DNA from: Anaerococcus vaginalis ATCC 51170
GTDB lineage: Bacteria; Bacillota; Clostridia; Tissierellales; Peptoniphilaceae
Direction of reading: 5' to 3'
Length of the DNA stretch: 64,000 nucleotides
NCBI RefSeq assembly: GCF_000163295.1
Contig: NZ_GG700527.1
Location: 861,192 to 925,191 of the forward strand
The position numbers were made by a program, and so were the translations under genes. Below, one piece after another: positions 1 through 64,000 of this stretch (position 1 is its first letter; each line of letters begins with the position of its first letter). The notes under the pieces were generated by a model. The model worked only from the letters and a program-made list of their open reading frames with translations, did not search any database and was not told the origin of the DNA.

Positions 1-1121
1 AATTTTTTAAGTTTTTCATAATAAGAATCATATATCCAAGAAACATCAGTCCCATCAGCGTAGTTATCATTTAACAAACAATATAAGCTAATTGGCTCTT
101 TTTCTAATAACATTAAATTAATAATTTGATTTAAGCCTGTAGGATTTTTGACAAGATTTATTATCACTTCTTTATTTTCAATTTTAATTATTTCTTGTCT
201 ACCAAATACATGTTTTTGAAATTTTAAGCCTTCATAGATTTTTTCATAAGGGATTTCCAATTCTTTAGCAAGAGCTATTGCGCTTAAAGCATTATAAATA
301 TTATAAAATCCTCCAATTTGAGTTTCATAAATTTCTCCATTTACTTTAAATTTTGAAAAATTTGCATCCATAGAAATAATCTCTCCAATATTATAAGATA
401 ATTTAGGAGAATGAAAATCACATTCTGGGCAAGAAAAATCTCCCAAAGAAGAATAATTAACTAATTTATATTTTAAAATTGAATTACATTTTGGACATAA
501 AATTCCATCACTATTAAATTCTGCCTCAAGATTATAAGAATTAAATTCTTTATCATCTTCTCTTATTCCATAATAAATAGGATTATATTTTTTTAGCTCA
601 TCGTATGAAAAAATAGGCAAATCTCCATTGGCAATTATTTTTACATCACTACATTCGCTAAGTCCATCCATAATTTTTTTATAAACATTATAAATTTCTC
701 CAAATCTATCCATTTGGTCTCTAAAAATATTGGTTAAAATAACATAATCTGGTTTTAAAAATTTACTTATCCTAACAAGATTAGCTTCATCTACCTCCAA
801 GATCGCAAGTGCATTTTCATTTTTAGGAATATCCAACAAAACTGTTATTATACCTTGAATCATATTTGAACCAGAATCATTTGTAAAAACATTTTTATAG
901 TGCTTTCTCAAAATATTTGTAACAAAATGAGTTGTCATAGTCTTCCCATTAGTACCAGTTACAAAAATAAATTTTGTATTTTCGCTTAAAGCATCCAAAA
1001 TATCATTATCTAAATTATAAGCGATTTTCCCTGGCAAACTTGTTGCTTTATGATTTGTAAGTTTTAGTAAAAATTTACTAAATTTTGCAATTTTAATAAT
1101 TAATTTATCTTTTATATTCAT
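1..1121 (-). CDS. murT: MurT, lipid II isoglutaminyl synthase ligase subunit (3' end beyond window)
   Basis: Translated by hand from the ATG at 1121; 373 codons are visible and the frame runs off the left edge. MurT, with the glutaminase GatD, amidates the D-Glu of lipid II to D-isoglutamine on the cytoplasmic face of the membrane. Visible features are a Mur-ligase P-loop GTNGKT at residues 56-61, a MurT-type zinc ribbon with CPKC at 209-212 and CPEC at 231-234, LVKNPTG at 323-329, and DNYADGTDVSWIYD at 352-365, which holds conserved aspartates of the C-terminal domain. gatD would be expected just past the left edge. No Shine-Dalgarno precedes the ATG, and a promoter -10 lies only 7 nt upstream, so the mRNA may be leaderless. 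Confidence 0.93.
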   Translation of the reverse strand, partial: MNIKDKLIIKIAKFSKFLLKLTNHKATSLPGKIAYNLDNDILDALSENTKFIFVTGTNGKTMTTHFVTNILRKHYKNVFTNDSGSNMIQGIITVLLDIPKNENALAILEVDEANLVRISKFLKPDYVILTNIFRDQMDRFGEIYNVYKKIMDGLSECSDVKIIANGDLPIFSYDELKKYNPIYYGIREDDKEFNSYNLEAEFNSDGILCPKCNSILKYKLVNYSSLGDFSCPECDFHSPKLSYNIGEIISMDANFSKFKVNGEIYETQIGGFYNIYNALSAIALAKELEIPYEKIYEGLKFQKHVFGRQEIIKIENKEVIINLVKNPTGLNQIINLMLLEKEPISLYCLLNDNYADGTDVSWIYDSYYEKLKK

Positions 1122-1128
1122 AAAATAA

Positions 1129-1137
1129 ATTATATCA
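1129..1137 (-). promoter_or_regulatory. extended -10 promoter of murT
   Basis: On the minus strand TG-A-TATAAT (TATAAT at 1134-1129) precedes the murT ATG. No good -35 is visible, which fits an extended -10 promoter. With usual spacing, transcription would start at 1122 or 1121, that is, at the start codon itself. Confidence 0.55.
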
Positions 1138-1220
1138 GATTAAAGGCTAATAAGTCTATAAAATTTTTATTCAAATTATTTTAAATAATAAAAGAGTTAA
1201 ATTTATTTTAAAATTAAACA

Positions 1221-1257
1221 AAAAAATAGACTAAAACTTTTAGTTTAGTCTATTTTT
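1221..1257 (-). terminator. Rho-independent terminator of the glucosaminidase gene
   Basis: A 14-bp AT-rich stem (1222-1235 with 1244-1257) with an 8-nt loop is followed on the minus strand by a T tract. The TAG stop codon of the upstream gene lies inside the stem. The hairpin is nearly symmetrical, and it separates the glucosaminidase gene from murT. Confidence 0.75.
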
Positions 1258-1951
1258 CCTGAAGAATATTTCTACAAACTTCTCTCATCATATAATCTAC
1301 CTTATTTGACCATTCTGGATCGCTAGCATATAACTTTCCTATAGATTTTGTAGAAATTCCATTATAATATTTTCCATCTTCACTTAAATAATTTTCTTTT
1401 AGAAATTTAGCAACGTGATCTATTGATTCGCCCTTATCTTTAAAAGTATTTGCACTGTTAATAGGATCTTGGTCGATAGCATTAAAGCCAAATAAATTAT
1501 TTTTTGTTTTAGCAAGGTATGAATGACCATTTCCAGTTTCGTGTTTTGCCATTCCCATCAATAAAATCGCATTTACCTCATACTTTTCTTCTGCTTTTTT
1601 GAAATCTTTTCCAAGACCTTGTAAATTTGTATTTTTAAGACCATATTCAAGTTCCTCAGCAGTTAAATTAGTTTTGTTTGTTAAATACAAAATTGATGTT
1701 TTGCTTAATTCATCAGATCCTTTATCGTTCAATTCTTTATAATCTTTTTCTAATTTTTCAAATCTTTCAATTCTAGATTGTCTTAAAGTTAAGGTTTCAT
1801 TGCTAATTTCATTTACTCCATTAATCAAGCTATCTCTTTTACCTTTGTTTTTTGCAGCTAGAGATGATTTTTCCAATCCTGTAGAAATAACTAGCACAAG
1901 AACAATAGCTAAAAAAGATAAAAATGAAATTTTAAATCTCTTTTTATTCAT
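1250..1951 (-). CDS. membrane-anchored glucosaminidase-family peptidoglycan hydrolase
   Basis: A 233-residue protein with a basic N-terminus and a hydrophobic segment at about 8-25, either a signal anchor or an uncleaved signal peptide. It is followed by a charged helical linker and a glucosaminidase domain (LytG/mannosyl-glycoprotein endo-beta-N-acetylglucosaminidase family) at about 105-230. The likely catalytic glutamate is E138 in AKHETG, and the NNLFGFNA motif follows. It would cleave N-acetylglucosaminyl bonds of peptidoglycan outside the membrane. It has its own promoter just after pyrE and its own terminator, so it looks monocistronic. The start has GGAAG 7 nt upstream. No cell-wall binding repeats are present, and the substrate is inferred from the family. 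Confidence 0.85.
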   Translation of the reverse strand: MNKKRFKISFLSFLAIVLVLVISTGLEKSSLAAKNKGKRDSLINGVNEISNETLTLRQSRIERFEKLEKDYKELNDKGSDELSKTSILYLTNKTNLTAEELEYGLKNTNLQGLGKDFKKAEEKYEVNAILLMGMAKHETGNGHSYLAKTKNNLFGFNAIDQDPINSANTFKDKGESIDHVAKFLKENYLSEDGKYYNGISTKSIGKLYASDPEWSNKVDYMMREVCRNILQEK

Positions 1952-2001
1952 CCTTTATCTTCCTTCTTTCATAAATAAATAGTAACAAAACAATTACAAC
2001 T

Positions 2002-2030
2002 ACTATATCATTTCTTATGCTAGATTGCAA
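2002..2030 (-). promoter_or_regulatory. sigma-A-type promoter of the glucosaminidase gene
   Basis: Minus strand TTGCAA (2030-2025), 17-nt spacer, TATAGT (2007-2002), with TG one base before the -10. It lies directly behind the pyrE stop codon. No terminator hairpin was seen after pyrE, so read-through from pyr may also reach this gene. Confidence 0.7.
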
Positions 2031-2033
2031 ATT

Positions 2034-2603
2034 TTATTTTCTAGAACCTGGTTTTACAGCTGGTGTATCTTTTAAATCTTCTGGTAAATTATCAGGATCA
2101 TAAGTTTCAAAATTAAGCTCAGTTGCAGATAATAATTTTAAACCATTAATTTCTTTTTTTCCAGATCTATTTACAATTGATGTTAAAGCATTTACTTTTG
2201 CTCCATAGCTTTCAATTACATCAACAGTTTCAAAAGAAGATTTGCCTGTTGTAACTACATCTTCAACTATAATTACATTCATACCTTCTTTTATTTCAAA
2301 TCCCCTTCTTAAAGTCATAATATTATCTACTCTTTCTGTAAAAATTGCATTAACTCCCAAAGCTCTTGCAACTTCATAAGCTATAATTATTCCGCCCATT
2401 GCAGGGCCAACACACAAATCTACTTTTATGCCTGATTCTTTTATTTTTTCAGCAATTATTTTTGAAACTTCTTCGCAATAAACAGGATTTTCTATTAATT
2501 TTGCACATTGAATATATTTTTTTGAATGTTTTCCACTTGATAATAAAAAATGTCCTTCTAGTAGTGCATCAGATTTTTTTAATAATTCAATTGTTCTATC
2601 CAT
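2034..2603 (-). CDS. pyrE: orotate phosphoribosyltransferase
   Basis: A 189-residue enzyme that joins orotate and PRPP to give OMP in the cytoplasm. The PRPP loop EDVVTTGKS is at 114-122, and the catalytic-loop region TERVDNIMTLRR is near 89-100. Length is normal for the family. It is the last gene of the pyr operon, 8 nt after pyrD, with a good Shine-Dalgarno (TAGGAGAGATT before ATG). The next step, OMP decarboxylation, is encoded three genes upstream by pyrF. No terminator was recognised downstream. Confidence 0.96.
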   Translation of the reverse strand: MDRTIELLKKSDALLEGHFLLSSGKHSKKYIQCAKLIENPVYCEEVSKIIAEKIKESGIKVDLCVGPAMGGIIIAYEVARALGVNAIFTERVDNIMTLRRGFEIKEGMNVIIVEDVVTTGKSSFETVDVIESYGAKVNALTSIVNRSGKKEINGLKLLSATELNFETYDPDNLPEDLKDTPAVKPGSRK

Positions 2604-2611
2604 AATCTCTC

Positions 2612-3511
2612 CTATATAATTTTTCTTATTTCTTCTAGCGAATTTAAATTTTCTTTTTGCATATATTTTTCTAAATCATCAACTATATTTATCATTGTGT
2701 TAAAATCTACAAAATTGCTTGTTCCAACTTGCACTGCACTTGCTCCTGCCATAATAAATTCCAAACAGTCCCTGTAATTTGAAATTCCACCCATACCAAT
2801 TATTGGTAAATTTGTAGCATTACTTGCTTCATACACCATTCTTAAAGCAATTGGTTTTATACAAGGTCCAGAAAGACCTGCAGTTTTATTTTCAAAAACT
2901 GCTTTTTTATTATCAACATCAATTGCAAGGGCATTAAAAGTATTTACTAGAGAAATACAATCAGCTCCTGAATTTTCTGCAATTTTTACAAATTCTTTTA
3001 TATCTCCAACATTTGGAGAAAGTTTTACCATCAAAACTTTTTTTGTAGCTTTTCTTACTTTTTCTATAACTTCGCAAGCTTTTTTAGGATTTGTTCCAAA
3101 AGCCATTCCACCTTCTTTTACATTTGGGCAAGAAATATTTAATTCAATTATTGGGACACTTGTTTTATCAAGCATTTGGGCTCCCTTAACATAATCTTCG
3201 ACACTATGACCGCCTAGATTTGCAATGGTTACAGCATCTTTTGTTTCTAAAAACGGTAATTCTTCTTTTATGAAATATTCTATTCCAGGATTTTGAAGTC
3301 CAATTGAATTCATAATTCCAGCAGCAGTTTCATAAATTCTTATTCCCTTGTTTCCCAAATTTTTATGTAGGGTTAGTCCTTTTGAAGAAATTCCTCCAAG
3401 TTTATTTATATCAATATATTCTGCAAATTCTTTACCAAAACCAAAAGTTCCACTTGCAGCTATGACTGGATTATTAAATTCAATTCCACAAATATTAACT
3501 TTTAAACTCAT
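2612..3511 (-). CDS. pyrD: dihydroorotate dehydrogenase B, catalytic FMN subunit
   Basis: A 299-residue class 1B dihydroorotate dehydrogenase, the partner of PyrK. It oxidises dihydroorotate to orotate. The catalytic cysteine is C128 in NISCPN. The N-terminal TIM-barrel strand GIEFNNPVIAASGTFG and the C-terminal phosphate-binding stretch with GMGGI are also present. Together with pyrK this indicates an NAD-linked heterotetramer suited to anaerobic life, rather than a quinone- or fumarate-linked enzyme. Its ATG overlaps the pyrK stop by one base (TAATG) with AAAGGAG upstream, so translation is probably coupled. Confidence 0.96.
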   Translation of the reverse strand: MSLKVNICGIEFNNPVIAASGTFGFGKEFAEYIDINKLGGISSKGLTLHKNLGNKGIRIYETAAGIMNSIGLQNPGIEYFIKEELPFLETKDAVTIANLGGHSVEDYVKGAQMLDKTSVPIIELNISCPNVKEGGMAFGTNPKKACEVIEKVRKATKKVLMVKLSPNVGDIKEFVKIAENSGADCISLVNTFNALAIDVDNKKAVFENKTAGLSGPCIKPIALRMVYEASNATNLPIIGMGGISNYRDCLEFIMAGASAVQVGTSNFVDFNTMINIVDDLEKYMQKENLNSLEEIRKII

Positions 3512-4227
3512 TAGAAAATCTCCTTTGAATCAAAAACTGGACCATCTTTGCAAACTCTTATAAAATCGCCTTTTACATTTTCTACTGTGCAACCAAGACA
3601 TGCACCAATTCCACAAGCCATGTGGGCTTCCATTGAAATTTGAATTTCAGCATTTTTATTTTTATTTGCCAAAGTTTTTAGCATTTGATTTGGGCCGCAA
3701 GCATAAATTACATCATATTTTTCTGTATCTATTTTTTCAGTTATAAAAATTTTATCTTTTTTATCAATAGTTACAGTTGTAGAATTTACAAAATTTTTAA
3801 AATAATCTGTAAAGTATTCTTCATCACTAAATCCCGCGTAAAAATCTGCTTTTAAATCTAATGATTTTGCCAAATATAAAAGTGGAGCTATTCCAATTCC
3901 ACCAGCAACTATTGCAGCTTTCTTGCCTTTTTTTATTTCAAATCCATTTCCCAAAGGTCCTAATATTTTTACTTTTGAACCCTCTTTTAAATCACTTAAA
4001 ATTTTTGTTCCAACACCTTTAACTTGGTATAAAAAAGACATAGACTCATCATCTTGGTCACATACTCCAAATGGTCTTGAAAGAAGTGGCGAATTTCTAA
4101 AACTATCACATCTTAACATGAAAAATTGACCAGGTCTTGCATTTAATTTGGTTTTTATTTTACAAAAATAAATATCATCCTTTATTTTTTTATTAAAAAT
4201 TACAGAAGCTTCTCTATAAGATTCCAT
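3511..4227 (-). CDS. pyrK: dihydroorotate dehydrogenase B, electron-transfer subunit
   Basis: A 238-residue iron-sulfur flavoprotein that passes electrons from PyrD's FMN to NAD+. It has an N-terminal FAD-binding barrel with RPFGV at 51-55, a nucleotide-binding lobe with [12 protein letters not shown] at about 109-120, and a C-terminal 2Fe-2S site with cysteines 205, 210, 213 and 226. Its start overlaps the pyrF end by 14 nt, and its end overlaps pyrD by 1 nt. Length and cysteine spacing are typical. Confidence 0.95.
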
Positions 4228-5080
4228 TAGATTGGATTTCCTTTCTAGTTTCTATACATTTTTCTCTTGCATAATCTCCTATTTTATCTTCCCCATCATC
4301 ATAGTTTAAATAATTTTTAAGTATTGCTCTTGAAGAATTTACAACTCCTCCATTTAATGAATTTAACAATTTATAAACATTTAATGAATCGGCTTTTTGT
4401 GCTCCAAAACCTGGAATCAAGAAAAACATATTCTTATATCTTTGTCTGATTTTTTCAACTTCTTCTTTGTGAGTTGCACCAACTACAAGTCCAATAGGTC
4501 CGTATCCTGAATTATCAATCAATTTATCATTTAATTCTTTTAATTTATCTCCAATTGTATAAAATAATTCGCTGTCATCTTTTAATCTTAGGCATTCAAA
4601 ATCATTTGCTCCTGGATTTGAAGTCCTTAAAAGAACAAACACTCCTTTATCTTTGTTTTTTATAAATTCAAGATATGGAGAAATTGAATCCATTCCCATA
4701 TAAGGATTTAAAGTCATAAAATCAGCCTCAAAATCACCAGAAAAATGTGCTTTTGCGTATTGACTTGCACTTTGAGCAATATCTGATCTTTTTACATCAG
4801 CAATTGATAACAAATCATTATCTCTTAAATATTTTAAAGTGTTTTTGTAAGCAAGCATTCCTTCAATACCATAAGATTCGTAGTAGGCAATTTGAACTTT
4901 ATAAATAGCACAAACATCTTTTGTATTGTCAATAATTTCTTTATTGAAATCAAATAATTGTTCGCTTACACTTTTATTTTTCTTCATTTTTTCTGGAATA
5001 TAATCTAGTGATGTATCAAGACCAACGCAAACAAATCCATTTTCTTCGATTTTTTTATAAAGTCTTTCCATTAAGGTCAT
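4214..5080 (-). CDS. pyrF: orotidine 5'-phosphate decarboxylase (long type)
   Basis: A 288-residue enzyme that decarboxylates OMP to UMP, the final step of the de novo branch. The active-site motif DVKRSD is at 95-100 (lysine 97). IPGFGAQ near 225 marks the longer subfamily, which differs from the roughly 240-residue Bacillus type. Its start lies 26 nt inside the end of pyrC in another frame, so the two are probably co-translated. AAAGGA lies about 10 nt before the chosen ATG; an in-frame ATG three codons later is possible but further from the ribosome site. Confidence 0.95.
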
Positions 5081-6251
5081 ATTTCAAAATTCCTTTCTTG
5101 TAAACTCTTACTATTTGTCCTTGGAGTTTTTGATTTATAAATAATGAATTTTTTGATTTTGATAAAATATCTTCTTCTTTATATTCATATACTTTATCAA
5201 AATCTATAAGAGTAAAATCAGCCATGTATCCTTCTTTGATTTTTCCTTTTTTTATTTCAAGAAGTTTTGAAGGATTTGTTGACATTAACCTGATCAAATC
5301 ATTTAATGAAATGATTCCAGCTTTTACTAAAGTCATATAAGAAGTTGAAAAAGCTGTTTCAAGTCCAATAAAGCCTGGCTTACCGTTTTCTTTTTCCTCC
5401 TTGGAATGAGGAGCATGATCTGTAGCTATACAATCAACATATCCTTTTTTTATCATATCTAATAAGGCCAATCTATCTTTTTCTTTTCTAATTGGTGGAT
5501 TTACTTTTAACTCTTTTCTATCAGAAAAATATATGTGATGAGGTGTTACTTCGCATGTAATTTTCGCTCCCAAATCTTTAAAATATCTTATTGCCTCAAT
5601 TGCTCCTTTTGTAGAAACGTGAGAAAAATGAATTGGCATATCCATCTTATAAGATAAATAACAATCTCTCAAAGTCATCACATCTTCTGCTATTTCATAG
5701 TCATATTTTGAAATTTCTTTACATTCTTCATGCAAGGTAAATTTTAAATTATTTTTCTTTGCGATTTTTATAGCTTGATACATAGAAAAATCATCATCAA
5801 CGCCCTTACCATCATTTGACAAGAACAATAATCCTTCTGGTAAATCTTTTAAATGAGATAGGTCATCACTTTTGAAATCTTTTGTTATTGAATAAACTTG
5901 TTTAATATCTATTAAATCTAAATCTTTTGCTCTTTTAACAATATCCTCATATATTTTTTTGCTTGATACAATTGGATTTGTATTTGGCATTAAATTTACA
6001 GTTGTATATCCACCTTTTAGAGCTGACATTGATCCTGTTTTTAAATCTTCTTTGTAGGTAAATCCAGGATCTCTAAAATGAGTATGCATGTCCACAAAAG
6101 AAGGAACCAAGACAAGACCATTACAGTCTATAATCTTAGTTTCCTCATCAGATTTAAATTCAGTTGTTATAAATCCATCTTCTACAAAGATGTCCCTTTT
6201 TGATATATTTATATCATCAATGGCAACAAGATTTGTAAAAATTTGTTTCAT
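5055..6251 (-). CDS. pyrC: dihydroorotase
   Basis: A 398-residue type I dihydroorotase of the amidohydrolase superfamily, converting carbamoyl-aspartate to dihydroorotate. The metal-binding H56 and H58 lie in [10 protein letters not shown], a histidine in LHEE near 180 lies between the barrel halves, and the TDHAPHS motif near 288 holds the catalytic aspartate. Its ATG overlaps the pyrI stop by one base. Length and motifs are complete. Confidence 0.96.
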
Positions 6252-6679
6252 TATTCCTCCACATCATATATGTGATCGCAATAAGCACATTTGTACATTT
6301 TTTCTTTTTTATCTATCAATATAAATTTGCTTTCAATATTTCTTTCTGTGGTTGATACGCAAGTTGGATTTTGACATTTTAAAATTCCCTTGCTAACTTC
6401 TGGTAATTCTAATTGTTTCTTTTCTACAACTTTTTCTTCTTCAATGAAGTTTACTGTTGCACTTGGGTCTATTATTGATACAGCATCTAAATTAATATCT
6501 AAGTTATTTGCAATTTTTACTATATCTTTTTTTCCTTGAGAGGAAGAGTTTGCGTTTAATATTAGGGCAACTTCATCATCAAGTTGGTCTAGATTTAAAA
6601 GATTAAAAATTTTTATTCCTAATCCTGGTTTAATATGGTCTATTACAATTCCATTTTTTAATGAAGTAATCTCAATCAT
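6251..6679 (-). CDS. pyrI: aspartate carbamoyltransferase regulatory chain
   Basis: A 142-residue regulatory subunit that binds nucleotide effectors and tethers PyrB trimers into the holoenzyme. The N-terminal allosteric domain contains VIDHIKPG at 12-19. The C-terminal zinc domain has cysteines 102, 107, 131 and 134 in the expected C-X4-C...C-X2-C arrangement. It overlaps pyrB by 8 nt. The enzyme is therefore probably subject to CTP feedback at protein level, unlike the Bacillus enzyme, which lacks PyrI. Confidence 0.95.
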
Positions 6680-7601
6680 TATTAGCCTCCAATAATTTTA
6701 TAATTAGTGCCATTCTAGCATACATTCCGCATTTAACTTGTTGGAAATATAAAGCTCTGGGATCATCATCCACATCTTTGTCAATTTCATTTACTCTTGG
6801 AAGTGGATGTAGGATTGCAAGATCTTTTTTTGCATTAGCTAACTTTTCTCTATTCAATACGTATGAATCTTTTAATCTTGTATATTGGTTGTCAGAGAAA
6901 AATCTTTCTTTTTGAATTCTTGTCATATATAAAATATCTAGATCATCTATAGAATTATCCAAAGATCTTTTTTCAACATATTCTATATTATTTTTTTCAA
7001 AAACACTTTTTTTAATGTAGTTAGGAAGTTTTAATTCTTCTGGAGAAATTAGTACATATTCATTATTATCAAATAAGGTCATAACTTTAAGTAAAGAGTG
7101 AACAGTTCTTCCATATTTTAAATCTCCACAAATTCCTATCTTTAATCCTTCAAGTCTTTTTTTATAAGTTGAAATTGTCAAAATATCCGTTAGAGTTTGA
7201 GTTGGATGTTGATGTCCACCATCTCCTGCATTTATTATTGGACAATCTGATGTTTCTGATGATAATTTTGCAGCTCCTTCTTGTGGATGGCGCATAGCAA
7301 TTACATCAACGTATTGGCTTACAGTTCTAATTGTATCTTGTAAGCTTTCTCCCTTAGCTTGGCTTGATGCTTTTGGATTTGAAAATCCTTCAACGCTTCC
7401 TCCAAGTCTTAACATTGCTGATTCAAAAGAAAGTCTTGTTCTAGTAGAAGGCTCAAAAAAAAGAGTCCCTAATAACTTTCCATTACAATAATTGGAAAAT
7501 TTTTCAGGACTCTTCATTATGTCTTCTGCTAAATCAATTATTTCAAGTAAATCATCTTTAAACAAATCTTCTGCACTTAACAAATTTTTAATCTTTAGCA
7601 T
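6672..7601 (-). CDS. pyrB: aspartate carbamoyltransferase catalytic chain
   Basis: A 309-residue transcarbamylase that commits carbamoyl phosphate and aspartate to pyrimidine synthesis. Phosphate-binding PSTRTR is at 51-56, the HPTQ motif lies near 132-135, and HPLPR lies near 265. It is the first gene of the pyr operon, with AGGAG 6 nt before the ATG and a near-consensus promoter about 27 nt upstream. carAB, which makes carbamoyl phosphate, is not in the window. Confidence 0.97.
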
Positions 7602-7627
7602 TTGACACTCCTTTTTTTGTTTTTACT

Positions 7628-7656
7628 ATTATACCAAAAGCATATAGACTCGTCAA
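7628..7656 (-). promoter_or_regulatory. near-consensus promoter of the pyr operon
   Basis: Minus strand TTGACG (7656-7651), 17-nt spacer, TATAAT (7633-7628). Predicted start near 7621 gives a leader of about 20 nt that holds only the pyrB ribosome site. There is no room for a PyrR-type anti-terminator/terminator leader. The -35 lies 3 nt beyond the stop codon of the CYTH gene. Confidence 0.8.
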
Positions 7657-7659
7657 TAA

Positions 7660-8193
7660 TTATTTACGTTTTTCGATTAACTCGTTAATTGATTCATTTG
7701 TCACATTTTTTCTATCAATTTCAAATTCATCTAGAATTTCTTCCATTAAATTTACATTTGTAAATTCAATTTCCATATAAGGATCAGGATAAACATCTTT
7801 GGACCAAATATCTATATCAAATCTTTGTCCCCTATAATTATAAGAAATTCTTTTTTTATCGCCAACATATCTTTCAACTAAGCCAATTTCTTCTAAAATT
7901 TTTATCATATTTGAAGTTGAATTTATTGTAGTAGTGTATTCATTATTTACTCTTATATTATCTTTGTTATCAACAACTTCTTTGAAAGTTAGCTCTGTTG
8001 CTTCTCTTTTATCATCTACAGTTTTTTCTCTAATTCTCAAATAACCATTAGAAAATTCTTTTGCGTTTTTTGGAGCAAAGGTATGATTTTTTTGAATTTC
8101 TACTCCCAAAAATTCTGCACCTTTCGCTTTTAATTTTTCTTCAATTTCTTCGATATTAATATTTAATACCTTGATTTCTAATTCTCTATCCAT
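7660..8193 (-). CDS. CYTH-domain protein (CyaB/triphosphatase-like)
   Basis: A 177-residue protein built on the CYTH triphosphate-tunnel fold, known from class IV adenylate cyclase CyaB and from thiamine or inorganic triphosphatases. The signature ELEIK (the ExExK motif) is at residues 4-8, and further metal/phosphate-binding acidic and basic residues include the DID and MEIEF stretches near 140-160. The start at 8193 was preferred over an upstream in-frame one at 8241. It has AAAGGA 7 nt upstream, sits in a TAATG overlap with the preceding gene, and places ExExK at the N-terminus as in the family. Substrate unknown. It is the last gene of the phosphoesterase operon. Confidence 0.85.
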   Translation of the reverse strand: MDRELEIKVLNINIEEIEEKLKAKGAEFLGVEIQKNHTFAPKNAKEFSNGYLRIREKTVDDKREATELTFKEVVDNKDNIRVNNEYTTTINSTSNMIKILEEIGLVERYVGDKKRISYNYRGQRFDIDIWSKDVYPDPYMEIEFTNVNLMEEILDEFEIDRKNVTNESINELIEKRK

Positions 8194-8873
8194 TAACTTA
8201 TCCTTTCTGGCAAAAAATTTATATAATCTCCTGCCACACATTTTATTTCTATACCATCTACTATACCTTCAAAAATTTGTTTATGCCCTGGTCCATGTAG
8301 ATGTCCATACAATACACATTCTACTTGATACTCTTTACAAATTCCAAAAAATTCATTCAAAGATTTATCGCTATTAAGAGGTGGATAATGTAATATTACA
8401 ATTTTTTTATTATTTGTCTTACTAGAGTCCAATGAATTTTTAAGTCTTTGTAGCTCTCTTTTAAAAATTTTCTCATCGTGTTCTGTAAATTCACTATTAT
8501 CTCTGCTAATCCATCCTCTTGTTCCACAAATTTCATAGCCTTGTTCAAAAAAAGAATTATTTTGCAAAAATTTAATAGATTTTAAATCTAATTCATTGAG
8601 TTTTTTTAAGGATGACCACCAATAATCATGATTGCCTTTTAGCATTATTTTATTTCCGTTAAGATCATCGATTTTTTTAAGATCAATGTAGGCATCTTCT
8701 ATATTCATAGCCCAAGAAATATCGCCTACAATCAATACTGTATCATCGGAATTTACAATTTTATTCCAATTATTAAATATTTTTTCTTGATAATTAAGCC
8801 ATGATTTGCCAAATACTTCCATGGATTTTTCTTCTGTATAATCAAGATGTAAATCTCCTATTGCATATATCAT
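8193..8873 (-). CDS. metallophosphoesterase (calcineurin-like)
   Basis: A 226-residue binuclear-metal phosphoesterase. Motifs in order are GDLH at 6-9, GDISW near 52, GNHDYWW near 80, HYPP near 158 and GHLHGPGH near 195, which together form the complete metal site. It resembles a small family of predicted phosphohydrolases rather than SbcD. Substrate unknown. It overlaps the upstream ATPase gene by 4 nt (ATGA) and the downstream CYTH gene by 1 nt, implying a shared polycistronic message and related function. Confidence 0.88.
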   Translation of the reverse strand: MIYAIGDLHLDYTEEKSMEVFGKSWLNYQEKIFNNWNKIVNSDDTVLIVGDISWAMNIEDAYIDLKKIDDLNGNKIMLKGNHDYWWSSLKKLNELDLKSIKFLQNNSFFEQGYEICGTRGWISRDNSEFTEHDEKIFKRELQRLKNSLDSSKTNNKKIVILHYPPLNSDKSLNEFFGICKEYQVECVLYGHLHGPGHKQIFEGIVDGIEIKCVAGDYINFLPERIS

Positions 8874-10780
8874 ACTTGCTCCATATTTTTTATATCTATA
8901 TTAATAGCCTCTGCATCAAAAATATCTTTTTCTCTTTTATGACATGTAAAATAAATAATTTGAAATTTTTTTGATAAATCCAACAAATTTAACAAAGCCA
9001 TCCTCAATCTATCATTGTCATAATTTATAAAAGCATCATCAAAAATCAAAAATAAATTATCTAATAATTTTTCGCAAAGAGCAAATCTTAGTGAAAAATT
9101 AACTTGGTCAAAAAATCCTATTGAAACTTTATCAATATCAATTATTTCATTATCAGAACTTATTATGATAGGCTCTAGGTTTTTATTAAAATCAATTTTT
9201 TTATATTTCCCCTTTGAAATTTCTCTAATTATTTGACTAATAGTTTGAGATAGAATTTTTTTATTATAAATAAATTTATCCTTGTTTGAACTTATAATAT
9301 CTATAGCTTTATTGCACGCAGAAATTTCTATTTCTAAATAATTTAATTTTTCCTTTAATTGATTAATTTCATCAATCAAATCAACTTCTTTTGATATTTT
9401 TTCCTCAACACTTACAAGCTTTTTTTCAAGTTTTAAATTATCGTCTAAAAGTTTATGATATGAATTTTCGTAAAATTTAATTTTATTTTCTAATTTCAAA
9501 ATATCAATTTCATCACAAGAAAAATCAATAGGCACATCATATTTTTCCTGTTTTTGAAGAATTTTTAAAATTTCTAAAGTCTTATCTCTTTCTATAATTA
9601 ATTTTTCATAGTTTTTGTATTTGTTTTTTGCATTTTTATAAGAAGATTTAGAATTTACAGAAATTTTGGAAAATTCATTTTTTATTTTTATATTTAAATT
9701 GCTAATCTCTTCTCTGCTATTTATATTTAAAATTTTACCTTTAAAAAAATAAAATAAAAAAAGTGGAAGTAAGAGTAATAAGATAAAATATTTTTTTGTG
9801 AAAATTGATACAAATAAAATCATAAATCCTATTAAAAAATAAAATAAATTTATCTTATTATCTTTTTTATTTTTATAAAAATCATCCTGCTTTTCCAAAA
9901 GCCTATCAAGATTATCAAAAAATACTTTGTCAATTCCTGAAAATTCCTTATAATCTTCTAATTTTTTATCAATTATTTTAAGCTGGTCTTGCCTAGATTT
10001 TTCTTCAATATAATTAGAATTTGCTTTAAATTTTCTGTAATTATCCCTATCAATTTTTAATTTTTTGAGTTTTTCTTCTAAGAGTTTTATTTCTTCTCTT
10101 TGTCTTTTCAAATTTAATATGTCATTATTATAGGATTTTCTAAGATTTCTAATATTATCCAATTTTTCATTTTTATTTTCCAATTCTTTTAAAGTTTTTG
10201 CGTAAGGCTTTGTATACGCCCTTGAACTTCCAATTTTATTTAGCCAATCTTTTATATTATCAACAGCGTTTAATTGAGAAAAAATCATATCATTTGATGG
10301 ATTTTTTAAAAAATCTATTACAACTTTTTTAGAATCCTTATCAAAACTTTGAAGTTGGTAATTGTTTGCTATACTCTTATACAAAGAATAATTTAATTTT
10401 AAAAAATATTCTCCAGGGAAATTCAAATTTGATTTTTTGCCCAAAATTTCTTTTTTCAAAGACAAGTTATATATTTTATATGAACCATCATCAAAATTTC
10501 TTTCTATCCTAAAATCCTCATTATTAGATGATAAGATCAAATTTCCAAAATATTTATAAGAGCCTAAAGGTTTGTATTTTTCTTTTTTATAGGAGAAATG
10601 CCTTTTATTATTTCCATCATCAAAGCCATAAAATACACCTTCAATAAAATCAGAAATTGTAGATTTACCACTTTCATTATCCCCATAAATCAAATTAAAA
10701 TTTGGATTTAATTTTATAGATTTATTTTGAAATTTACCAAAAGAAATTAAATTCAACTCTTTAATAAAAACCTTACTCAT
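8870..10780 (-). CDS. membrane-linked SbcC/YhaN-like AAA ATPase
   Basis: A 636-residue Rad50/SbcC-type ATPase. Walker A GDNESGKST is at 33-41. Coiled-coil arms run from about 195 to 290 and 355 to 510, interrupted by two hydrophobic segments at about 311-328 and 331-347. The C-terminal half has a degenerate signature (VSIGFFDQ) and Walker B LIFDDAF near 575. The family pairs with a YhaO/SbcD-like nuclease, encoded directly upstream with an 8-nt overlap. It is shorter than Bacillus YhaN (over 900 residues), mainly in the coils. The central hydrophobic pair suggests membrane attachment where SbcC has a zinc hook. The role is inferred to be DNA end processing. Confidence 0.82.
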   Translation of the reverse strand: MSKVFIKELNLISFGKFQNKSIKLNPNFNLIYGDNESGKSTISDFIEGVFYGFDDGNNKRHFSYKKEKYKPLGSYKYFGNLILSSNNEDFRIERNFDDGSYKIYNLSLKKEILGKKSNLNFPGEYFLKLNYSLYKSIANNYQLQSFDKDSKKVVIDFLKNPSNDMIFSQLNAVDNIKDWLNKIGSSRAYTKPYAKTLKELENKNEKLDNIRNLRKSYNNDILNLKRQREEIKLLEEKLKKLKIDRDNYRKFKANSNYIEEKSRQDQLKIIDKKLEDYKEFSGIDKVFFDNLDRLLEKQDDFYKNKKDNKINLFYFLIGFMILFVSIFTKKYFILLLLLPLFLFYFFKGKILNINSREEISNLNIKIKNEFSKISVNSKSSYKNAKNKYKNYEKLIIERDKTLEILKILQKQEKYDVPIDFSCDEIDILKLENKIKFYENSYHKLLDDNLKLEKKLVSVEEKISKEVDLIDEINQLKEKLNYLEIEISACNKAIDIISSNKDKFIYNKKILSQTISQIIREISKGKYKKIDFNKNLEPIIISSDNEIIDIDKVSIGFFDQVNFSLRFALCEKLLDNLFLIFDDAFINYDNDRLRMALLNLLDLSKKFQIIYFTCHKREKDIFDAEAINIDIKNMEQV

Positions 10781-11804
10781 CCTTGCTCCTCAATATGGCA
10801 TCAAAGCCAATTTCCAAACATCTTTTATTAATGGGATTTTTCATATCCAAATCTTTAACATTTTTATAAAAATCTCCAAGCAAAGAAGATTCGTAAATTT
10901 TTCCTAAATTTTCATAATAATCTATGCTTTTTTCCCTATTAATTTTAAGATAAGTAATATCTAGATTATCCTTTAAACTTTTCTCATCAAAAGCAAACTT
11001 ATCATAATTTGATAAATTTATAGTTAAAAAATTATATTTTTTATCCAAAAGATTTGCCAAATATTTTTCTAATCCATAAATATTTTCAAAATTGTTTAAG
11101 TCAATTTTTAAACTTTTAAAACTCATTTGGGAAGAATCTATAAAATTTATGCCATAATCATCTACTAAATTATAGCCGAAATTTCCCTTATCTTTAAAAC
11201 TAAAAGGCTCAATACTTCCTACATAAAAAATATTTTTAAAAAACTCTTCTCTTTTGTGAATATGACCTAAACCAACATAATCAAATTTAAGATTTTTTAT
11301 TTTTTCCAAATCTAAATTCATATAAGTTGAATTATTTTGATTAAATTCCCCATGGCATAAAAAGATATTATAAAAATTGTAATCAAGCCTTATATTATAG
11401 TTAAAATTTTTATCAAATATCCTATCATTATAAGAAATTCCATAAATTCTCACATTTTCATACTCAAAAAAATCAAATTTTTCACTAGAAAATATGTGAA
11501 GATTTTTAGGTTTATCTGAGAAAAATATTTCATTTTTTGAATCTATATAATCGTGGTTTCCGCAAAGATAATATATATTTTTGGAAAATTCTTCAAATAT
11601 TTGAAATAATTTTTGATAATCTTTTAGACTAAAATAATCTCTTTCAAAAAGGTCTCCCGAAATCAATAAGAAATCTACATCTTTATTTTCTTTCAAAATT
11701 TTTTCAAAACTATCCCATTTTATTTTTCTTATTAGCTTGCTATATGAACTATCAAAATCCAATTTATCAGCCAAATGTATATCAGAAATATGGATAAATT
11801 TCAT
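10773..11804 (-). CDS. YhaO/SbcD-like metallophosphoesterase nuclease
   Basis: A 343-residue Mre11-type phosphoesterase. SDIHL lies at 6-10, GDLF near 57, GNHD near 89, CHGE near 165 and GLGHIH near 190. A C-terminal extension of about 120 residues follows, probably the cap and ATPase-binding part. The start was moved to the ATG at 11804, which overlaps the preceding stop as ATGA and begins directly with the first beta strand. A GTG five codons upstream is an alternative; neither has a strong Shine-Dalgarno. Its partner is the ATPase gene that follows. The nuclease role is inferred from family pairing. Confidence 0.84.
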   Translation of the reverse strand: MKFIHISDIHLADKLDFDSSYSKLIRKIKWDSFEKILKENKDVDFLLISGDLFERDYFSLKDYQKLFQIFEEFSKNIYYLCGNHDYIDSKNEIFFSDKPKNLHIFSSEKFDFFEYENVRIYGISYNDRIFDKNFNYNIRLDYNFYNIFLCHGEFNQNNSTYMNLDLEKIKNLKFDYVGLGHIHKREEFFKNIFYVGSIEPFSFKDKGNFGYNLVDDYGINFIDSSQMSFKSLKIDLNNFENIYGLEKYLANLLDKKYNFLTINLSNYDKFAFDEKSLKDNLDITYLKINREKSIDYYENLGKIYESSLLGDFYKNVKDLDMKNPINKRCLEIGFDAILRSKDE

Positions 11805-12370
11805 ATCAAATTCACACACTCAATCATTGTTTTATTTTCATTTATGTCAAAAACTGTAATAGAACCATTATCAATCCAAAAATTTTTGAAATTATTTAAA
11901 TCTTTTAAGACCGTAAACAAACTTGCTCTAATTGCAATTCCATGACTTACACACAAAATATTTCCATCATAAGTAGATTTTTCTTTTATAAAATCATTAA
12001 CTCTTTTTATTAAATCTTCAACGCTTTCTCCATTAGGATATTTAGTTGAGTAAGGATTATTTTTTAAATTTTCATAGAAATCTTTGTATTTTTCTTTTGT
12101 TTCTAAAACTTTTTGCCCCTTAAAATCCCCAAAATCTAATTCATTTAATCTTTCGTCTTCAATAAATTCATCAAAGCCCAAATATTTTGCTGTTTCTTGA
12201 CTTCTTATTAACTTTGATGTGAAGACCTTATCTATTTTGTAATTTTTTAAATTTTTTTTGCTTTTATCCAAATCAATATAAGCTTTTTTTGAAAGTTTTG
12301 TTTTAGGAGTTGAAAATTTTAATTCTTTATTTGATTCTGTTAATCCATGTCTTAAAAATATTATTTTCAT
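11801..12370 (-). CDS. histidine phosphatase family protein
   Basis: A 189-residue phosphatase of the branch-2-like phosphoglycerate-mutase fold. The catalytic RHG is at 7-9, and a second histidine is in SHG near 143. It is much shorter than cofactor-dependent glycolytic mutase (about 230-250 residues) and is closer to PhoE/CobC-like broad phosphatases. It is the first gene of the operon with the YhaO/YhaN-like pair, with AAAGGTG before the ATG. Substrate unknown. No convincing -35 was found in the short gap between the preceding terminator and this gene. Confidence 0.85.
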   Translation of the reverse strand: MKIIFLRHGLTESNKELKFSTPKTKLSKKAYIDLDKSKKNLKNYKIDKVFTSKLIRSQETAKYLGFDEFIEDERLNELDFGDFKGQKVLETKEKYKDFYENLKNNPYSTKYPNGESVEDLIKRVNDFIKEKSTYDGNILCVSHGIAIRASLFTVLKDLNNFKNFWIDNGSITVFDINENKTMIECVNLI

Positions 12371-12401
12371 ATTATCACCTTTATTATTATAACATATAAA
12401 A

Positions 12402-12436
12402 AAAGCAGGCTCGAATGCTTTTTATTCGCCTGCTTT
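12402..12436 (-). terminator. terminator of the ABC exporter operon
   Basis: A 9-bp stem (12402-12410 with 12428-12436), extended by a further 4-bp helix, is followed on the minus strand by six T residues. The last codons and stop of the ABC permease gene are inside the hairpin. Confidence 0.8.
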
Positions 12437-15400
12437 CATTGCTTCTGCCATATTTATTTTTTTTAATTTAAAATGAACAATCAACATTATCAAAAATGAT
12501 GTAAATAATGTTATAAAGGCAGAAAATATATATGATGATAAATGAGTTTTGTAAGAAATAAAAATTCCATCTGGTGCTGCTACAATTAAAACATATCTTA
12601 GCATAATATATCCCAAAATATATCCAAGAATAATGCCAAAAAATGTCAAAATATATGTTTCTCTATAAATATAGGAAGTTGTTTCTCTAGGATAAAATCC
12701 CAAAACTTTTGTAGTAGCAAGTTCTTTTTTTCTCTCGCTCACATTAATATTAGTCAAATTATACAAAACTACAACGGCAAGTAGCATAGAAACCACAGTA
12801 ATAATTCCAATTACTAGATTTAAATTTGCCATTAAAGTGTCCATCGTTTCGTAAAATTTACTTGGCTCTATAATAGTTTGACTTATTTTATTTTCCAATA
12901 TTTTATTTTTGATTTGACCGCCTGCTTTAATAAGATCAGCATTTGCAATAAAATCTTTGCCAAATTTATTTTTATATGCATCTTTTGTCATATAAATATA
13001 ATCATCAATATAATTTTCGGCAATATCTTTAATGTCCATTTCTACTATTTTATCATCTAATTCAAATTTTAATTTTTTGTTTGATTTTAAATTATTTGAT
13101 AAATTTTTACTAATTACAACTTTATTATTATCAAGTGAAATTTTTTTCTTATTTTTATCCCTAATTTTTATAAAATCATCTATTTTTTCTTTATCATCAA
13201 AAACGATTAAATTAACTTTTTTATTTTTATCTTTCAAACTTACATCTACATTCTCATAGAGAATTTTCATAGATTCTGTATTTTTTAAAATACTTTCGTA
13301 AGATTTTTTATCTTCTTCTTTGGAATTTTTATCAAAAATTGAAATAAAATCATATTTTGTAATTTCTTGTTTTTGCAATTTAGATGTATCTTTAACAGAA
13401 TCAATCATAGCAAAACCAAAAAATAAAAGTGCAGTACAACCACCCACTCCAAAAATTGTCATAAACATTCTAGATTTATACCTAAATAAATTCCTAAATG
13501 TAATTTTTGTCATAAAAGATAGGCTATTCCAAATAAATTTAATTTTTTCAAGAAATATCCTAGATCCATTTTTTGGTGCTTTAGCTCTTAATAAATCTGC
13601 TGTTTGCTCTTTTACTTCACTTATGCTTGTAAAATAAACAGTTAGTGAAATTAAAAAAGTAGATAAAAATATAGTAAATAAAATTATCCAAAACGAATTT
13701 ATAAATTCCAAATCTAAAACTCTAAATCCAGTTGAATATGCCTTAAAAATAACTTTACAAACTATATATTTTCCAATTAATGAACCGATTAAAGAACCAA
13801 AAATCGTAGGAATTAATCCGTAAATAAAAAATTTTCGACCAATATCAAAATTAGAATAACCCAAAGCTTTCAAAGTTCCATTTTGTATTCTTTGCTCTTC
13901 AATATATCTTTTTATTGTTGTAAGAGAAACAAGTAGGGCAATGAAATAAAAAAATGTTGGAAAAACTTTTGATAATTCGTCCATATTTAAACTATTTTTG
14001 TAATAGCTATCAATAGATTTATTTAAAAATATGCTTTCAAATTCATAAGTAGGATCAATTAAATTTACCAAATTTTCTCGAGCCTCATCAATTTTTTCAT
14101 ATCCCTTTTTGATTTTATTTTTAGCCTTTTTTTCTTCATCATCAAATTTTTTATTTGCCTTATCAAGCTCACTTTCTTTTTCTAAAAGTTCATTAAAAGC
14201 AAACTTTAACTTTTCTTCTCCATTTTTTTTCTCATCATCTAATTTTCTTTTTCCATTCTTATAAGAAATCAAAGCAGACTTTAATTTTTTTTCATTATTA
14301 TCAAGTTCTATCTTGCCTTGTTTTAATTTATTTGATGCATTGATTTTTTCATTTTCAAATTTCTCTTTTGACAGCTTATATAAATAGTTTTTTTCATCCA
14401 AATCCCTTTTTGCTTTATCTAATTTTTTCAAATTTTCATTTATTGGATCCATAGCCTTTTGGTAAGCTTCATCAAATTTATTTTTATTTGATAAATATTC
14501 TTTATTTAACTTATCTAATATAATTTCACTTTGAGAAATTTTAATAATTAAATCTTCTTTTTTTCCATTTAAAGAAAGCAATTCTTTTTTTATATTTTCA
14601 ATTTCTTTTTTATTTTCTTCATTATCACTCAAGTTTGATAATACTTCTAATTTTTTCTTTAAATTTTCTATTTTTGAATTTATTTCATTTAATTCAGATT
14701 TATATTTTGTTAGATTTGTATTTTCCTCATTTTTTTTATCTTCCAAATTTTTAAGCATAGCCCTTTTTTCTAAAAAAGAATTTTCGATTAAAGACTTACT
14801 TGAATTTATCTTTTTATAATTTTTATCAATTTCTTCATAAGCCTTATCTATTTTCTCTTTTGAATCGTTTAATTTTTCTTCATTTTTTTTCATTTGTTCA
14901 TTAAAAGAAAGAAAATTTTTATTGTAGCTTTTTTTACCACTATTTAATTTAGAAAATCCTTGGTCAATTTGTTTTTTTGATGCACCTAACTTTTCATAGG
15001 CATAGTTAATTTTAAGCTTAAATTCATCTTCTGCCTTGTTATATGAATTTATACCATCTAACAACTTTTCGTTTGCATCTATAAGTTTATCTTTTTGTTC
15101 TTGTAATTTTTTCTCACTAGAAGATAGCTCATTTTCTTTTTCATTAAGTTTTTTATTAGCATAAGCTTTTACTCTTTTTAAAACTTGACTAGGTCTGTTT
15201 TTAAAATCCTTTTTTAGACTTTCTCTTTTTTCTTTTACGAAAGATTTATATTCATCAGAAAATCTATCCATATTTTTTGTTTTTTTATAGCTAATATCAA
15301 CTTCACTAATCTCATCTGTTTTAAAATTATCTTTGTTTATATAGGAAAAAGCAAAAACCATTTCTTTTCCCTTATAAGAAACATCCCTTACTTCATCCAT

Positions 15401-15922
15401 CAAATATTCAGAAGAATTTGCAAAACCTACAACCTTATACTTTTTATATTTTAGTAAATCATCTAATTTTTCATCATCTATTGACTTAAAATATATGTAA
15501 TCGCCTAGTTTATAATTTTTTTTCAATAATTCATCTAAAATTATTTCTTCATCATTTTTGATTTTTCTTCCCTTTATTATATTTAATTTTTCAATATCTT
15601 TATCATAAGATTTTACAGAAATAAGCTTATCTTTAGCATATAAATCCAAATTTTTTTTATAAGCAAGCTTATCAATATCCTCATCCTTTTCGATAATTAA
15701 CTTATCTTCGTTTTTAATTCCATAAGTTGCTTTAATAATTATATCTGGATGTTTATTTTTATTTAAAGTCTTATTTAGAGTTTTTCGCATTGAAGGTCCT
15801 GTCATAAAAAGGGCAACAACAACCATAGAAGCAAGCATTATCATAACAAAAATCGAAAAAATCTTGCCTTTGGTTTGTTTTATATCCCTAAAAATTGACC
15901 TATAATAATTATTTTTTTTCAT
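12422..15922 (-). CDS. large FtsX-family ABC transporter permease with coiled-coil insert
   Basis: A 1166-residue membrane protein. An N-terminal transmembrane segment at about 20-42 is followed by an extracytoplasmic domain with a very long Lys/Glu-rich coiled coil at about 255-640. The first FtsX block, with three to four helices, is at about 655-790. Another helix lies near 825-850, then a second extracellular domain and a C-terminal FtsX block at about 1040-1160. It follows its ATPase gene with 1 nt between. Related permeases in Firmicutes export or extract lipids and peptides, or transmit force to cell-wall enzymes; no substrate can be read from this sequence. There is no adjacent two-component system. 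Confidence 0.85.
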   Translation of the reverse strand: MKKNNYYRSIFRDIKQTKGKIFSIFVMIMLASMVVVALFMTGPSMRKTLNKTLNKNKHPDIIIKATYGIKNEDKLIIEKDEDIDKLAYKKNLDLYAKDKLISVKSYDKDIEKLNIIKGRKIKNDEEIILDELLKKNYKLGDYIYFKSIDDEKLDDLLKYKKYKVVGFANSSEYLMDEVRDVSYKGKEMVFAFSYINKDNFKTDEISEVDISYKKTKNMDRFSDEYKSFVKEKRESLKKDFKNRPSQVLKRVKAYANKKLNEKENELSSSEKKLQEQKDKLIDANEKLLDGINSYNKAEDEFKLKINYAYEKLGASKKQIDQGFSKLNSGKKSYNKNFLSFNEQMKKNEEKLNDSKEKIDKAYEEIDKNYKKINSSKSLIENSFLEKRAMLKNLEDKKNEENTNLTKYKSELNEINSKIENLKKKLEVLSNLSDNEENKKEIENIKKELLSLNGKKEDLIIKISQSEIILDKLNKEYLSNKNKFDEAYQKAMDPINENLKKLDKAKRDLDEKNYLYKLSKEKFENEKINASNKLKQGKIELDNNEKKLKSALISYKNGKRKLDDEKKNGEEKLKFAFNELLEKESELDKANKKFDDEEKKAKNKIKKGYEKIDEARENLVNLIDPTYEFESIFLNKSIDSYYKNSLNMDELSKVFPTFFYFIALLVSLTTIKRYIEEQRIQNGTLKALGYSNFDIGRKFFIYGLIPTIFGSLIGSLIGKYIVCKVIFKAYSTGFRVLDLEFINSFWIILFTIFLSTFLISLTVYFTSISEVKEQTADLLRAKAPKNGSRIFLEKIKFIWNSLSFMTKITFRNLFRYKSRMFMTIFGVGGCTALLFFGFAMIDSVKDTSKLQKQEITKYDFISIFDKNSKEEDKKSYESILKNTESMKILYENVDVSLKDKNKKVNLIVFDDKEKIDDFIKIRDKNKKKISLDNNKVVISKNLSNNLKSNKKLKFELDDKIVEMDIKDIAENYIDDYIYMTKDAYKNKFGKDFIANADLIKAGGQIKNKILENKISQTIIEPSKFYETMDTLMANLNLVIGIITVVSMLLAVVVLYNLTNINVSERKKELATTKVLGFYPRETTSYIYRETYILTFFGIILGYILGYIMLRYVLIVAAPDGIFISYKTHLSSYIFSAFITLFTSFLIMLIVHFKLKKINMAEAMKAGE

Positions 15923-15923
15923 T

Positions 15924-16625
15924 TTACCACTCTATATTTTCAACATTTTCTGGATTTTCATTGACATAAGAATTTACAATTGTACCATCTTTTAGCTCAA
16001 AAACCTTATCTGCTATATCTTTTATTGCACCATTGTGAGTAATAATAATTACAGTAGTATTTAAATTTTTTGCAGTATCTTGCAATAATTTCAAAATAGA
16101 TTTTCCAGTTTTATAATCCAAAGCTCCTGTTGGCTCATCGCACAATAAAAGTTTTGGGTTTTTGGCAATTGCTCTTGCAATTGCAACTCTTTGTTGTTCT
16201 CCACCTGAAAGTTGTGATGGAAAAGAATTCTTTCTGTGAGAAAGTCCTACCTCATCTAAGGCTTTTTCAGCATCCATATTATCTTTTGCAATTTCACTAG
16301 CAAGCTCAACATTTTCAATACTTGTAAGATTTGGTATTAAATTATAAAATTGAAAAACAAAACCTACGTCATCTCTCCTATATTTAGTTAGTTCTTTTTC
16401 ATCCATTTGTGATAAATTTTTATTATCAACAATTATTTCTCCATCACTTAAAGTATCCATTCCACCAATTAAATTTAAAAGTGTAGTCTTTCCTGCTCCA
16501 CTTGCTCCAACAATAATTACAAGCTCGCCTTCATCTATACTTAAATTAATATTGTCATTTGCAACAATCTTATTTCTGCCGACTTCAAAATATTTATATA
16601 CATTTTTTAATTCTATATATGCCAT
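15924..16625 (-). CDS. ABC transporter ATP-binding protein (MacB/LolD type)
   Basis: A 233-residue ATPase with Walker A GASGAGKT at 40-47, Q-loop FQFYNLIP near 91, signature LSGGEQQ at 139-145 and Walker B LLCDEPTG at 160-167. The H-loop histidine in ITHNG lies near 196. It belongs to the family that powers FtsX-like permeases by mechanotransmission, matching the permease gene immediately downstream. It sits 4 nt after smpB, so the pair may be transcribed from the rnr-smpB region. Confidence 0.93.
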
Positions 16626-16629
16626 ATCA

Positions 16630-17073
16630 TTAATAATTTTTGAGTGCTCTTTCTATTTTTCTTTTAGCATCATTTTTCTTTATAGTTTCTCTTTTATCAT
16701 AGATTTTTTTACCCTTTGCAAGAGCAATTTCCGCTTTTATTAATCCCTCTTTTAGGTAAATTTTATTTACAATCATAGTATAACCTGCTTGAGAAACTTT
16801 TCCAATTAATTTATCAATTTCTTTTTTATGAAGCAAAAGCTTTCTAGTCCTAATTGGGTCAATATTTTTTTCGTAGGATTGTTCATAAGGAGTAACATTC
16901 ATATTATAAATAAATAATTCCCCCTTATAATCCCCAACGTGAGATTCCTTTATCGAAACTTTTCCTTCTCTTATACTTTTTACTTCATTTCCCTTTAATT
17001 CAATTCCAGCCTCATATTTTTCTTCCAAAAAATAATCATGTTTTGCTTTTTTATTATTAGCTAAAATTTTCAA
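16630..17073 (-). CDS. smpB: SsrA-binding protein SmpB
   Basis: A 147-residue tmRNA partner needed for trans-translation rescue of stalled ribosomes. It has an N-terminal AxxNKKAxHDYF stretch, the ELKGNEVKSIR motif near 26-36, and a basic C-terminal tail with KKIYDKRE. Length is normal. It overlaps the rnr end by 17 nt. The tmRNA gene itself is not recognisable nearby. Confidence 0.97.
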   Translation of the reverse strand: MKILANNKKAKHDYFLEEKYEAGIELKGNEVKSIREGKVSIKESHVGDYKGELFIYNMNVTPYEQSYEKNIDPIRTRKLLLHKKEIDKLIGKVSQAGYTMIVNKIYLKEGLIKAEIALAKGKKIYDKRETIKKNDAKRKIERALKNY

Positions 17074-19177
17074 ATTCTTCCTCCAACAAATCGAAATCTA
17101 TATTTCTTTTTTCAAGATCTACATTTTTAACTTCAATCAAAACTTTTTGTCCAATTTTATATCTTTTATTATTATCTCTATTTACACAAGATAGCTTTTG
17201 TTCAATATATTCAAAATGATCGTCAGAAAATTTATACATAAAACATCCTTCAACCGTATTTTCAAGTTCAATAAAAATCCCAAAATCTGTAATTGTTGAA
17301 ATAATTCCTTGAAATTTCTCTCCAATATATTTTTTCATATATTTACACTTATATAAATCTTCTACATCTCTTTCACATTCTTCACTATTTCTTTCTGTAA
17401 TTGATAAGTGTTCTGAATTTTTTGCTAATTGTTTTTCTAATGATGATTGGCTTATATTTTCAAATTTATTATCAACAAAATCTTTTACAAGCCTATGAAC
17501 TATTAAATCAGGATACCTTCTTATAGGAGCTGTAAAATGTGTATAATATTTTGTTGCTAAACCAAAATGAATATCCCTATAATTTGCATATTTTGCTTTT
17601 CTCATTGTCCTAAGCATTAACATATTTACAAGACTTTCATCATCTTTTCCTGAAACTTCTTTTAAAATTTCTTGGAAATCTTTTGGATGAAGTTCTTTTC
17701 CCTTAATATTATAGCCTAGGGTGTTTAAAATATTTTTGAAAGATTCTACCTTTTCATCTTTTGGCTTTTCATGAATTCTATATAATGATGGAAAATCCAT
17801 GTAAGCAAATAAACTAGCTATAGTTTCATTTGAAACTAACATAAATTCCTCTATCATTTTATTTGCAGAACCTCTTTCAAAAATAGAAATATTTAAAACA
17901 TCTCCTTTTTCATTTACATCAATTTGGCTTTCCGTAAAATTAAAATCTATAGCTCCTCTTTTTTCTCTTTTATTTTTTAAAATTTTGTATAAGTTGTCAA
18001 ATAATTCTAATTTTTCTATCAAAATTTCATCATCATAAACTTTTTCTTTATTATCCAAATAATCATTTACATCATCGTAGACTAACCTATAGTTAGATTT
18101 GATTATAGACTTATATATTTTATAATCAACAACTTTACCTAATTTATTAATTCTCATTTTTAAACTTAAAGCAAGTCTATTTTCATTTGGATTTAAAGAA
18201 CATATTCCATTAGATAATTCCTCTGGTAGCATAGGCAAAACTATATTGTATAAATAAGTTGAATTTCCTCTTTGATAAGCTTCTTTATCAATTTCACTAT
18301 TTTCTTTTACATAATGGCTTACATCTGCAATATGAACATATAAAATAAAATCTTCTTCATCTTTTTCTATAGATATTGCATCATCAAAATCTTTAGAATC
18401 CCTACCATCAATTGTAACTGTAAATAAATCTCTCAAATCTTTTCTATCATTTTGTTTTGAAATATCTACTTCTTTTTCAATAAAAATAGCTTCTTTTTTT
18501 GTTTTTTTAGAAAAATTATCTTTTAGTCCATAGGATCTTATTATTGATAAAACATCAACATTAAAATCATTTTTATTGCCTAAAACTTCTACAATTCTTC
18601 CTTCTGGAGAGCCATTTTTTGGATATTTTATAATTTCACAGACAACTTTATCGTTATTTTTTGCTTTTTTTGAAAATTTTTCATCAATATAAATATCAGA
18701 AGATAGGTTATCCTTATCGCTTATTACGAATCCAAAGCCCTTATTTTTTTTATAAAGTCCAACAATTTGACTTGTATTTCTTTGAAGGATTTCTACTACT
18801 TTTCCTTCAGCATTTTTCCCATATTCTTTTTCTTTTATAATTTCAATTTTAACCCTATCTTTGTCATTTGCTGAATTTAAATTATTTTGAGAAATAAAAA
18901 CATCCATATATTCATTATTATCAGAAATAAAAAATCCATATCCACCTTGAGCTAGTGAAATTTCTCCCATAAGTGATTTATCATCATTACTTAATGGATG
19001 AATTTTATTTTTTGAGCTTATTTTGATTTCATTTTCTTTAGCAAGTTTTTTAATAATTTTTTTTACATCTTTTTTTATATACTTATCACAATCCAAATAT
19101 CTTAACATCTCATCAATAGTCATTGGCTTGTAATTTTTATCGTTTACTATATTTATAATTAAATCTTTAAAATTCAT
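17057..19177 (-). CDS. rnr: ribonuclease R
   Basis: A 706-residue 3'-to-5' exoribonuclease. It has an N-terminal winged-helix-like segment, cold-shock domains at about 70-200, the RNB catalytic domain at about 245-580 and an S1 domain at about 620-695. Catalytic aspartates are D257, D263, D265 and D266, spaced as in characterised RNase R. In Firmicutes it cooperates with SmpB and tmRNA in degrading defective mRNA, consistent with the rnr-smpB overlap. It starts with TAGGAG upstream, directly after the secG terminator. Confidence 0.96.
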   Translation of the reverse strand: MNFKDLIINIVNDKNYKPMTIDEMLRYLDCDKYIKKDVKKIIKKLAKENEIKISSKNKIHPLSNDDKSLMGEISLAQGGYGFFISDNNEYMDVFISQNNLNSANDKDRVKIEIIKEKEYGKNAEGKVVEILQRNTSQIVGLYKKNKGFGFVISDKDNLSSDIYIDEKFSKKAKNNDKVVCEIIKYPKNGSPEGRIVEVLGNKNDFNVDVLSIIRSYGLKDNFSKKTKKEAIFIEKEVDISKQNDRKDLRDLFTVTIDGRDSKDFDDAISIEKDEEDFILYVHIADVSHYVKENSEIDKEAYQRGNSTYLYNIVLPMLPEELSNGICSLNPNENRLALSLKMRINKLGKVVDYKIYKSIIKSNYRLVYDDVNDYLDNKEKVYDDEILIEKLELFDNLYKILKNKREKRGAIDFNFTESQIDVNEKGDVLNISIFERGSANKMIEEFMLVSNETIASLFAYMDFPSLYRIHEKPKDEKVESFKNILNTLGYNIKGKELHPKDFQEILKEVSGKDDESLVNMLMLRTMRKAKYANYRDIHFGLATKYYTHFTAPIRRYPDLIVHRLVKDFVDNKFENISQSSLEKQLAKNSEHLSITERNSEECERDVEDLYKCKYMKKYIGEKFQGIISTITDFGIFIELENTVEGCFMYKFSDDHFEYIEQKLSCVNRDNNKRYKIGQKVLIEVKNVDLEKRNIDFDLLEEEFENFS

Positions 19178-19190
19178 ATTTTCTCCTATT

Positions 19191-19215
19191 AAAAAAGAGG
19201 CTAGTGAAAGCCTTC
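19191..19215 (-). terminator. short terminator/attenuator between secG and rnr
   Basis: A 5-bp GC-rich stem (19198-19202 with 19209-19213) and a 6-nt loop, followed on the minus strand by six T residues. It lies immediately before the rnr ribosome-binding site. It probably lets part of the secG transcription through to rnr. Confidence 0.6.
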
Positions 19216-19254
19216 TTAACTTGCCTTACAAATTAAAAATCTTTACTAAACCCC

Positions 19255-19482
19255 TTAGTTTATTGCAAGAAGTATTGTACTTAATAAAAATAAGACAACA
19301 CCTGCAAAAATTACAACCTTATCTAACATTTCGTTTTTTGATTTATGAGCGCTTCTACCAAATACGTTTGTTTCTTGACCAGCTAAGGTTCCAAGCCCAT
19401 CAGTTTTTGGTTCTTGTAAGGTTACTGCTATAACCAAAATTACAGAAGCTATCATCAATAATACTGATAATACTGTTGTCAT
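19255..19482 (-). CDS. secG: preprotein translocase subunit SecG
   Basis: A 75-residue membrane protein with two transmembrane segments at about 3-20 and 52-73, joined by a loop containing LQEPKTDGL and a glycine-rich stretch typical of SecG. It assists SecYE. The family is usually found upstream of rnr and smpB in Firmicutes, as here. A clear promoter lies upstream and a hairpin downstream. Shine-Dalgarno GGAGG is 6-7 nt before the ATG. Confidence 0.93.
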   Translation of the reverse strand: MTTVLSVLLMIASVILVIAVTLQEPKTDGLGTLAGQETNVFGRSAHKSKNEMLDKVVIFAGVVLFLLSTILLAIN

Positions 19483-19509
19483 CTGACACCTCCGTTTTCA
19501 TACTATTTT

Positions 19510-19538
19510 ATAATATCACAATTATATAAATTTTACAA
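19510..19538 (-). promoter_or_regulatory. promoter of secG
   Basis: Minus strand TTGTAA (19538-19533), 17-nt spacer, TATTAT (19515-19510). It lies between the eno terminator and secG and gives a leader of about 20 nt. Confidence 0.65.
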
Positions 19539-19540
19539 TA

Positions 19541-19572
19541 AAAAGAGGGGCTTTCTATTATTTTACCCCTCT
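19541..19572 (-). terminator. terminator of the glycolytic operon after eno
   Basis: A 7-bp GC-rich stem (19544-19550 with 19566-19572) and a 15-nt loop, followed on the minus strand by a T tract. This marks the end of gap-pgk-tpiA-eno. Confidence 0.8.
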
Positions 19573-19590
19573 ATTTATTAAATAATAATA

Positions 19591-20904
<1,314 letters not shown>

Positions 20905-21657
20905 TTATTTTTTGTGATTTATTAATTGTTCAAAGTCATTTGCTTTAAGGCTTGCTCCACCTATTAGTCCACCATCAATATTTTCTTTTGCTAATAATTC
21001 TTTAACATTATCAGGTTTCATTGAGCCACCATATTGAATTCTAATTTTTCCAGCACAATCTTCACAGAATGCTTCTTTTATATAATTTCTAATAAAAGCA
21101 CACATGTCATCAGCATCTTCTGCAGATGCAGTCTTGCCAGTTCCTATAGCCCAGATTGGTTCGTAAGCAATAATAACTTTTGTTATATCTTTACCTTCAA
21201 TTCCCTTAAGATCTTTTTCAAGTTGTTCTTTAACTTTTTCTTCTTGTTTGTTAGCTTCTCTTTCTTCTAAAGTTTCGCCAACACAAAGAATTGGAACTAT
21301 ATCATGATCAAGTGCTGAAAGGACTTTTTTGTTGATTAGTTCATCATCTTCATTAAAATATTCACGTCTTTCAGAGTGTCCCAAAATTACGTAGTCAGCT
21401 TTTATGTCATTTAACATTTTTGGAGAAATTTCTCCAGTATAAGCTCCACTTTCTTCAAAGTACATATTTTGAGCGCCAAATTTAATATCTGAATCTTTTA
21501 AAATCTCACTTGCAAGCAAAAGGTCTATTGCTGGTACACAAATACCTTTTTCTACGCTTTCATCAAGGTCAAGTTCTACTAATTCTTCTAGCAAAGATTT
21601 AGCTTCGCTAGGAGTCATATTCATTTTCCAATTTCCTACTATTACAGGTGTACGCAT
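20905..21657 (-). CDS. tpiA: triose-phosphate isomerase
   Basis: A 250-residue TIM barrel interconverting DHAP and glyceraldehyde-3-phosphate. Catalytic K11, H94 in LGHSERR and the glutamate in AYEPIWAIGTG near 166 are present. The C-terminal phosphate-binding GGLIGGASL motif is intact. AAGGAG lies upstream and pgk ends 9 nt before. Between tpiA and eno some Firmicutes carry gpmI, which is absent here. Confidence 0.98.
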   Translation of the reverse strand: MRTPVIVGNWKMNMTPSEAKSLLEELVELDLDESVEKGICVPAIDLLLASEILKDSDIKFGAQNMYFEESGAYTGEISPKMLNDIKADYVILGHSERREYFNEDDELINKKVLSALDHDIVPILCVGETLEEREANKQEEKVKEQLEKDLKGIEGKDITKVIIAYEPIWAIGTGKTASAEDADDMCAFIRNYIKEAFCEDCAGKIRIQYGGSMKPDNVKELLAKENIDGGLIGGASLKANDFEQLINHKK

Positions 21658-21666
21658 ATCTACTCC

Positions 21667-22863
21667 TTATTTTTCATCTATACAATCAATTCCTGGTAGA
21701 GTTTTTCCTTCTAAAAATTCAAGACTTGCTCCACCACCTGTTGATACGTGAGTAATTTTATCTTTATATCCTGCTTCTTCTATAGCAAGGGCACTATCTC
21801 CACCACCAACTATAGTTGTTGCAGAAGAATCTGCCAAGGCTTTTGCAACTTCATTAGTTCCATTAGCAAATACTTTTACTTCAAATACTCCCATAGGTCC
21901 ATTCCATACAACTGTTTTTGCTTTCTTTATAATATCAGCATATTCTTTTGCAGTTTTTGGTCCAATATCTAAAGCTTCTTTATCTGTTGGAATATTATCA
22001 ATATCAACTATTTCAGTTTCAGCATCTTCTTTTATTTCATCAGCAATAACTACATCTTTTGGTAAAAGTATTTTTACATTATTAGCTTCAGCTTTTTTAA
22101 TTAATTCTAAAGACAAATCCATCTTGTCTTCTTCAAGAAGTGATTTTCCTATTTCTTTTCCTTGCGCTTTTAAGAAAGTATAAGCCATTCCTCCGCCGAT
22201 TAAAATATAATCAACTTTTGAAATTAAATTTTCAATTACGCCAATCTTATCTGAAACTTTTGCTCCACCTAGGATTGAAACAAATGGTCTTTCTGGATTT
22301 TCCAAAGCCTTGCCCATTATTTCTATTTCTTTTTGAATTAAAAATCCTACAGCACTTTCAAGATTATTTGCAACTCCAACGTTAGAAGCGTGAGCTCTAT
22401 GGCTTGTTCCAAAAGCATCATTTACAAACAAATCAGCAAGTGATGATAATTCTTTTGCAAATTCTGGGTCATTTTTTGTTTCGCCTTTTACATATCTTGT
22501 ATTTTCAAGTAAAGCAAGATTTCCATTTTCAAGCTTTTCTACTTCTTCTTTTACTTTTTCATCAACTACTACATCTGATGGTAAAAAGTGGAATTTTTCT
22601 CCATAGTGATTTTCTAACCAACTTGCTACTGGTTTTAATGAAAATTCTGGATTTGCTTCTCCTTTTGGCCTTCCCAAATGGCTCATCAAAATAACTTTTG
22701 CATTATTTTCTAATAGGTAGTCAATTGTTGGAAGGGCAGCTTTTATTCTTGTATCATCAGAAATTGTATGATTTCCGTCTTTTGATAAAGGAACGTTAAA
22801 GTCTACTCTTACTAAAACTTTTTTGCCTTCAACATTTAAGTCTTTTACAGTTTTTTTATTCAT
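21667..22863 (-). CDS. pgk: phosphoglycerate kinase
   Basis: A 398-residue two-domain kinase making ATP from 1,3-bisphosphoglycerate. It has RVDFNVP near 19-25, SHLGRPKG near 62-69, GGAKVSDKI near 198, and the nucleotide-site glycine runs VGGGDSA and STGGGASLE near 350-375. The gene lies directly behind a terminator hairpin that follows gap, with GAGGAG 5 nt before the ATG, so its expression is probably partly uncoupled from gap. Confidence 0.98.
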
Positions 22864-22873
22864 AATTCTCCTC

Positions 22874-22902
22874 TAAAAAAAGGCGAGAATAATATCTCGC
22901 CT
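22874..22902 (-). terminator. internal terminator/attenuator between gap and pgk
   Basis: An 8-bp stem (22881-22888 with 22895-22902) with a 6-nt loop and a T tract on the minus strand. It stands just before the pgk ribosome site. It likely causes partial termination so that gap mRNA exceeds the distal glycolytic genes, and it may also protect the gap mRNA 3' end. Confidence 0.75.
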
Positions 22903-22911
22903 GTCTAACTC

Positions 22912-23919
22912 TTAAAGATTTGCTAAGTAATCAAGTGTTCTAACTAGGTTAGATACGTATCCCATTTCATTGTCATACCATGCAACAGTTTTAACAACTT
23001 GAGTTCCATCTGTTCCTTCAACTATTTTTGTAAGTTGAGAATCAAATATTGAACCTGCTGGATAACCTATTATATCGCTTGATACAATATCATCTTCTGT
23101 ATAAGCAAATGCATCTGATGAGTATTTTTTCATTGCTGCATTAACTTCTTCTACAGTAACTTTCTTTTCTAATACTGAGTATAGTTCTGTAATAGATCCT
23201 GTAATTGTTGGAACTCTCAATGCAGAACCGTCAATTTTTCCTTCTACTTCTGGAAGTACTTTTCCTACAGCTTTTGCAGCTCCTGTTGATGCAGGAATTG
23301 TATTTTGTGCTGCAGCTCTACCACCTCTTAAATCTTTTTTAGAAGCTGGTGTATCTTGAATAGCTTGTGTAGCTGTATAAGCATGGATTGTTGACATTTG
23401 TCCTGAAACAAATCCAAATTCATTTTTTAGAACGTTAACCATTGGTGCTAAGCAGTTTGTTGTACAACTTGCTCCAGAAACTACAGTTTCAGATCCATCA
23501 AGTATTTCATGATTTACTCCAAATACTATTGTTTTTAAATCTCCTTTTCCTGGTGCAGAAATAAGAACTTTTTTAGCTCCAGCTTTGATGTGTGCTTCTG
23601 CTTTTTCTTTTTCTGTAAAGAATCCTGTACATTCAAGCACTATATCTACACCTAATTCTTTCCAAGGTAAATCTTCTGGATTTCTTTCAGCAAAAACTTT
23701 GATGTCTTTGCCATTAATTTTAAATCCATCATCTGTTAGTTCAGCATCTCCGTTAAATCTTCCTTGAGCAGTATCATATTTAAATGCATATAATAAACCT
23801 TTTTTATCAATAAGGTCATTGATTGCTACTACTTCAATATTTTCTTCTACTTCAGAAATTCTTCTTAGTGTAAGACGTCCTATTCTTCCAAATCCATTAA
23901 TAGCTACTTTTGTTGTCAT
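22912..23919 (-). CDS. gap: glyceraldehyde-3-phosphate dehydrogenase, type I
   Basis: A 335-residue NAD-dependent enzyme. The NAD site GFGRIGR is at 9-15 with aspartate in AINDL near 35. The catalytic cysteine is C152 in SGASCTTNC and the catalytic histidine lies in [10 protein letters not shown] near 177-186. It is first in the glycolytic operon, with AGGAGG upstream. No CggR/GapR regulator gene precedes it, unlike many Firmicutes; an inverted repeat over its -35 is a possible operator. Confidence 0.98.
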
Positions 23920-23961
23920 TATTTCCTCCTAAGTGCTTTTTCAATGTGTTTTACAATAATT

Positions 23962-23989
23962 ATTTTACTAATTGACGTTTTTTTGTCAA
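23962..23989 (-). promoter_or_regulatory. promoter of gap/glycolytic operon
   Basis: Minus strand TTGACA (23989-23984), 16-nt spacer, TAAAAT (23967-23962), giving a leader of about 36 nt. The -35 lies inside an imperfect inverted repeat at 23967-23995. Confidence 0.7.
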
Positions 23990-23995
23990 GTTAGT
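23967..23995. repeat. imperfect inverted repeat overlapping the gap -35
   Basis: Arms actaa-ttgac (23967-23976) and gtcaa-g-ttagt (23985-23995) are complementary over 10 bp with one unpaired base, separated by an 8-nt T-rich centre. It spans the -35 and spacer of the gap promoter. It is not followed by a T tract on the minus strand, so a repressor site is more likely than a trxB terminator. Function is inferred. Confidence 0.45.
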
Positions 23996-23996
23996 T

Positions 23997-24923
23997 CTAC
24001 CAATTACCATTTTCAATATACTTGTTTGCCATTTCGCTAGCAATACATCCATCACTTGCAGCTGTTACCATTTGCCTAATTTTTTTGACTCTAGTATCTC
24101 CAACTGCAAATACTCCTTTAACATTTGTTTTCATATCCTCATCTGTTGGGATGTATCCATTTTCTAATTCAACTTGGTCTTTAAACAAATCTGTTTGTGG
24201 AACATTTCCTATATATACAAAAACTCCAATTGGACTATCGTCGTCATTTTTTATTGTTTTTAATTCATTAGTTTGTGTATTTTTCAAAACTAATTCTTTT
24301 ACTTCGCTATCTCCTTTTATTTCTTCAACTGTGTAATTTAATAAGAAAGAAATTTTTTCATTATCTTTGCATCTATCAATAACAGTTTGACTCGCTCTAA
24401 GTCCTTCTCTTCTGTGAATTATTGTTACACTTTTTCCAAATTTTGTAAGATATAAGGCTTCTTCAAGGGCTGCTTCTCCACCGCCTACTACATAAATATC
24501 AAGCCCTTGATAAAATGGACCATCACAAGTTGAACAATATGAAACTCCAAGATTTGCGAATTCTTTTTCGCCTTTTACATTTAATTTTCTATGACTTGCT
24601 CCTGTTGAAAGGATTACAACTTTTGTTTCATAAAATTCATCTTTTGTATAAACTTTTTTAACATCGCCCAAAAGTTCAACTTTTGTTACTTCTTGATATT
24701 TTATATCGCAAAATTGTTTTGCTTGTTCTTCCATTCTATCAGATAAGGCAAGTCCACCAGCATCTTTCATTGATCCTGGATAATTTTCTACATGTTCTGT
24801 TGTAGCAATTTGTCCACCTGCAATATCTTTTTCTAAAATTAATGTTTTTAATTTTGCTCTACCTGCATAAAGACCTGCTGTAAGTCCCGCAGGGCCTGCT
24901 CCTATAATAATTACATCAAACAT
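23997..24923 (-). CDS. trxB: thioredoxin reductase
   Basis: A 308-residue FAD/NADPH disulfide reductase with FAD-binding GAGPAG at 8-13, the redox pair C130-STC-C133 in the NADPH domain, and NADPH-site GGGEAA near 147-152. The C-terminal FAD motif GVFAVGD lies near 272. It reduces thioredoxin in the cytoplasm. Its start is 1 nt from the trmL stop with GAGGTGAT upstream. No terminator follows before the gap promoter. Confidence 0.95.
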   Translation of the reverse strand: MFDVIIIGAGPAGLTAGLYAGRAKLKTLILEKDIAGGQIATTEHVENYPGSMKDAGGLALSDRMEEQAKQFCDIKYQEVTKVELLGDVKKVYTKDEFYETKVVILSTGASHRKLNVKGEKEFANLGVSYCSTCDGPFYQGLDIYVVGGGEAALEEALYLTKFGKSVTIIHRREGLRASQTVIDRCKDNEKISFLLNYTVEEIKGDSEVKELVLKNTQTNELKTIKNDDDSPIGVFVYIGNVPQTDLFKDQVELENGYIPTDEDMKTNVKGVFAVGDTRVKKIRQMVTAASDGCIASEMANKYIENGNW

Positions 24924-25394
24924 TTAATCACCTCTATTAATTAAAAAATTATTTTGCCTAAGACCTTCATATAAAACTATTGCAACTGAATTGGCTAAAT
25001 TAAGTGACCTATCCATATTTTTTGTCATTGGAATTGTATAAACCCTATCTTTAAATTTTTCTATTATTTTTTTATCAATTCCTTCTTTTTCCCTGCCAAA
25101 AATCAAATAATCTCCATCTTTGTAAGAAATATCTGCATAATTTTTATCACTACCAGTTTCAATAAGATAAATATTTTTTCCATTTATATATTCCAAAAAT
25201 TCTTCCATTGAGTCGTGAACTACTAAATCAAGTTTATCCCAATAATCAATTCCTGCTTTTTTTAAACTTTTATCTGAAAAATCAAATTTAAATGGTCTTA
25301 TTAAATGGAGTCTTGATTCGGTTAATACACAAGTTCTTGAAATATTTCCTACATTTCCAGGATGTTCTGGTGAAATTAAAACTATATTAAACAT
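24924..25394 (-). CDS. trmL: tRNA (cytidine(34)-2'-O)-methyltransferase, SPOUT family
   Basis: A 156-residue SPOUT-knot methyltransferase. Motif 1 PEHPGNVGNISRTC is at about 9-22, motif 2 IFGREKEGI lies near 96, and motif 3 IPM...RSLNLANSVAIV near 121-140 forms the SAM-binding knot. Its size matches TrmL, which methylates the wobble ribose of tRNA-Leu. It overlaps the HAD gene by 8 nt. Confidence 0.9.
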   Translation of the reverse strand: MFNIVLISPEHPGNVGNISRTCVLTESRLHLIRPFKFDFSDKSLKKAGIDYWDKLDLVVHDSMEEFLEYINGKNIYLIETGSDKNYADISYKDGDYLIFGREKEGIDKKIIEKFKDRVYTIPMTKNMDRSLNLANSVAIVLYEGLRQNNFLINRGD

Positions 25395-26220
25395 GGGAAT
25401 TTTTCTCCAATACTATATTTATTGCTTCAACTAAACCAAAATTTTCATTTGTTGAAACAGTATAGTCGCAAACTTCCTTTACCTTATCAATAGAATTTCC
25501 CATAGCAAATGATAGGATTGAATTTTCTAACATGGGAATGTCATTATCTTGATCGCCAATTGCTGCAATCTCATTTTTATTTATACCCAGAAAACTTCCT
25601 ATCTCACTTATTCCATTAAACTTGTTTACATCTTTTTCCATAATCTCAATTACTTTATCATTTGAGCTTGTAGCATAAAGGTCTAACTCTTTAACTTTTT
25701 CTAAGACAATAATCTTTTCTTCTTTTTTTTCTACATCTGGAAAAATTTGAAATTTTAAGGCGGTATTTTTTCTATTATTTAATTCTTTTAATGGATTTGT
25801 TGAAAATGAAAAATTCACTTGATAATTCATTCCGTACTGACTATCTTTTTTCAAATGATTAAATCTTTCTGGTCTAATTCTATTTGAATAGTATGTATCT
25901 ACGTCATAAAATTGATAGGAAAGCTCATTGTTTTCGCTAAAATTTATAAGCTCTTTGATTTTTTTATCATCAATTCCTTTTGTGTATATTGGTTTTTCTT
26001 TATTTATCATAGCAAGTGCTCCATTGTTTGTAACAAATGGATTGTCAATACCTGTCAAAGACATTAAATATCTAACTGAAGGCATAGCTCTGCCTGATGT
26101 AAATACAAATTTAATTCCATTTTCATCTAATTTTTTTAGGGCATCTATTGTTTCTTTTCTTAAAATCGAATTATTGTCAAGACTTGTTCCATCCAAGTCC
26201 ATTGCAAATAATTTTATCAT
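25387..26220 (-). CDS. Cof-type HAD-IIB hydrolase
   Basis: A 277-residue HAD phosphatase with motif I DLDGT at 8-12, motif II TSGR near 41-44, and motif IV GDQDNDIPML near 220. A type IIB cap domain lies at about 85-190. Members dephosphorylate sugar phosphates, pyridoxal phosphate or FMN; the substrate here is unknown. The gene overlaps nth by 4 nt and trmL by 8 nt. Confidence 0.9.
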   Translation of the reverse strand: MIKLFAMDLDGTSLDNNSILRKETIDALKKLDENGIKFVFTSGRAMPSVRYLMSLTGIDNPFVTNNGALAMINKEKPIYTKGIDDKKIKELINFSENNELSYQFYDVDTYYSNRIRPERFNHLKKDSQYGMNYQVNFSFSTNPLKELNNRKNTALKFQIFPDVEKKEEKIIVLEKVKELDLYATSSNDKVIEIMEKDVNKFNGISEIGSFLGINKNEIAAIGDQDNDIPMLENSILSFAMGNSIDKVKEVCDYTVSTNENFGLVEAINIVLEKNSHV

Positions 26221-26864
26221 CTTCTCTCCTTATAATCTTCGCATAAATCTTTTAAATCACATTCTTCACATAAGGGATTTCTTGCCTTACAAATTTTTCT
26301 TCCATGAGCAATTATTTGATGATGAAGTTTTGACCATTTTTCTTTTGGCAAATTTTTTCTTAAATCTTTTTCTGTATTCAAAACATCTTTGCTAGCTGCA
26401 AGTCCAATTCTATTTGAAACTCTTTGAACATGAGTATCTACTGCTATTGCATCAATGCCAAAAGCATTGCTCATTACAACATTGGCAGTTTTTCTTCCGA
26501 CACCTGGAAGTTTTGTTAAATCTTTCATATTATCTGGAACTATTCCATCAAATTCTCTAATAAGCATTATTGAGGCATTTTTTATATTTTTTGCCTTATT
26601 TTTATATAAACCACAAGTTTTTATATAAGATTCAATTTCTTTTATATCCATATTAGAAAAATCTTCTGGAGTATTTGCGAATTTAAACATATTGCTTGTA
26701 ACTTTGTTTACCCTAACATCTGTGCATTGGGCAGATAAAATTGTTGCAATTAAAAGCTCAAATGGCGTTGTAAAATCTAAAAAACTTTTATCTAAATTTG
26801 GATACATTTGATCTAATCTATCAACAACTTCATTAATTTCACTTTTGTTTAAAATAATTATCAC
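26217..26864 (-). CDS. nth: endonuclease III (DNA glycosylase/AP lyase)
   Basis: A 215-residue base-excision repair enzyme. The helix-hairpin-helix LPGVGRKTAN ends with catalytic K125, the catalytic aspartate is D143 in AVDTHV, and a 4Fe-4S cluster uses C192, C199, C202 and C208 (C-X6-C-X2-C-X5-C). The start is uncertain. The only standard codon is a GTG at 26864 that sits inside the GAGGTG ribosome site. Placement of that site would instead suit an ATT codon at 26855. It is first in nth-HAD-trmL-trxB. Confidence 0.94.
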   Translation of the reverse strand: MIIILNKSEINEVVDRLDQMYPNLDKSFLDFTTPFELLIATILSAQCTDVRVNKVTSNMFKFANTPEDFSNMDIKEIESYIKTCGLYKNKAKNIKNASIMLIREFDGIVPDNMKDLTKLPGVGRKTANVVMSNAFGIDAIAVDTHVQRVSNRIGLAASKDVLNTEKDLRKNLPKEKWSKLHHQIIAHGRKICKARNPLCEECDLKDLCEDYKERR

Positions 26865-26875
26865 CTCTTTATCGT
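26853..26875 (-). promoter_or_regulatory. unusual translation start region of nth
   Basis: The minus strand reads AAAGAGGTGATAATT then ATT. The nominal GTG start is part of the Shine-Dalgarno itself. A GAGG core 8 nt before an in-frame ATT (26855-26853) matches the spacing used by other genes here, such as AGAGGTGATAAA-ATG. An ATT start would be non-canonical. Confidence 0.4.
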
Positions 26876-26881
26876 TTTATC

Positions 26882-26887
26882 ATTATA
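26882..26887 (-). promoter_or_regulatory. -10 element of nth operon
   Basis: A consensus TATAAT on the minus strand, placed to start transcription near 26875. No clear -35 or TG extension is seen. It is back-to-back with the rodA promoter in a gap of about 100 bp. Confidence 0.45.
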
Positions 26888-26909
26888 CCCTTAAATATAA
26901 AAATATTAA

Positions 26910-26938
26910 TTGAAGAAATTTTCTGTCTATTATATAAT
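26910..26938 (+). promoter_or_regulatory. promoter of rodA
   Basis: TTGAAG (26910-26915), 17-nt spacer, TATAAT (26933-26938), with a leader of about 17 nt that includes GGAG. It diverges from the nth promoter. Confidence 0.75.
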
Positions 26939-26961
26939 TATTTTTGAATTGGAGTGATTAA

Positions 26962-28137
26962 ATGTTTAATATAAAGAAAAAAGAATTCAAAAAATTTGAT
27001 TGGCTTTTGTTTTTGAGCACAACTTTTTTGAGTATATATGGACTATTTGTCCTTTATTCTGCTTTTTCTGGAAATTTTTCAGAAATTAAAAGCCAAATTA
27101 TTGCAAGTATTTTAGGATTTTCTTTTATAATACTTATTTGCACAATGGATCTAGATGTTTTAAAAAAAGCAGCTTACCCAGTTTATGGAGTTTCTCTATT
27201 GCTTTTGATTTTAACTATTTTTTTAGGACAAGGTGCTGAAAGATGGGGTTCAAATTCTTGGCTAATTATTGGACCTGTTCAAATCCAACCGTCAGAAATT
27301 ACAAAAATAGGAATTATTTTTGCCTTAGCAGCATATTTAGAAAAATATAAGGACGAAATTAACAATCCATCAAGACTTATAAAAACTTTAATTTTTGCAT
27401 TTTTGCCAATACTTTTTATTTTGTTACAACCAGATTTTGGTACAGCTATGGTTTATATTTTCTTTATAGCTGTAATGCTTTTTTTGGCTGGACTTTCTTG
27501 GAAATGGATTGTTGGACTTTTAGCTGTCGCAGTTTTGGGAGCTTTGTTTTTATTATTAAATCTAGAAGGCTACAAGGCTGATAGAATTCACGATTTTTTA
27601 GACCCATCAAGAGATACATCAGGAAGTGGATGGCAACAACAACAAGGTTTAATAGCTATTGCTTCAGGAATGTTATCTGGTAGAGGATTTATGCAAGGAA
27701 CTCAAGCACAATATGGTTATATCCCAGAAAAAGAAAGTGATTTTATATTCTCAGTTCTTGCAGAAGAATTAGGATTTATTGGAGCTATACTAATGTTAAT
27801 TGCCTTTGTAATAATGATTTATAGACTTTTAACAATAAGCAAAAATTCAAAAAACTCCTTTATTTCTTTAATGGTTTCTGGTATCTGTGCAATGTTTTTT
27901 GTCCATATTTTTGAAAATGTGGCAATGACTATAGGACTTATGCCTGTAACAGGAATTCCACTTCCATTTTTTTCATCAGGAGGAACATTCTTACTAATAT
28001 GTTTTATAAATATAGGACTTGCCCTATCAGCATCAATGCAAAAATCATCTTATGATATTGAAGACACAAGTTATTACGAAACTATAAAATTTAAAAATAC
28101 ACCTAATAAAAATATAAATTTATCTGAGAATAAATAA
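26962..28137 (+). CDS. rodA: SEDS peptidoglycan polymerase RodA
   Basis: A 391-residue polytopic membrane protein with about ten transmembrane helices, of the FtsW/RodA/SpoVE family that polymerises lipid II with a cognate class B PBP. RodA-like features include WLIIGPVQIQPSEITKIG near 100-117, LQPDFGTA near 155, the extracellular IPEKESDFIFSV near 254-265 and GIPLPFFSSGG near 335. It is one of only two plus-strand genes, with its own promoter, GGAG 7 nt before ATG, and a symmetrical terminator. RodA versus FtsW was decided by these loops and the isolated position away from division genes. Confidence 0.9.
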   Translation: MFNIKKKEFKKFDWLLFLSTTFLSIYGLFVLYSAFSGNFSEIKSQIIASILGFSFIILICTMDLDVLKKAAYPVYGVSLLLLILTIFLGQGAERWGSNSWLIIGPVQIQPSEITKIGIIFALAAYLEKYKDEINNPSRLIKTLIFAFLPILFILLQPDFGTAMVYIFFIAVMLFLAGLSWKWIVGLLAVAVLGALFLLLNLEGYKADRIHDFLDPSRDTSGSGWQQQQGLIAIASGMLSGRGFMQGTQAQYGYIPEKESDFIFSVLAEELGFIGAILMLIAFVIMIYRLLTISKNSKNSFISLMVSGICAMFFVHIFENVAMTIGLMPVTGIPLPFFSSGGTFLLICFINIGLALSASMQKSSYDIEDTSYYETIKFKNTPNKNINLSENK

Positions 28138-28175
28138 AAAAAATCCTTGCAAAAATTAATTTGCAAGGATTTTTT
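28138..28175. terminator. bidirectional terminator between rodA and the UPF0340 gene
   Basis: A 16-bp perfect stem (28138-28153 with 28160-28175) and a 6-nt loop, flanked by A tracts on the left and T residues on the right. It can terminate both convergent genes. Confidence 0.9.
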
Positions 28176-28183
28176 CTTGTAAT

Positions 28184-28720
28184 TTATTCATATCTTGCCC
28201 TAATTCCTCCAATTAATTTAGGTCTAGATTTTAAAGCAGTCAAATGAGCGTTTCCAATATTTTTAATTTCTAACCTAAGTGGAACTTGAACAAATTTTAT
28301 ATGCATTCCAATATTTGCATCTCCAATATCCATACCAAAATCTCCACTTATATGTTCTATTACAACAGGATCTTTAAAATATTTATAAGCAGCAGTTGCA
28401 AAAGAACCTCCCGCGTGAATTTGAGGAACAACAGATACAATTTCATATCTATCCCTAAAAGCAAGCTCTCTTTCAACAACAATCGCCCTATTTATATGTT
28501 CACATCCACCAACACCAAGATAAATATTTTTATCATTTAGAATTTCAAGTAAAGTTTTAATAACTTCCTCTCCAACTTCTCCGCTCGAATGCGAACCTAT
28601 TTTATATCCTAAAATTTCAGAAGATGATCCACCAAGAATAAAAACATCTCCTGCTTTTGCCTTAGATTTTTCAAGAATTTCCAAACAAGCTTTTTTAACT
28701 TCATTTTTTATATCTTCCAT
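28184..28720 (-). CDS. TIGR01440/UPF0340 (YwlG-like) family protein
   Basis: A 178-residue conserved protein. Recognisable stretches are LGGSSSEILGYKIGSHSSGEVG near 30-50, GVGGCEHINRA near 74-84, IHAGGSFATAAY near 101-112 and DIGDANIGMHIKF near 130-142. The family is widespread in Firmicutes but its biochemical role is not known to me. Shine-Dalgarno GGAGGGG is close to the ATG. It sits alone between the V-ATPase terminator and the rodA convergent terminator. Confidence 0.88.
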   Translation of the reverse strand: MEDIKNEVKKACLEILEKSKAKAGDVFILGGSSSEILGYKIGSHSSGEVGEEVIKTLLEILNDKNIYLGVGGCEHINRAIVVERELAFRDRYEIVSVVPQIHAGGSFATAAYKYFKDPVVIEHISGDFGMDIGDANIGMHIKFVQVPLRLEIKNIGNAHLTALKSRPKLIGGIRARYE

Positions 28721-28761
28721 AACCCCTCCTAATCACTCTATTAGAAATATACCCAATAAAA

Positions 28762-28790
28762 AAAGATAGATGACATAAGCACCTATCTTT
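28762..28790 (-). terminator. terminator of the V-ATPase operon
   Basis: An 8-bp stem (28762-28769 with 28783-28790) with a 13-nt loop and a T-rich tract on the minus strand, starting at the stop codon of the subunit D gene. Confidence 0.75.
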
Positions 28791-29413
28791 TACTTATTAA
28801 TTTTTTTATCTTTAATCATTTTTGTTTTAGAAAATTCTTCTCGTTCTCTTTCTTCAATTTGGCTAGAAATTGATTTAATTATAGCCTCATAATTTGGAAT
28901 TTGAACTTTTTCTAATGAATTTACTTTTTTCGATGTCTTTTTTATTTCTGTATCCAAATTTTTAATAGTTGTATCAAGCTCTGCAAGTTTATATACTTTC
29001 TCTTTTAAATCATTCAATGACAAAAGAGCCTCATCAAATAAAGAATTTGTCAAATTTAATGAATACGATAAGTCCAATTTTTTTGAATCAAAATCAATTT
29101 CAAAAATTTTTGTTTGCATAAACTTTTTTTCTTTCAAAGTAATGGATTCATCTAGGGGAACTGATAAGGCTATCGATTTTAACCTATCTTCCCCAGTTGT
29201 CACAATTGCTTTTTTTATATTTTTTTTAACATCTTTAATGCAAGAATTAACAATTTTATTTAATTCATTTCTTTGATTTATTTTTGCATTATATTGACCT
29301 ATCAAAGCTTTTCTTTTTTTATCAAGAATATCATAACCTTCATTTATTAGGCTTAATTGATTTTTTGCCTTCATCAAATTTGCTTTAGTTGGGGCAAATT
29401 TTGTTTCAGTCAT
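28790..29413 (-). CDS. atpD: V/A-type ATPase subunit D (central rotor stalk)
   Basis: A 207-residue subunit forming the rotating central axle with F inside the A3B3 head. The N-terminal motif [15 protein letters not shown] at 6-20 and the paired long helices (about 10-75 and 120-195) are typical. It is the last gene of the operon, overlapping subunit B by 8 nt. The symbol follows the V-type nomenclature (also ntpD); it is not the F-type beta subunit. Confidence 0.94.
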
Positions 29414-30779
29414 ATTTAGCTCCCAAATATTTTTCCTTATTTTCCTTGCTTACCCTGTGAATTTCTTCAATTGGTAAAATTTTTAAAATATTCCATCCCA
29501 AATCCAAAGAATCTTCCAAGCTCCTATTTTCATAGGAATCTTGACTTAAAAATCTATTTTCAAAATTTTTACCAAAATCCAAATATTTTTTATCCAATTC
29601 TGATAAGTCATCTTCTCCAACTATTTGAGAAATATTTCTAATTTCTTGAACTTTTGAATAAGATTCGTAAAGCTGATTCATCAAATCATCATGATCACTT
29701 CGTGTAAAGCCTTCTCCAATTCCATCTTTCATAAGTCTTGATAGAGAAGGAAGAATATTTATTGGAGGATAAATTCCCTTTTGATCTAAGCTTCTATCAA
29801 TTACAATTTGTCCTTCTGTAATATATCCAGTTAAATCTGGGATTGGATGAGTAATATCATCGTTTGGCATTGTCAAAATTGGAATTAAAGTTACAGAACC
29901 GTTAACTCCATCAATCATTCCCGCTCTTTCATATAAGCTTGCAAGATCTGAATATAAATATCCAGGATAGCCTTTACGAGAAGGCACTTCTTGTCTAATT
30001 GAAGAAACTTCACGAAGAGCTTCTGCATAAGATGTAATGTCTGTAATTATTACCAAAACGTGTTTATTTTTTTCAAAAGCCAAATATTCAGCAGCTGTAA
30101 GGGCACATTTTGGTGTAATTAATCTTTCCATAATTGGATCATCTGCCAAATTTTCATACATTACTACCTTATCTTTAACTCCTGCTTTGGTAAAAGCATC
30201 TTCAAAAAACATAGCTTCATCTTTTTTAATTCCCATTGCAGCAAAAACAAAACAAAAATCCTCTTCTGTTTTTAATTTTGCTTGCCTTACGATTTGGGCT
30301 GCAATTTCGTTGTGTGGCATTCCTGATCCAGAAAAAATTGGAAGTTTTTGTCCACGAATTAAAGTTGTCAATATATCAATTGATGAAATTCCTGTTTGGA
30401 TAAAGTTTCTTGGATATTCTCTTGCAACAGGATTTAGTGGATTTCCTTCAACAGAATAAAATTTATCAGAATAAATTTCTCCACCATCATCAATAGGTCT
30501 TGCAATCCCATTAAAAGTTCTTCCTAAAATAGATTCGTTTAAGGGAATTTCTAAAGGCTTTTCTTCAAATTCTACAACAATATCATTTAAAGAAAAATCT
30601 TGTGTATTTCCAAAAACTTCTACTGTAACTGTATCATCATCAATTTTTACAACTTGACCAATAAAATTTTCTCCCAAAGTGTTTACTTTTACCACAGCAT
30701 TGTAAGCAATATCTTCTACCTTATCAAGTTCAATAATTGATGCCTCAATTTTTTTGATTTTTGTATATTGCTTTTTCAT
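29406..30779 (-). CDS. atpB: V/A-type ATPase subunit B (non-catalytic head)
   Basis: A 457-residue nucleotide-binding but non-catalytic head subunit. As expected it lacks a true Walker A and has [12 protein letters not shown] in that position near 152-163. [14 protein letters not shown] near 243 and the arginine-finger region [13 protein letters not shown] near 347 are present. It alternates with subunit A in the hexamer. Its ATG overlaps the A stop by 4 nt. Confidence 0.96.
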
Positions 30780-32521
30780 TTATTACCTTCTTTCACACTT
30801 TGAAAATATGATTGAATATTGTTATTTAGTGTTGCAAATTTTTCAATTTCATCATTTTTAATATCATATTTCATTGAATTAATTTTGGCTATTAATGTTT
30901 TATCGTAAATATTTTTATAAGATATTCCCTCTTCGATTAAATTTTTTGAAATATTAAAATAATTTTCTATAACTTTTAGCATTTGAATTTGCTTATTTAA
31001 TGGAACATATTTATCGGTATCATTAAAGGCATTTTGTTGAAGAAAAGCAATTTTAATCATACTTGCTACATCCAAAAGATTTTTTTGTTTATCTGATAGG
31101 GAATCTTTTCCTACTAGCATTACTATTGATTGTAACTTGTCTTCTTCAGTTAAAATTTCCATCATTTTATTTCTTAGCGAAACTATATCTTCCCCACTAA
31201 TATTTTCATAATAATTTGCCATTTGATTTAGGTAATTTGAATATGAATTTAACCAATTTATAGCAGGATAATGTCTTGAATAAGCAAGATTTTTATCAAG
31301 CCCCAAAAATACATTTACACTTCTTCTAGTGTTTTCTGTTACAGGCTCAGAAAAATCTCCGCCTGTTGGAGAAACTGCTCCAATAAGAGTAACAGAACCA
31401 TGACTTCCATTTAAATTTATAAAATCGCCTGCTCTTTCATAAAATTGCGAAAGTCGTGAGCCAAGATAAGCTGGGTATCCTTCTTCAGCTGGAATTTCTT
31501 CAAGTCTTGCAGAAATTTCTCTTAAAGCCTCTGCCCATCTTGATGTAGAATCTGCCATCAAAGCAACATCATAACCCATATCTCTAAAATATTCAGCCAT
31601 AGTTATTCCTGTGTAAATACTTGCCTCTCTTGCAGCTACTGGCATATTTGAAGTATTTGCAATAAGAATTGTTCGCTCCATTAATCCTCTGCCTGTATTA
31701 GGATCAATAAGATTAGGAAAATCTTCGAGAACTTGAGTCATTTCGTTACCACGTTCTCCACAACCAATATAAATAATTATATCTGCATTAGAATATTGAG
31801 CCAATTGGTGTTGAAGCATAGTCTTTCCTGTTCCAAAACCCCCAGGAATTGCAACTGTTCCTCCCTTTGCAACAGGAAAAAATATATCCAAAACTCTTTG
31901 ACCAGTAAGTAAAAGTTCACTTAAAGGTTTATTTCTTTTAATCGGTCTTTGAACTCTTACAGGCCAATATTGATACAATTTTAAATCTTCAATTTTTTCT
32001 TTAGTTTTAACTTTTACAATTGTATCTTCAATACAATATTTTCCATCATCTAAAACTTCTAGGACTTCTCCATCAAAATTTGACATTAGCCTATGTTCAA
32101 TTATTGGACTTTCATCAATAGTTGCATATATTTGACCTTTTTTTATTTTATCGCCAACTTTTACTTTGATTTTTACATCCCATTTTTTCTTTTCATCAAG
32201 ATTTGAAAGGCCAAGTCCTGATGGAATAAAAGAGCCATGCTTTAAAGCAATTTTATCTAGCGGTCTTTGAATTCCATCAAACATATTTCCAATCATTCCA
32301 GGTCCAAGTCTTACTGATAAGGGTCTGTTTGTTTTTATTATTTCATCATTTATTTTCAAACCTGATGTATCTTCGTAAACTTGAATTATAGCATAATCCC
32401 CATCTATTGAAACAACTTCTCCAATAAGTTTACCTACAGTTACCATCTCTCTTATTTTTAAATCTGACGCATTTCTAGCCTTTATTACAGGACCATTTAT
32501 AGATTTAATTGTTGGAGTCAT
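30776..32521 (-). CDS. atpA: V/A-type ATPase subunit A (catalytic head)
   Basis: A 581-residue catalytic subunit. Walker A GGFGTGKT is at about 227-234. GERGNEM near 255 and the family-specific non-homologous insert at about 110-190 are present. The start at 32521 was preferred to an in-frame ATG at 32551 because GGAGGATAAGA directly precedes it and the protein then begins [11 protein letters not shown], as relatives do. The first 17 nt overlap the end of subunit E. Confidence 0.96.
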
Positions 32522-33125
32522 TCTTATCCTCCATTTCTTTTTCAAATTCATCAGAAATTATTTTATAAAATTTGCTTCCTATTTCATATTTATAATTATC
32601 TAATTTTTTTTCTAAAGAATAATCATATTGATAAGTAAAATCTTTATTTTTTATAATAAAGCCTCCTATTTTTGAATCATCCATTTCTTCTGTTTTAAAA
32701 TCAAATAATTCTTGGTCAGATTTTTTTACACACAATATCAATTCTTTATCATTTTCAGATAAATTCTTATATATTTCATTTGCCTTTATTGCAAGTTTTT
32801 TCTTATATTCATTAGTATTTGAATAATTTTTTAACTCATCTTTAATTTCTTCAATTAATTCATCAAGCAAAGATTCTTTGAATTTGTTATATGAAGTTTT
32901 TTTATTTTGAGAAATATTTGCAATTTTTTCATTTTTTCTTGCATTGGCAAATTCTTTTCTTTTTTCTATATAAAGTTTATAATTTTTATCTAAGTCATCC
33001 TTAATTTCATTTAAAGTTTTTGAAGAAAAGTCTGTTGAATCATATAATTCTTTTTCGCTTTTTCTTTTTTCATTTGACCAAACCATCTTCCTAAAGCTTG
33101 AAATTTTTGCACTTAAATCTAGCAT
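32505..33125 (-). CDS. atpE: V/A-type ATPase subunit E (peripheral stalk)
   Basis: A 206-residue stator subunit with an N-terminal coiled coil at about 1-95 and a C-terminal globular domain. The domain carries the recognisable IGGFIIKNKDF motif near 153-163, followed by LEKKLDNYKYEIGSKFYKII. E normally pairs in parallel with subunit G to form each peripheral stalk; no separate G gene is found in this operon. It lies 14 nt after F. Confidence 0.85.
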   Translation of the reverse strand: MLDLSAKISSFRKMVWSNEKRKSEKELYDSTDFSSKTLNEIKDDLDKNYKLYIEKRKEFANARKNEKIANISQNKKTSYNKFKESLLDELIEEIKDELKNYSNTNEYKKKLAIKANEIYKNLSENDKELILCVKKSDQELFDFKTEEMDDSKIGGFIIKNKDFTYQYDYSLEKKLDNYKYEIGSKFYKIISDEFEKEMEDKNDSNN

Positions 33126-33139
33126 TTAAGTCTCCTTTA

Positions 33140-33376
33140 CTAATCTAAAACTACTACTAAAGGAGTAGCATTTTCTACCCTATAATTTTCTACCTCATCT
33201 TTTATTTTCTCATAGCAATATTTTGAAAATATAATTAAAGCTAAGTCTTTTTCTTTTGTAAAATCTTTAAAATTATAAGATATTTCTTCTTCATTTTCTA
33301 AAATCAAACCATCAATTCCTCCAAGCCTAAAGCCAAGAAGAAAAGATAAGTCATTTGTAATTACTTTTGCTTTCAT
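33140..33376 (-). CDS. atpF: V/A-type ATPase subunit F (rotor)
   Basis: A 78-residue protein, short for subunit F (about 100), with the Rossmann-like start MKAKVITNDLSFLLGFRLGG, a middle LALIIFSKYCYEKI strand-helix near 47-60 and a final PLVVVLD strand. It lacks the usual C-terminal helix that inserts along D. The ATG at 33376, just after the K stop, was chosen; a TTG three codons upstream is also possible. Neither start has a clear ribosome site, which suggests coupling to K translation. Confidence 0.8.
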   Translation of the reverse strand: MKAKVITNDLSFLLGFRLGGIDGLILENEEEISYNFKDFTKEKDLALIIFSKYCYEKIKDEVENYRVENATPLVVVLD

Positions 33377-33377
33377 T

Positions 33378-33803
33378 TTAAGCAAATAAAATCATTATAG
33401 AAATAATTACACCAAAGATTGCAATACCTTCAGCAAGTCCTACGAAAATTATTGTTCTTCCAAGAATTGATGCATCTTCTGAAATTGCTCCAAGAGCTGC
33501 TGAGCCTACTTGACCTACTGCATATCCTGTTCCTATTGTTGCAAGACCTGTTGATAAGGCTGCCCCAATATATTTCAAGCCACTTGCTGTTTCACTAGCA
33601 CTTCCAGCTGTAGCTGCTTTAACACCATTTGGTAAAACTAAAACCAAAATCATAACCATTATTGGTATAAATGTAGATAAATTTATTTTTAAAGCTTTTC
33701 TTATTTTTTCTTTTGAGCTATCTTCATTATTTTTTAATAGATATAAACCTGAATAAATTGTTATAACAACGCACGCTAATGCTAATATTGAAATTAAAAT
33801 CAT
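33378..33803 (-). CDS. atpK: V/A-type ATPase subunit K (membrane rotor proteolipid)
   Basis: A 141-residue proteolipid with four hydrophobic segments at about 2-23, 44-63, 77-105 and 116-140. The last two form the c-ring hairpin with the ion-carrying E125 in GLAEGIAIFG. Q98 lies in the first helix of the hairpin at the place of the conserved glutamine in sodium-binding rings, but E125 is followed by glycine rather than serine or threonine, so ion choice is unclear. Shine-Dalgarno AAGGAG is good. Confidence 0.92.
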   Translation of the reverse strand: MILISILALACVVITIYSGLYLLKNNEDSSKEKIRKALKINLSTFIPIMVMILVLVLPNGVKAATAGSASETASGLKYIGAALSTGLATIGTGYAVGQVGSAALGAISEDASILGRTIIFVGLAEGIAIFGVIISIMILFA

Positions 33804-33813
33804 TATTTTCTCC

Positions 33814-35229
33814 TTATAATTTACTTATTGGACTAAATTTTTGTCCATCTCCCTTGTAATATTTACTAAACATTTCATAAAATTCTAATCTTAAACCTTG
33901 AATAAATACAATCATTCCTTCAAGTCCTATTATTAAAATATTTCCAAATATTAAAATAATAATTCCTATAATTCCTCCGCCAACAAGCTTACTCATAACT
34001 TCAAATGCCATATATAAACCGACGTGGTTTATAGCAAACGCACCTACTCTTGTAAAAGAAACAAGATTTGAAAATACAGAAAGCAAGGCTTCAATTATAG
34101 AAAATGAACTTTCTATATAATAATCAGCAGAAGATTGATCATATATTGGATTAATACCTAACATTTTTCTAGAAATTGGTTGTTTAAATATCATCAATAT
34201 AATTGATAATACAAGTAAAATTATTGAAAATTTCATTGGCAATGGATTAATTTTTACAATATTTAAAATGATTAAAATAAATGAAATCATCATAATTAAT
34301 CCTGCTATACCTTCTTTTCCAAAAACTCCTTCTTCTAAATCTTTTTGCTTGTGAAGTTTATTATAAATTCCTAAGATATAGGATATAAGAATTAGAATAA
34401 CTCCAAAGGCGACTGAAGCAACTAATACTTTTAAAATATTATCAAATGGTTTAATTAATAATGTTGGTATTAAATCTTCAATTCCAAAAAATGATCCATA
34501 CATTATGCCAAAAAAGCAAGCAGAAAATCCTATTCTTCTTACTAATTGACCAAATATTTTATTTTTCTTTTCTACTAGAAAGCTAGCCAATATAAAAATT
34601 AATCCCTGTCCTAGATCACCAAACATCATTCCATACAAAAGCATATAAGTTATTGCGAAAAATCCTGTCGGATCTATTTCATTGTAGTTTGGTGCTCCAT
34701 ACATATTAACCAAAAACTCAAAGGGCCTAGTTAGTTTATTATTTTTTAATTTAGTTGGTGGGTTTGCTATTGTCTGGCTATTTTTTTTTTGATCTACCAA
34801 ACTGTCTTCATATTTTTCTACAGAATCTTTTACAACTTGTAATTTTGATTCTGGTACCCAACCTGAAAGATAAAAATACTTTCTACCTTTTAACATTTTA
34901 TCTTTTATTTTAGAAGACTTCTTATAAAAATCTATAGTTTTTGGAAGGTTTTTTAATTCATCTATATTATCATTTTTTATTTTTTCAAGATTTTCATTTA
35001 TCTTTTTAAGCTTAATTTTATTTTCTTGGTATTCTTTTTTTATCTCTTCTAAACTTTTATTTTCTGGAATATCCTTATCAATAAAACCCAAAGATGAAAT
35101 TGTTCTATTTACTTCATCTTCAACACTTTTTGGATAAACTAAAAGATAATCTTCATTCCCACTTTCAATAGATTGGTTTATATTATTTTCATTCTTATCT
35201 TTAAATCCTAATTTTTCCAATAATTTCAT
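33814..35229 (-). CDS. V/A-type ATPase subunit I, C-terminal part (split gene)
   Basis: A 471-residue protein equal to the second half of subunit I. It has an N-terminal stretch of about 25 residues without clear family match, then the second half of the distal lobe from about residue 26 (EDYLLVYPKS...RTISSLGF) and the returning coiled coil at about 60-110. The proximal lobe includes YFYLSGWVPE near 119-128 and the PPTKLKNNKL linker near 160. A membrane domain of seven or eight helices runs from about 185, starting MYGAPNYNEIDPTGF, with the channel arginine expected in the VSFTRVGAFA stretch near 395. It has its own AAGGCAGG ribosome site. It lies in the same frame as the preceding gene, 12 nt after its TAG. 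Confidence 0.88.
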   Translation of the reverse strand: MKLLEKLGFKDKNENNINQSIESGNEDYLLVYPKSVEDEVNRTISSLGFIDKDIPENKSLEEIKKEYQENKIKLKKINENLEKIKNDNIDELKNLPKTIDFYKKSSKIKDKMLKGRKYFYLSGWVPESKLQVVKDSVEKYEDSLVDQKKNSQTIANPPTKLKNNKLTRPFEFLVNMYGAPNYNEIDPTGFFAITYMLLYGMMFGDLGQGLIFILASFLVEKKNKIFGQLVRRIGFSACFFGIMYGSFFGIEDLIPTLLIKPFDNILKVLVASVAFGVILILISYILGIYNKLHKQKDLEEGVFGKEGIAGLIMMISFILIILNIVKINPLPMKFSIILLVLSIILMIFKQPISRKMLGINPIYDQSSADYYIESSFSIIEALLSVFSNLVSFTRVGAFAINHVGLYMAFEVMSKLVGGGIIGIIILIFGNILIIGLEGMIVFIQGLRLEFYEMFSKYYKGDGQKFSPISKL

Positions 35230-35241
35230 AAAACCTGCCTT

Positions 35242-36114
35242 CTAGTCAATAATCTTTTCAAAGAATTCTTTTACTAACTTATCTTTCTTTTCATTAAAAA
35301 CTTTTTTACTTTCTAATTTTTGCTCTTCGTAAAATTCTTCTATTTCTTTTTTCTTATAATCCGCTTCTTTTAAAATATCATCATAAATTTTATTGGAATC
35401 ATCCTTAGTTTTTGAATCATAATTTTTGTTTAGTTCAAGACTAACTTTATTAACATTCTCTTTTTCATTTTTTAGTATTACATCAGTATCATTTCTTAAT
35501 TTTGTCGTTTCATCATCTATACTATAAATACTTTTCAAAGCTTCCTTATTAGTTTTTATATTTGGATCATTTTTTTGTAAATGAATAATTAATGACGGTA
35601 TAGATTCGTAATTATTTTTTAATATAAACCTACCGTCTTTACTAACTTCTCCCAATCTATAATTAAAATAATTTAAATTTGTTATTTTATTTATATTTAT
35701 TTCTTCATTTTCAAGTGCTTGTAAGTTATTTATATATTCTTCAAGCTTTTTGTTTTTTTCTTCTAAATCTTTTTTCTTTTCTATATTATCTTCAAGCATT
35801 TTTAGTAAATTTTTAAGTTTTTCATCATTAATTCTTTTTCCATTATCGGAATCTTCTAAATTCAAAAATTCTTTAATATCTTCAAGATTTTTTATAAAAG
35901 TAGAATCTATTTTTTCAAAGCTATCTAGCTCATTAAAGTCCTCTGTTTTATCGATATTTTCTTCGCTAGCTTTTATAGAAAACTCTCTGTTTTGTACTTG
36001 CCTAAAGGCATCAACTTGATCAAATTCATCAATGTTAATTAAATCTTCAAGAAAATCATCTAAATTTTCAAGTTTAGCCATTATATTAACTAAGTGCATT
36101 TTTTCGACAGCCAT
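35242..36114 (-). CDS. V/A-type ATPase subunit I, N-terminal part with G/H-like helical tail
   Basis: A 290-residue protein. Residues 1-48 match the start of subunit I (AVEKMHLVNIMAKLE, then an FRQVQNREF strand). Residues about 100-135 form the outgoing coiled coil, and 145-183 the first half of the distal lobe (LNYFNYRLGEV...SIPSLIIHL). Normal subunit I continues here, but this protein changes to a charged, probably helical segment of about 105 residues. Its end, from about 240, resembles the C-terminal part of stator subunit G/H. The gene ends at TAG; the C-terminal half of subunit I follows in frame after four codons. AGAGGTGAT precedes the ATG. The assignment of residues 1-183 is firm; the G/H resemblance is by eye. 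Confidence 0.75.
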   Translation of the reverse strand: MAVEKMHLVNIMAKLENLDDFLEDLINIDEFDQVDAFRQVQNREFSIKASEENIDKTEDFNELDSFEKIDSTFIKNLEDIKEFLNLEDSDNGKRINDEKLKNLLKMLEDNIEKKKDLEEKNKKLEEYINNLQALENEEININKITNLNYFNYRLGEVSKDGRFILKNNYESIPSLIIHLQKNDPNIKTNKEALKSIYSIDDETTKLRNDTDVILKNEKENVNKVSLELNKNYDSKTKDDSNKIYDDILKEADYKKKEIEEFYEEQKLESKKVFNEKKDKLVKEFFEKIID

Positions 36115-36118
36115 TTTA

Positions 36119-37096
36119 TCACCTCTTTATTATATAATGTTTCTTTTCATCCTTATCAAAAGTTTCATCAAATTCAAGCATACTTATGATATTTTTATTA
36201 GAAATTTCCATCATATCAACTATATAAATTAATTTGAGCAAATCATATTTTGAATTATTTAATCTTTTTGAATTATCACTCAATAAATCTTGCTTTGCTT
36301 TATAGAAATTAGAAGAATTATTAAATAATGAATTATAAGGACTTCCTAATATTTTTTCCTTAACTTTATCTAGACTTAATTTTGATAATTTTTTTAAATC
36401 TTCTGTTTTTAGATATTTGCCTCCTTCAATTAAATAATTAAATATTTCATAATCATTTAAAATAAAGTAGTTTTTTAATCTAAATAACATTTCAATATTA
36501 AAAATATCAATTTCTTTACCTATAAATTCTCTAAGCTCCTTGCCAAGATTTTTTGGAAGTTTTTTAGTTTCTTCTAAAAGGTCTCTATAATAAAATTTAT
36601 TTAATGAATTAGATATTAGAAAAATTATAGAATCTTTTTGCATATTTTCATTTAAAAATGGATAAAGAGTTCTATAATACCTAGTTGACTTAGATTTTTC
36701 CACAAAAGTTTGAAAATCATCGTCTTTTGATACATTTATATTTTGAGAAAATTTTTCTCTTTTTATAATATCTAAACTATCTTTCAAATGCTCATTTAAA
36801 ATCGCCTGAACAATTAATTGAATTAATTGTAGTTCAAATTTTGAAATATATTTTATAAAGAAATTTTTCTCTTCTCCTTTAAGAAATTTCAAAAATGAAT
36901 TTAAATCGTCATATAAGCTATTGGAAAGAAAAATTTCCATATCTTTTTTAGAGTAAATATTAGGTATTTCACTTTTATTTGCTCTAATAATATCTAATTT
37001 TCTTTCCAAACTGTCTTCGTACAATAAATCTCTACAAATTTCTTTACTAGGCAATTTCCCAAGTTTAGCTTTTGCTTTTACTACATAAGCTCTCAT
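36119..37096 (-). CDS. atpC: V/A-type ATPase subunit C (rotor-ring coupler)
   Basis: A 325-residue funnel-shaped subunit that connects the DF rotor axle to the K ring. The family motifs seen are the N-terminal YVVKAKAKLGKL at 4-15, STRYYRTLYPFL near 135-146, and KEIDIFNIEMLFRLKNYF near 195-212. It is the first ATPase gene here, 20 nt after miaB, while in most operons C lies between E and F. AGAAGG lies 4 nt before the ATG. Confidence 0.88.
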   Translation of the reverse strand: MRAYVVKAKAKLGKLPSKEICRDLLYEDSLERKLDIIRANKSEIPNIYSKKDMEIFLSNSLYDDLNSFLKFLKGEEKNFFIKYISKFELQLIQLIVQAILNEHLKDSLDIIKREKFSQNINVSKDDDFQTFVEKSKSTRYYRTLYPFLNENMQKDSIIFLISNSLNKFYYRDLLEETKKLPKNLGKELREFIGKEIDIFNIEMLFRLKNYFILNDYEIFNYLIEGGKYLKTEDLKKLSKLSLDKVKEKILGSPYNSLFNNSSNFYKAKQDLLSDNSKRLNNSKYDLLKLIYIVDMMEISNKNIISMLEFDETFDKDEKKHYIIKR

Positions 37097-37116
37097 AGTG
37101 CCTTCTTTCTTAATAT

Positions 37117-38475
37117 TTAATCTTGGACTAGTTCTCCTGATATTGTAAATGAAGTGTTATCTGTGATTTTTACTTTTACGATTTGCCCTATTAAATTTTT
37201 ATCCGCTTTAACATGAACTAATTTAAAAGTATCTGTCCTGCCTGTTAGAACATTTTTATTATTTTTACTTTCAGATTCTAACAAGACTTCAACAACTTTA
37301 CCTACATATTCTTTATTTTTTTCATTAAATATTGGATAAAGAGTATCCAGTAATCTATCAAACCTATCTTGAACAATTTTATCGTCAATTGGATCCAATT
37401 TAGCAGCTTTTGTTTTTGGTCTTGGAGAATATTTAAAAGTAAAAGCAGTATCAAATCCTACTTTTCTACAAACATCTAAAGTTTCTTGGAAATCTTCTTC
37501 TGTTTCAGTAGGATAACCTACAATAATATCCGTAGAAATTGCAATACCAGGAATCTCTTCTTTTAATTTTCTAGCTTTTTCTAAATATTGCTCTTTATTA
37601 TATTTTCTATTCATATCTTTAAGAACTTTGTCAGAACCTGATTGCATAGGAAGGTGAAAATAATTACATATATTATCATTTTCTTTAATAACTCTAATTA
37701 AATCATCAGATAAGTCTTTTGGATGACTTGTTGTAAATCTTAATCTTTGAAGTCCTTCAATTTTTGCACATTTTTCTAAAAGTTCTGGAAAAGTTACATT
37801 AAAGTCTGATTTGTTTCCATAAGAATTTACATTTTGTCCTAAAAGTGTGATTTCTTTATAGCCATTTTTAACTAAATTTTCAATTTCTTCAATAATGTGA
37901 GATGGTCTTCTACTTTCTTCTCTTCCTCTTGATTGAGGAACTATACAATATGAACAGAAATTATCGCAACCTCTCATTATATTTACATAAGCTTGAAAAT
38001 TATTTTTGCTATTATAATTTACGTAATCATCTTTTACATTATCTTCTGAAACATCAATTACTCTTTCGCCTGTTTCTAAATATTTAAATAATAGATCTGG
38101 CAAAGAATTTATATTTTTAGTTCCAAAAATTATATCAACTTCTTTGTGTTTTTTTTCTATAACTTCTCTAGCAACGCTAGTTTGCATCATACAACCTGAT
38201 ACCGCTATAATTTTTTCAGGATTTTCTTCTTTTAATTTTTTTAAACTTGATACTTGACCATAAAGTTTTAATTCAGCATTCTCTCTTACAAGACAAGTGT
38301 TAAATAAAATAAAATCAGCATCATTTCTATCATCAGTTTTTGTATAACCTAAATCTTCTAATATATACGAAATTCTTTCAGAGTCATGTTCATTCATCTG
38401 ACAACCAAACGTTGTTATATTATATTTTTTATTTACAAAATAATTCTTATATTTTTCATTATTTTTTAATTGCAT
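37117..38475 (-). CDS. miaB: tRNA-2-methylthio-N6-dimethylallyladenosine synthase MiaB
   Basis: A 452-residue radical-SAM methylthiotransferase acting on i6A37 of tRNA. It has an N-terminal UPF0004 domain with cluster cysteines in FGCQM, NTCLV and SGCMM. The radical-SAM CxxxCxxC motif is in RGCDNFCSYC near 169-178, and a C-terminal TRAM domain runs from about 385. It is followed after 20 nt by the V-ATPase genes, and preceded by a terminator hairpin. AAGGAG precedes the ATG. Confidence 0.96.
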   Translation of the reverse strand: MQLKNNEKYKNYFVNKKYNITTFGCQMNEHDSERISYILEDLGYTKTDDRNDADFILFNTCLVRENAELKLYGQVSSLKKLKEENPEKIIAVSGCMMQTSVAREVIEKKHKEVDIIFGTKNINSLPDLLFKYLETGERVIDVSEDNVKDDYVNYNSKNNFQAYVNIMRGCDNFCSYCIVPQSRGREESRRPSHIIEEIENLVKNGYKEITLLGQNVNSYGNKSDFNVTFPELLEKCAKIEGLQRLRFTTSHPKDLSDDLIRVIKENDNICNYFHLPMQSGSDKVLKDMNRKYNKEQYLEKARKLKEEIPGIAISTDIIVGYPTETEEDFQETLDVCRKVGFDTAFTFKYSPRPKTKAAKLDPIDDKIVQDRFDRLLDTLYPIFNEKNKEYVGKVVEVLLESESKNNKNVLTGRTDTFKLVHVKADKNLIGQIVKVKITDNTSFTISGELVQD

Positions 38476-38491
38476 ATATCTCCTTACAGCT

Positions 38492-38523
38492 AAAAAAGAG
38501 ATGATCTAGACCATCTCTTTTTT
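38492..38523 (-). terminator. terminator after ispH-S1, before miaB
   Basis: A 12-bp stem (38492-38503 with 38512-38523) with an 8-nt loop and six or more T residues on both strands. It separates the efp-to-ispH housekeeping run from miaB and the V-ATPase genes. No strong promoter was recognised between it and miaB. Confidence 0.8.
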
Positions 38524-38546
38524 GTATAATTGTAAATTATCAGATA

Positions 38547-40622
38547 TTATTCTTCAGTAGAATCTTCGTCTTCTATTTCTATACCTGATAGTACTTCTTC
38601 TATAGCAAATCCAATGTTATTATTTAAATCATTATCGCCAAATTCGTTGTTTGCTTCTTTCTTTTCAGCTTTTCTTTTAGCTTTAGCATTAGATCTGTTT
38701 TTGTTTTCTTCGTTATTTCTTCTTGGTTTTCTTTCAGTTCTTTCTGGAGCTTCTTTTAAAGCTTTAATTGAAAGACCAATTTTTTCTTCTTCTGGATCGA
38801 TGCTTAAAATTTTAACTTCTACTTCATCGCCAACATTTAATTCATCTGATGGTTTTTCAACATGATCCCATGAAATTTCAGAAACGTGAATTAATCCTTC
38901 AACTCCTTCGCTAACTTCAACGAAAGCACCAAAGTCTAAAAGATTTACAACTTTTCCTGTTATAACATCTCCAACTTCATGTTCATTTGTAAATTCTGCA
39001 AATGGTTTTTCAAGAAGTTGTTTTCTTCCAAGTGAAATTCTATTTTTTTCTTTGTTTAATTTTAAAATTTTAACTTCAATATCATCGCCGATATTTAAAA
39101 CATCCTTTGGATGTTCTACTCTTGTCCAAGCTATATCAGATACGTGAAGTAATCCATCAAGACTTCCTATTTCAATGAAAGCACCAAAATCTGTAAGTCT
39201 TGCAACTTTTCCTGTTATAACTTGTCCTTCTTCTAATTCATCCCATTGTTCATCAAGTTTTTCTTCAACAATGTCTTTTCTTGATAAAACTAGACGATTT
39301 TTTCTCTCATCTATTGAAATGATTTTAAGATCCCAATGTTCTCCAACAAATTTTTTGAAGTTTTTAACAAAATATGGAGCTATTTGGCTTGCAGGAACAA
39401 ATCCATTGATTCCCATAACTCTAGCTGTAAGACCACCTTTGTTTGCTCCTGTTACATCACCTTCAACAGTTTGGTCATTTTCGTAAGCTTCTCTAAGGTT
39501 TTTCCAATTTTTCATTCCTTCTACTCTTCTAGTAGATAATGAAACATTGCCTTCTCCATCATCAAGTTTTATAACATAAACTTCTACTTCTTGACCGATT
39601 TCAAAATTATCTTTTGGATTTTCTCTTTGTTCTTCAGTCATTTCATCTAATTTTACAATACCATCTGCACGATATTGAATGTCTACGAAAACTTCATCAT
39701 CTTTCACATCAATAATTGTTCCGTTTACAACATCTCTAGGATATATTTTTTTCATACTATCTTCAATGCTGTTCATTAATTCTTCATTTGTTAAATCATC
39801 CATCCTATTAACTACCTCCTCGATAACCTGATCTGGTGTGGATGCACCAGCGATTACCCCTATTATATTAAAATTTGAGAGCTTTTGCAAAGGTAGATCT
39901 TTAACAGTTTCTATTCTTTGAACATTTTCACAATACTTTTGTGCTATTTGATAAAGCTTGTTTGTATTCGAACTATTAAAACCACCAACAACAATCATAC
40001 AATCAACTTCTTTTGATAGGCTCTTACATGCTTCTTGCCTTAATCTTGTAGCATTGCAGATTGTATTTTCTATTACTACATCATCATTCGTCTTCTCTAA
40101 CTCATGAGCAATATTCTCAAAAAAATCAATTCTGTTTGTTGTTTGACTAACAACATAAAGTTTTGACATATTTGTAATATTTTTTGCTTCAGTCTCATCT
40201 TTTATTATTATACCATTATTTACGTAAGATGCCATAGCTTTTATTTCGGGATGTTCTTTATCTCCAATAATTACTATGGTGTATCCTTCATGTTCTTTTT
40301 TGATTATTTTTTTGTAAATATTTAAAAGAACTGGACAAGTTGCATCAACAACTTCATTAGAATTTTTTTTAAGATTTTCTTTTAGATTTTCACTTACTCC
40401 ATGGCTTCTTATTACAATTTGTGAATTTTTTATTTTTAAAATTTCATTTTCATCTACAACACTTACGCCTTTTTTTTCAAGCCTTTTAACTTGAGTTGGA
40501 TTGTGAACCAAAGGCCCTAGTGTATATGTTTTTATATTTTTTTCGCTTGCTTTATTTGCAAGGTCAACACTTCTTCTAACCCCGTTACAAAAGCCAGAAT
40601 TTTTCGCAACTATTATTTTCAT
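38547..40622 (-). CDS. ispH: fused IspH (HMBPP reductase) and ribosomal protein S1-like protein
   Basis: A 691-residue bifunctional protein. Residues 1-278 are 4-hydroxy-3-methylbut-2-enyl diphosphate reductase, the last step of the MEP isoprenoid pathway, with 4Fe-4S ligands C12, C96 and C189 and an intact ENTICNATR motif. Four S1 RNA-binding domains follow at about 297-366, 385-450, 467-534 and 552-622; the last two have the best LTDFGAF/LLDFGAF cores. A basic then acidic tail (625-691) ends the protein. The fusion is known in Clostridia and relatives. It follows plsC closely with AAAGG upstream. How the two activities are linked is unknown. Confidence 0.95.
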   Translation of the reverse strand: MKIIVAKNSGFCNGVRRSVDLANKASEKNIKTYTLGPLVHNPTQVKRLEKKGVSVVDENEILKIKNSQIVIRSHGVSENLKENLKKNSNEVVDATCPVLLNIYKKIIKKEHEGYTIVIIGDKEHPEIKAMASYVNNGIIIKDETEAKNITNMSKLYVVSQTTNRIDFFENIAHELEKTNDDVVIENTICNATRLRQEACKSLSKEVDCMIVVGGFNSSNTNKLYQIAQKYCENVQRIETVKDLPLQKLSNFNIIGVIAGASTPDQVIEEVVNRMDDLTNEELMNSIEDSMKKIYPRDVVNGTIIDVKDDEVFVDIQYRADGIVKLDEMTEEQRENPKDNFEIGQEVEVYVIKLDDGEGNVSLSTRRVEGMKNWKNLREAYENDQTVEGDVTGANKGGLTARVMGINGFVPASQIAPYFVKNFKKFVGEHWDLKIISIDERKNRLVLSRKDIVEEKLDEQWDELEEGQVITGKVARLTDFGAFIEIGSLDGLLHVSDIAWTRVEHPKDVLNIGDDIEVKILKLNKEKNRISLGRKQLLEKPFAEFTNEHEVGDVITGKVVNLLDFGAFVEVSEGVEGLIHVSEISWDHVEKPSDELNVGDEVEVKILSIDPEEEKIGLSIKALKEAPERTERKPRRNNEENKNRSNAKAKRKAEKKEANNEFGDNDLNNNIGFAIEEVLSGIEIEDEDSTEE

Positions 40623-40623
40623 C

Positions 40624-41214
40624 TCAAACCTTTCTTAAAAATTTGTGATTTTCATACATTTTCTCATAAGTTTCATCCATGATTTTTTCCATTGCATCTT
40701 TTGATTTATATTTTTCAAAATCTTCAATTTGTATAAGATTTTTAATGTATAAATCCGTTTTACAAAATGGCTTATAAGAAGATATAATTTCTATTGTTAA
40801 TATATCAGTTTTTGATTTAAGTGCAATATATCCTGCACCATCTTTTATATTTTCTCTTTTTATTTCCTTAACTCTTGTTCCTTCAGGAAATATTCCTAAA
40901 ATTTTTCCTGTTTTTATTAATTTTATTGAATCTCTTAAAACCGATAAATCTTTTCCATCTCTTTGAGCTGGTATTGCATTTAAAGATTTTAATATATTTT
41001 TTAAAATTGGTATTTCAAATAATTCTTTTTTTGCTATAAAATGAATCTGCCTATCTAAAGCCATTGCAACAAAAACCGGATCAAGAAAAGATTTGTGATT
41101 TGCACAAACAATAAATTTTCTATCTTGTGGAATATTTTCATAACCGTGTACTTTTATCCTAAACAAAGGTGTTGCTATTAATCTTAATATTAAATATATA
41201 AATCTATAAAACAT
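40624..41214 (-). CDS. plsC: 1-acyl-sn-glycerol-3-phosphate acyltransferase
   Basis: A 196-residue membrane-associated acyltransferase making phosphatidic acid. It has an N-terminal hydrophobic segment at about 1-20, the HX4D motif HKSFLD at 40-45, and FPEGTR near 112-117 for glycerol-phosphate binding. It overlaps cmk by 11 nt. The cmk-plsC-ispH/S1 order is common in Clostridia. Confidence 0.93.
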   Translation of the reverse strand: MFYRFIYLILRLIATPLFRIKVHGYENIPQDRKFIVCANHKSFLDPVFVAMALDRQIHFIAKKELFEIPILKNILKSLNAIPAQRDGKDLSVLRDSIKLIKTGKILGIFPEGTRVKEIKRENIKDGAGYIALKSKTDILTIEIISSYKPFCKTDLYIKNLIQIEDFEKYKSKDAMEKIMDETYEKMYENHKFLRKV

Positions 41215-41854
41215 CTTCTTTGTCCATTTTATTTATAATTTCTTCAATAGTTTCATCAATTGTTAAATTTGAAGAATCTATTTCTATGGCATCTTCTGCT
41301 TTTTTTAATGGAGAAATTTCCCTGTGTGAATCTAAATAATCTCTTTTTTCTATATCTTTTTGAATTTCTTCAAGTGATTTATCAATTTCATTTTGCTCAT
41401 AGCGTCTTTTTGCCCTAACTTCACTTGATGCTACTAGAAAAAATTTGTACTTTGCATTAGGAAAAACTACAGTGCCTATATCTCTTCCATCAAGAATAAT
41501 TGATTTATTTTGAGAAATTTTTCTTTGCATATCTACTAAATATTTTCTAACTAAGAAAATAGATGATACCCATGATACATTTTCAGTTACTTCCTTATTT
41601 CTAATTTTTTCGCTTACATCTTTTTCATTTAAAAATACCTTGTCACCTTTTATGTCGATATTAATTTTTCTAAGCAAATCTATATCAATTTTGTCTGATT
41701 TTTTTATATTATTTTCTAAAAAAAATAAGGTTACTGCCCTATACATTGAACCTGTATTTAAATATGAAATTTTTAATTTTTTAGCCAAAATATTTGCTAT
41801 TGTGCTTTTTCCTGATCCACTTGGTCCATCTAAAGCTATAATAAAATTACTCAT
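41204..41854 (-). CDS. cmk: cytidylate kinase
   Basis: A 216-residue kinase for CMP/dCMP, with P-loop GPSGSGKST at 10-18, LDGRDIGTVVFPNA near 116-129 and the LID-type arginines in RAKRRYEQN near 143. It overlaps the flavoprotein gene by 8 nt upstream and plsC by 11 nt downstream. Confidence 0.95.
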   Translation of the reverse strand: MSNFIIALDGPSGSGKSTIANILAKKLKISYLNTGSMYRAVTLFFLENNIKKSDKIDIDLLRKINIDIKGDKVFLNEKDVSEKIRNKEVTENVSWVSSIFLVRKYLVDMQRKISQNKSIILDGRDIGTVVFPNAKYKFFLVASSEVRAKRRYEQNEIDKSLEEIQKDIEKRDYLDSHREISPLKKAEDAIEIDSSNLTIDETIEEIINKMDKEDVL

Positions 41855-43073
41855 TTTCCCTCCTTAAATCCTTAGCACAAGCATAGGCTTGTGAAAATGC
41901 AATTTGCAAATTATATCCTCCTGTAAGAGCATCAACATCTGTAACTTCCCCAACAAAATACAGACCAGAAACTATTTTTGATTGCATATTTTTAGGATCA
42001 AGTTCTTTACAATCAACTCCACCTGAGGTTATAATAGCATTTTTTATTTCACTTAATCCATTAAATTTTAAATGAAAATATTTAATTTCTTTTATTAATC
42101 TAAATCTCTCATCTTTTGTAATTTGGTTTGCTTTTGTATGAAAATCTATATTTGATCTTTTTAAAACTACATCTACAAAAGCATTTAGCAATAGTTTTTT
42201 TAAAATATTTCCTACATCTTTATTAGAATTATTTTCAAAATCTCTTAGAAGCCTATTATCTAATTTTTCAAAATCTAGACCTGCTTTAAGGTCAATATAC
42301 ATATTTTTGACTTTTTTTCTATTAATTAGTGATGACATAGTTAAAACAATAGGTCCTGTTATAAATTTTTTTCCTATTAGCATTTCTCCAAATTCACTAA
42401 CTTTTTTATCTTCGCACTCCGCATTCAAGCTTACATTTTTTAAGGAAATCCCATTTAAGCTATCTAAATCATCATCTAAAAATTTAATGGGACAAAGACC
42501 TGGTTTTGTACTAATAATTTTATGAGAAAAATATTTTGCAAATTTATAACCATCGCCAGTTGAACCTGTCAATGGATATGAAAGACCTCCTGTTGCAATT
42601 ACAACTTTATCAAATTCATAAGAATTATTTTGGGTAAGAACAATAAATTTATTTAAATTTTTGTCTTTATAAATTTTATTTACATTTTCATTTAATTTTA
42701 AATCTATATTTTTTTCTTTAATAAGCTTTTCAAAAAATTTAATTACATCATTTGATTTTTCACTTTTTGGAAAAACCCTATCTCCTCTTTGGGTTGTAAG
42801 TTTTAATCCCTTATTTTCCAAATAATCCATAAGAGCGTAATTATCAAAATTTGTAAATGACGAATACATAAACTTCTTGTTTACAAGAATATTATCCAAA
42901 AATTCATCAAAAAATTTGGCATTAGTAATATTACACCTGCCTTTTCCGGTTATAAATATTTTCTTGCCAATTTTGTCATTTTTTTCTATTAAAGTTATTT
43001 TATTTTTTTCGTTTTTAGCATTTATTGCAGTAAAAATACCGCCTGCTCCTGCTCCAATTATTCCAATATCCAT
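41847..43073 (-). CDS. HI0933/BaiN-family FAD-dependent oxidoreductase
   Basis: A 408-residue flavoprotein. The N-terminal FAD site is GAGAGG at 7-12. Other features are GKGRCNITNA near 42-51, ATGGLSYPLTGSTGDGY near 153-169 and the C-terminal GEVTDVDALTGGYNLQ signature near 370-385. A relative in gut Clostridia acts in bile-acid reduction, but most members have no known substrate and this one is conserved beside rluB/cmk, suggesting a housekeeping role. Confidence 0.9.
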   Translation of the reverse strand: MDIGIIGAGAGGIFTAINAKNEKNKITLIEKNDKIGKKIFITGKGRCNITNAKFFDEFLDNILVNKKFMYSSFTNFDNYALMDYLENKGLKLTTQRGDRVFPKSEKSNDVIKFFEKLIKEKNIDLKLNENVNKIYKDKNLNKFIVLTQNNSYEFDKVVIATGGLSYPLTGSTGDGYKFAKYFSHKIISTKPGLCPIKFLDDDLDSLNGISLKNVSLNAECEDKKVSEFGEMLIGKKFITGPIVLTMSSLINRKKVKNMYIDLKAGLDFEKLDNRLLRDFENNSNKDVGNILKKLLLNAFVDVVLKRSNIDFHTKANQITKDERFRLIKEIKYFHLKFNGLSEIKNAIITSGGVDCKELDPKNMQSKIVSGLYFVGEVTDVDALTGGYNLQIAFSQAYACAKDLRRENE

Positions 43074-43075
43074 TT

Positions 43076-43771
43076 TTATAAACTTTCCAAATATTCCACT
43101 TCTTTTTTACTTAATTTTTTATAATCTCCATCTTTTAAGTCATCAAGACAAATTTGTCCTATTTTTATTCTTTTTAAATCTATAACTTTTATTTTGAAAT
43201 ATTCAAACATTCTTCTAATTTGCCTATTGTAGCCTTGATGAATTGTAACTTTGTAAGTGATTTTTTCTTTATCTATTAAAGAAATTTTTGCATCTGATGT
43301 TATTTCTTTTTGCGATAATTTTAATCCATCCATAAAATTTTTTTCTTGGTAAGCTGTAAGTTTTTTATCTACCTTAACTATATAAATTTTATCAATTTTT
43401 TTACTTGGATGAATTATTTTATTTGTTATTTTACCATCATTAGTAATTATCATAAGACCATGACTATCTTTGTCAAGCCTTCCCGCACAAAAAAATCTCT
43501 CATCAATATTAAGCAACTTATTTAAATCTTTTTCGTTGTGAGGATCATAATTTGATGAGATATATCCAATTGGTTTATTTAATTTATAGTAGAAATTTTT
43601 TTGGATTTTTAAAATTTTTCCATCAATTTTAACTTCATCTTCTTCTTTTACTTGATATGATAAGTCTTCTAATTTATTTCCATTTACAAAAACTTTGCCG
43701 TTTTTTATATATTCTTCGCTTTTTCTTCTTGATGCAAATCCTGTTTTTGCTATATATTTATTAATCCTCAT
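43076..43771 (-). CDS. rluB: 23S rRNA pseudouridine synthase, RluB/RsuA family
   Basis: A 231-residue enzyme with an N-terminal S4 domain (RINKYIAKTGFASRRKSEEYI) and a catalytic domain containing AGRLDKDSHGL near 93, with the nucleophilic aspartate. The start at 43771 was preferred over an ATG at 43783 because that upstream ATG is part of the ATGGAG ribosome site and relatives begin at MRINKYI. It overlaps the scpB end by 11 nt. RluB versus RsuA/RluF was decided by the scpA-scpB context. Confidence 0.92.
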   Translation of the reverse strand: MRINKYIAKTGFASRRKSEEYIKNGKVFVNGNKLEDLSYQVKEEDEVKIDGKILKIQKNFYYKLNKPIGYISSNYDPHNEKDLNKLLNIDERFFCAGRLDKDSHGLMIITNDGKITNKIIHPSKKIDKIYIVKVDKKLTAYQEKNFMDGLKLSQKEITSDAKISLIDKEKITYKVTIHQGYNRQIRRMFEYFKIKVIDLKRIKIGQICLDDLKDGDYKKLSKKEVEYLESL

Positions 43772-44297
43772 CAATATCTCCATCTATTTTTTCATCAATT
43801 TTTGGCAATTGGTCAAGATTTGAAATATTAAAATATTTTAAAAAAAGATCAGTTGTAACATATATAATAGGCTTTCCAATTTTATCAAGTCTGCCATTTT
43901 CTTTTATAAGTTTTTTATCTAAAAGAGAATCTATTGTTGATTGGGATTTAACTCCTCTTATTTTATCAATTTCTGCTCTTGTTATTGGTTGCTTGTAAGC
44001 GATAATTGATAGGGTTTCTAAAGATGAATTAGATAAATTTTTCTCCGATTTTTTTACTATATTTGAAATATATTTTTCGTGATCTGGTCTGGTTGCAAAT
44101 TGGTATTTGTCTTCGTATTTTTTTATAATAAGTCCCGAAGATTTTAAATTCCTATCATCTACCATCTCATTAATCGCCTTTCTTATTTCAGATTTTTCGG
44201 CGTCAAATATAATTTTTCCAAGATCGTTAATGTCAATCGGTTCGCCCCAAATATATAAAATTTCTTCAATAATTCCTTTTAAGTAATCACTATTCAT
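43761..44297 (-). CDS. scpB: segregation and condensation protein B
   Basis: A 178-residue winged-helix kleisin-associated subunit of the SMC complex. It has the conserved ETLSIIAYKQPITRAEI region near 93-109 and GVKS...LLDKKLI near 114-130, followed by a final helix and an acidic tail. It overlaps scpA by 8 nt. It works with ScpA and SMC in chromosome organisation. Confidence 0.94.
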   Translation of the reverse strand: MNSDYLKGIIEEILYIWGEPIDINDLGKIIFDAEKSEIRKAINEMVDDRNLKSSGLIIKKYEDKYQFATRPDHEKYISNIVKKSEKNLSNSSLETLSIIAYKQPITRAEIDKIRGVKSQSTIDSLLDKKLIKENGRLDKIGKPIIYVTTDLFLKYFNISNLDQLPKIDEKIDGDIDED

Positions 44298-45006
44298 TCT
44301 TATCCCTTTTTACTATCAAAAATTCATTTATTTTTTCTTCTTCCAAGTATATTTCTTTTAATCTTACAAGCTCAAGAAGTGCTAAAAATGTTCCTATACA
44401 AGCATCTTTTGATTTTATTTTATCTGTAATTTTATTTAACCTTATTGATTTGGTAAATTTTAAAGTATTTCTTATTTTTTTTATATAATCATTTACATCA
44501 AGTCTTTTAATAGATTTAATAAGATCTGGTTTTTCTATTTTTTCATTCTTGTAAGCTCTTATTAATTTTGTAAATTCATTTTTCAAAATATTAACATCTT
44601 TACTGATTATTTCATATTTTGATTTATATTTTGATAAATCTTCTTGGTATTTTGTATAATAAGATTTCGCTTCATTTTCAAGAATTTTTAAATCATCTTC
44701 TACGCTTTTTATTTTTTTATATTCTATAAGATATGAAATAAAATCTTCTTCTACTGTATCATTTTTATCTTTTGGCATCAATTTACTAGATTTTATGTAT
44801 AACAAAATAGAAGATATATAAATAAACTCACTTAATTGACCAAGAGGAATATCCATTTCATTGATAGCCTCCATGTAAGGGCTTGTTATATCTTCTATTT
44901 TTATGTCGTAAATATCTACTTTTTGTTTTTCTATAAGTCTTAACAAGACATCAAATGGTCCTGTGTAAACTTCTAAATCAATATTTAAACTATTACTTTT
45001 CATCAA
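44290..45006 (-). CDS. scpA: segregation and condensation protein A (kleisin)
   Basis: A 238-residue kleisin with the N-terminal SMC-binding segment YTGPFDVLLRLIEKQKVDIYDI near 14-35 and the downstream YLLIYIKSSKLMPK-like helix near 65-79, and a C-terminal winged-helix domain. It overlaps the Nudix gene by 14 nt. The charged middle linker is typical. Confidence 0.93.
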   Translation of the reverse strand: MMKSNSLNIDLEVYTGPFDVLLRLIEKQKVDIYDIKIEDITSPYMEAINEMDIPLGQLSEFIYISSILLYIKSSKLMPKDKNDTVEEDFISYLIEYKKIKSVEDDLKILENEAKSYYTKYQEDLSKYKSKYEIISKDVNILKNEFTKLIRAYKNEKIEKPDLIKSIKRLDVNDYIKKIRNTLKFTKSIRLNKITDKIKSKDACIGTFLALLELVRLKEIYLEEEKINEFLIVKRDKNE

Positions 45007-45532
45007 TCAATCTTTTTGCATACATTACTGCTATTATTGTTTTAGCATCAGTGATTTCGCCATTAATTACCATATTATAAACATCTTCAATTTTATATGA
45101 TTTTTTTTCTAAAAATTCATCTTCATCTAATTCTAATTTTGATTCTTCCAAATTTTTAGCCAAAAAGAATGATAATTTATCATTTGTAAAACCAGGAGAT
45201 GCGTGCATATCAAACAAATATTCAATATCTAATGGTTTATATCCAATTTCTTCTTGCAATTCTCTTTTTGCAGTTTCAATTGGTTTTTCATTTACTTCAA
45301 CCAAACCAGCAGGAATTTCTAAAGTGAATTCATCGATTGCCTTTCTATATTGACGTACCAAATAAATAGAATCTTCCCCATCAAAAGCAATTATTCCTAC
45401 GCCTTTAACGTGATCTACTATTTCTCTTTTTGAATACTTTTTATCAGGCATTTCCACAGTTTCAACTCTCAAAGAAAGAATTTTTCCTTCGTAAATGTTG
45501 TCAACTTTTATCGTTTTTTCATAATTATCCAT
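44993..45532 (-). CDS. Nudix hydrolase, ADP-ribose pyrophosphatase-like
   Basis: A 179-residue NudF-type hydrolase. The Nudix box runs from about residue 77 with G, E-P, REL-EE and G in the proper spacing (RELQEEIGY near 91-99). SPGFTNDKLSFFLA near 113-126 is typical of ADP-ribose pyrophosphatases. It lies between recN and scpA, overlapping the latter. Confidence 0.9.
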   Translation of the reverse strand: MDNYEKTIKVDNIYEGKILSLRVETVEMPDKKYSKREIVDHVKGVGIIAFDGEDSIYLVRQYRKAIDEFTLEIPAGLVEVNEKPIETAKRELQEEIGYKPLDIEYLFDMHASPGFTNDKLSFFLAKNLEESKLELDEDEFLEKKSYKIEDVYNMVINGEITDAKTIIAVMYAKRLIDEK

Positions 45533-45533
45533 A

Positions 45534-47225
45534 CTAATTTCCTTTTCTTAACTCTTCTGCCATTTCTATCATTTCTTTTGCAGATTCCATTGTTTTATCA
45601 GTAATATCAACGCCAGCCAAAAGCCTAGCTATTTCTTTTACCCTATCATTTTCTTTAATATTTGTAGATTTTGATATAGTTAAATCTTTTTGGTCAAATT
45701 TTTCTATAAGAATATGATTAGTTGATAAAGATGCTATTTGTGGAAGATGGCTTATAGCTAAAATTTGTCTTTCTTTTGATAAGTCTAAAATTTTTTCTCC
45801 AACAATTTGAGCTGTTCTACCGCTAATTCCTTGATCAATTTCATCAAATATCATGGTATCAATTTTATCATAATCTGCAAAAATTTTTTTAAATGACAAT
45901 ACAATCCTTGAAACTTCTCCGCCAGATGCGGTTTTTGATAAGGATTTTAAATCTTCTCCCTTGTTAGTTTTAATGAGAAAATCTATATCATCAATTCCAT
46001 TAGAATCAATTTTGTTTTTATTTTTAAATAAAACCTTAAAATCCCCATTAATAATATTTAAAGATTGTATTTCACTTTTTATTTCCTTTTCCAAATTTTT
46101 AGATTTTTCTTTTCTAATTTTTGAAAGTTCTAGGGACTTTTCTTCTAAATTTTTATTTATATTTTTTATATCTTTGTCAATATTTTTCTTTAAATCACTT
46201 ATTTTTTCTAATTCTTTTAATCTCAAAGAAATTTTATCATAGTATTCTATAATATCTTCAATTTCATTTCCATATTTTCTTTTCAAATCGAAAAGTTTTT
46301 GATTAATCATTTCAAGCTCGTATAATCTTTCAGGATTTTGATCAAGCTTATCCTTATAATTATCAAGCTCAGAATAAATTTCATTTACTAAGTCTATAAC
46401 AGTATATATTTTATCGTTAACTTCTTCAATGCTCTTGTCTATTTCTGAAAAATCTGATAAATTTGAAGATAAATTAGCTAGAAGTGAGCTAATAGATGCT
46501 TTGTCATAATCAAAGGAAGAAATCAATTCTTCACTACTTTCAATACTTTCTCTAAGCTCAGTTATAGAATTTAATTTTTTATATTCTTGGTCAATTTTTT
46601 CTTCATCAATATTTAAAAGATCAATTTGTTCAATATCATCAAGTTGATAATTAATTAATTCTTTTTCTCTTGAAACTTCTTCTTGGGATAAATTAAATTC
46701 ATCAAACTTTTTAAGCAAATTATTTTTTTCATTGAATAATTTATTAATTTCATTTTTTAGTTTGATAGTTTCTTTATCTTTTTTGTAGGCATCAATAATG
46801 TCAAGATAATTTCCCTTATCCATAAAAATATTTGAATCGCCTTGTTTGTAAATATCAATTAATAATGAAGAAATTTCTTTTATTAACGAAAGATTTGCTA
46901 CTCTTCCATTTATTCTAATTGATGAAGATTGTTGGCTTATGGTTCTTGTAATAATAAGTTTATTATCATCAAAAGTAATATCTTTATCTTCTAATTTTTT
47001 TATTGTATCTTCGTCCAAATTAAAAACTGCTTCTATAATTGTTTTATCATCAAATTTTCCAATTATATCTTTATTTGTTCTTTTTCCCAAGACAATATTG
47101 ATAGCTTCTAAAATCAAACTTTTTCCAGAACCAGTTTCTCCAGATAAAACATTAAATCCGCTATCAAAAAATAAGTGATCTCTTTTAATAATCACTAGGT
47201 TATTAATAAATAACTCAGCTAACAC
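45534..47225 (-). CDS. recN: DNA repair protein RecN
   Basis: A 563-residue SMC-like ATPase for double-strand break repair. Walker A GETGSGKS is at 29-36. Long coiled coils run at about 150-375. The signature TASGGEVSRI and the Walker B MIFDEIDQGISG lie near 435-475, followed by SHLPQIA. It starts at GTG 1 nt after argR, with GGTGA upstream. The argR-recN order is conserved in Firmicutes. Confidence 0.96.
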   Translation of the reverse strand: MLAELFINNLVIIKRDHLFFDSGFNVLSGETGSGKSLILEAINIVLGKRTNKDIIGKFDDKTIIEAVFNLDEDTIKKLEDKDITFDDNKLIITRTISQQSSSIRINGRVANLSLIKEISSLLIDIYKQGDSNIFMDKGNYLDIIDAYKKDKETIKLKNEINKLFNEKNNLLKKFDEFNLSQEEVSREKELINYQLDDIEQIDLLNIDEEKIDQEYKKLNSITELRESIESSEELISSFDYDKASISSLLANLSSNLSDFSEIDKSIEEVNDKIYTVIDLVNEIYSELDNYKDKLDQNPERLYELEMINQKLFDLKRKYGNEIEDIIEYYDKISLRLKELEKISDLKKNIDKDIKNINKNLEEKSLELSKIRKEKSKNLEKEIKSEIQSLNIINGDFKVLFKNKNKIDSNGIDDIDFLIKTNKGEDLKSLSKTASGGEVSRIVLSFKKIFADYDKIDTMIFDEIDQGISGRTAQIVGEKILDLSKERQILAISHLPQIASLSTNHILIEKFDQKDLTISKSTNIKENDRVKEIARLLAGVDITDKTMESAKEMIEMAEELRKGN

Positions 47226-47678
47226 TTATTTCACCATACTTCTTATTGTTTCAATCAAATCGTCAATTTCATCTATATTTTTTGGTGTTATAAATATAGT
47301 ATCAAGTCCTGTTACAATTCCACCAATATTTTCAAGTTTTGCATTTGTTATATACAAACCACAAACTGTTGCAGTATAAGAAATAGTTTTTATTACAACT
47401 AATTGGTAAGATCTTTCTACAGATAATACAGATTCTTTAAATATTTTTTCCATTCTTTCATTTAATGAATCATAAACAGTATCTATTACTGTATATTTGT
47501 ATTCATAATCATCAGTTTGTACTTTTGATATTCTAAGCTCTTTTATATCTCTAGAAATTGTAGCTTGAGTAGCATCTACTCCTTGATCTCTTAATAATTT
47601 AGAAAGTTGACTTTGTGTTTTTACTTCATTATTTTGAATAATATCTAATATAAGTCTTTGTCTAGTGTATTTTTTCAT
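47226..47678 (-). CDS. argR: arginine repressor ArgR/AhrC
   Basis: A 150-residue transcription factor. The N-terminal winged helix contains TRQRLILDIIQ, TQSQLSKLL and ATQATISRDIKEL at about 15-48; the C-terminal arginine-binding/oligomerisation domain contains GLDTIFITPK near 123-132. It overlaps ispA by 4 nt. No arginine genes are in the window; the position beside recN is the ancestral one. Confidence 0.95.
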   Translation of the reverse strand: MKKYTRQRLILDIIQNNEVKTQSQLSKLLRDQGVDATQATISRDIKELRISKVQTDDYEYKYTVIDTVYDSLNERMEKIFKESVLSVERSYQLVVIKTISYTATVCGLYITNAKLENIGGIVTGLDTIFITPKNIDEIDDLIETIRSMVK

Positions 47679-48517
47679 TTGATCCTCTCTGTTAAATAAT
47701 CAATTAAATAAATGTGAAAATCATTGTTTTTAAAGTCCTTAATATTTTCTTTAGCTTTTCTATTAAAGTCTAGTAGTAATTTTTTTGCATCATCAATAGA
47801 AATACATGATAAAATATTTAATTCAAACTCATCATATTTGTCTAAAATATCGTCTTGAAGTTGGAAAGCAAGTCCTAGATAATATGCATAATTTTCTAAT
47901 TTTTCTAGCTTATCTTTTTCAACATTTGCATACAAAGCTGCCATCATAATTGCAGCCATAAAAAGTCTTGCAGTTTTATTTTTATAAACATCAAGAATAT
48001 ATTCTATATTTTCATCCTTTTTTGACTTTATATCAAAAACTTGTCCTTTTATCATTCCATCTTTCCCACAAGCTTTAGCCAAATATTTTCCAGCTTCAAG
48101 AAAACGTTGGTCATATATACTCAAATCAAGAATAATTTCAAAAGCATAGGATAATAAACTATCTCCAACCAAAATCGCAAGATCTTCTCCATATTTTTTG
48201 TGGACTGTAAGTTTTCCTCTCCTATAATCATCATTATCCATACAAGGCATATCATCATGTACCAAAGAATAGGCATGAACCATCTCAAGTGCCAATGATA
48301 AATCAATTAATTTTTCATCAACTGACCCTTCTCCCAAAAGCATTTTTATAGTTTCCAAAAAAACTACAGGTCTTATTCTTTTTCCAGAATCACTTGCATA
48401 AATCAAGGACTCACTTAAAGGATTATCTTCATCAAATTTTTTTATCATTGCCATATCGATTATATTTTTGTCAGCAATTAAAATTTTATCAAATTTTTCC
48501 TTATTCATTTTTATCAT
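47675..48517 (-). CDS. ispA: polyprenyl synthetase (farnesyl/geranylgeranyl diphosphate synthase)
   Basis: A 280-residue prenyltransferase that chains IPP units. The first aspartate-rich motif DDMPCMDND lies near 93-101 and the second, in QLQDDILDKYD, near 217. The residues ahead of the first motif fit a short-chain synthase. It lies between xseB (17-nt overlap) and argR; dxs and tlyA, which usually follow, are absent. Together with IspH this indicates the MEP route. Confidence 0.93.
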   Translation of the reverse strand: MIKMNKEKFDKILIADKNIIDMAMIKKFDEDNPLSESLIYASDSGKRIRPVVFLETIKMLLGEGSVDEKLIDLSLALEMVHAYSLVHDDMPCMDNDDYRRGKLTVHKKYGEDLAILVGDSLLSYAFEIILDLSIYDQRFLEAGKYLAKACGKDGMIKGQVFDIKSKKDENIEYILDVYKNKTARLFMAAIMMAALYANVEKDKLEKLENYAYYLGLAFQLQDDILDKYDEFELNILSCISIDDAKKLLLDFNRKAKENIKDFKNNDFHIYLIDYLTERIK

Positions 48518-48695
48518 TATTTATTATTTCAACCTTTGCCTTATAATCATTGATTTTTTTATTAAGTTTATCATAGATTTCTTTTGCCTCTTTATAAATT
48601 TCAAGGCTTTTATCTATATTATTTTTATTTTCTTCTAAATCTTTTAACAAAGATTCCATTTTTTTATAATTTGCTTCAAATGTGTTATCCATCAT
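48501..48695 (-). CDS. xseB: exodeoxyribonuclease VII small subunit
   Basis: A 64-residue two-helix protein with the conserved pattern YKKMESLLKDLEENK...SLEIYKEAKEI at about 10-39. It pairs with XseA to digest single-stranded DNA into oligonucleotides. It overlaps xseA by 11 nt and ispA by 17 nt, so it is translated from a fully overlapped message. Confidence 0.9.
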   Translation of the reverse strand: MMDNTFEANYKKMESLLKDLEENKNNIDKSLEIYKEAKEIYDKLNKKINDYKAKVEIINNDKNE

Positions 48696-49866
48696 AAATC
48701 TCAGCTTTCACTTCTCCATCACTAAAAACTATATTTACCTTATCCTTATTTTTTAAGGAATATTTAGAATAAATAAAATTGCCATCAAAATCCTTAATAA
48801 AAATACTATTTTTCTTAATATCCAAAATTGATTTTAAAGAATTTAGCTTGTATTTTAAAATTTCTAAATCTTTTTCTTTTTTTTCAATGTTTAAATTTAA
48901 ATTATTCTTGATTTTTTCAAATATTTCATTTATATTTTTAGTTTTTTCATCAAGTAATTTATCTAAACTATAAGAATCTAAGCTATATTTTAGATTATTA
49001 AGTTTTAATTCTTTTAATTCAATATTTCTATTTAAAGTTTTTTGGATGTCTACAAAAATTTTATTTATATCTTGTCGGATTTTTTTATAATTTCTTACCA
49101 AATATGAGCCTGCTTCTGTTGGCGTTTGTAAGGACAAATCACTTACTAAATCTGTTAAAGACAAATCTATTTTGTGTCCTATGGCTGAAATTATTGGACT
49201 TTTCGCCTTATATATTTCTTCTACTATATCTTTTTCATTAAAAACTTTTAAATCTTCTTTGCTACCACCTCCACGGGTAATAACAATTGTATCTAAGTTT
49301 TTTTTATCAAGAACATTTATTGCTTTAATTATTTCATCTTTTGCACTAAGTCCTTGAACCTTTACTGGATAAAGATAAATATTTATGTCTGAAATTTCTT
49401 TATTTATTACAGATAAAAAATCTACTATAGCCGCTGATTTATCTGAAGTTATAAGGCCTATTTCTTTGGGATAATCGCAAATAGTTTTCTTGGTATCTTT
49501 ATCAAAATAACCTTTTTTAAAAAATTCTTCTTTTATTTTTAGAAATTTTAAATATTCTTCTGATAAGCCTTTTTTTTCTATATTATTTACAGATATAGAT
49601 ATTTTGGAAAAAAAGCTATTGTAAATCAAATTTCCATCTACAATAACCTCATCCCCATTATCATAGTCCCCTATATCCTTTTGTTCATAATAATAAACCA
49701 CACAATCAATAATTTCATTTTCCTCCTTCAAGGAAAAATATATGTGATTGTGAGATATTTTGTAGTTGGCTATTTCACCTTTAACACTTACGTTTTGAAA
49801 TAAAGGGTCGTGTTTAAAAGAGGTTTTTATATATTGGTTAAATTGTTTTACGCTTAAAGATTTCAA
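48685..49866 (-). CDS. xseA: exodeoxyribonuclease VII large subunit
   Basis: A 393-residue nuclease subunit with an N-terminal OB domain (VSVKGEIANYK near 25-35 and HIYFSLKEE), the catalytic domain with GLITSDKSAAIVDFL, TRGGGSKEDLKVFN near 200-213 and SAIGHKIDLSLTDLVSDL near 228-245, then a coiled coil and a C-terminal strand. Slightly short but complete. The start is 1 nt from nusB. Confidence 0.95.
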   Translation of the reverse strand: MKSLSVKQFNQYIKTSFKHDPLFQNVSVKGEIANYKISHNHIYFSLKEENEIIDCVVYYYEQKDIGDYDNGDEVIVDGNLIYNSFFSKISISVNNIEKKGLSEEYLKFLKIKEEFFKKGYFDKDTKKTICDYPKEIGLITSDKSAAIVDFLSVINKEISDINIYLYPVKVQGLSAKDEIIKAINVLDKKNLDTIVITRGGGSKEDLKVFNEKDIVEEIYKAKSPIISAIGHKIDLSLTDLVSDLSLQTPTEAGSYLVRNYKKIRQDINKIFVDIQKTLNRNIELKELKLNNLKYSLDSYSLDKLLDEKTKNINEIFEKIKNNLNLNIEKKEKDLEILKYKLNSLKSILDIKKNSIFIKDFDGNFIYSKYSLKNKDKVNIVFSDGEVKAEIYDG

Positions 49867-50256
49867 TTATTTTCTCTTTTCTGCAATTTTACCTAACACG
49901 CTATTTATAAATTTGTATCCATCACTTGTTGAATATTCTTTTGCAATATTTACAGCCTCATTTATAGAAACACTTATAGGAATATCTAAATTTTCCATTT
50001 CATTAACGCTCAAAAATAAAATTGACCTATCAACTTTTGCCATTCTTTGTAAAGATTTTAAGCCTATTTGTTCTGCAATTATATTTTCTAGATTATCATA
50101 ATTTTCTATATATGATTTTAATGACTTATATAAAAAAGAATCTTTATTTAAATCTATCTCATGATTAATAAAGGCTTGGTCTATATCGTCAATATTTTTT
50201 ATTTGATTTTCAAATATCAACTTAAATACCCAGTCTCTTTGTTTTGCCCTATTCAT
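49867..50256 (-). CDS. nusB: transcription antitermination factor NusB
   Basis: A 129-residue all-helical protein that binds boxA RNA with NusE during rRNA transcription. It carries the N-terminal R-AKQRDWVFKL pattern and the C-terminal SINEAVNIAKEYSTSDGYKFINSVLGKIA motif region (95-125). It overlaps the Asp23 gene by one base. Confidence 0.93.
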   Translation of the reverse strand: MNRAKQRDWVFKLIFENQIKNIDDIDQAFINHEIDLNKDSFLYKSLKSYIENYDNLENIIAEQIGLKSLQRMAKVDRSILFLSVNEMENLDIPISVSINEAVNIAKEYSTSDGYKFINSVLGKIAEKRK

Positions 50257-50570
50257 TATATTACTAAACTATTTACTTCTACATTTACTCTCTTTACAGA
50301 TAAGCCAGTCATAGTTTCAACTTGTCTTTTTACATTTTCTTGGACATTTTTAATTGTTTTTCTCACATTTACATCTGCACTAAGTACAAGATTTAAATCT
50401 ATAATTACAAAGCCATCCATTACAGAAATTCTTGTATCTTTTTTTGCTTCCTTATTGGATTTTGTGTTTGATTCAATTACACCATTAACTTCAATACAAG
50501 CTTTTTTAGCTATTTCTTCAATAGTTTCATTGGCAATTTTAACACTTCCAAATTTAAATGCTCTTGTCAT
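50256..50570 (-). CDS. Asp23/Gls24 family protein (YqhY-like)
   Basis: A 105-residue member of the alkaline-shock Asp23 family. In Firmicutes the nusB-adjacent copy (YqhY) is linked to control of fatty-acid or envelope homeostasis. The core includes GSVKIANETIEEIAKKA near 7-23, the VDLNLV-like central strands and VNVEV near the end. The start was moved to 50570, where AAGGAGATAAT directly precedes the ATG; the longer frame would overlap efp. A second paralogue lies at 57554-57907. Confidence 0.88.
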   Translation of the reverse strand: MTRAFKFGSVKIANETIEEIAKKACIEVNGVIESNTKSNKEAKKDTRISVMDGFVIIDLNLVLSADVNVRKTIKNVQENVKRQVETMTGLSVKRVNVEVNSLVI

Positions 50571-50580
50571 ATTATCTCCT

Positions 50581-51138
50581 TTATACTCTGGATAAATATT
50601 CCCCTTTTCTAGTATCAATTTTTATAACATCTCCCTCATTTACAAAAACTGGAACATTTATAATAGCACCTGTTTCAACTTCTGCAGGTTTTGTTACATT
50701 TGTTGCTGTATCTCCCTTAACTGCAGGTTCAGTTTTTACAACTTCAAGCTCTACAAAGTTAGGTGCCTCAATAGAAAATGGGTTATTTTTATAAAATCTC
50801 ATTGTAGCTGTATCATTTTCTTTTATATAAGGAATTGCTTCAGAAACTGCATCCTTATCAACAGGAATTTGTTCAAAAGTTTCTGGATCCATAAAATAAT
50901 ATAAATGTCCGTCGTTGTATAAGTATTGCATTTCTTTTGTAGAAATAATAGCTTGTTCAAACTTTTCATTTGGGTTAAAAGTTACATCTTTATTTCCACC
51001 TTGCATAACAGATTTTATTTTTGCTCTTACAAAAGCTGCACCTTTGCCTGGTTTTACGTGTTGGAAATCTATTACTTGATAAACATCTCCATCATATTCA
51101 AAAGTTATTCCTTTTCTTAAATCATTTGCTGATATCAT
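50581..51138 (-). CDS. efp: elongation factor P
   Basis: A 185-residue translation factor that relieves ribosome stalling at polyproline. It has three beta-barrel domains, with the domain I loop KPGKGAAF at about 30-37 whose lysine is at the modifiable position, and the C-terminal [14 protein letters not shown]. It heads a long minus-strand transcript. AGGAGG is placed before the ATG. Confidence 0.97.
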
Positions 51139-51166
51139 ATATCCTCCTAATAGGTTGTTTTCTAAT

Positions 51167-51195
51167 ATTATACCACTTATATTTTATTTTTTAAA
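51167..51195 (-). promoter_or_regulatory. promoter of the efp-led operon
   Basis: Minus strand TTTAAA (51195-51190), 17-nt spacer ending in TGG, TATAAT (51172-51167), an extended -10 promoter with a weak -35. The leader is about 22 nt. It may drive the run down to the ispH-S1 terminator, over 12 kb away. Confidence 0.65.
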
Positions 51196-51256
51196 TAAAA
51201 ATGTAAAATTATGTAATAATCTAAAATAAATTTTCACTTTATTTTTTACAATTTGA

Positions 51257-51262
51257 TATAAT
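51257..51262 (+). promoter_or_regulatory. extended -10 of tmcAL
   Basis: TG-A-TATAAT (TATAAT at 51257-51262) with no clear -35, followed by a leader of about 10 nt holding AGGAG. It diverges from the efp promoter across an AT-rich gap. Confidence 0.55.
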
Positions 51263-51278
51263 AATAAAAGGAGTTGTC

Positions 51279-52454
51279 ATGAAAAAATTAGCAATTATTT
51301 CAGAATATAATCCATTTCATAATGGACACAATTATATACAAAAAAAATCAAGAAAAATAACAAATGCAGATATAGTTATTGCAATAATGAGTGGAGATTT
51401 TGTTCAAAGAGGAGAAATAAGTCTTATAGACAAATATAAAAGAGCAAATTCTGCAATGCTTTCTGCAGATTTAGTTATTGAAATGCCTTCATTTATTTCT
51501 TTACAAGCAGCAAATCTTTTTGCTAGAAAAAATATAGAAATTTTAAATAAATTAGAAATTGATTATCTTGCATTTGGAATTGAAAATATTAGTGAAAAAA
51601 ATTTTTTAAAGACTTGTGAGAAGATATTTGAAAATGAAAATAGAATAAATATTGATACAAAGAATTTTCTAGATGAGGGAATGTCTTTTGCAAAAGCATC
51701 ATATCTTGCCTCAATCAAATATATAGAAAATAAAGAATTTTTTTCCGCAAATAATATACTTGCTTTAGAATATCTAAGAGCTATAAAAAAACTAAATGCA
51801 AATATAGAAATTGTACCTATCAAGAGAAAAAATTCTATGAATAAAGATGTTGAATTAAGAAAAGATTCATTTTCTTCTTCAAGTTCTATTAGAAATAATA
51901 TTGAAAATATAAAAATTAAAGATTATCTTCCAAGTCTTTCTTATAATTATATAAAAAAATTTAAAAATGAATACAATATATTTCCACGAAATGATTTATT
52001 ATATGAACTTTTTAGGTATAAGATTCTAATAGAAGAAAAAAATATGAATGATATTTTATGTTACGAAGATGGTATGGAAAATTATCTAAAAAAAATAGCA
52101 AAAGATGAAATATTTTATAAAGATTTTATTAAAAATTCTACAAGCCAAAGATTTACAAAATCTAGGATAAAAAGGCTTATGATAAATTACCTTTTAGAAA
52201 ATAAAACTTTACTTAATGAAGTGGATATAAATTTTATAAAAGTTTTAGCTTTTAATGAGAACGCTACAAAATTATTTAAAGAAACAAATCTTAATATAAT
52301 TATGCAAAAAAAGGATATAGATAAATTAAATAAAGAAAATAAAATAATTTTTGAGCAAATGATTAAAGCATCAAATTTATATTCAATGGTTATAGGAAGA
52401 CAATTTGATATTGATTATAGAGAAAAAATCTCAATTAAAAAATCCTCATATTAG
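51279..52454 (+). CDS. tmcAL: tRNA(Met) cytidine acetate ligase TmcAL
   Basis: A 391-residue enzyme (YlbM/DUF795 family) that forms N4-acetylcytidine at the wobble position of elongator tRNA-Met using acetate and ATP. The nucleotidyltransferase-like motif is NPFHNGH at 11-17, followed by SGDFVQRGE near 37-45 and DLVIEMPS near 62-69. SSSSSIRNNI near 196-205 is also typical. It is one of two plus-strand genes; it starts with AAGGAG and ends in a symmetrical terminator. Confidence 0.92.
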   Translation: MKKLAIISEYNPFHNGHNYIQKKSRKITNADIVIAIMSGDFVQRGEISLIDKYKRANSAMLSADLVIEMPSFISLQAANLFARKNIEILNKLEIDYLAFGIENISEKNFLKTCEKIFENENRINIDTKNFLDEGMSFAKASYLASIKYIENKEFFSANNILALEYLRAIKKLNANIEIVPIKRKNSMNKDVELRKDSFSSSSSIRNNIENIKIKDYLPSLSYNYIKKFKNEYNIFPRNDLLYELFRYKILIEEKNMNDILCYEDGMENYLKKIAKDEIFYKDFIKNSTSQRFTKSRIKRLMINYLLENKTLLNEVDINFIKVLAFNENATKLFKETNLNIIMQKKDIDKLNKENKIIFEQMIKASNLYSMVIGRQFDIDYREKISIKKSSY

Positions 52455-52463
52455 AGGATTTTT
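52437..52463. terminator. bidirectional terminator between tmcAL and the coiled-coil gene
   Basis: A 10-bp stem (52438-52447 with 52454-52463) and a 6-nt loop, with A-rich and T-rich flanks. The tmcAL stop codon is in the loop. It can stop both convergent transcripts. Confidence 0.85.
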
Positions 52464-52475
52464 ATTTTGCAAATT

Positions 52476-52958
52476 TTATTTTTGATTTAATATATGTTCT
52501 TTATTTTTTTCCAATGATTGTGCCAATTGAGAGAAATTTTCGCATGATTTAGTAAACAATTGGTCAATGTATTGGTATGATTGTTGTTTAATTTTATTTG
52601 CTTCTTGGTTTGCTTCTTCAAGAATTCTTTGTGCTTCTTGTCTAGCTTGTGCTGTTATTTGATGTTCTGAAATCATTCTTTGATATTGGCTTTTAGCTTG
52701 TTCTTTGAAATTTTTGATTTCATTATTTGCATTTTGTACTTTAGATCTTGCTTCGTTTTCTGCTTCTTGCAAAATTCTTTCTTTTTCATCGTTAATCCAT
52801 TGAGCATTTTTGATTTCTGTTGGAAGAGAATCTCTCATATCTCTAACAATTTCAAAAATTTCATCTGGATCAACTGAAACCTTTCTTGAAAATGGAACAG
52901 AACTAGCATTATCCATTATATCTTCAATTTCATCAATTAGTTCGTTAATATTTGCCAT
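52476..52958 (-). CDS. uncharacterised coiled-coil protein downstream of coaD
   Basis: A 160-residue soluble helical protein. A conserved N-terminal block, with LIDEIEDIMDNASSVPF and then KVSVDPDEIFEIVRDMRDSLP (about 6-46), is followed by one long charged coiled coil to about residue 150. It resembles a family usually found beside coaD in Clostridia and sometimes labelled ATPase or DivIVA-like from the coil alone. I know no function. It overlaps the coaD stop (TAATG), so co-translation is likely. It is not a convincing V-ATPase stalk subunit. Confidence 0.8.
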   Translation of the reverse strand: MANINELIDEIEDIMDNASSVPFSRKVSVDPDEIFEIVRDMRDSLPTEIKNAQWINDEKERILQEAENEARSKVQNANNEIKNFKEQAKSQYQRMISEHQITAQARQEAQRILEEANQEANKIKQQSYQYIDQLFTKSCENFSQLAQSLEKNKEHILNQK

Positions 52959-53452
52959 TAGTTTTTTCCTCCTAGTTTATTTTTTTCATATATAGCTTTT
53001 TTTACATTTTTTGATACAAATTTAGATACATCTCCACCAAAACTAGCTAGCTCTCTTACTCCACTTGAGCTTATAAATGAGAATTTCGGGTCAGAAAGTA
53101 GAAATATAGTTTCAAGATCTTCATATAGGCTTGAATTAAATTGAGCAATATTCATTTCATACTCATAGTCTGTAACTGCCCTTAAACCCCTAATTATAAT
53201 TTTTGAATTTTCTTTTTTTGCAAAGTCAACTAACAAACCTTCGAAAGTTTTGACTTTGACATTATCTAGCTGAAATTCTTTAATTTCATTTTCTATTAAT
53301 TGTTTTCTCTCTTTAATTGAGAAAAGAGAGTGCTTGGCTTCATTTATCAATATAGCAATGACTACCTCATCAAACATCTTATTTAATCTTTTTATTATGT
53401 CTAAGTGTCCGATTGTAATAGGATCGAAGCTACCTGGATATATCACTTTCAT
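52958..53452 (-). CDS. coaD: pantetheine-phosphate adenylyltransferase
   Basis: A 164-residue nucleotidyltransferase for the penultimate step of coenzyme A synthesis. It has YPGSFDP at 5-11, TIGH at 13-16, the RGLRAVTDYEYE motif near 91-102 and SSSGVREL near 130-137. Its first 23 nt lie inside the rsmD end. Confidence 0.97.
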   Translation of the reverse strand: MKVIYPGSFDPITIGHLDIIKRLNKMFDEVVIAILINEAKHSLFSIKERKQLIENEIKEFQLDNVKVKTFEGLLVDFAKKENSKIIIRGLRAVTDYEYEMNIAQFNSSLYEDLETIFLLSDPKFSFISSSGVRELASFGGDVSKFVSKNVKKAIYEKNKLGGKN

Positions 53453-53990
53453 AGCAATAAATTTTTATGATTTTCCTTCCATATTTTTTTTCTTTAATCA
53501 AATTTAAATTAGTCATATCAGAAAAATCAATATTCCTATCTGATTCGCTTATTATTATACCATTTTTATTTAATAAATGATAGGTCAATATATATTCTAG
53601 ACTAATTTTCAAATAATCTTCTTTATAAGGAGGATCTAAGTATATGTAATCAAAAGTTTTATTATTTTCTTTTAAAATTTCCAAAACTTTTCTAAAATCC
53701 CCTCTTATAGTTAGAGCATTTTGACTTTGAATTTTTTCTATGTTTTCCTTTAGTATTTTATAATTTGAATTATTTAATTCTCCAAAAACAACCTCTTTTG
53801 CACCGTGTGATAAAAATTCTATTCCCATTTGCCCTGTGCATGAAAATAAATCTAAGGCTGTAAAATCTTTTTTGTAAGGATAAAGCATAGCCATAACTGC
53901 TTCTTTTACCTTATTATCTGTAGGTCTTGAATTGTTAGCTTTTGGAGATTTTATATTAAATCCTTTATACTTTCCAGCTACTACTCTCAT
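53430..53990 (-). CDS. rsmD: 16S rRNA (guanine(966)-N2)-methyltransferase
   Basis: A 186-residue Rossmann-fold methyltransferase. It starts MRVVAGKYKG, has RPTDNKVKEA near 22-31, the SAM motif LDLFSCTGQMGIE near 43-55 and the catalytic DPPY in YLDPPYKEDY near 117-126. It overlaps recG by one base and coaD by 23 nt; rsmD-coaD is a standard pair. Confidence 0.94.
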   Translation of the reverse strand: MRVVAGKYKGFNIKSPKANNSRPTDNKVKEAVMAMLYPYKKDFTALDLFSCTGQMGIEFLSHGAKEVVFGELNNSNYKILKENIEKIQSQNALTIRGDFRKVLEILKENNKTFDYIYLDPPYKEDYLKISLEYILTYHLLNKNGIIISESDRNIDFSDMTNLNLIKEKKYGRKIIKIYCYESDISR

Positions 53991-55969
53991 TAATTTAACA
54001 CAATCCTTTTGTCTATATTAAAATATTTTTCTAAATAAGAAAAATTAACACCTTCGAAATTTTTATCTTTAAGATATGTAAACATTTTAAAGCAAAGATT
54101 TATTTCATCTTCTTTTAAATTAAAATAATTTACATCATCAAGATTTTTTCCATGTTGAATTGTTGATAGAATCTTGCCAGCACCTCTTAGTTTCAAATCT
54201 TTTTTTGCAATTTCAAAACCGTCGTTTGAATTTTTTATTATATTTAGCTTACTTCTCTCATCAACTTTTTCGCTAATCAAATAGCAAAATGATTTATAAG
54301 AGCCCCTACCTATTCTTCCTCTAAGTTGGTGTAGTGATGATAAACCAAAATTATTGGCATTATAAATTATCATACAATTTGCATTAGATACATCAATTCC
54401 AACTTCTATAACTGTAGTAGATATTAAAATATCAATCTTACCATCAGAAAAATCTCTAAGAATTTCTTCTTTTTCACTTGCCTTTAGTTTCCCGTGAAGC
54501 TTTTCAATTCTAATATTTTTAAATCTTTTTTTATATCGTTTATATAAATTCTCTAAAGAATTTATATCATCACTCTCTATAGAATCACTTACAACATAAA
54601 CTTGCCTACCACTTTTTATAAAATCATCTATTTTAGAAAACAGGCTATTTTCCATTGATAAAAGAACAAGTTCAGTTATAATTTCTCCTCTACCTTTTGG
54701 AAGTTCAGTAATTTGAGATAAATCTAATAATTTTTTCATCTTCAAAAAAAGTGTCCTTGGAATAGGTGTTGCTGTCATTGTTAGGTAATTTGCATCATTA
54801 CCTTTTTCGTATAAGGCTTGTCTTTGTCTAACTCCAAACCTATGCTGTTCATCCGCAACAATTAGTTTCAAATTTTTAAATTCTACATCATCTACAATAA
54901 GAGCATGTGTCCCAATAACAATGTCTATTTCGCCATTTTTGATTTTATTCTTAAGGTCTTCCTTATTTTTTGTTGATGATGTAAGTAAAGAAATTTTTAA
55001 GCCAAAGCTTTCAACAAATTCTTTATTTTTCTCATATTGCTGAATTGCCAAGACTTCTGTTGGAACCATCATACAAGTTTGGTATGAATTTATCGAAAAA
55101 ATAATCATTACAATTAGTGCAATAATGGTCTTACCACTTCCAACATCCCCACACAAAAGCCTATTCATAATAGACTTGCTTGTAGAATCTTTTAAAATTT
55201 CAATCAAAGACTTATATTGACTTGGTGTCAATTTAAAATCAAGCTTATTTAAAATATCATTTAGATTATATTTTAAATTTAAATCTTGGTAGGAATTTTC
55301 TTTTTGCATTACATAAATAAAAATCAATTCCTTCAGTAAATCTATAATTTTAATTTGACTTTTAGCGTTTTTTAAATTTTCAAGGCTAGTTGGGAAATGA
55401 ATTTCCTTCAAATTTGAAAGTTTATCTGAAAAATTAAAGTCATCAAGAACTTTTTTATCTAATAAAACTTCATTTTCATCAAAAAATTCTAAGGCTTGAC
55501 CTATAAAATCAGATAAATTTTTATTAGTCAAAGATTTTGTAAGCGGATATATAGGTACAATATTTCCAATTCTATCGTCATCTATATCTGTAAATTCTGG
55601 ATTATGGCATTCAATTTCATAACCATTTTTTACGATTTTTGTATAAAATTTATATGTTTGTCCGATTTTTAAGGATCTTGGCGAAAATTTGTCGTTAAAA
55701 AATACTATTTTTATTCTTTTATCATTTTCACTCGCATAAAGATAAGAAATAGAAAATTTTTTACTATAATTTGTATAAAGCTTTGATTCTATTTTCCATT
55801 CAAAATAATGTTTATTCCCATCAAGACCATGGGATAAGTCGTATTTTTTTGACCTATCTTCATACTCCCTAGGATAATAATTATATAAATCTTCTAGCTT
55901 ATAAATTGATAATTTTTCTAAATATTCTTTTTTCTTTTTGCCTAAACCTTTTAGGTCCAAAAGATCCAT
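53990..55969 (-). CDS. recG: ATP-dependent DNA helicase RecG
   Basis: A 659-residue branch-migration helicase. An N-terminal wedge/OB region (1-210) starts with a LKGLGKKKKEYL helix-hairpin-helix-like stretch. Walker A GDVGSGKT lies near 273, DEQHRFG near 372, TATPIPRTL near 401, and the C-terminal lobe contains QLRGRIGRG near 557-565. Length is normal. The gene lies 5 nt after fakA. Confidence 0.96.
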   Translation of the reverse strand: MDLLDLKGLGKKKKEYLEKLSIYKLEDLYNYYPREYEDRSKKYDLSHGLDGNKHYFEWKIESKLYTNYSKKFSISYLYASENDKRIKIVFFNDKFSPRSLKIGQTYKFYTKIVKNGYEIECHNPEFTDIDDDRIGNIVPIYPLTKSLTNKNLSDFIGQALEFFDENEVLLDKKVLDDFNFSDKLSNLKEIHFPTSLENLKNAKSQIKIIDLLKELIFIYVMQKENSYQDLNLKYNLNDILNKLDFKLTPSQYKSLIEILKDSTSKSIMNRLLCGDVGSGKTIIALIVMIIFSINSYQTCMMVPTEVLAIQQYEKNKEFVESFGLKISLLTSSTKNKEDLKNKIKNGEIDIVIGTHALIVDDVEFKNLKLIVADEQHRFGVRQRQALYEKGNDANYLTMTATPIPRTLFLKMKKLLDLSQITELPKGRGEIITELVLLSMENSLFSKIDDFIKSGRQVYVVSDSIESDDINSLENLYKRYKKRFKNIRIEKLHGKLKASEKEEILRDFSDGKIDILISTTVIEVGIDVSNANCMIIYNANNFGLSSLHQLRGRIGRGSYKSFCYLISEKVDERSKLNIIKNSNDGFEIAKKDLKLRGAGKILSTIQHGKNLDDVNYFNLKEDEINLCFKMFTYLKDKNFEGVNFSYLEKYFNIDKRIVLN

Positions 55970-55974
55970 CTATC

Positions 55975-57546
55975 CTACTCCAAGGTAATAGTGTAATAAT
56001 ATAAAGGTTGTCCACCATAAATCAATTCTACATCGCAATCTTTGAATTTTTTTTGAGCAAATTTTTGAAGTTTTCTGGCTTCTTTATCTTCTATATCTTC
56101 TCCATAATATATGGTTATAAGAGATGTGTCATCATCAACAGCTTTCTCCAAAGTTTCTCTAGCAGTTTTTTCTATTGTTTTTTTGCTTGTAACAATACTA
56201 TTGTCAACTATGCCAATGTATTCATCTTTTCTAATTTCTACATTATTCACATTTGTATCTCTAACTGCTATAGTAACTTCCAAAACTCTTACATCTTCAA
56301 TCGCATCGTTGAAATTTTCCATATTTTCATCTAATGACTCATCTTCATCAAATGAAAGCAATGCGGAAAAAGATTCTGGAATTGACCTAGTTTCAACTAC
56401 TCTACATGTTCTATCAGACAATTGACAAGCTTGTTTAGCGCTCATAATTATATTTTTATTATTAGGGAAGATAATAATATTTTCGCTATCTACTTTCTCA
56501 ATTGCCTTAAAAATATCTTCAGTTGAAGGGTTCATAGTTTGCCCACCAGCAATAATCCTATCAACATTTAAACTTTCAAACACTTTATCATAGCCTTCTC
56601 CCCTTGAAACAGCTATAAATCCATATTTTTTAGATGGTTTTTTGTTTACTTTTATATTATTCAACACATCTGGATTAGTATTTTCAACACTCATTGTTAA
56701 AACTTGTCCATAATTTGAAACTACTTCTAAAAGTTCCTTAATACCATCGCAATCAAATGAAAGTCTCAAAATTCCATTATCAAAATCTTCTGTCAAAGAT
56801 GTAGAAAGCTCATTTAATTTTTCAAGTAAATCATCTTTTTCATCTTCACTTATACTTACTGATAGGTCGATATTATAGTCTTTTGATGGCAAATCTTCAA
56901 TTTCAATTTCTGATAAATCAGTTTCAATATCAATTTCTCCATTTAAGGCTTTTAAAGCTCCTTCAAGCAAAAACATCAACCCTTGTCCACCAGAATCTAC
57001 AACCTTAGCCTCTTTTAAAACTGGCAATAAATTTGGAGTATCAAGCAAAGCCTTATGACCAGCTGCAATAATTTTATATAAATACTTATCAATATCAATG
57101 TTATTTTCAAAAGCGTTATTAGCTTCTTCTGCCATCAATCTTGATACAGTTAAAATTGTTCCCTCAGTAGGTTTCATTACAGCCTTATAAGCAGTCTTAT
57201 TTGCAACTGTAAAAATATCTCTTATACTTTCTGCATCAATAATATCCTTGCCTTTGATAGCTTTAGACATTCCCCTACAAAGTTGTGATAAAATTACACC
57301 AGAATTTCCTCTTGCTCCCATCAAAGTACCTTGGCTTAAAGCCTTAGCAACATCATAACAAGACGAAGTTTCAGTATCCTTTACTCTTTCTACACCAGAT
57401 TTCATTGTCATAGTCATATTTGTTCCCGTATCCCCATCTGGAACAGGAAAAACATTTAAGCTATCGACAACATCCCTTTTCTCATTAAGTAGTTCAAAAG
57501 CTTTAATAATAATGCTTTTGAACTTATTACTATCGATTTTTTTCAT
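55975..57546 (-). CDS. fakA: fatty acid kinase-like DhaL-domain protein (FakA/YloV)
   Basis: A 523-residue protein. The N-terminal DhaL kinase domain (1-200) contains PVPDGDTGTNM at 34-44 and GARGNSGVILSQ near 98-109. A central domain and a C-terminal EDD/DegV-like ATP-independent domain follow (GGQTMNPST near 335-343, NNKNI near 360). In Firmicutes FakA phosphorylates fatty acids held by FakB to feed phospholipid synthesis. It sits between an Asp23 gene and recG, the usual arrangement. FakB is not in the window. Confidence 0.9.
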   Translation of the reverse strand: MKKIDSNKFKSIIIKAFELLNEKRDVVDSLNVFPVPDGDTGTNMTMTMKSGVERVKDTETSSCYDVAKALSQGTLMGARGNSGVILSQLCRGMSKAIKGKDIIDAESIRDIFTVANKTAYKAVMKPTEGTILTVSRLMAEEANNAFENNIDIDKYLYKIIAAGHKALLDTPNLLPVLKEAKVVDSGGQGLMFLLEGALKALNGEIDIETDLSEIEIEDLPSKDYNIDLSVSISEDEKDDLLEKLNELSTSLTEDFDNGILRLSFDCDGIKELLEVVSNYGQVLTMSVENTNPDVLNNIKVNKKPSKKYGFIAVSRGEGYDKVFESLNVDRIIAGGQTMNPSTEDIFKAIEKVDSENIIIFPNNKNIIMSAKQACQLSDRTCRVVETRSIPESFSALLSFDEDESLDENMENFNDAIEDVRVLEVTIAVRDTNVNNVEIRKDEYIGIVDNSIVTSKKTIEKTARETLEKAVDDDTSLITIYYGEDIEDKEARKLQKFAQKKFKDCDVELIYGGQPLYYYTITLE

Positions 57547-57553
57547 ATTTCTC

Positions 57554-57907
57554 CTAACTTCTAATTCCTTGAACTAAAATATTTACACTAGATACACCAA
57601 CATTAAGAGAATGTTCAACATTATATTTCACATTTTCAATTATATTTTGGCATACAACTGCAATTCTTACACCATAATTTAAAAACAATGATATATCTAT
57701 AGTCACAGTTCCATCTATATTTCTTAAAACTTTTACACCTCTATTCATATTATCAATGCCTAAAAGTTTATAAAACCCATCTTTTGTACTTCTGCTAGCA
57801 AGACCTACAACACCATAGGATTCCATAACAGAAGCTGCAGCAATATTTGCAATTACTGTTTCTGAAATACTAACTTTACCGTAATTGTTTTTATACTTAA
57901 TTGCCAT
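57554..57907 (-). CDS. Asp23/Gls24 family protein (YloU-like)
   Basis: A 117-residue Asp23-family protein with the GKVSISETVIANIAAASV core near 10-27 and the terminal VSSVNILVQGI. The copy next to fakA is called YloU in Bacillus. The start at 57907 was chosen because the apparent upstream ATG is part of the TGGAGGAG ribosome site. It is first in asp23-fakA-recG-rsmD-coaD. Function poorly known. Confidence 0.87.
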   Translation of the reverse strand: MAIKYKNNYGKVSISETVIANIAAASVMESYGVVGLASRSTKDGFYKLLGIDNMNRGVKVLRNIDGTVTIDISLFLNYGVRIAVVCQNIIENVKYNVEHSLNVGVSSVNILVQGIRS

Positions 57908-58074
57908 AAACTCCTCCATTTTATTTTTTTATATATAATTTATTATACCATAAATAGTAAATATTTATAATTGTACGCTTTTAGCAAAATTAAATTTAAA
58001 ATTTTCAAAAAGTTTTCAATATAAATTTTTTTGTAAAATTTTAAAAATAAAATCTTCAAAATTAATTTTACGCA
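57908..58074. other. AT-rich intergenic region with the asp23-fakA promoter
   Basis: Apart from the promoter at 57942-57970 the stretch is runs of A and T with short self-complementary pieces such as aaaattt. No gene, RNA or conserved motif could be supported. Confidence 0.5.
57942..57970 (-). promoter_or_regulatory. promoter of asp23-fakA-recG-rsmD-coaD
   Basis: Minus strand TTATAA (57970-57965), 17-nt spacer ending in TGG, TATAAT (57947-57942). It is an extended -10 promoter with a weak -35. Confidence 0.6.
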
Positions 58075-58076
58075 CA

Positions 58077-58103
58077 AAAAAAGGATGAGCAAGCTCATCC
58101 TTT
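58077..58103 (-). terminator. terminator of the PFOR gene
   Basis: A 10-bp stem (58080-58089 with 58094-58103) with a 4-nt loop and seven T residues on the minus strand, 21 nt beyond the PFOR stop. Confidence 0.88.
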
Positions 58104-58124
58104 AAAATTTTTATTTAATTTATC

Positions 58125-61100
58125 TTATTTTCCAGCTAATCTCTTATATGTTTGATATCTATCTTTTGCAGCTTTTTCTGCTTCTTGATATAATTGGTCA
58201 GCTGTTTCAGGGAATGATCTCTTGAGTGAAGAGTATCTAACTTCTCCTTGGATAAATTCTTGGAATGATTCCTTAGGTTCTCTTGAATCTAATTGGAATG
58301 GATTCTTTCCTTCATCAGCAAGTCTTGGATCGAATCTCCATAAGTGCCAGTAACCTGCATCAACAGCTTGTTTTTCTCTAAATTGAGATTTACCCATACC
58401 GATTCTTATACCGTGGTTGATACATGGTGCATAGCAGATGATTAGAGATGGTCCATCATAGCTTTCAGCTTCTTTCATAGCTTTGATTGTTTGGTTTTGG
58501 TTTGCACCCATAGCAACTTGTGCTACGTAAACATAGCCGTATGAAGTCATCATTAAACCAAGGTCTTTCTTTCTAACCTTTTTACCAGATGCAGCAAATT
58601 GTGCTACTGCTGATAATGGTGTAGCTTTAGATGATTGTCCACCTGTATTTGAGTAAACTTCTGTATCGAATACTAAGATATTGATGTTTTCTCCACTAGC
58701 TAGTACGTGGTCAACTCCACCAAATCCAATATCATAGCTCCATCCGTCTCCACCAAATATCCAAACTGATTTTTTAATCATATAGTCTTTTAGTGAATAT
58801 ATTTTGTGTAGTAAATCTTTTTGTTTTTCATCACTTACACTGTTAGCTTTTTCTTCAAGGTTAAGAATTTTAGCTGTTGCTTCTTTTGAAGCTTTAACGT
58901 CTTCTTTTCCTTCAATCCATGCTTTGAATGCTTCGCTTAATTCACTATCAGCTTCTAATTCATTGAATTGATTCATATATGTTTCAAGAAGGTGTTTGTT
59001 TGAATCAGCTGCAAGTTTCATACCATAACCATATTCTGCTGCATCTTCGAATAATGAATTACCCCAAGCTGGACCTTGTCCACAAGCATTTGTTGTATAT
59101 GGTGTAGCTGGTGATGATGCTCCCCAAATTGATGAACAACCTGTAGCATTAGCTATATACATTCTATCTCCAAATAATTGAGTAACAAGTTTTGCGTATG
59201 GTGTTTCTCCACATCCTGCACAAGCACCTGAGAACTCAAGTAATGGTTGTTTAAATTGAGAACCTTTAATTGTCATTGGATCCATAACATCTTCTTTGTA
59301 TCCAACTTCTTCATGAGCATATTCCCAATTATCTTTTTCTTTTTCAACTTCTTCTTCGAAAGGTTTCATTAGAAGAGCTTTCTTTGGAGCTGGACATACA
59401 TCAGCACAGTTTCCACAGCCTGTACAATCAAGTGGTGAAACTTGGATTCTGAAATCATATCCGTCCATTCCCTTACCAATTGCTTTCTTTGTTTCAAATC
59501 CTTCTGGTGCATTAGCTTTTTCTTCTTCTGTTAATAAGAATGGTCTAATTACAGCGTGAGGACAAACGTATGAACATTGGTTACATTGGATACAATTATC
59601 AATTTGCCATTCTGGCACGTTAAGAGCAATTCCTCTCTTTTCATATTGAGTTGTACCTGGTTCAAAGTCTCCATTTGTTCTATCTTTGAAAACTGAAACT
59701 GGAAGTTCGTCTTCTTTTTGTTCAATCATTGGTTTAACGATGTTTTTGATGAACTCTGGAAGTTCTTTTTCTTCTTTAACTTCATCTTTTGCATCTTTCC
59801 ATGAATCTGGAACATTAACTTTAACTACTGCATCAATTCCTTGATCTACTGCTTTGTAGTTCATGTTTACAATATCGTCACCCTTATGTCCATAAGCTTT
59901 AACTATAGAATCTTTAAGGTATTTGATAGCTTCATCTATTGGAATTACATTTGCAAGGTTAAAGAATGCGGATTGCATAATCATATTTGTTCTTGAACCT
60001 AATCCAATATTAGCAGCGATGTGAGAAGCATCTATTATGTTAAAGTTAATATTGTGTTCAGCAATGTATTTTTTCATTGAAGCTGGTAGATGTTGTTCAA
60101 GTTCATCTTCTGACCATGGGCAGTTTAATAAGAATGTACCACCATCTTTAAGTCCAGCTAATAAATCATATTGATTAACGTAAGCTGGTTTTGAACATGA
60201 AATAAAGTCAGCTTCATCTAATAGATATGTTGATCTAATTGGGTTTTTACCAAATCTCAAGTGAGATACTGTAAGTCCACCAGATTTTTTAGAATCATAG
60301 TCAAAGTAACCTTGAGCGTACATATCAGTATTATCACCGATGATTTTGATAGCTTGTTTATTAGCTCCAACTGTTCCATCAGATCCGAATCCCCAGAATT
60401 TACATCTACTTGTTCCTTCTTGTCTGATTCTTAAATCTGTTCTTTCAAGTGATTTATTCGTAACATCATCTGTAATTGATAATGTGAAATCATCTTTCAT
60501 TTCGCCTGCTAAATTATTAAATGCTGCTTCAATGTCTGCAGGGATTGTATCTTTTGAAGATAATCCATATCTACCACCTATAATTTGTGGTTTATCTTCT
60601 ACATCATAGTAAGCTGATTTAACATCAAGTAATAATGGTTCTCCAACTGAACCTTTTTCTTTTGTTCTATCTAAAACAGCTATTTTCTTTACTGTTTTTG
60701 GTATAGCTTTTAGTAAATGGTCTTTTGAGAATGGTCTGAATAAGTGAACTTCAACCATACCAACTTTTTTACCATCTTCTACTAATTTATCAATAGCTTC
60801 TTCAGCTGCTTGGCAAACAGAACCCATAGCAATGATGATTTCTTCTGCATCATCTGCACCATAATAATTGAATAATCCGTAATTTGTACCGATTAATTCA
60901 TTGATTTTGTTCATGTAGTTTTCTGTTATACCTACTATATCAGTATATGCAGGGTTTGAAGCTTCCATTCTTTGGAAGAAAATATTCTTTTCAGCTGTAC
61001 CGATTGTTTTTGGTCTTTCTGGATTTAAAGACTCATTTTTAAATTTATCTACAGCTTCGTAGTTTACTAATGGAGCTAATGTATCATAGTCCCAAACTTG

Positions 61101-61655
61101 TATTTTTTGAATTTCGTGACTTGTTCTAAATCCATCAAAGAAATGGCAAAATGGAATTCTTCCTTCAATTGCTGCTAAGTGAGCAACTGGTCCTAAGTCC
61201 ATTACTTGTTGAACTGATCCTGAACATAGCATAGCAAATCCTGTTTGTCTTGCTGCCATAACGTCAGAATGGTCACCATAAATTGAAAGTGCGTGAGTTG
61301 CTAGTGTTCTTGCTGCAACATGGAATACACCTGGCAATCTTTCTCCAGCAATCTTATACATATTAGGGATCATTAATAATAATCCTTGACTTGCTGTGTA
61401 TGTAGTAGTAAGTGCTCCTGCTGCAAGTGCTCCGTGTACTGCTCCTGCTGCACCAGCTTCTGATTGCATTTCCTTTACTTCAACTGGTCTTCCAAATACG
61501 TTTTTTCTACCGTTTGCTGCCCAAACATCTACTGCTTCAGGCATTGGTGATGAAGGTGTTATTGGATAGATTGTTGCTACATCTGTAAACGCATAAGATA
61601 CGTGAGCAGCTGCAGTATTACCATCCATAGTCTTCATAGCTCTTTTAATTGTCAT
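58125..61655 (-). CDS. nifJ: pyruvate:ferredoxin (flavodoxin) oxidoreductase
   Basis: A 1176-residue single-chain homodimeric PFOR that converts pyruvate and CoA to acetyl-CoA, CO2 and reduced ferredoxin, the core energy step of anaerobic fermentation. The N-terminal pyruvate-binding domain (YPITPSSPMPE near 35-45, EMQSEAGA near 63-70) is followed by the CoA domain, a ferredoxin domain with two 4Fe-4S motifs (CIQCNQCSYVC and CTGCGNCADVC, near 690-760), and the C-terminal TPP domain (CAGCGETPYAK near 815, GDGWSYDIGFGG near 965). It is monocistronic, with its own promoter and terminator and an AGGAGG ribosome site. Confidence 0.97.
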   Translation of the reverse strand: MTIKRAMKTMDGNTAAAHVSYAFTDVATIYPITPSSPMPEAVDVWAANGRKNVFGRPVEVKEMQSEAGAAGAVHGALAAGALTTTYTASQGLLLMIPNMYKIAGERLPGVFHVAARTLATHALSIYGDHSDVMAARQTGFAMLCSGSVQQVMDLGPVAHLAAIEGRIPFCHFFDGFRTSHEIQKIQVWDYDTLAPLVNYEAVDKFKNESLNPERPKTIGTAEKNIFFQRMEASNPAYTDIVGITENYMNKINELIGTNYGLFNYYGADDAEEIIIAMGSVCQAAEEAIDKLVEDGKKVGMVEVHLFRPFSKDHLLKAIPKTVKKIAVLDRTKEKGSVGEPLLLDVKSAYYDVEDKPQIIGGRYGLSSKDTIPADIEAAFNNLAGEMKDDFTLSITDDVTNKSLERTDLRIRQEGTSRCKFWGFGSDGTVGANKQAIKIIGDNTDMYAQGYFDYDSKKSGGLTVSHLRFGKNPIRSTYLLDEADFISCSKPAYVNQYDLLAGLKDGGTFLLNCPWSEDELEQHLPASMKKYIAEHNINFNIIDASHIAANIGLGSRTNMIMQSAFFNLANVIPIDEAIKYLKDSIVKAYGHKGDDIVNMNYKAVDQGIDAVVKVNVPDSWKDAKDEVKEEKELPEFIKNIVKPMIEQKEDELPVSVFKDRTNGDFEPGTTQYEKRGIALNVPEWQIDNCIQCNQCSYVCPHAVIRPFLLTEEEKANAPEGFETKKAIGKGMDGYDFRIQVSPLDCTGCGNCADVCPAPKKALLMKPFEEEVEKEKDNWEYAHEEVGYKEDVMDPMTIKGSQFKQPLLEFSGACAGCGETPYAKLVTQLFGDRMYIANATGCSSIWGASSPATPYTTNACGQGPAWGNSLFEDAAEYGYGMKLAADSNKHLLETYMNQFNELEADSELSEAFKAWIEGKEDVKASKEATAKILNLEEKANSVSDEKQKDLLHKIYSLKDYMIKKSVWIFGGDGWSYDIGFGGVDHVLASGENINILVFDTEVYSNTGGQSSKATPLSAVAQFAASGKKVRKKDLGLMMTSYGYVYVAQVAMGANQNQTIKAMKEAESYDGPSLIICYAPCINHGIRIGMGKSQFREKQAVDAGYWHLWRFDPRLADEGKNPFQLDSREPKESFQEFIQGEVRYSSLKRSFPETADQLYQEAEKAAKDRYQTYKRLAGK

Positions 61656-61705
61656 TTAAGACCTCCTAAAAATTATATGAATCAATTATCGTCAACACTA
61701 TTTTT

Positions 61706-61734
61706 AGTATAATAAATATCACGTCATTAGTCAA
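61706..61734 (-). promoter_or_regulatory. promoter of the PFOR gene
   Basis: Minus strand TTGACT (61734-61729), 17-nt spacer, TATACT (61711-61706), giving a leader of about 44 nt. A 9-bp direct repeat brackets the -35. Confidence 0.75.
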
Positions 61735-61744
61735 GTAAATATCA
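61713..61744. repeat. 9-bp direct repeat at the PFOR promoter
   Basis: taaatatca occurs at 61713-61721 (inside the spacer) and 61736-61744 (just upstream of the -35), 23 bp apart. In such AT-rich DNA chance is possible; the position over the promoter makes an operator conceivable. Confidence 0.35.
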
Positions 61745-61758
61745 AATATTTTCACGAG

Positions 61759-62691
61759 CTAATTATCATTGTCAGAATTTTTAAATAGATTGTCTGTCAT
61801 TACTTTTGCTGCATTATATCCCATAGATTTTTCTCTTTGGTTCATAGCTGCAACTTCGATAATCATAGCTAAATTTCTTCCTGCTCTTACTGGAATTAAA
61901 ATTTTTGGAATTTGAACATTTAAAATTTCTGTATAATGCTCATCAAGTCCCAACCTGTCATATTCATAGTCTTCTCTCCAATGTTCAAGTTCTATTACCA
62001 AATCTATGTCAGTTGAAACTTTTACAGAGCCTGTACCATATAGTCTTCTTACATCTACAATTCCAAGACCTCTAATTTCTGTATAATGCCTTATATTTTC
62101 TGGAGCTTGTCCTACAAGTTTATTATCATAAGCAGCCATTTCAACAACATCATCTGCTACAAGTCTATGGCCACGATTTACTAAATCTAAAGCCGTTTCA
62201 CTTTTTCCTACAGAGCTTTCTCCTCTAATTAAAACTCCAACACCAAAAACTTCTAGAAGTTCTCCGTGAATTTGAGTTCTATCAGCAAAAATATATTCTA
62301 GTTCTTGTGAAATTATTGATGTTAATTTTGTAGTAGGAAGTTTTGACCTTAAAATTGTAATATCATAATAATCAGCAAGGTCTAATATATCTTTTGGCAA
62401 TCCTGCATTGTATGAAAAAAGTATGGCTGGCATTTTGTATGATAATATTCCTCTAAATCTTTCATATTGCATTCTATTGTCAAGACTTGTTAGGTAAGTA
62501 TATTCTACACTTCCTATTATTTGTAATCTTTTGTAAGGAAATTCTTCCAAATATCCTGTAAGTTGAAGACCTGGCCTATTAATATCTGGACTTTGCAAAA
62601 TAACTTCATCATAATCTGTGGATTTGTGAACTATTTCAAGACCTAAAATTTCAACCACGTCTTTTAATTTTACGCTTGTTTGTTTTCCCAT
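61759..62691 (-). CDS. hprK: HPr kinase/phosphorylase
   Basis: A 310-residue sensor enzyme that phosphorylates HPr on serine when glycolytic intermediates are high, driving catabolite repression. Catalytic H142 lies in IHGEL, Walker A GESSVGKS is at 157-164, and the HprK signature EIRGLGIVDVRRLYG is at 205-219. Length is normal. It lies 10 nt after uvrC with GAGGATAAA before the ATG. No hairpin separates it from the PFOR promoter. Confidence 0.96.
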   Translation of the reverse strand: MGKQTSVKLKDVVEILGLEIVHKSTDYDEVILQSPDINRPGLQLTGYLEEFPYKRLQIIGSVEYTYLTSLDNRMQYERFRGILSYKMPAILFSYNAGLPKDILDLADYYDITILRSKLPTTKLTSIISQELEYIFADRTQIHGELLEVFGVGVLIRGESSVGKSETALDLVNRGHRLVADDVVEMAAYDNKLVGQAPENIRHYTEIRGLGIVDVRRLYGTGSVKVSTDIDLVIELEHWREDYEYDRLGLDEHYTEILNVQIPKILIPVRAGRNLAMIIEVAAMNQREKSMGYNAAKVMTDNLFKNSDNDN

Positions 62692-62701
62692 TTTATCCTC
62701 T

Positions 62702-64000
62702 TTAATTGTTTAGTTTAAAATATTTAATTATTTCAAGTGCTTGGCTTTCCCCAATCAAATCTACTTCCATAAGCTCTTCTAAACTTGCTTTTTTTATATT
62801 TTTTACGCTTTTAAAATGTTTTAGAAGATTTTCTTTTTTTCTTTTTCCTATGCCATTAATATTATCAAGTTCAGATTTTTTCATAGTTTGAGTCATTAAT
62901 TTTCTGTGATAATTTATGGCAAATCTGTGGGCTTCTTCTTGGATTTCATAAATTAATTTATATACTGGATCTCGTTTTTTTATTTGTATTTCTTCATTTT
63001 CATATATAATTGCTCTTGTTGTATGCTTGTCATCTTTAACAAGTCCTGCAACTTCTATTGAAAAATTTAAATCTTTCAAAACTTTTTTTGCAGATTTTAC
63101 TTGACCCTTTCCCCCATCCATTAATATTAAATCCGGAAGTTTTCCAAAACCTGTGTAAGTGTTATTATTTTTAATTTCTTTTTTTGCTCTTTCAAATCTT
63201 CTCGTAAGAACTTCTTCCAAGGAATGATAATCATCTGGCCCTTCTATAGTTTTTATTTTGAATTTTCTATATTCTTTTCTTTCTGCTATCCCATTTTGAA
63301 ATACAACCATTGATCCAACTGATTGGACCCCCGATGTATTAGAAATATCGTAAGCTTCAATCCTATTTATAGATTTTAAATTCAAAATTTCTTTTAATCC
63401 ATTTAAGCCACTGTGTTTTTTTCTTTCTTTTTCCTCAAGCCTTTTTTCGTATTTTCTCATCATATCGCTTGCATTTCTAAAAGCCATATCTACTAATTCT
63501 TTTTTCTTGCCAAGTTTTGGGCAATTTATTTTTACCTTGTTGCCTTTTTTCTTTTCAATAAATAAATTAAGGGCATCAAGATCTGATGGCAATTTGTGAA
63601 CTAAAATTTCTTTTGGTATATACATAAGGTTTAAGTAAAATTGCTTCATAAAAGATGAAATTATATCTTCATCTTTTTCTCTATAATCATCTTTAATAAT
63701 AAAATGTTCTCTATCGACGATTTTTCCATCTCTCATAAAAAACACCTGCATGGTGACATAAAATATTCCTTTGGACATTGCAATTATATCTATGTCATCA
63801 CCATTTGTTGTAGTAACTTTTTGTTTTTGAGAAATGGTTGACAAGGCTCTGTGGTAATCTCTGTATTTTGCAGCATTTTCAAAATCCAAAATTTCACTTG
63901 CCTTATTCATCTTATTTATAACTAAATTTGGTATATAATCAGATTTATTTTCTAAAAAATTTTTGATTTTAGTTATATTTTCCATATATTCTTTTTCATC
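62702..64000 (-). CDS. uvrC: excinuclease ABC subunit C (5' end beyond window)
   Basis: 432 residues are visible, and the frame is open to the right edge, so the N-terminal GIY-YIG nuclease domain (about 190 residues) lies outside. The apparent ATG at 63985 is internal: it sits at the point where the UVR domain begins, and relatives continue upstream. Visible are the UVR helix pair (NKMNKASEILDFENAAKYRD near 30-50), the C-terminal RNase-H-like nuclease with EAYDISNTSG near 217 and LILMDGGKGQ near 291, and terminal helix-hairpin-helix motifs (INGIGKRKKENLL). It makes the dual incision in nucleotide excision repair. Confidence 0.96.
   Translation of the reverse strand, partial: DEKEYMENITKIKNFLENKSDYIPNLVINKMNKASEILDFENAAKYRDYHRALSTISQKQKVTTTNGDDIDIIAMSKGIFYVTMQVFFMRDGKIVDREHFIIKDDYREKDEDIISSFMKQFYLNLMYIPKEILVHKLPSDLDALNLFIEKKKGNKVKINCPKLGKKKELVDMAFRNASDMMRKYEKRLEEKERKKHSGLNGLKEILNLKSINRIEAYDISNTSGVQSVGSMVVFQNGIAERKEYRKFKIKTIEGPDDYHSLEEVLTRRFERAKKEIKNNNTYTGFGKLPDLILMDGGKGQVKSAKKVLKDLNFSIEVAGLVKDDKHTTRAIIYENEEIQIKKRDPVYKLIYEIQEEAHRFAINYHRKLMTQTMKKSELDNINGIGKRKKENLLKHFKSVKNIKKASLEELMEVDLIGESQALEIIKYFKLNN

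Follow-up and report, generated by a model that had tools for sequence, protein, structure and literature searches.

The stator of a rotary ATPase resists the torque of the motor, and it raises two old questions: how the stalks are anchored in the membrane arm, and why there should be one, two or three of them. The stator of T. thermophilus has the composition a1E2G2, and passages of the structural report describe an arm whose two alpha/beta subdomains hold the proximal and distal EG stalks, with the N-terminal region of EG bound at the distal alpha/beta subdomain (PMC7367684). Passages on the mycobacterial F-type ATP synthase describe a b-delta fusion, in which a stator stalk subunit is joined to its anchoring partner; in M. 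smegmatis one domain of this protein is duplicated, and its copies attach the N-termini of two of the three alpha subunits (PMC8617483, PMC5709465). It is probably the closest parallel in print to the locus analyzed here, as a similarity of principle: the b-delta fusion is F-type, is made of different proteins and is anchored atop the head, and the same passages describe no split partner. Among the matches listed in the open-licence literature, no title or abstract start reports a split of V-ATPase subunit I, and a passage search of a stalk review (PMC6131620) returned neither "fusion" nor "split".

Here we analyze a 64,000-nucleotide stretch of Anaerococcus vaginalis ATCC 51170 DNA (the window), from a genome of 1.89 Mb, which carries a V-ATPase operon on its minus strand in the order C, I_N plus tail, I_C, K, F, E, A, B, D (Table 1). 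With the bacterial and archaeal V/A-ATPase subunit I (PF01496), such as that of T. thermophilus, I_N and I_C share the arm, the membrane domain and the operon neighbors, a likeness judged from I_C exceeding the family cut-off, from I_N compared with relatives and, more tentatively, from the predicted fold. Unlike the single chain of that family, this subunit has two chains, with the break in the distal lobe and a G-homologous helix on the first. Two ORFs of the operon are taken to be A and B from operon context, and a tree of these two proteins (40 of 41 loci, L052 being omitted as it has neither) places them nearest Anaerococcus obesiensis ph10 (99% over 1048 columns).

Table 1. Features of the V-ATPase operon in the window, followed by the free arms of genus g40 (positions within the named loci).
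Feature	Position	Strand	Basis
Subunit C, 325 aa, first gene of the operon	36119..37096	-	Pfam vATP-synt_AC39 2.5e-30
I_N plus tail, 290-aa ORF	35242..36114	-	
I_N, the 290-aa product from residue 1 to 183; N-terminal half of subunit I's cytoplasmic arm, through part 1 of the distal lobe	35566..36114	-	Match to residues 1-180 of relatives' full-length I
Tail (putative G), residues 184-290 of the 290-aa product	35245..35565	-	Profile-profile match to free G; one long helix predicted
Stop codon of I_N-G and 12-base gap before the I_C start, with a Shine-Dalgarno-like stretch	35230..35244	-	Sequence
I_C, 471 aa	33814..35229	-	Pfam V_ATPase_I 7.7e-30; alignments
I_C layout: N-terminal extension, residues 1-25; distal-lobe part 2, helix and proximal-lobe part 2, 26-168; membrane domain, 169-471			
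Subunit K, proteolipid, 141 aa	33378..33803	-	Pfam ATP-synt_C 4e-15
Subunit F, 81 aa, listed from TTG	33140..33385	-	Pfam ATP-synt_F 1.6e-12
Subunit E, 206 aa	32505..33125	-	Position; Pfam vATP-synt_E 0.0011 and NCBIfam PRK03963 2.9e-05, both under cut-off
Subunit A (presumed), 591 aa	30776..32551	-	ORF; sequence retrieves the A ORF of relatives' operons
Subunit B (presumed), 457 aa	29406..30779	-	ORF; sequence retrieves the B ORF of relatives' operons
Subunit D, 207 aa	28790..29413	-	Pfam ATP-synt_D 1.2e-40
344-aa free arm without membrane domain	L104 4964-5998		
344-aa free arm without membrane domain	L105 9905-10939		
344-aa free arm without membrane domain	L106 4203-5237		

An earlier note, made from the letters of the window, had read the 290-residue product as subunit I up to about residue 183 and the 471-residue product as the rest of it, and our comparisons bear out both assignments. 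I_N matches the first ~180 residues of subunit I in the family's other genera, mostly at 23-33% identity and with a best value of 6e-22; the ORFs that it retrieves are nearly all open frames of about 640-690 aa, the exceptions being one at a contig end (G065) and one with a broken frame (G119). I_C exceeds the PF01496 cut-off (104 bits vs 30.7) and matches NCBIfam subunit I from about residue 30, corresponding to position 183 onward of model NF004430. Neither Pfam nor NCBIfam recognizes I_N, whose best subunit I score was 0.29, and the I_N-G protein is missed by both collections, a warning for annotation. Given two products of 290 and 471 aa instead of one chain of ~650 residues, and the conservation of this arrangement in the genus, we regard the pair as a split variant of subunit I. 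The spacing between I_N-G and I_C in 21 loci ranges from -17 (an overlap) to 17 bases as listed, and is 0 in eight.

The 290-aa protein is matched over its whole length in all 31 genomes of the genus (in G010 with a broken frame) and in two genomes of genus g17, so that the survey of relatives suggested in the earlier note finds the same split in 33 of the 130 family genomes searched. That note had also considered full-length subunit I at the same locus in relatives: it is present in other genera, but all 31 genus genomes have the split form. The DNA of the split was examined for 30 of the 33 genomes, with L007, L009, L013 and L023 represented by their twins L078, L073, L058 and L076, three of which have a broken frame. 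Across loci L055-L082 the I_N-plus-tail ORF is followed by I_C in 27 of 28, and the contig of the other, L079, begins inside I_C; one or other frame is broken in 3 of the 27 (L058, L073 and L078). In L073 and L078 the I_C break sits in a homopolymer run and close relatives, the window included, are intact, making sequencing error the likely cause. For three species pairs dN/dS lay at 0.05-0.12 in I_N, 0.12-0.16 in the tail and 0.08-0.10 in I_C's cytoplasmic part, figures that are rough because most dS values are near or above 1. Both I_N-G and I_C are under purifying selection, and the split is genuine and conserved. A search of 391 genomes drawn from the class matched 50 (at most six candidates scored per genome); at that same depth, whole-length I_N-G in a short ORF occurred only in three genomes of the window's genus, and short ORFs with partial matches were found in G363 (402 aa) and G413 (138 aa).

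The origin of the tail becomes apparent when the operons of relatives are compared. In 12 other genomes of the family, I_N matches a full-length subunit I and the tail alone (query residues 169-191 to 286-289) matches a separate ORF located ~1 kb upstream. At 11 of 12 relative loci compared, a free G-like gene lies upstream of C, in every case with a full-length I; the twelfth (L052) is a contig-end piece. The order in the relatives is the free gene (102-171 aa as listed), C, I (641-663 aa), K, F, E, A, B, D. In one profile-profile comparison the tail and the free gene aligned over 103 columns, ungapped, with a probability of 98.9 and an E-value of 1.3e-17, and it is at about residue 190 of the fusion, i.e. 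at the joint, that the free gene usually has its start Met. Chance matches between helical sequences are easy to obtain, and we therefore ran a control with shuffled tails. Against the free-gene profile, all 26 tails scored 5.8e-07 or better; of 1040 shuffled tails none did better than 0.29, and no other ORF of the window or the second-operon locus L005 did better than 0.37 (E-values for 10,000 sequences). These profile comparisons show the tail to be homologous to the free gene that heads the relatives' operons.

The free gene is absent from its old place in the split lineage, where a miaB-like ORF (as we take it to be) occupies the site before C, in the window as elsewhere; the same holds in a MAG of another genus (G065), whose contig stops ahead of any split site. 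The tail is fused, without a free form, in the window and in all intact copies examined. A second copy of the tail was found neither within the 27 split loci searched nor elsewhere in the 31 genus genomes (E <= 0.01, at most 18 first-round candidates scored per genome), the second match in G010 being the same locus. Subunit G thus appears, as far as sequence can tell, to have left its own gene and entered subunit I at the lobe where the EG stalk attaches.

We infer that the free gene is subunit G from its position, length and helix content. It lies under the curated G/H cut-offs, with some copies scoring better against unrelated models, so the name is not one that the databases assign; nevertheless the relatives' operons otherwise hold C, I, K, F, E, A, B and D, which leaves G as the one missing part and the free gene as its sole candidate. 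The 290-aa product has no G/H match in Pfam or NCBIfam, the free genes of seven relatives likewise fall under the G/H cut-offs of both, and nothing in the whole genome exceeds the cut-off of PF16999. A PDB sequence search with the I_N-G profile returned nothing significant (best 0.2). No F-type b or delta match was found for the 290-aa product (Pfam to E 10, NCBIfam to E 1), and b-type matches occurred at chance level only (0.11 for a homologue, 0.31 for the I_N-G profile in the PDB). The resemblance of the tail to G/H proposed in the earlier note therefore holds with respect to the relatives' free gene but does not extend to any curated G/H model; its larger proposal, an I(N)-G fusion with a separate I(C), is supported at the level of sequence. 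Like V/A-ATPase G/H, the tail is short, is predicted to form a single long helix and is homologous to the relatives' free gene; it differs in being covalently rooted in subunit I and not free, and in falling under the curated cut-offs.

A free G/H gene in the genome, which the earlier note had counted against its proposal, does exist, but as the first gene of a second V-ATPase operon; the tail does not match it in a genome search, nor does the free-gene profile. This gene is the only free G found in the window's genome. This operon (L005 2373-10770) likewise encodes a V-ATPase with I and G; it differs in having a free G (107 aa), a full-length I (646 aa) and the order G-I-K-E-C-F-A-B-D, in which E and C are assigned by place. 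All 31 genus genomes yielded the I and G of this operon (one I copy and one G copy with frame breaks), implying two different V-ATPases per cell.

To place the two chains on a known fold, we examined AlphaFold2 models in which I_N-G and I_C were joined by reading through the stop, and because of this joining their fit to known structures is no proof of assembly in trans. The model of the window chain has strands at residues 150-158 and 175-178 in I_N, a helix at 186-286 and a strand at 320-328 in I_C; its confidence is low (pLDDT 62.8, pTM 0.36), with the proximal lobe badly predicted. Foldseek TM-scores against known subunit I/a structures were about 0.3. The read-through chain aligned with T. 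thermophilus subunit I (6r0z_N) at Z 14.6 over 497 residues, with an rmsd of 20.5, a value so large that the domains of the model are evidently not placed well. Alignment with the crystal structure of an isolated arm (3rrk) gave Z 9.2 over 216 residues (rmsd 6.0), covering model residues 58-417 and hence both halves, at a Z within the tool's stated common range for helical proteins. A model of the arm part only, from A. nagyae (L075; pLDDT 74, pTM 0.48), aligned with residues 2-322 of 6r0z_N at Z 14.7 over 295 residues (rmsd 6.7). In this protein, which has two copies of the I_C cytoplasmic half, strands of at least three residues were predicted in I_N and in copy 2 (462-604) and none in copy 1 (317-448), which consists of helices and two short bridges only. 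Over both read-through chains, the alignments favor an arm of two alpha/beta lobes linked by a coiled coil, with low to moderate confidence.

We consider it very likely that a single stator subunit is made in two pieces from these genes, with the stalk subunit G fused to the first piece, so that arm and stalk form a continuous strut. I_N would fold with residues 26-168 of I_C into the usual arm of subunit I, the latter supplying the second parts of both lobes, distal and proximal, and the return helix. As the break separates the distal lobe's two parts, the G helix would exit about where an EG stalk is held, and its N-terminus would be tied to that lobe by the peptide chain instead of by the usual non-covalent hold. 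The fused G would pair in a coiled coil with subunit E, its presumed partner, reaching up to the catalytic head and making one strut of arm and stalk, and the adjacent, tightly spaced ORFs would keep the amounts of I_N, G and I_C linked. In terms of origin, a free G at the head of a G-C-I operon would have been lost and re-inserted within I. In one possible route, G-C-I would have been duplicated in tandem and then have suffered two deletions, one running from the second half of the first I up to the start of the second G, the other removing the second C and the first half of the second I; loss of the first G would then yield the observed order. On this proposal, evolution would have severed the arm at the lobe where the stalk docks and fused the stalk in at the break; in some species it would also have duplicated the docking half.

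That doubling concerns the cytoplasmic half of I_C, which is present in tandem, with both half-lobes and the helix kept, in 10 of 30 split loci: seven from Anaerococcus (L071, L072, L074, L075, L076, L081 and L082), one from a MAG (L077), and G033 and G035. These are species other than the window's, whose I_C has one half. The seven Anaerococcus loci form one group in the A+B tree (100/100) and L077 is placed elsewhere, a position that favors two origins. A single ancient origin is not firmly rejected by the AU test (p 0.066 with all nine first copies taken together, 0.44 with L077 left out and eight remaining), and in the free module tree the 16 copies of the octavius group, tandem-half species such as A. 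octavius, form one group (98/98). The module tree has 48 rows; it omits L006-L031 and L033-L035 as twins (although L021, L026 and L035 have no twin there), L013, L058 and L079 as broken or cut, and every locus from L083 upward. A broken frame explains why two module pieces appear in L013 and L058, and neither was counted as duplicated. The doubled half is a candidate second docking site for I_N-G, a possible answer to the stoichiometry question raised in the earlier note that the note had not foreseen. Comparing species that have one half with those that have two amounts to a natural experiment in stalk number and in elastic coupling.

Extra arms of other kinds occur in family f2 of the same order, in which 14 of the 28 genomes searched were matched. 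Three f2 genomes, all of genus g40, encode a 344-aa free arm between C and a full-length I (Table 1), ending where the membrane domain would start. The free arm of L104 is 43% identical to the arm of subunit I in the same operon, and dN/dS between the free arms of L104 and L106 is 0.14. In G508 the order is free G, a 468-aa protein (L108 4778-6184), C and full-length I, the 468-aa protein consisting of an arm (residues 1-332) with a C-terminal G-like tail. This tail is 35% identical to the free G of its own operon over 99 positions and scored 1.5e-14 against a profile built on four free genes of f2 (best among 200 shuffles 39), 2.3e-04 against the f1 free-gene profile (best shuffle 3.7) and 0.55 against the Anaerococcus tail profile (best shuffle 3.7). 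Together with the Anaerococcus fusion, it indicates that arm and G were joined at least twice.

Two alternatives would deny that a stalk has been fused to a split arm. Frame breaks in a few deposits (L058, L073 and L078) could speak for a sequencing error or a decaying pseudogene, but the arrangement is shared by 33 genomes with low dN/dS, a crude ribosome-site motif precedes I_C in 17 of 21 loci, and the tail is foreign to a normal subunit I; the conservation of the split makes this explanation exceedingly improbable. It is also quite unlikely, in our judgment, that the tail is another kind of coiled coil, with a role in assembly or regulation, and the free gene at the operon head an accessory. 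Such a reading would account for the curated G/H cut-off never being reached and for the better scores of other families (transposase 2.2e-05 for the free gene of L046, WXG100 0.0008 for that of L048). Against it, G is the one part missing from operons that are otherwise complete, length and helix content fit G, subunit H is the best NCBIfam match of the L047 free gene (0.056), and the same type of gene was fused to an arm a second time in G508.

The remaining alternatives accept the fused stalk and concern the number of stalks, since with one I_N-G per I_C there is a single G, against two in T. thermophilus. In the window's species a single I_N-G gene is accompanied by one acceptor half and, in the second operon, by a foreign free G; the enzyme of this species could have one stalk, two I_N-G chains with one I_N partnerless, or a borrowed G. 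A serious alternative, though one we hold slightly doubtful, is that two I_N-G chains are used, and that each makes up one arm together with an I_C half and bears an EG stalk of its own: the octavius-type I_C would offer two halves, and single-half species would have either a partnerless second I_N or one stalk. The tandem halves, with half-lobes and helix kept, speak for this, as do the constraint on copy 1 (dN/dS 0.16-0.39 in four pairs), the extra arms in the three g40 genomes and the arm-G protein of G508; the strandless copy 1 predicted in L075 looks as if it lacked a partner. However, the window's I_C has a single half, and copy 1 evolves faster than copy 2 (0.07-0.23 in the same pairs, copy 1 being higher in three of four), its match ending 5-17 positions short except in L076. 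Copy 1 does form two short bridges in the L075 model, and one single-chain model tells little; the extra arms, for their part, may serve regulation or assembly. We put forward tentatively, and with a little more doubt, a modular stator in which each arm is an I_N-G docked on an I_C half, with one arm per stalk. If true, the doubled half of the octavius group, the free arm of g40 or the arm-G protein of G508 would add another arm-stalk unit to one membrane domain, and the stator would differ in layout from the known type, where both stalks share one arm. It seems unlikely that, with the fused G forming the distal stalk, the free G of the second operon is borrowed for the proximal one; the I and G of that operon accompany the split in all 31 genus genomes, but the tail does not match its G and the operon has its own candidate E (L005 7499-8050, by place and size). 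A search for a genus genome without the second operon, in which the fused G would be the cell's only G, yielded none among the 31, and G065, G068 and G069 also carry its I, which keeps such borrowing under consideration.

Two smaller features of the window operon accompany the continuous strut that we favor. The N-terminal extension of I_C (window 35155-35229, MKLLEKLGFKDK...) is common to close species and to the MAGs L060 and L061, and it resembles part of the distal-lobe module, a likeness that hints at what may be left of a first tandem copy since lost. In subunit K the Pfam proteolipid match covers the C-terminal 60 residues only, and the N-terminal part resembles, by eye, additional membrane segments.
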